Source of the DNA: Alphaproteobacteria bacterium
GTDB lineage: Bacteria > Pseudomonadota > Alphaproteobacteria > Sphingomonadales > Sphingomonadaceae
Direction of reading: 5' to 3'
Length of the DNA stretch: 10,270 nucleotides
Assembly (NCBI GenBank): GCA_016650315.1
Contig: JAENVZ010000209.1
Location: forward strand, 1-10,270
Shown here: positions 1 to 10,270 of the stretch, piece by piece
How positions within the stretch are numbered: position 1 is the first letter of the stretch
Layout: each line of letters starts with the position of its first letter
Position numbers and translations under genes: made by a program
The notes under the pieces: model-generated
Databases searched by the model: none
Told to the model about the DNA's origin: nothing
The model's input: the letters and a program-made list of their open reading frames with translations, nothing else

Positions 1-2
1 AT

Positions 3-1154
3 ATCGCTTTTCCTCGCGCCGCCGCCCTTCAGGGCATTGCCAAGATGCGGGCCAATCTGGCGCTGGGCCTGACGCAAGGGCTGTTCCTTCCGCAAGATCG
101 CCCGGACGAGGAATGGCTGGGGCAGTTAGGTGAAAATCTTGCCGATGCCGAACCGCATATGCGCGCCGCCGCATGGTCCGCTTCATCCATGTGGGCCGCC
201 AATGCCGCTACGATTTCCCCCGCGCCTGACACCAAAAACGCTAAATGTCATCTGACGGTTGCCAACCTGATGACCATGCCGCACCGAAGCCATGAATGGA
301 TCGGGACGCTCAAGCAGCTCCAGATCGCCTTCGCTGCGGCGCCTTTTTGCGTACATGGTCCCATTCTTCCCCCTTTCGGCGACGAGGGCGCGGCCAATCA
401 TATGCGACTGTGCACCGAACATGGCGCAACAGGCATCGAAATTTTCGTCTATGGCAAAAGCGGCGGGGCCTATCCCGTGCGCCAGCATATCGAGGCGGGG
501 AAGGCCATTTCCCGCATTCACGGTCTTGATCCGGCCCGTGTGCTTTTCGTCCAGCAGTCGGAAGAGGCCATCGCGGCAGGCGCATTTCATAACGATGTTG
601 TCGCGGTCGCCAATGAGCATGTTCTTTTTACTCATGAGCAGGCGTTCGCAGACAAGGACGGCTTTTATGCGGCGCTGCGCAATCAGTTGCCACAGGTCGA
701 AATCATTGAGGTTCCTGCCAAGGCCGTCAGTCTGGCCGACGCGATTAAAAGCTACCTTTTCAATGCCCAACTCGTCACCCTGCCCGGCGGAGGTATGGCC
801 CTTATCCTTCCAACCGAGGCGCAGGACACGACCGCTGCCTGGACCTGGCTTGGCGGGATGGTGAAGGGCAACGGCCCCATCCGCCGCCTGATCCCCGTCA
901 ATGTGCGTCAATCCATGGCCAATGGCGGCGGCCCTGCATGTCTGCGCCTGCGGGTCGTCGCCGATCCCGCCGACATTGATCCACGCTTCCTCGTCGATGC
1001 CGAAAAACTGGATGGAATCGCGGCCATTGTCGAGCGTCATTGGCCCGAACAGATCGCGCCGGGTGATCTCGTGGATCCCTCGCTTGTCACGACAGTGCGA
1101 CAGGCCCGCATGGCCTTGATCGATCACCTTGATCTGGGCCACGATCTTTCCTGA
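3..1154 (+). CDS. astB: N-succinylarginine dihydrolase, 5' end outside window
   Basis: AstB hydrolyses N2-succinylarginine to N2-succinylornithine, releasing two ammonia and CO2. It is the second step of the cytoplasmic arginine succinyltransferase (AST) pathway. The frame is open from base 3, and the first Met in view (base 45) is internal: residues before it (AALQGIAKM) match the family, so about 45 N-terminal residues lie upstream of the window. Numbering from the Met at base 45, the family hallmarks are SASSMWAANAAT (46-57), FGDEGAANH (111-119), FHNDVVAV (181-188) and NGGGPACLRLRV (293-304). Likely catalytic residues are Glu114, His182 and Cys299. The His-to-Cys distance of 117 equals that in E. 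coli AstB (His248, Cys365). The 3' end is intact. No other ast gene is visible downstream, so it is probably last in its operon, and no convincing terminator follows. Identity is very secure; the partial state is caused by the window edge. Confidence 0.96.
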   Translation: MAFPRAAALQGIAKMRANLALGLTQGLFLPQDRPDEEWLGQLGENLADAEPHMRAAAWSASSMWAANAATISPAPDTKNAKCHLTVANLMTMPHRSHEWIGTLKQLQIAFAAAPFCVHGPILPPFGDEGAANHMRLCTEHGATGIEIFVYGKSGGAYPVRQHIEAGKAISRIHGLDPARVLFVQQSEEAIAAGAFHNDVVAVANEHVLFTHEQAFADKDGFYAALRNQLPQVEIIEVPAKAVSLADAIKSYLFNAQLVTLPGGGMALILPTEAQDTTAAWTWLGGMVKGNGPIRRLIPVNVRQSMANGGGPACLRLRVVADPADIDPRFLVDAEKLDGIAAIVERHWPEQIAPGDLVDPSLVTTVRQARMALIDHLDLGHDLS

Positions 1155-1240
1155 CCGCCGGCTGACAAGCACGCTGGCAAGTGTCGGTCAAATTGACATT
1201 TAACGGATTCTTCACTTCACTACATGACGGAAATCTGGGT

Positions 1241-1258
1241 TTGGCATATGAATTGCTT
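1241..1258 (+). promoter_or_regulatory. Candidate sigma-54 (-24/-12) promoter
   Basis: TTGGCATATGAATTGCTT resembles the RpoN consensus YTGGCACG-N4-TTGCW. The invariant GG (1243-1244) and GC (1255-1256) are separated by exactly 10 bases, as the consensus requires. The mismatch is in CACG, which here reads CATA. Transcription would begin near 1268, two bases before the ATG of the small membrane protein, giving a nearly leaderless mRNA. A perfect TTGACA hexamer also lies at 1193-1198, but I see no good -10 at the usual spacing. Chance matches to this motif are common, so confidence is low. Confidence 0.28.
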
Positions 1259-1269
1259 AACAAAAAGCC

Positions 1270-1494
1270 ATGTGGAAGAAGTTCAAACGGCTATTCGTTA
1301 TCAAGACCAAGTTTGAGGCCTTTCTCATCATCTATGCCCTGGCCCTTGGAGCGACTGAGCGCGGGGTTGTCTATATGCAGCAATATCCCGGGTTTGGCGG
1401 CGTTTTGTTGGCGCTCGCATGCACGGGTGCGGTCTTCATGGCGGGTGGCAAAATTCTCGATGCCGTCGAAATGCGCTCTTATTGGGAAGACTGA
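1270..1494 (+). CDS. Small two-helix membrane protein, unknown function
   Basis: A 74-residue protein with a strongly basic N-terminus (Lys3, Lys4, Lys6, Arg7, Lys12, Lys14). It has two hydrophobic stretches at about residues 15-29 and 41-59, separated by a short polar loop containing Glu30-Arg31. The short acidic tail ends in SYWED. This suggests an inner-membrane hairpin with a cytoplasmic positive N-terminus. I recall similar small proteins in sphingomonads but no assigned function. It does not look like a holin or a toxin with a partner antitoxin. The start is the first ATG before the conserved-looking MWKKFKRLF segment. No good Shine-Dalgarno sequence precedes it, and a -24/-12-like element lies just upstream. 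A longer overlapping reading frame (1181-1501, another frame) gives a low-quality Ser/Arg-rich translation and is rejected. It converges with the LysR gene, with 37 bp between them. Confidence 0.72.
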   Translation: MWKKFKRLFVIKTKFEAFLIIYALALGATERGVVYMQQYPGFGGVLLALACTGAVFMAGGKILDAVEMRSYWED

Positions 1495-1531
1495 ATTCTG
1501 ACGCGAAGTGATGGGGCTTTGTAAGGACTCG

Positions 1532-2416
1532 TTATGAAACAGTCAGTATTCTGGCCTGCGTGGCGACCAGTTCCGTCAACCAGTCATTGAACAGGCTGAC
1601 CCGAGCCAGATTACGTACATCCTGATGAATTGCGATCCAAAAAGCGCGACGAAGCGTGAAATCGGGCAACACACGCTGTAATTTCTCATCCTGCCCGCCG
1701 ATGAAATCCGGCAATATCGCCAGCCCGGCTCCGGCCTGACACATGCGCTGTTGCGCGTTGATGCTGGAACTGCGCAAGCATGCTTCCACCCCGGGAAGCA
1801 ATTCAGACAGATAGTCGAGTTCCGGTGCGTATATCTGATCGGGAATATAACCGATAATCCGGTGCGCACTAAGTGAATCGCGGCTCGTGACCCCGCCGGC
1901 GGCTTCCAGATAGTCGAGCGATCCATACAAACCCAAACTATATTCAGTCAGTCTGCGCGTCAGAAGTGGTCCCTTGCGTGGTCGGGCGAGCAGAATTGCA
2001 ATGTCGGTTTCCCGCTTGCCGGGGCTCAAAAAACCGCTGCTAGCCGCCAGATCAACGGTGATTGCCGGGTATTTCGTGGCAAATTCATGCAAATGACGGG
2101 CGATGACCCATGTTCCGAAACCTTCCGATGCACTGATACGCAAAATGCCCGAGGGCCCACCTTTGCCGCCACTCCCCTCACCAATAGCGCTGACCGACTG
2201 CTCCATCTCTTCGGCACGTATGAGCAGCGCCCTGCCCGCCGCCGTCAGCTTTTGTCCATCCCGGTCCTGTTCAAAGAGCACTTGGCCAATATCTTTTTCT
2301 AGCCGCCTGATCCGCCGGGACACCGTAGTGGGATCAGCGCGCAGCCCCGGCGCGGCGCGGCCGATCTGTCCGGCGCGCGCAACAGACAGGAAAAAACGCA
2401 GATCATCCCAGTTCAT
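1532..2416 (-). CDS. LysR-family transcriptional regulator
   Basis: A 294-residue LysR-type regulator of normal family length. The winged HTH occupies about residues 1-62. It opens with MNWDDLRFFLSVARAG, and its recognition region PTTVSRRIRRLE (29-40) is typical of the group that starts MNWDDLR. A linker helix (about 62-85) leads into a periplasmic-binding-like effector domain (about 90-290). A Gly-rich insert GEGSGGKGGPSG (79-90) sits at the hinge. The effector is not predictable from sequence. The gene is divergent from the acylating aldehyde dehydrogenase, the classic arrangement in which a LysR protein controls both itself and the facing gene. Its start codon is close to a nested inverted repeat, suggesting autoregulation, and no clear Shine-Dalgarno sequence is visible. 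Hand-counted rows of 47% and 58% GC are below those in the downstream valine genes. Confidence 0.93.
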   Translation of the reverse strand: MNWDDLRFFLSVARAGQIGRAAPGLRADPTTVSRRIRRLEKDIGQVLFEQDRDGQKLTAAGRALLIRAEEMEQSVSAIGEGSGGKGGPSGILRISASEGFGTWVIARHLHEFATKYPAITVDLAASSGFLSPGKRETDIAILLARPRKGPLLTRRLTEYSLGLYGSLDYLEAAGGVTSRDSLSAHRIIGYIPDQIYAPELDYLSELLPGVEACLRSSSINAQQRMCQAGAGLAILPDFIGGQDEKLQRVLPDFTLRRAFWIAIHQDVRNLARVSLFNDWLTELVATQARILTVS

Positions 2417-2420
2417 GTGG

Positions 2421-2446
2421 CTGCATTATTGCAGGTATATCCTGCA
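2421..2446. repeat. Nested inverted repeats next to the LysR start codon
   Basis: CTGCA-TTAT-TGCAG (2421-2434) overlaps TGCAGG-TATAT-CCTGCA (2430-2446). Three alternating copies of the CTGCA half-site therefore lie within 26 bp, starting 4 bp upstream of the LysR ATG. Dyads like this are typical of LysR autoregulatory sites. Here the position over the ribosome-binding region would let the bound protein block its own transcription or initiation. Occupancy by this LysR protein is inferred. Confidence 0.4.
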
Positions 2447-2551
2447 TGTCCAAGCCTTGAATATGCTAGGTGGATAGTTGTAATGTTTCGTCCACAGGAA
2501 GCGGAATGGAAGAAGGCATTGGCACGTAATTGCGCAGCGACGCAATGAACG

Positions 2552-2586
2552 TCTTAAGTCAGAAAACATCTACATCTTAAGTGTAG
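2552..2586. repeat. Direct repeat TCTTAAGT with embedded dyad, possible LysR operator
   Basis: Two identical copies of TCTTAAGT (2552-2559 and 2575-2582) start 23 bp apart, about two helical turns. The second copy sits inside the dyad CTACA-N7-TGTAG (2570-2586). Same-face repeats upstream of the target gene are what an activating LysR tetramer would use, but the sites do not match the minimal T-N11-A rule cleanly. Confidence 0.35.
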
Positions 2587-2621
2587 CGCGCCCTGTAATG
2601 GGCGAGAATCGCACACCCTAC

Positions 2622-2626
2622 AGGAG
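2622..2626 (+). promoter_or_regulatory. Ribosome binding site of the acylating aldehyde dehydrogenase
   Basis: AGGAG lies 8 bases before the ATG at 2635. It supports that ATG as the start of the dehydrogenase rather than a later Met. Confidence 0.72.
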
Positions 2627-2634
2627 CGGACAAA

Positions 2635-4062
2635 ATGGTTCAGCACGCAGTAGTTTTACCTATTGAGAAAAATCCGGTCGTTGCCGAAATTGCGGAACTT
2701 GTTGCCCGCTCACGTGCAGCGCAGGCACAGATCGCCGATTATACGCAGGAACAGGTCGATGAACTGATCCGCGCCATGGTGTGGGCGGTCGCGCGTGAGG
2801 ATGTTGCGAAAAAAATCGCACAGCATACCGTCGATGAAACCCAGCTTGGCAATTATGACGGCAAGTTTCTGAAAATTTTCCGGAAAACCCGTGCCACTTT
2901 ATACGATATCATCGATGACAAATCCGTAGGCGTCATTGAGGAAGATCTAGCGCGTAACCTGGTCAAGATAGCCAAGCCGATAGGCGTGATCGGTGCGCTT
3001 TCTCCATCCACGAACCCCGAGGCAACGCCCGTCATCAAGGCGATATCGGCGGTAAAAGGCCGCAATTCCATTATTGTTGCACCGCATCCGCGAGCGAAAC
3101 TGACCAACAAACTGATATGCGACCTGATGCGCGACGCCATTGTGCAAATGGGTGGCCCCGCCGATCTGGTGCTCAGCATCGACACGCCTTCAGTTGAAAA
3201 AACCAACGAATTGATGCGTCAGTGTGATCGCGTACTGGCAACGGGCGGTGGTGCAATGGTGACGGCCGCGTATTCGAGCGGCACACCTGCCTTGGGCGTT
3301 GGCGTCGGCAATGCCGTGATTACGGTCGATGACACGGCCAACCTTGACGATGCCGCCGAAAAGATTCGCATTTCCAAAACACTCGATCTTGCAGCGTCCT
3401 GTTCGTCCGACAACAGCGTGGTTCTGCTTGCCGGCATTTACGATGAAATGCTGCAAAAGCTGCAGGCGCAGGGCGGCTATGTCGTTAACGCTGAAGAAAA
3501 GATCAAGCTTCAGAACACCATCTGGGTCGATGATCATCTCAACACTGCAATCGTCGCCCAGCCCGCCGAAAAAATTGCGGGCATGGCGGGCATCGAGCTG
3601 CCAGAAGGCAAGAGCTTTTTCATTGTTCCCGAAACGGGCTTTGGACCAGATTATCCATTTTCCGGCGAAAAACTGTCCGTAGTCATGGCGCTGTATCGCG
3701 CGAAGGACATCGATGAGGCCATTTCCCTGACCAACAATATTCAGGCCTATCAGGGCCAGGGGCACAGCTGCGGCATCTATTCCCAGAGCGATGAGAATAT
3801 CATGAAGCTCGCCTTTGCCACCAAGACATCGCGGGTCATGGTCAATCAGCCGCAGTCGGCATCGAACAGCGGCAATTTATGGAACGGCATGCGGCAAACC
3901 TTCTCGTTGGGTTGTGGTAGTTGGGGCGGCAATGGTACGAACAACAACATTACCTGGCGCGACCTGATCAATGAAACCTGGGTTTCAAAACCACTAGCGA
4001 AAGCCAAAACGCTTCCAAGCGACGACGTTCTGTTCGGTTCGGTGATTGACAAGATAAAATAG
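2635..4062 (+). CDS. CoA-acylating aldehyde dehydrogenase (EutE/AdhE-N/SauS-like)
   Basis: A 475-residue NAD(P)-dependent aldehyde dehydrogenase expected to turn an aldehyde plus CoA into an acyl-CoA. Landmarks: SPSTNPEAT (123-131, cofactor side), TGGGAMV (203-209), the catalytic thiol Cys256 in SCSSDNS, FSGEKLS (342-348) and LGCGSWGGN (425-433). The last two are hallmarks of the acylating AdhE/EutE branch (AdhE has HEKLSP and LGCGSWGGN). It closely resembles what is annotated as sulfoacetaldehyde dehydrogenase (acylating). It is not MmsA-like: the methylmalonate-semialdehyde dehydrogenase signature NCGQRC is absent and it is shorter than MmsA. Yet it stands where mmsA usually stands, 95 bp upstream of the valine genes, so methylmalonate semialdehyde is a plausible substrate. 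It is probably controlled by the divergent LysR protein. A weak ACCAG/CTGGT hairpin follows the stop without a T-tract, so read-through into the ACAD gene is likely. Family is secure; substrate is not. Confidence 0.9.
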   Translation: MVQHAVVLPIEKNPVVAEIAELVARSRAAQAQIADYTQEQVDELIRAMVWAVAREDVAKKIAQHTVDETQLGNYDGKFLKIFRKTRATLYDIIDDKSVGVIEEDLARNLVKIAKPIGVIGALSPSTNPEATPVIKAISAVKGRNSIIVAPHPRAKLTNKLICDLMRDAIVQMGGPADLVLSIDTPSVEKTNELMRQCDRVLATGGGAMVTAAYSSGTPALGVGVGNAVITVDDTANLDDAAEKIRISKTLDLAASCSSDNSVVLLAGIYDEMLQKLQAQGGYVVNAEEKIKLQNTIWVDDHLNTAIVAQPAEKIAGMAGIELPEGKSFFIVPETGFGPDYPFSGEKLSVVMALYRAKDIDEAISLTNNIQAYQGQGHSCGIYSQSDENIMKLAFATKTSRVMVNQPQSASNSGNLWNGMRQTFSLGCGSWGGNGTNNNITWRDLINETWVSKPLAKAKTLPSDDVLFGSVIDKIK

Positions 4063-4157
4063 CCAAATACCAGAGACTGCCTGGTGACGCGTTGTTTGTT
4101 ATATGTAACTGACCGTGAAATCGGCAATATGGAAGCGCTCATCGAAAGGAGGGGGGA
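4063..4157 (+). other. Gap between the aldehyde dehydrogenase and the valine genes
   Basis: Ninety-five bases hold a 5-bp hairpin (ACCAG 4069-4073 / CTGGT 4081-4085, 7-base loop) without a following T-run, and an AT-rich patch TTGTTTGTTATATG (4092-4105). It may contain an internal promoter or an RNA processing site, but nothing here separates the two transcription units convincingly. Confidence 0.3.
4145..4152 (+). promoter_or_regulatory. Near-perfect Shine-Dalgarno sequence of the acyl-CoA dehydrogenase
   Basis: AAAGGAGG, followed by a further GGGG, lies 5 bases before the ATG at 4158. It is the strongest ribosome binding site in the window. It fixes the ACAD start and suggests that this gene is translated at a high rate. 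Confidence 0.82.
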
Positions 4158-5297
4158 ATGCAGTTCGACCTTACCGAGGACCAGCGCGCTATACAGGATA
4201 TGGCGTGCAAGTTCACTGCCGACGCCATCACGCCCTATGCGGCAGAGTGGGATGAAAAACATATTTTCCCCCGCGACACCATTCGCGCGGCGGCGGAACT
4301 TGGCTTTGGCGGCATTTATGTGTCGGAGGAAGCTGGCGGCATTGGCCTCGGACGGCTGGAATCGGCCATCATCATGGAAGCGATGGCTTATGGCTGCCCT
4401 TCCACCAGCGCATTCATTTCCATCCACAATATGACTGCCTGGATGATCGACCGCTTCGGCAGCCAAGCAGTGAAGGACAAATATCTCCCCGCTCTGGTTC
4501 CCATGGAAAAGATGGGGAGCTATTGCCTGACCGAAGCAGGCGCGGGATCGGACGCTGCTGCGCTCAAGACAAAGGCGGTCAGGGATGGCGACGATTATGT
4601 CGTTACCGGCTCCAAGCAGTTTATTTCAGGTGGTGGCGAGAATGAAGTCTATGTCGTCATGGTCCGCACCGGCGAGGATGGACCCAAGGGCATAAGCTGC
4701 CTTGTCATCGAAAAGGATATGCCCGGCGTCAGCTTCGGCGCCCAGGAAAAGAAACTGGGCTGGCATTCGCAGCCGACGGCGCAGGTGAATTTTGACGGCG
4801 TTCGCGTTCCTGCGGAAAATCTTGTCGGCGCGGAAGGTGACGGTTTCAAGATCGCCATGGTGGGTCTTGATGGCGGGCGCCTCAACATTGGCGCCTGTTC
4901 GCTGGGCGGCGCACAACGATGCCTGGACGAAGCCATTAATTATACCAAGGACCGCAAGCAGTTCGGTCAGGCCATAGCCGAGTTTCAGGCAACGCAGTTC
5001 ACGCTTGCCGACATGGAAACCGAGCTTCAGGCTGCTCGCAGCCTGCTCTACACGGCCGCTGTGAAGGTCACCGAGAACGCTCCCGACAAAACCCGTTTCG
5101 CTGCCATGGCCAAGCGCTTTGCCACCGATACCGGCTCATCCGTCGTCGATCGCGCGTTACAGCTTCATGGCGGCTATGGCTATTTGCAGGACTATCCGAT
5201 CGAACGCTTCTGGCGCGACCTGCGCGTCCATTCAATCCTTGAGGGCACCAATCAGGTGATGCGGATGATCGTTGCAAGGGACATGCTGCGCCAGTGA
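4158..5297 (+). CDS. Isobutyryl-CoA dehydrogenase-like acyl-CoA dehydrogenase
   Basis: A 379-residue FAD flavoenzyme, full length for the family. It is expected to oxidise isobutyryl-CoA to methacrylyl-CoA in valine breakdown, passing electrons to ETF in the cytoplasm. Order of parts: N-terminal helical domain (about 1-120), the FAD/substrate signature CLTEAGAGSD (123-132), the middle beta domain, and the C-terminal helical domain. The last carries the signature LHGGYGYL (336-343) and the putative catalytic base Glu362 in SILEGTNQVM. Within the family, LHGGYGYLQDYPIERFWRD followed by LEGTNQVMR at the C-terminus is most like ACAD8 (isobutyryl-CoA dehydrogenase). 2-Methylbutyryl- or other short-chain acyl-CoA activity cannot be excluded. 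The next gene starts at a GTG overlapping this stop (GTGA), so the two are translationally coupled. The neighbours (hydrolase, hydratase, MmsB) support valine. Confidence 0.94.
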   Translation: MQFDLTEDQRAIQDMACKFTADAITPYAAEWDEKHIFPRDTIRAAAELGFGGIYVSEEAGGIGLGRLESAIIMEAMAYGCPSTSAFISIHNMTAWMIDRFGSQAVKDKYLPALVPMEKMGSYCLTEAGAGSDAAALKTKAVRDGDDYVVTGSKQFISGGGENEVYVVMVRTGEDGPKGISCLVIEKDMPGVSFGAQEKKLGWHSQPTAQVNFDGVRVPAENLVGAEGDGFKIAMVGLDGGRLNIGACSLGGAQRCLDEAINYTKDRKQFGQAIAEFQATQFTLADMETELQAARSLLYTAAVKVTENAPDKTRFAAMAKRFATDTGSSVVDRALQLHGGYGYLQDYPIERFWRDLRVHSILEGTNQVMRMIVARDMLRQ

Positions 5298-5953
5298 CCG
5301 ATGAAGTCCTGATTTTACGCGACGGCACTATAGGCCGGATACGCCTGAACCGGCCAAAAGCCATCCATGCGCTGACGCCCGGCGGACGGATCGATGGCGC
5401 GGATTGCAAGGCCCTTGGCATTGCCACGCATTATATGCCCTCTGAAGTCATTGAGGGCGTGAAGGCGAAAATTATTGCCGATCCTGCAGCAGTCGAATCT
5501 CTGCTGGATGCAGCAAATGCAGCCCCGCCTCTATCGAAAATTGAAGGGCAGCGTGCCGACATAGACCGGCTTTTTGCTTCCGACCGATATGAAGACATTC
5601 TTGTGGCGCTCAAGGCCGATGGGAGTGAATGGGCAGAGAAGCAACTTTCGGTCCTTGCTACGAAATCGCCACAGACGATCAAGGTGGCGTTGCGCCAGTT
5701 GACCGAAGGCGAGGCAATGAACGACTTCGCGGACAATATGCGCATGGAATATCGTCTCGCCTGCCATGCCATCCGCCGCCCGGATTTCGTTGAAGGCGTT
5801 CGCGCGGTGATTGTCGACATGGATAATACGCCCAATTGGGTCCCTTCGACGCCGGAAGCTGTTACCGATGATCTTGTTGATTCTCTCTTTTCCGCGCTGC
5901 CTGCGGGCAAGGAGTGCTCACCTTTACCCGAGACGCCAGCATTGGGAGTTTGA
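5294..5953 (+). CDS. 3-Hydroxyisobutyryl-CoA hydrolase with internal deletion, probably inactive
   Basis: The intact enzyme, about 350 residues with a crotonase fold, hydrolyses 3-hydroxyisobutyryl-CoA to free 3-hydroxyisobutyrate. This version has only 219. Residues 1-28 (MTDEVLILRDG..LNRPKAIHALT) are the family N-terminus. From about residue 30 (GGRIDGADCKALG) the sequence is already the C-terminal half, and it continues normally to FVEGVRAVIVDMDNTPNWVP and the end. Roughly 130-140 residues are missing. They include both glycine-rich oxyanion-hole segments (the GFCAGGD-like and MGGGVG-like motifs) and the acidic catalytic residues. The frame is kept, so the gene is still read through and couples ACAD (4-base GTGA overlap) to the hydratase 3 bases downstream. 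The start is the overlapping GTG; the ATG at 5301 is out of frame. It is either a recent in-frame deletion (a functional pseudogene), a retained non-catalytic fragment, or an assembly error. Confidence 0.85.
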   Translation: MTDEVLILRDGTIGRIRLNRPKAIHALTPGGRIDGADCKALGIATHYMPSEVIEGVKAKIIADPAAVESLLDAANAAPPLSKIEGQRADIDRLFASDRYEDILVALKADGSEWAEKQLSVLATKSPQTIKVALRQLTEGEAMNDFADNMRMEYRLACHAIRRPDFVEGVRAVIVDMDNTPNWVPSTPEAVTDDLVDSLFSALPAGKECSPLPETPALGV

Positions 5954-5956
5954 ACC

Positions 5957-6733
5957 ATGGCCTATGAAACCATCCTTGTCGAAAAACGCGACGCAGTTAC
6001 ACTGATCACCCTCAATCGTCCTCAGGCGTTGAATGCACTTAATAGCCAGGTGCTGGCCGATCTGATCACTGCTTTTGCTGCCTATGATGCAGATGAAAGC
6101 CAGCGTTGCGCTGTGATCACTGGCAGCGAAAAGGCCTTTGCCGCCGGTGCCGACATCAAGGAGATGCAGGACAAGGGCTTTGCCGACATGTATCGCACAG
6201 ACTGGTTCGCCGATTGGACCAGCAAAGTGGTTGCTACCCGAAAACCGTGGATTGCGGCAGTCGCGGGCTATGCGCTTGGTGGTGGATGCGAACTGGCAAT
6301 GATGGCGGATTTCATCATCGCCGCCGATACGGCCAAATTCGGACAGCCTGAAATCAAGTTGGGCGTTGCGCCCGGCATGGGCGGATCGCAGCGGCTTACC
6401 CGCGCGGTTGGCAAGGCGAAGGCCATGGAAATGTGCCTGACAGGCCGGATAATGGGAGCCGAAGAAGCCGAGCGTGCCAACCTGGTTGCCAGGATCGTCC
6501 CCGCGGCGGATCTGCTCGAAGATGCGCTCAAAACTGCTACGATCATTGCGGCCATGCCACCACTCGCCGCCATGGTGAACAAGGAAATGGTCAACCTCGC
6601 CTTCGAAACCGGCTTGCTTCAGGGCATCTACACCGAACGCCGCCTGTTTCAGGGGCTGACCGCCACGCAAGACAAGATGGAAGGCATGGCTGCCTTCGTC
6701 GAAAAGCGTGCGGGCGTGTGGAAGGGGCAGTAA
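5957..6733 (+). CDS. Enoyl-CoA hydratase (methacrylyl-CoA hydratase in this context)
   Basis: A 258-residue crotonase-fold protein, full length and very similar in layout to short-chain enoyl-CoA hydratase (ECHS1 type). It would hydrate methacrylyl-CoA to 3-hydroxyisobutyryl-CoA, and probably crotonyl-CoA-like substrates as well. Key features: AAGADIKEM (62-70) forms one side of the oxyanion hole, and [16 protein letters not shown] (104-119) carries the first catalytic glutamate, Glu112. [15 protein letters not shown] (129-143) carries the second, Glu132. Both correspond to the Glu144/Glu164 pair of rat ECHS1, so activity is expected. It starts 3 bases after the deleted hydrolase, with GGGAG upstream as a modest ribosome binding site. 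Having both glutamates argues against it having taken over the missing hydrolase role, because it looks like a normal hydratase. Confidence 0.94.
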
Positions 6734-6783
6734 TTTCAATCCCCATCTGGGCCGAAGACCAGGATAAAAGAGGATAGCCTGAT

Positions 6784-7662
6784 ATGAAAATTGCATTCAT
6801 TGGCCTTGGCAACATGGGCGGCGGCATGGCGGCAAATCTGGTAAAAGCCGAACATCAAGTTGTCGCCTTCGATCTTTCCGAAGCCGCCCTTACCCATGCG
6901 GAAGAGGCAGGATGCAGCCGAGCAACATCTGCCGCTGCCGCCGTAGCGGGTGCCGATGCTGTTGTCTCCATGCTACCTGCGGGCAAGCATGTCGACATGG
7001 TGTATGGCAATGAAGTTTTCGGAAGCGCTGCACCAGGCGCGTTGTTTCTCGACTGTTCAACCATTGATGTCGCCACGGCGCGCAAGGTGATTGCGGCGGC
7101 CGCCAGTAAGGGCTTTGAAATGGTCGATGCGCCGGTTTCAGGCGGTATTGCTGCGGCGGCAGGCGGCACGCTGACCTTCATGGTCGGTGGCACCGACAGC
7201 GCCTTCGAACGCGCCCGGCCCATCCTTTCCGCCATGGGGAAAGCGGTCATCCATGCCGGCAGCGCGGGCAATGGGCAGGCGGCCAAGATATGCAACAACA
7301 TGCTATTGGGCGCGACCATGGTTGCAACCTGTGAAGCCTTTGCCATGGCCGAAAAACTTGGTCTCGATCCGCAGACTTTCTATGATATCAGCAGCGTTTC
7401 TTCGGGCCAGAGCTGGTCGATGACCAGCTATTGCCCCCTGCCGGGCGTTGGCCCGCAAAGCCCTGCCGATAATGGCTATCAGGGCGGGTTCGCTACCGCC
7501 TTGATGCTGAAAGACCTCAAACTGGCAACGCAGGCTGCCCAAACCGTGGACGCCAGCGTGCCGATGGGAAATGCAGCCGAAGCGCTCTATCAAATACTGG
7601 CGTCGGCGGGTGATGGCGGTCGTGATTTTTCGGCCATTATCGAGATGCTACGCGGGAAATAG
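6784..7662 (+). CDS. mmsB: 3-Hydroxyisobutyrate dehydrogenase
   Basis: A 292-residue NAD-dependent beta-hydroxyacid dehydrogenase, normal length, expected to oxidise 3-hydroxyisobutyrate to methylmalonate semialdehyde. The Rossmann dinucleotide motif GLGNMG (7-12) is followed by Asp30 at the end of beta-2, favouring NAD. DAPVSGG (115-121) is the substrate-binding signature. GNGQAAKICNNMLLG (162-176) carries the catalytic lysine Lys168. FATALMLKDLKLA near 239-251 is typical of MmsB/HIBADH as opposed to tartronate-semialdehyde reductase. It is the last gene of the operon, 50 bp after the hydratase, with AAAGAGG (6767-6773) about 10 bases before the ATG. Its stop codon lies inside an inverted repeat shared with the convergent regulator gene. 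Its substrate normally comes from the hydrolase that is truncated two genes upstream. Confidence 0.95.
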   Translation: MKIAFIGLGNMGGGMAANLVKAEHQVVAFDLSEAALTHAEEAGCSRATSAAAAVAGADAVVSMLPAGKHVDMVYGNEVFGSAAPGALFLDCSTIDVATARKVIAAAASKGFEMVDAPVSGGIAAAAGGTLTFMVGGTDSAFERARPILSAMGKAVIHAGSAGNGQAAKICNNMLLGATMVATCEAFAMAEKLGLDPQTFYDISSVSSGQSWSMTSYCPLPGVGPQSPADNGYQGGFATALMLKDLKLATQAAQTVDASVPMGNAAEALYQILASAGDGGRDFSAIIEMLRGK

Positions 7663-7681
7663 CCCCGGCAGCTATTTGATT
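7657..7681. terminator. Candidate bidirectional terminator covering both convergent stop codons
   Basis: AAATAGC (7657-7663) and GCTATTT (7671-7677) form a perfect 7-bp stem around a 7-base loop, CCCGGCA. On the plus strand it is followed by GATTTTAT, a broken T-run. The mmsB stop (TAG, 7660-7662) and the regulator stop (TAG read on the minus strand, 7672-7674) each sit in one arm. The stem is AU-rich and not very stable, so efficiency may be modest, particularly on the minus strand, where no T-run follows. Confidence 0.5.
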
Positions 7682-9093
7682 TTATAGGGTAGAATTTCCC
7701 GCACATCGGGATCGACAGACAGGCTGTGATCGACAGGTGGGAAAGCCCGTTGATCGCAATTCATGCGCGGGCAGATGCGGCAACTTATGCCGATCAGCGT
7801 GGCTGCCTGTTCATTGCTGATGTCCAGTTGATCGGCATAGACGAAGCTTCTGGCATGTTCGATTTCGCACCCCAGCGCCACGGCATAACGGCGCGGCGCG
7901 CGGGCGTAGCTGCCCGACGGTTTCACCAATCCTTTGGCCATGCAGACATAGCGGGCGTTATCGGGGGTTTGCGCCAATTGCACGCCGATCCGATCAGGAA
8001 TGGCCACCGCCTCATGCACAACCCATAATGGGCAGGCTCCACCAAAACGCGCAAATTCCAGGCGTGTGGCCGAATGGCGCTTTGTAATATTTCCGGCCAT
8101 ATCGACCCGGCAAAAGAAAAAGGGCGTGCCGCATTCCCCCGGCCGCTGAAGCGTCGATAGCCGGTGGCAGGCCTGTTCGAAGCTAACTGAAAAATGCTGG
8201 CATAATCGGTCGATGTCGTGGCGCAGGCTCCGCGCCGTTCGGCGGAAATGGTCGTAGGGCATCAACAGCGCCCCGGCCGCGTAATTGGCAAGGCCAATGG
8301 ATAAAAGCTGCCGCGCCTCATCCGAACGCAATTCCGCTTCGTCCCTAACACCCGCGATCACATCCGCCAGTTCCAGCGCGGCCAGTTGATGCGCAAGTGC
8401 GAACCGGCGGCTGTCGGGCGGCAGCGTGCTGGATAACGTCAATGTTTTCGTTCGGCGATCATACCGGCGCAACAGTCGCGCACTTTCCTCACGCGCCGTC
8501 AATTCCACGACAACCTGATGCACATTCTTGAGTCGCGCCAACAGGGCATCGTCATCGATTTGATCCCGGCCCCATAAATCACGAGCCATCCGTTCAGCTT
8601 CCCGGTCAATGGGATCGACATAATTCCCGGCCAGATGGAACCAGTCACGGACCTCCTCCCACGGTAGTCGGCCGTCCAGTCCCATATTGCTTGATATGAC
8701 GTCATCAACGAATTGCAGACGGTTGAGGGCGCCGCGATAGGCCTGGTGCAACGCCGTCAGCCGGTCTGCTATGGCAGGTTGCAATTCGACAAGGCGATCC
8801 AACGCGCCGTCGGATATTTCCATACCCCGAAACAGCGGGTCAGTCAGCGCATCACGAACACCTGACGTACGGCGCTGTTCATCGTCCACCTCAAAATCCG
8901 CGCCGTTCAGGGGAAAGGTTCGCCCAATGGTCTGACGGATTGCAGACGTCATTGGTCGGTCGTCATGTTCCAATTGGCTGAGATAGCTGTTGGAAATGCC
9001 CATTCGTGCAGCCATAACCGATTGAGAGAGACCCAACCGCAACCGCAAGGCACGAAGCCGTTCCCCGGCATAAAGACGCTGCTTGCCCACCAC
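7672..9093 (-). CDS. Short-chain fatty-acyl transcriptional regulator (ScfR/PrpR/RamB type)
   Basis: A 473-residue regulator with three parts. An XRE-type helix-turn-helix spans about residues 10-60 (LSQSVMAARMGISNSYLSQLE). A middle domain related to the IrrE/ImmA fold has its metalloprotease site reduced to AHQLAALE (234-241), lacking the HExxH motif. A C-terminal DUF2083-like domain holds four cysteines (Cys409, Cys438, Cys441, Cys446; CRICPRMNCDQRAFPP). Relatives (mycobacterial PrpR, corynebacterial RamB) control methylcitrate, glyoxylate-shunt and propionate genes and respond to short-chain acyl-CoA; PrpR also carries a 4Fe-4S cluster bound by C-terminal cysteines. A role in sensing propionyl-CoA or isobutyryl-CoA produced by the convergent valine operon is a reasonable inference. 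The GTG start at 9091-9093 has AAGGA upstream and lies in the foot of a strong hairpin. An alternative start is not evident. Confidence 0.92.
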   Translation of the reverse strand: MVGKQRLYAGERLRALRLRLGLSQSVMAARMGISNSYLSQLEHDDRPMTSAIRQTIGRTFPLNGADFEVDDEQRRTSGVRDALTDPLFRGMEISDGALDRLVELQPAIADRLTALHQAYRGALNRLQFVDDVISSNMGLDGRLPWEEVRDWFHLAGNYVDPIDREAERMARDLWGRDQIDDDALLARLKNVHQVVVELTAREESARLLRRYDRRTKTLTLSSTLPPDSRRFALAHQLAALELADVIAGVRDEAELRSDEARQLLSIGLANYAAGALLMPYDHFRRTARSLRHDIDRLCQHFSVSFEQACHRLSTLQRPGECGTPFFFCRVDMAGNITKRHSATRLEFARFGGACPLWVVHEAVAIPDRIGVQLAQTPDNARYVCMAKGLVKPSGSYARAPRRYAVALGCEIEHARSFVYADQLDISNEQAATLIGISCRICPRMNCDQRAFPPVDHSLSVDPDVREILPYKIK

Positions 9094-9120
9094 TGCCTTT
9101 CCTTTTTGCGGAAAGGCAGT
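9092..9120 (-). promoter_or_regulatory. Perfect 11-bp inverted repeat over the regulator's ribosome binding site and start
   Basis: ACTGCCTTTCC (9092-9102) and GGAAAGGCAGT (9110-9120) are exact reverse complements with a 7-base spacer, TTTTTGC. In the minus-strand mRNA the 3' arm contains most of the AAGGA/AAAGG Shine-Dalgarno candidates and the first two bases of the GTG start. The folded form would hide the initiation site. The same DNA could equally be a dimer operator for the regulator. No U-run follows in the direction of transcription, so it is not a canonical terminator for lpdA. Confidence 0.55.
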
Positions 9121-9129
9121 TTTGCAAAA
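9120..9129. promoter_or_regulatory. TTTGCAAA palindrome, candidate autoregulatory operator
   Basis: The 10-bp palindrome TTTTGCAAAA contains TTTGCAAA, the core reported for RamB/PrpR-type regulators. It lies about 27 bp upstream of the start of the gene encoding such a regulator and abuts the 11-bp inverted repeat. Negative autoregulation is the simplest reading. One further copy of TTTGCAAA exists in the window (10116-10123), inside lpdA. Confidence 0.45.
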
Positions 9130-9160
9130 AATGTGAAACTAAGCAATCCTTGATGCGAAA

Positions 9161-9174
9161 GCGGAAAGATCCGC
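9161..9174 (-). terminator. Weak hairpin just after the lpdA stop
   Basis: GCGGA (9161-9165) and TCCGC (9170-9174) form a 5-bp GC-rich stem with a 4-base loop, immediately after the lpdA stop on the minus strand, followed by TTTCGC. It may attenuate transcription or protect the 3' end, but the stem is short and the U-run is poor, so some read-through into the regulator gene is likely. Confidence 0.25.
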
Positions 9175-9175
9175 G

Positions 9176-10270
9176 TCAGATATGGATCGCCCGCCCATAA
9201 GCGCTGAGCACGCTTTCATGCATCATTTCCGAAAGCGTCGGATGCGGGAACACCGTATGCATCAGTTCGGCTTCCGTCGTTTCCAGTGTCTTGCCGACGG
9301 CATAGCCCTGGATCAGCTCGGTCACTTCCGCGCCCACCATGTGTGCGCCCAGCAATTCACCCGTCGCGTCGTCGAACACTGTCTTGATGAACCCTTCCAC
9401 CTCACCCAACGCAATGGCTTTGCCATTACCGATAAAGGGGAATTTACCGACCTTGACCTTGTAGCCTGCCTCTTTGGCCTTGGCTTCGGTAAAGCCGACA
9501 GATGCCACCTGCGGATGACAATAGGTGCAGCCGGGAATGTTGTTGCGATCCATCGGATGGGGGTGCGCATCAGCGATATGTTCGATGGCGATCACCCCTT
9601 CATGGCTTGCCTTGTGCGCCAGCCAGGGGCCACCGGTGCAGTCGCCAATCGCATAGACACCCGGAACATTGGTGCGGCAATATTCGTCGGTCTTGATATG
9701 GGAACGCTCGTCTGGGTTGATGCCCAGATCTTCAAGGCCGATATTTTCCACATTGGGAACGATGCCAACGGCGACGATCACATGACTGAATTCTTCGGTC
9801 GTGACCTTGCCGTCCTTGCCCTTGATTTCTGCAGAGATGCCCTTGCCGGTATCGGTGATCTTCTGAACGCCTGTGCTGGCGCGAATATCCATGCCCTGTT
9901 TGGTCAGCGCCTTCGCCATGAACTCACTGATGTCGGCGTCTTCGACAGGGAGAATGCGGTCGAGCATTTCAACGACGGTCACTTTCGCGCCCATGTCGTT
10001 ATAGAAGCTGGCAAACTCGATCCCGATCGCGCCAGACCCGATAACCAACAGCTTTGTCGGCATTTCCGGCGGCGTCATGGCGTGGCGATAGGTCCAGATG
10101 CGCTTGCCATCAGCCTTTGCAAACGGCAGGTCGCGCGCGCGCGCGCCCGTGGCGATGATGATGTTCTTCGCCTCAAGATCGCTCACCTTGCCATCCTTGG
10201 TGACCGAAATCTTGCCCTTTCCGGTCAGCTTCCCATCGCCGAAATATACGGTGATCTTGTTCTTTTTCAT
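9176..10270 (-). CDS. lpdA: Dihydrolipoamide dehydrogenase (E3), 5' end outside window
   Basis: E3 reoxidises dihydrolipoyl groups of 2-oxoacid dehydrogenase complexes, using FAD, a redox disulfide and NAD+. The visible 364 residues are the C-terminal part. About 100-110 residues, with the FAD-binding GxGxxG and the CxxxxC disulfide, lie beyond base 10270, and the Met at the edge is internal. Numbering from the edge Met, there are ATGARARDLP (40-49), the NAD-binding GSGAIGIE (78-85), and an FAD-contacting segment VYAIGDCTGGPWLAHKASHEG. The C-terminal interface signature HTVFPHPTLSEMMHE contains the active-site His-Glu pair used by the partner subunit. It cannot be said from this window whether it serves pyruvate, 2-oxoglutarate or branched-chain 2-oxoacid dehydrogenase. 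The last would link it to the valine genes. The regulator gene follows on the same strand after 82 bp. Confidence 0.95.
   Translation of the reverse strand: MKKNKITVYFGDGKLTGKGKISVTKDGKVSDLEAKNIIIATGARARDLPFAKADGKRIWTYRHAMTPPEMPTKLLVIGSGAIGIEFASFYNDMGAKVTVVEMLDRILPVEDADISEFMAKALTKQGMDIRASTGVQKITDTGKGISAEIKGKDGKVTTEEFSHVIVAVGIVPNVENIGLEDLGINPDERSHIKTDEYCRTNVPGVYAIGDCTGGPWLAHKASHEGVIAIEHIADAHPHPMDRNNIPGCTYCHPQVASVGFTEAKAKEAGYKVKVGKFPFIGNGKAIALGEVEGFIKTVFDDATGELLGAHMVGAEVTELIQGYAVGKTLETTEAELMHTVFPHPTLSEMMHESVLSAYGRAIHI
10132..10146. repeat. Alternating CG tract inside lpdA
   Basis: Fifteen bases of strictly alternating C and G encode the GARAR segment next to the family's ATGA motif. Such tracts can adopt Z-DNA and are prone to slippage. 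Here it appears to be simply Ala-Arg codon usage, since the protein sequence is normal. Confidence 0.55.

Follow-up and report, generated by a model that had tools for sequence, protein, structure and literature searches.

The window, by which we mean the whole stretch of 10,270 nucleotides that was analysed, carries a valine operon in which the gene for 3-hydroxyisobutyryl-CoA hydrolase (HIBCH, the product of vutE) is found as a remnant between the genes for an acyl-CoA dehydrogenase (ACAD) and an enoyl-CoA hydratase (ECH), followed by a 3-hydroxyisobutyrate dehydrogenase (HIBADH) and preceded by a SauS-like aldehyde dehydrogenase (Table 1). The divergent gene was named a LysR-type regulator from its sequence, and no NCBIfam match to it was found at E ≤ 1e-40. 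A further regulator at 7672–9093 on the minus strand, convergent with the end of the operon, resembles the acetate regulator RamB (NF038139, 425 of 700 bits).

Table 1. Genes of the operon and parts of the cut hydrolase gene, in coordinates of the window.
Feature	Position	Strand	Basis
LysR-type regulator, divergent from operon	1532..2416	-	named from reading the sequence; 79% identity with the gene next to mmsA in G001
SauS-like CoA-acylating aldehyde dehydrogenase, in the mmsA slot of G001	2635..4062	+	NF047625, PDB relatives
ACAD, intact; probably isobutyryl-CoA dehydrogenase, from operon position	4158..5297	+	Pfam, NCBIfam
Remnant HIBCH (vutE) without catalytic core	5294..5953	+	219 aa; Pfam/NCBIfam matches and alignment to P0002
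Kept N-terminal part, 29 codons (family residues 1-29, first beta hairpin)	5294..5380	+	alignment
Deletion junction; 408 bp (136 codons) gone relative to P0002	5380..5381	+	alignment
Kept C-terminal part (family residues 166-356, helical module)	5381..5950	+	Pfam, AlphaFold2, Foldseek
ECH, intact; probably VutD-like, from position	5957..6733	+	Pfam, NCBIfam
HIBADH, intact	6784..7662	+	TIGR01692, 408.4 bits (cut-off 291.6)

In a genome of the same genus (G001) the gene order is astB, LysR-type gene (minus strand), mmsA, ACAD, HIBCH, ECH and HIBADH. Identities to the window fall into two groups when this genome is compared with a second relative (G018). ACAD (89% in G001, 82% in G018), HIBADH (85 and 75%) and the LysR-type gene (79 and 49%) are nearer to G001, while the HIBCH remnant (63 and 68%) and the SauS-like gene (no match in G001, 86% in G018) are nearer to G018, and it is possible from these values that the operon is a mosaic. 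Between the ECH genes of G001 and G018 the distance is unusually small (dN 0.072). At six loci (L042–L047) ECH is not between HIBCH and HIBADH but on the opposite strand, at a distance of about 5 kb.

The cut hydrolase gene and what it has lost

The remnant starts with a GTG that overlaps the stop codon of ACAD (GTGA), and the hydratase starts at 5957, directly after the remnant ORF ends at 5953, so that the frame, the ACAD overlap and the spacing to the hydratase are all kept, as a preliminary description of this DNA had stated. The nearest protein among the matches listed, from Rhizorhapis sp. SPR117 (P0002, 356 aa), is 82% identical over 87% of the query and 90% identical over the N-terminal 29 residues. 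In the alignment, residues 1–29 of the remnant (ending KAIHALTP) are followed by GGRIDGADC, which corresponds to residue 166 onward of P0002, and residues 30–165 are absent. The internal gap relative to the protein of the same-genus genome is also 136 residues, which gives an exact value to the 130–140 residues estimated before. In both G001 and G018 the two halves of the remnant match a single open frame in the right order, the matched stretches lying 384 bases apart, and the match of the remnant is therefore not by chance. The DNA at the break point reads GCG CTG ACG CCC GGC GGA CGG. Alignment with full-length orthologues thus bears out an in-frame, collinear loss of the catalytic core and places the break at 5380/5381, within the interval 5369–5386 given in the preliminary description, although the join does not directly follow HALT as supposed there, since the CCC proline codon (residue 29) belongs to the left side.

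The missing part (P0002 residues 30–165) holds the motifs RGFCAGGD, MGGGVG, MPET (with E136) and FPDV (with D144), each of which is invariant or at least 90% conserved at its positions in an alignment of 53 of the 119 full-length relatives among the matches listed, and which align with the solved HIBCH structures 3bpt and 4hdt. By comparison with the human enzyme, E136 and D144 are taken to be the catalytic acids, and the CAGGD (62–66) and MGGGVG (111–116) loops presumably form the oxyanion hole; both of these motifs lie inside the missing part. The remnant does not reach the cut-off of the NCBIfam model NF004127 (148 against 274 bits), which the intact P0002 passes with 388.3 bits, and it lacks the catalytic acids and the oxyanion-hole loops. 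It does match Pfam PF16113 (ECH_2) with 153.3 bits (cut-off 27.2), confined to profile positions 154–335 of 335, and thus keeps the C-terminal helical module, in a valine-operon context with ACAD, hydratase and HIBADH. Annotation by domain model alone would hence still suggest a hydrolase, since ECH_2 is passed at 153 bits.

Structure prediction with AlphaFold2 gave block means of 37, 37 and 32 for residues 1–30 of the remnant, confident helices (75–93) for residues 31–160 and a mixed tail (44–88) after residue 160, compared with 81, 89 and 66 for residues 1–30 of the intact protein, which has its own weak spots near 131–140 and 301–320. In the predicted model the N-terminal hairpin of the remnant is unanchored. 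Five Foldseek matches were obtained at E ≤ 0.001, namely 4hdt, 3bpt, the mitoribosome chain 9evt_f and 4j2u (twice), all of them HIBCH-like long crotonases, with 9evt_f being mS47 of the plant mitoribosome. The product would thus be left with an orphaned hairpin at its N-terminus and the helical module of the C-terminal part, without the CoA-thioester active site, which would make hydrolysis of 3-hydroxyisobutyryl-CoA impossible for it. Judged by its sequence, the 219-aa protein is almost certainly a dead enzyme as a hydrolase.

This short form appears to be confined to the window. A protein search with the remnant returned 5184 proteins at E ≤ 1e-20, and among the best 120 of these it is the only short one, the other 119 having 347–367 aa; the case considered in the preliminary description, that all relatives carry the same short gene, does not apply among these matches. 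The gene of the same-genus genome is full-length. HIBCH matches were present in 38 of the 40 relatives' genomes searched (the source draft, G000, counted; G023 and G030 had none), and in the 37 besides G000 the matched open frames have at least 279 codons. Within the family, a match at E ≤ 1e-40 is present in 375 of 397 genomes, with the remnant counted and lengths compared for the matches listed.

A second full-length HIBCH, as a search of the genome had been proposed to reveal, was not found in the source draft (90.3% complete, 324 contigs), nor was a stray or close copy of the missing middle part. Other matches to P0002 in this draft reach only 23–33% identity and were rejected as compensating paralogues; a candidate for the missing part at C146:9099-9452 was likewise rejected (31% identity, running off the contig end). 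Given the completeness of 90.3%, an unlinked copy of HIBCH may have been missed.

A SauS-like dehydrogenase in the mmsA position

The gene at 2635–4062 scores 510.6 bits on NF047625 (SauS), below the cut-off of 600, and the model of methylmalonate-semialdehyde dehydrogenase (MMSDH; TIGR01722, cut-off 448.5) is absent from the 25 families that it matches at E ≤ 0.001. From these matches it is an AdhE/SucD/SauS-type CoA-acylating dehydrogenase and not an MMSDH. A search of the source draft with TIGR01722 gave no place on the window contig (C209) and no MMSDH over the cut-off elsewhere in the draft (best 305.9 of 448.5 bits).

SauS-like genes were found at E ≤ 1e-60 in 26 of 397 genomes of the family, G000 counted, and at 25 of 27 places ACAD lies within their 1.5-kb flanks; ACAD is not seen beside one member of the G218 pair (L201, L218) or in G386, whose downstream flank examined was shorter. 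In the set of 80 named loci the gene stands upstream of ACAD in five (L049, L070, L073, L103, L108). At L206 (G294, 540 contigs) a SauS-like gene beside ACAD occurs in a genome with no HIBCH match at E ≤ 1e-40. An MMSDH over the cut-off is encoded in only three of the 26 SauS-like genomes (G018, G087, G272), compared with 24 of 26 comparison genomes that were picked by hand as having a HIBCH match and no SauS-like gene (Fisher P 3.6e-9, a value that overstates the contrast because the genomes are related and the set hand-picked). The two comparison genomes without MMSDH (G009, G015) imply that mmsA can be absent without a SauS-like gene, which counts against a replacement. Methylmalonyl-CoA mutase (TIGR00641) is found in 22 of the 26 SauS-like genomes and in 21 of the 22 more complete ones; it is lacking in G018, where mmsA is kept, and in three drafts with a completeness of 67–86%.

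Enzymes of the SauS type acylate semialdehydes and do not decarboxylate them, and malonate semialdehyde has a structural analogue in sulfoacetaldehyde, which makes methylmalonyl-CoA the likely, predicted product. We give even odds to a non-orthologous replacement, by which in these sphingomonad operons mmsA/bauC has been displaced by a SauS/SucD/AdhE-type enzyme that would convert methylmalonate semialdehyde to methylmalonyl-CoA without loss of CO2, feeding the mutase and bypassing propionyl-CoA carboxylase, the operon of the window having additionally lost the hydrolase step. If the predicted reaction is true, the end of valine catabolism would have been solved chemically in a second way. The literature searched yielded no valine operon with a SauS-type enzyme in place of MMSDH. 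The replacement does not explain the deletion in HIBCH, since 24 of the 25 other SauS-like genomes have a HIBCH match at E ≤ 1e-40.

Origin of the deletion and competing explanations

The preliminary description proposed recombination between GCGCTGACG repeats, and relatives do not bear this out: across 84 relatives the word occurs in the left zone in 17, in the right zone in 3 and on both sides in 1. A crossover of GCGCTGACG with a right-hand partner ending in GGCGG was also discarded, as it would have given HALT-GGRID without the proline, while CCC is kept after GCGCTGACG in the window; the kept proline codon means that the break lies after it. An ALT stretch at both ends, said to be typical of intact relatives, is present in 32 of 84, which speaks for the general idea of repeats. 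The longest exact word common to the two break-point zones has 7–10 nt in 30 of the 84 relatives and 4–6 nt in the other 54 (84 of 87 loci were counted, L221, L223 and L225 being left out as they are on the other strand), whereas random zone pairs (30/36 nt, GC 0.62) share a word of at least 7 nt in 58 of 1000 cases. The family overall therefore has more repeat at the two zones than expected by chance, owing to the ALT motifs, which lends the idea of a repeat in general some support, but the 14 top-listed, nearer relatives share words of 4–6 nt only, and we claim no specific repeat. At the matching places the P0002 protein reads HALTP-AMC and LATT-GGRID. A single internal deletion of 408 bp, a multiple of three, would have joined ancestral codon 29 to codon 166, most likely through slippage or end joining guided by very short homology (a few bases), with the joint reading ACGCCCGGCGGACGG; an overlap of CCG/CCGG, shared by the codons CCC-G on the left and (A)CC-GG on the right, would probably have been sufficient.

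The age of the event was approached through changes at conserved sites, counted with 58 outgroup proteins for each gene. At sites conserved to at least 80%, the kept part of HIBCH has six changes found only in the window and three found only in SPR117 (binomial P 0.51); at sites conserved to at least 90% the window alone has three changes (A to E, K to M, W to C) and the sister has one, too few for significance. The same count gave 4:9 (sister P0244) or 6:5 (P0246) for ACAD and 3:7 (P0122) or 5:5 (P0123) for ECH, and the difference between HIBCH (6:3) and ACAD (4:9, P0244) is not significant (Fisher P 0.19). The dN to G018 is 0.186 for the remnant and 0.243, 0.217 and 0.214 for the intact genes of G001, G252 and G066; dN/dS was not used because dS exceeds 1 in most pairs. 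By these counts the kept part is without significant decay, and together with the intact frame and overlaps this suggests that the event is recent, or not real. The deletion looks like an ordinary, recent one-off loss or a rare assembly error.

As a control on the quality of the draft, 41 of the 324 contigs of G000 (281 kb, window included) were compared with 1.08 Mb of stretches from G001, which gave 112 non-overlapping reciprocal best ORF pairs, 88 of them with both members complete and 71 that align over 60 aa or more at 50% identity or better; the 17 complete pairs below this limit were dropped before counting, and shadow ORFs may remain. The HIBCH remnant is the only internal deletion of at least 20 aa in the 71 pairs, the next largest being 14 aa, and no internal loss in the G001 partner exceeds 11 aa. 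The sampled part of the draft thus does not generally lose internal segments. Besides HIBCH, the G000 ORF is shorter than 0.8 of its partner at one end in three of the pairs, which may reflect start choice, shadow ORFs or real truncation. At three places in G000 (C2 (L173) 1032–2079, C12 (L183) 2662–3592 and C32 (L252) 10006–10588) two ORFs match one G001 ORF, possibly as frameshifts or shadow ORFs.

We consider it probable (about 0.75) that the window holds a recent null allele of HIBCH produced by a single in-frame 408-bp deletion at short homology; the deletion in the assembly and the loss of the motifs are observed, as are the absence of another short form among the matches listed and of a paralogue in the draft, whereas its reality in the organism, its recent date, its null effect in the cell and its mode of origin are inferred. 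Several points weigh on the other side. The allele rests on one contig from one source, in a draft of 324 contigs, the lack of decay would agree as well with an allele that does not exist in the organism or has not become fixed, and to lose the clearance of toxic thioesters while the upstream ACAD and hydratase remain intact should be counter-selected; moreover, an unlinked HIBCH could be missing from a draft that is about 90% complete. The first three of these would equally be expected if the junction were an artefact of assembly, amplification or strain mixture, the organism having a full-length gene and the contig being chimeric or carrying a minority-strain junction. We regard this as rather unlikely: the junction keeps both order and frame and falls within a single gene, no copy of the missing part turned up in the rest of the G000 draft, and the 70 other orthologue pairs are without an internal deletion above 14 aa. 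A k-mer assembler would not by itself bridge words as short as 4–10 nt. Since in relatives the two zones share words of just this length, some read should have carried the join, and the assembler is hardly its inventor.

Two further readings accept the short gene as real. HIBCH homologues with a non-hydrolase role are known in mitochondrial ribosomes, and the 219-aa product might have been kept by selection for a new role of that kind, with which the open frame, the kept overlaps, the lack of significant decay, the confidently predicted helices of residues 31–160 and the Foldseek matches to 4hdt, 3bpt and 9evt_f would agree; yet none of the 119 other homologues listed is short, the N-terminal segment is predicted to be unanchored, and the sites conserved to at least 90% tend, if not significantly, towards more changes in the window than in the sister (3 against 1), so that we find this reading extremely improbable. 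Highly unlikely, too, is a rerouted pathway in which the SauS-like enzyme in the mmsA slot has made HIBCH dispensable and the deletion neutral or adaptive, an idea that is compatible with a recent null allele. In its favour, G000 has no MMSDH over the cut-off and carries the SauS-like gene in its place, and G294 (90% complete) combines a SauS-like gene with the lack of a HIBCH match. On the other hand, the other 24 SauS-like genomes do have such a match, with HIBCH full-length and a few kilobases from the SauS-like gene in G018, G066 and G134, for example; the two changes concern different steps, and HIBADH still needs free 3-hydroxyisobutyrate. The suggestion in the preliminary description that the route has changed thus receives at most indirect help from the mmsA replacement, which is also found beside full-length HIBCH.

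Consequence for valine catabolism and relation to known systems

From what is established of valine catabolism, 3-hydroxyisobutyryl-CoA would continue to be formed by ACAD and hydratase but would not be released without HIBCH. With frame and gene overlaps kept, translation of the downstream genes should be undisturbed. If the null allele is fixed, valine carbon should stop at 3-hydroxyisobutyryl-CoA/methacrylyl-CoA. The deletion would be a natural and clean null mutation in a catabolic step that detoxifies and, if real and fixed, a natural test of bacterial life with intact upstream steps and no HIBCH. The harm expected from the loss in the preliminary description agrees with the vutE insertion mutant of S. 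fredii, which did not grow on valine, nor in the presence of 0.1 mM acrylate or methacrylate (PMC4029986).

The gene at 2635–4062 matches the families and chains of SauS (NF047625) and of the acylating succinate-semialdehyde/AdhE-type dehydrogenases (8cei, 6tqh), but differs from SauS in staying below the NF047625 cut-off of 600 and in its place in a valine operon. The valine operon of Novosphingobium comprises seven genes: bauC, vutD, vutE, vutF, vutG and two small ORFs (PMC4029986). Genes of successive valine-oxidation steps are clustered there as in the window, whereas the window has a SauS-like gene upstream of ACAD, the position of mmsA in G001, and a cut vutE. With the HIBCH/VutE enzymes (NF004127/PRK05617; PF16113) of Novosphingobium and S. 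fredii (PMC4029986), the remnant shares both kept parts, the operon neighbours and the helical module; the known enzyme, however, has the oxyanion-hole loops and catalytic acids, and the remnant is without these 136 residues.
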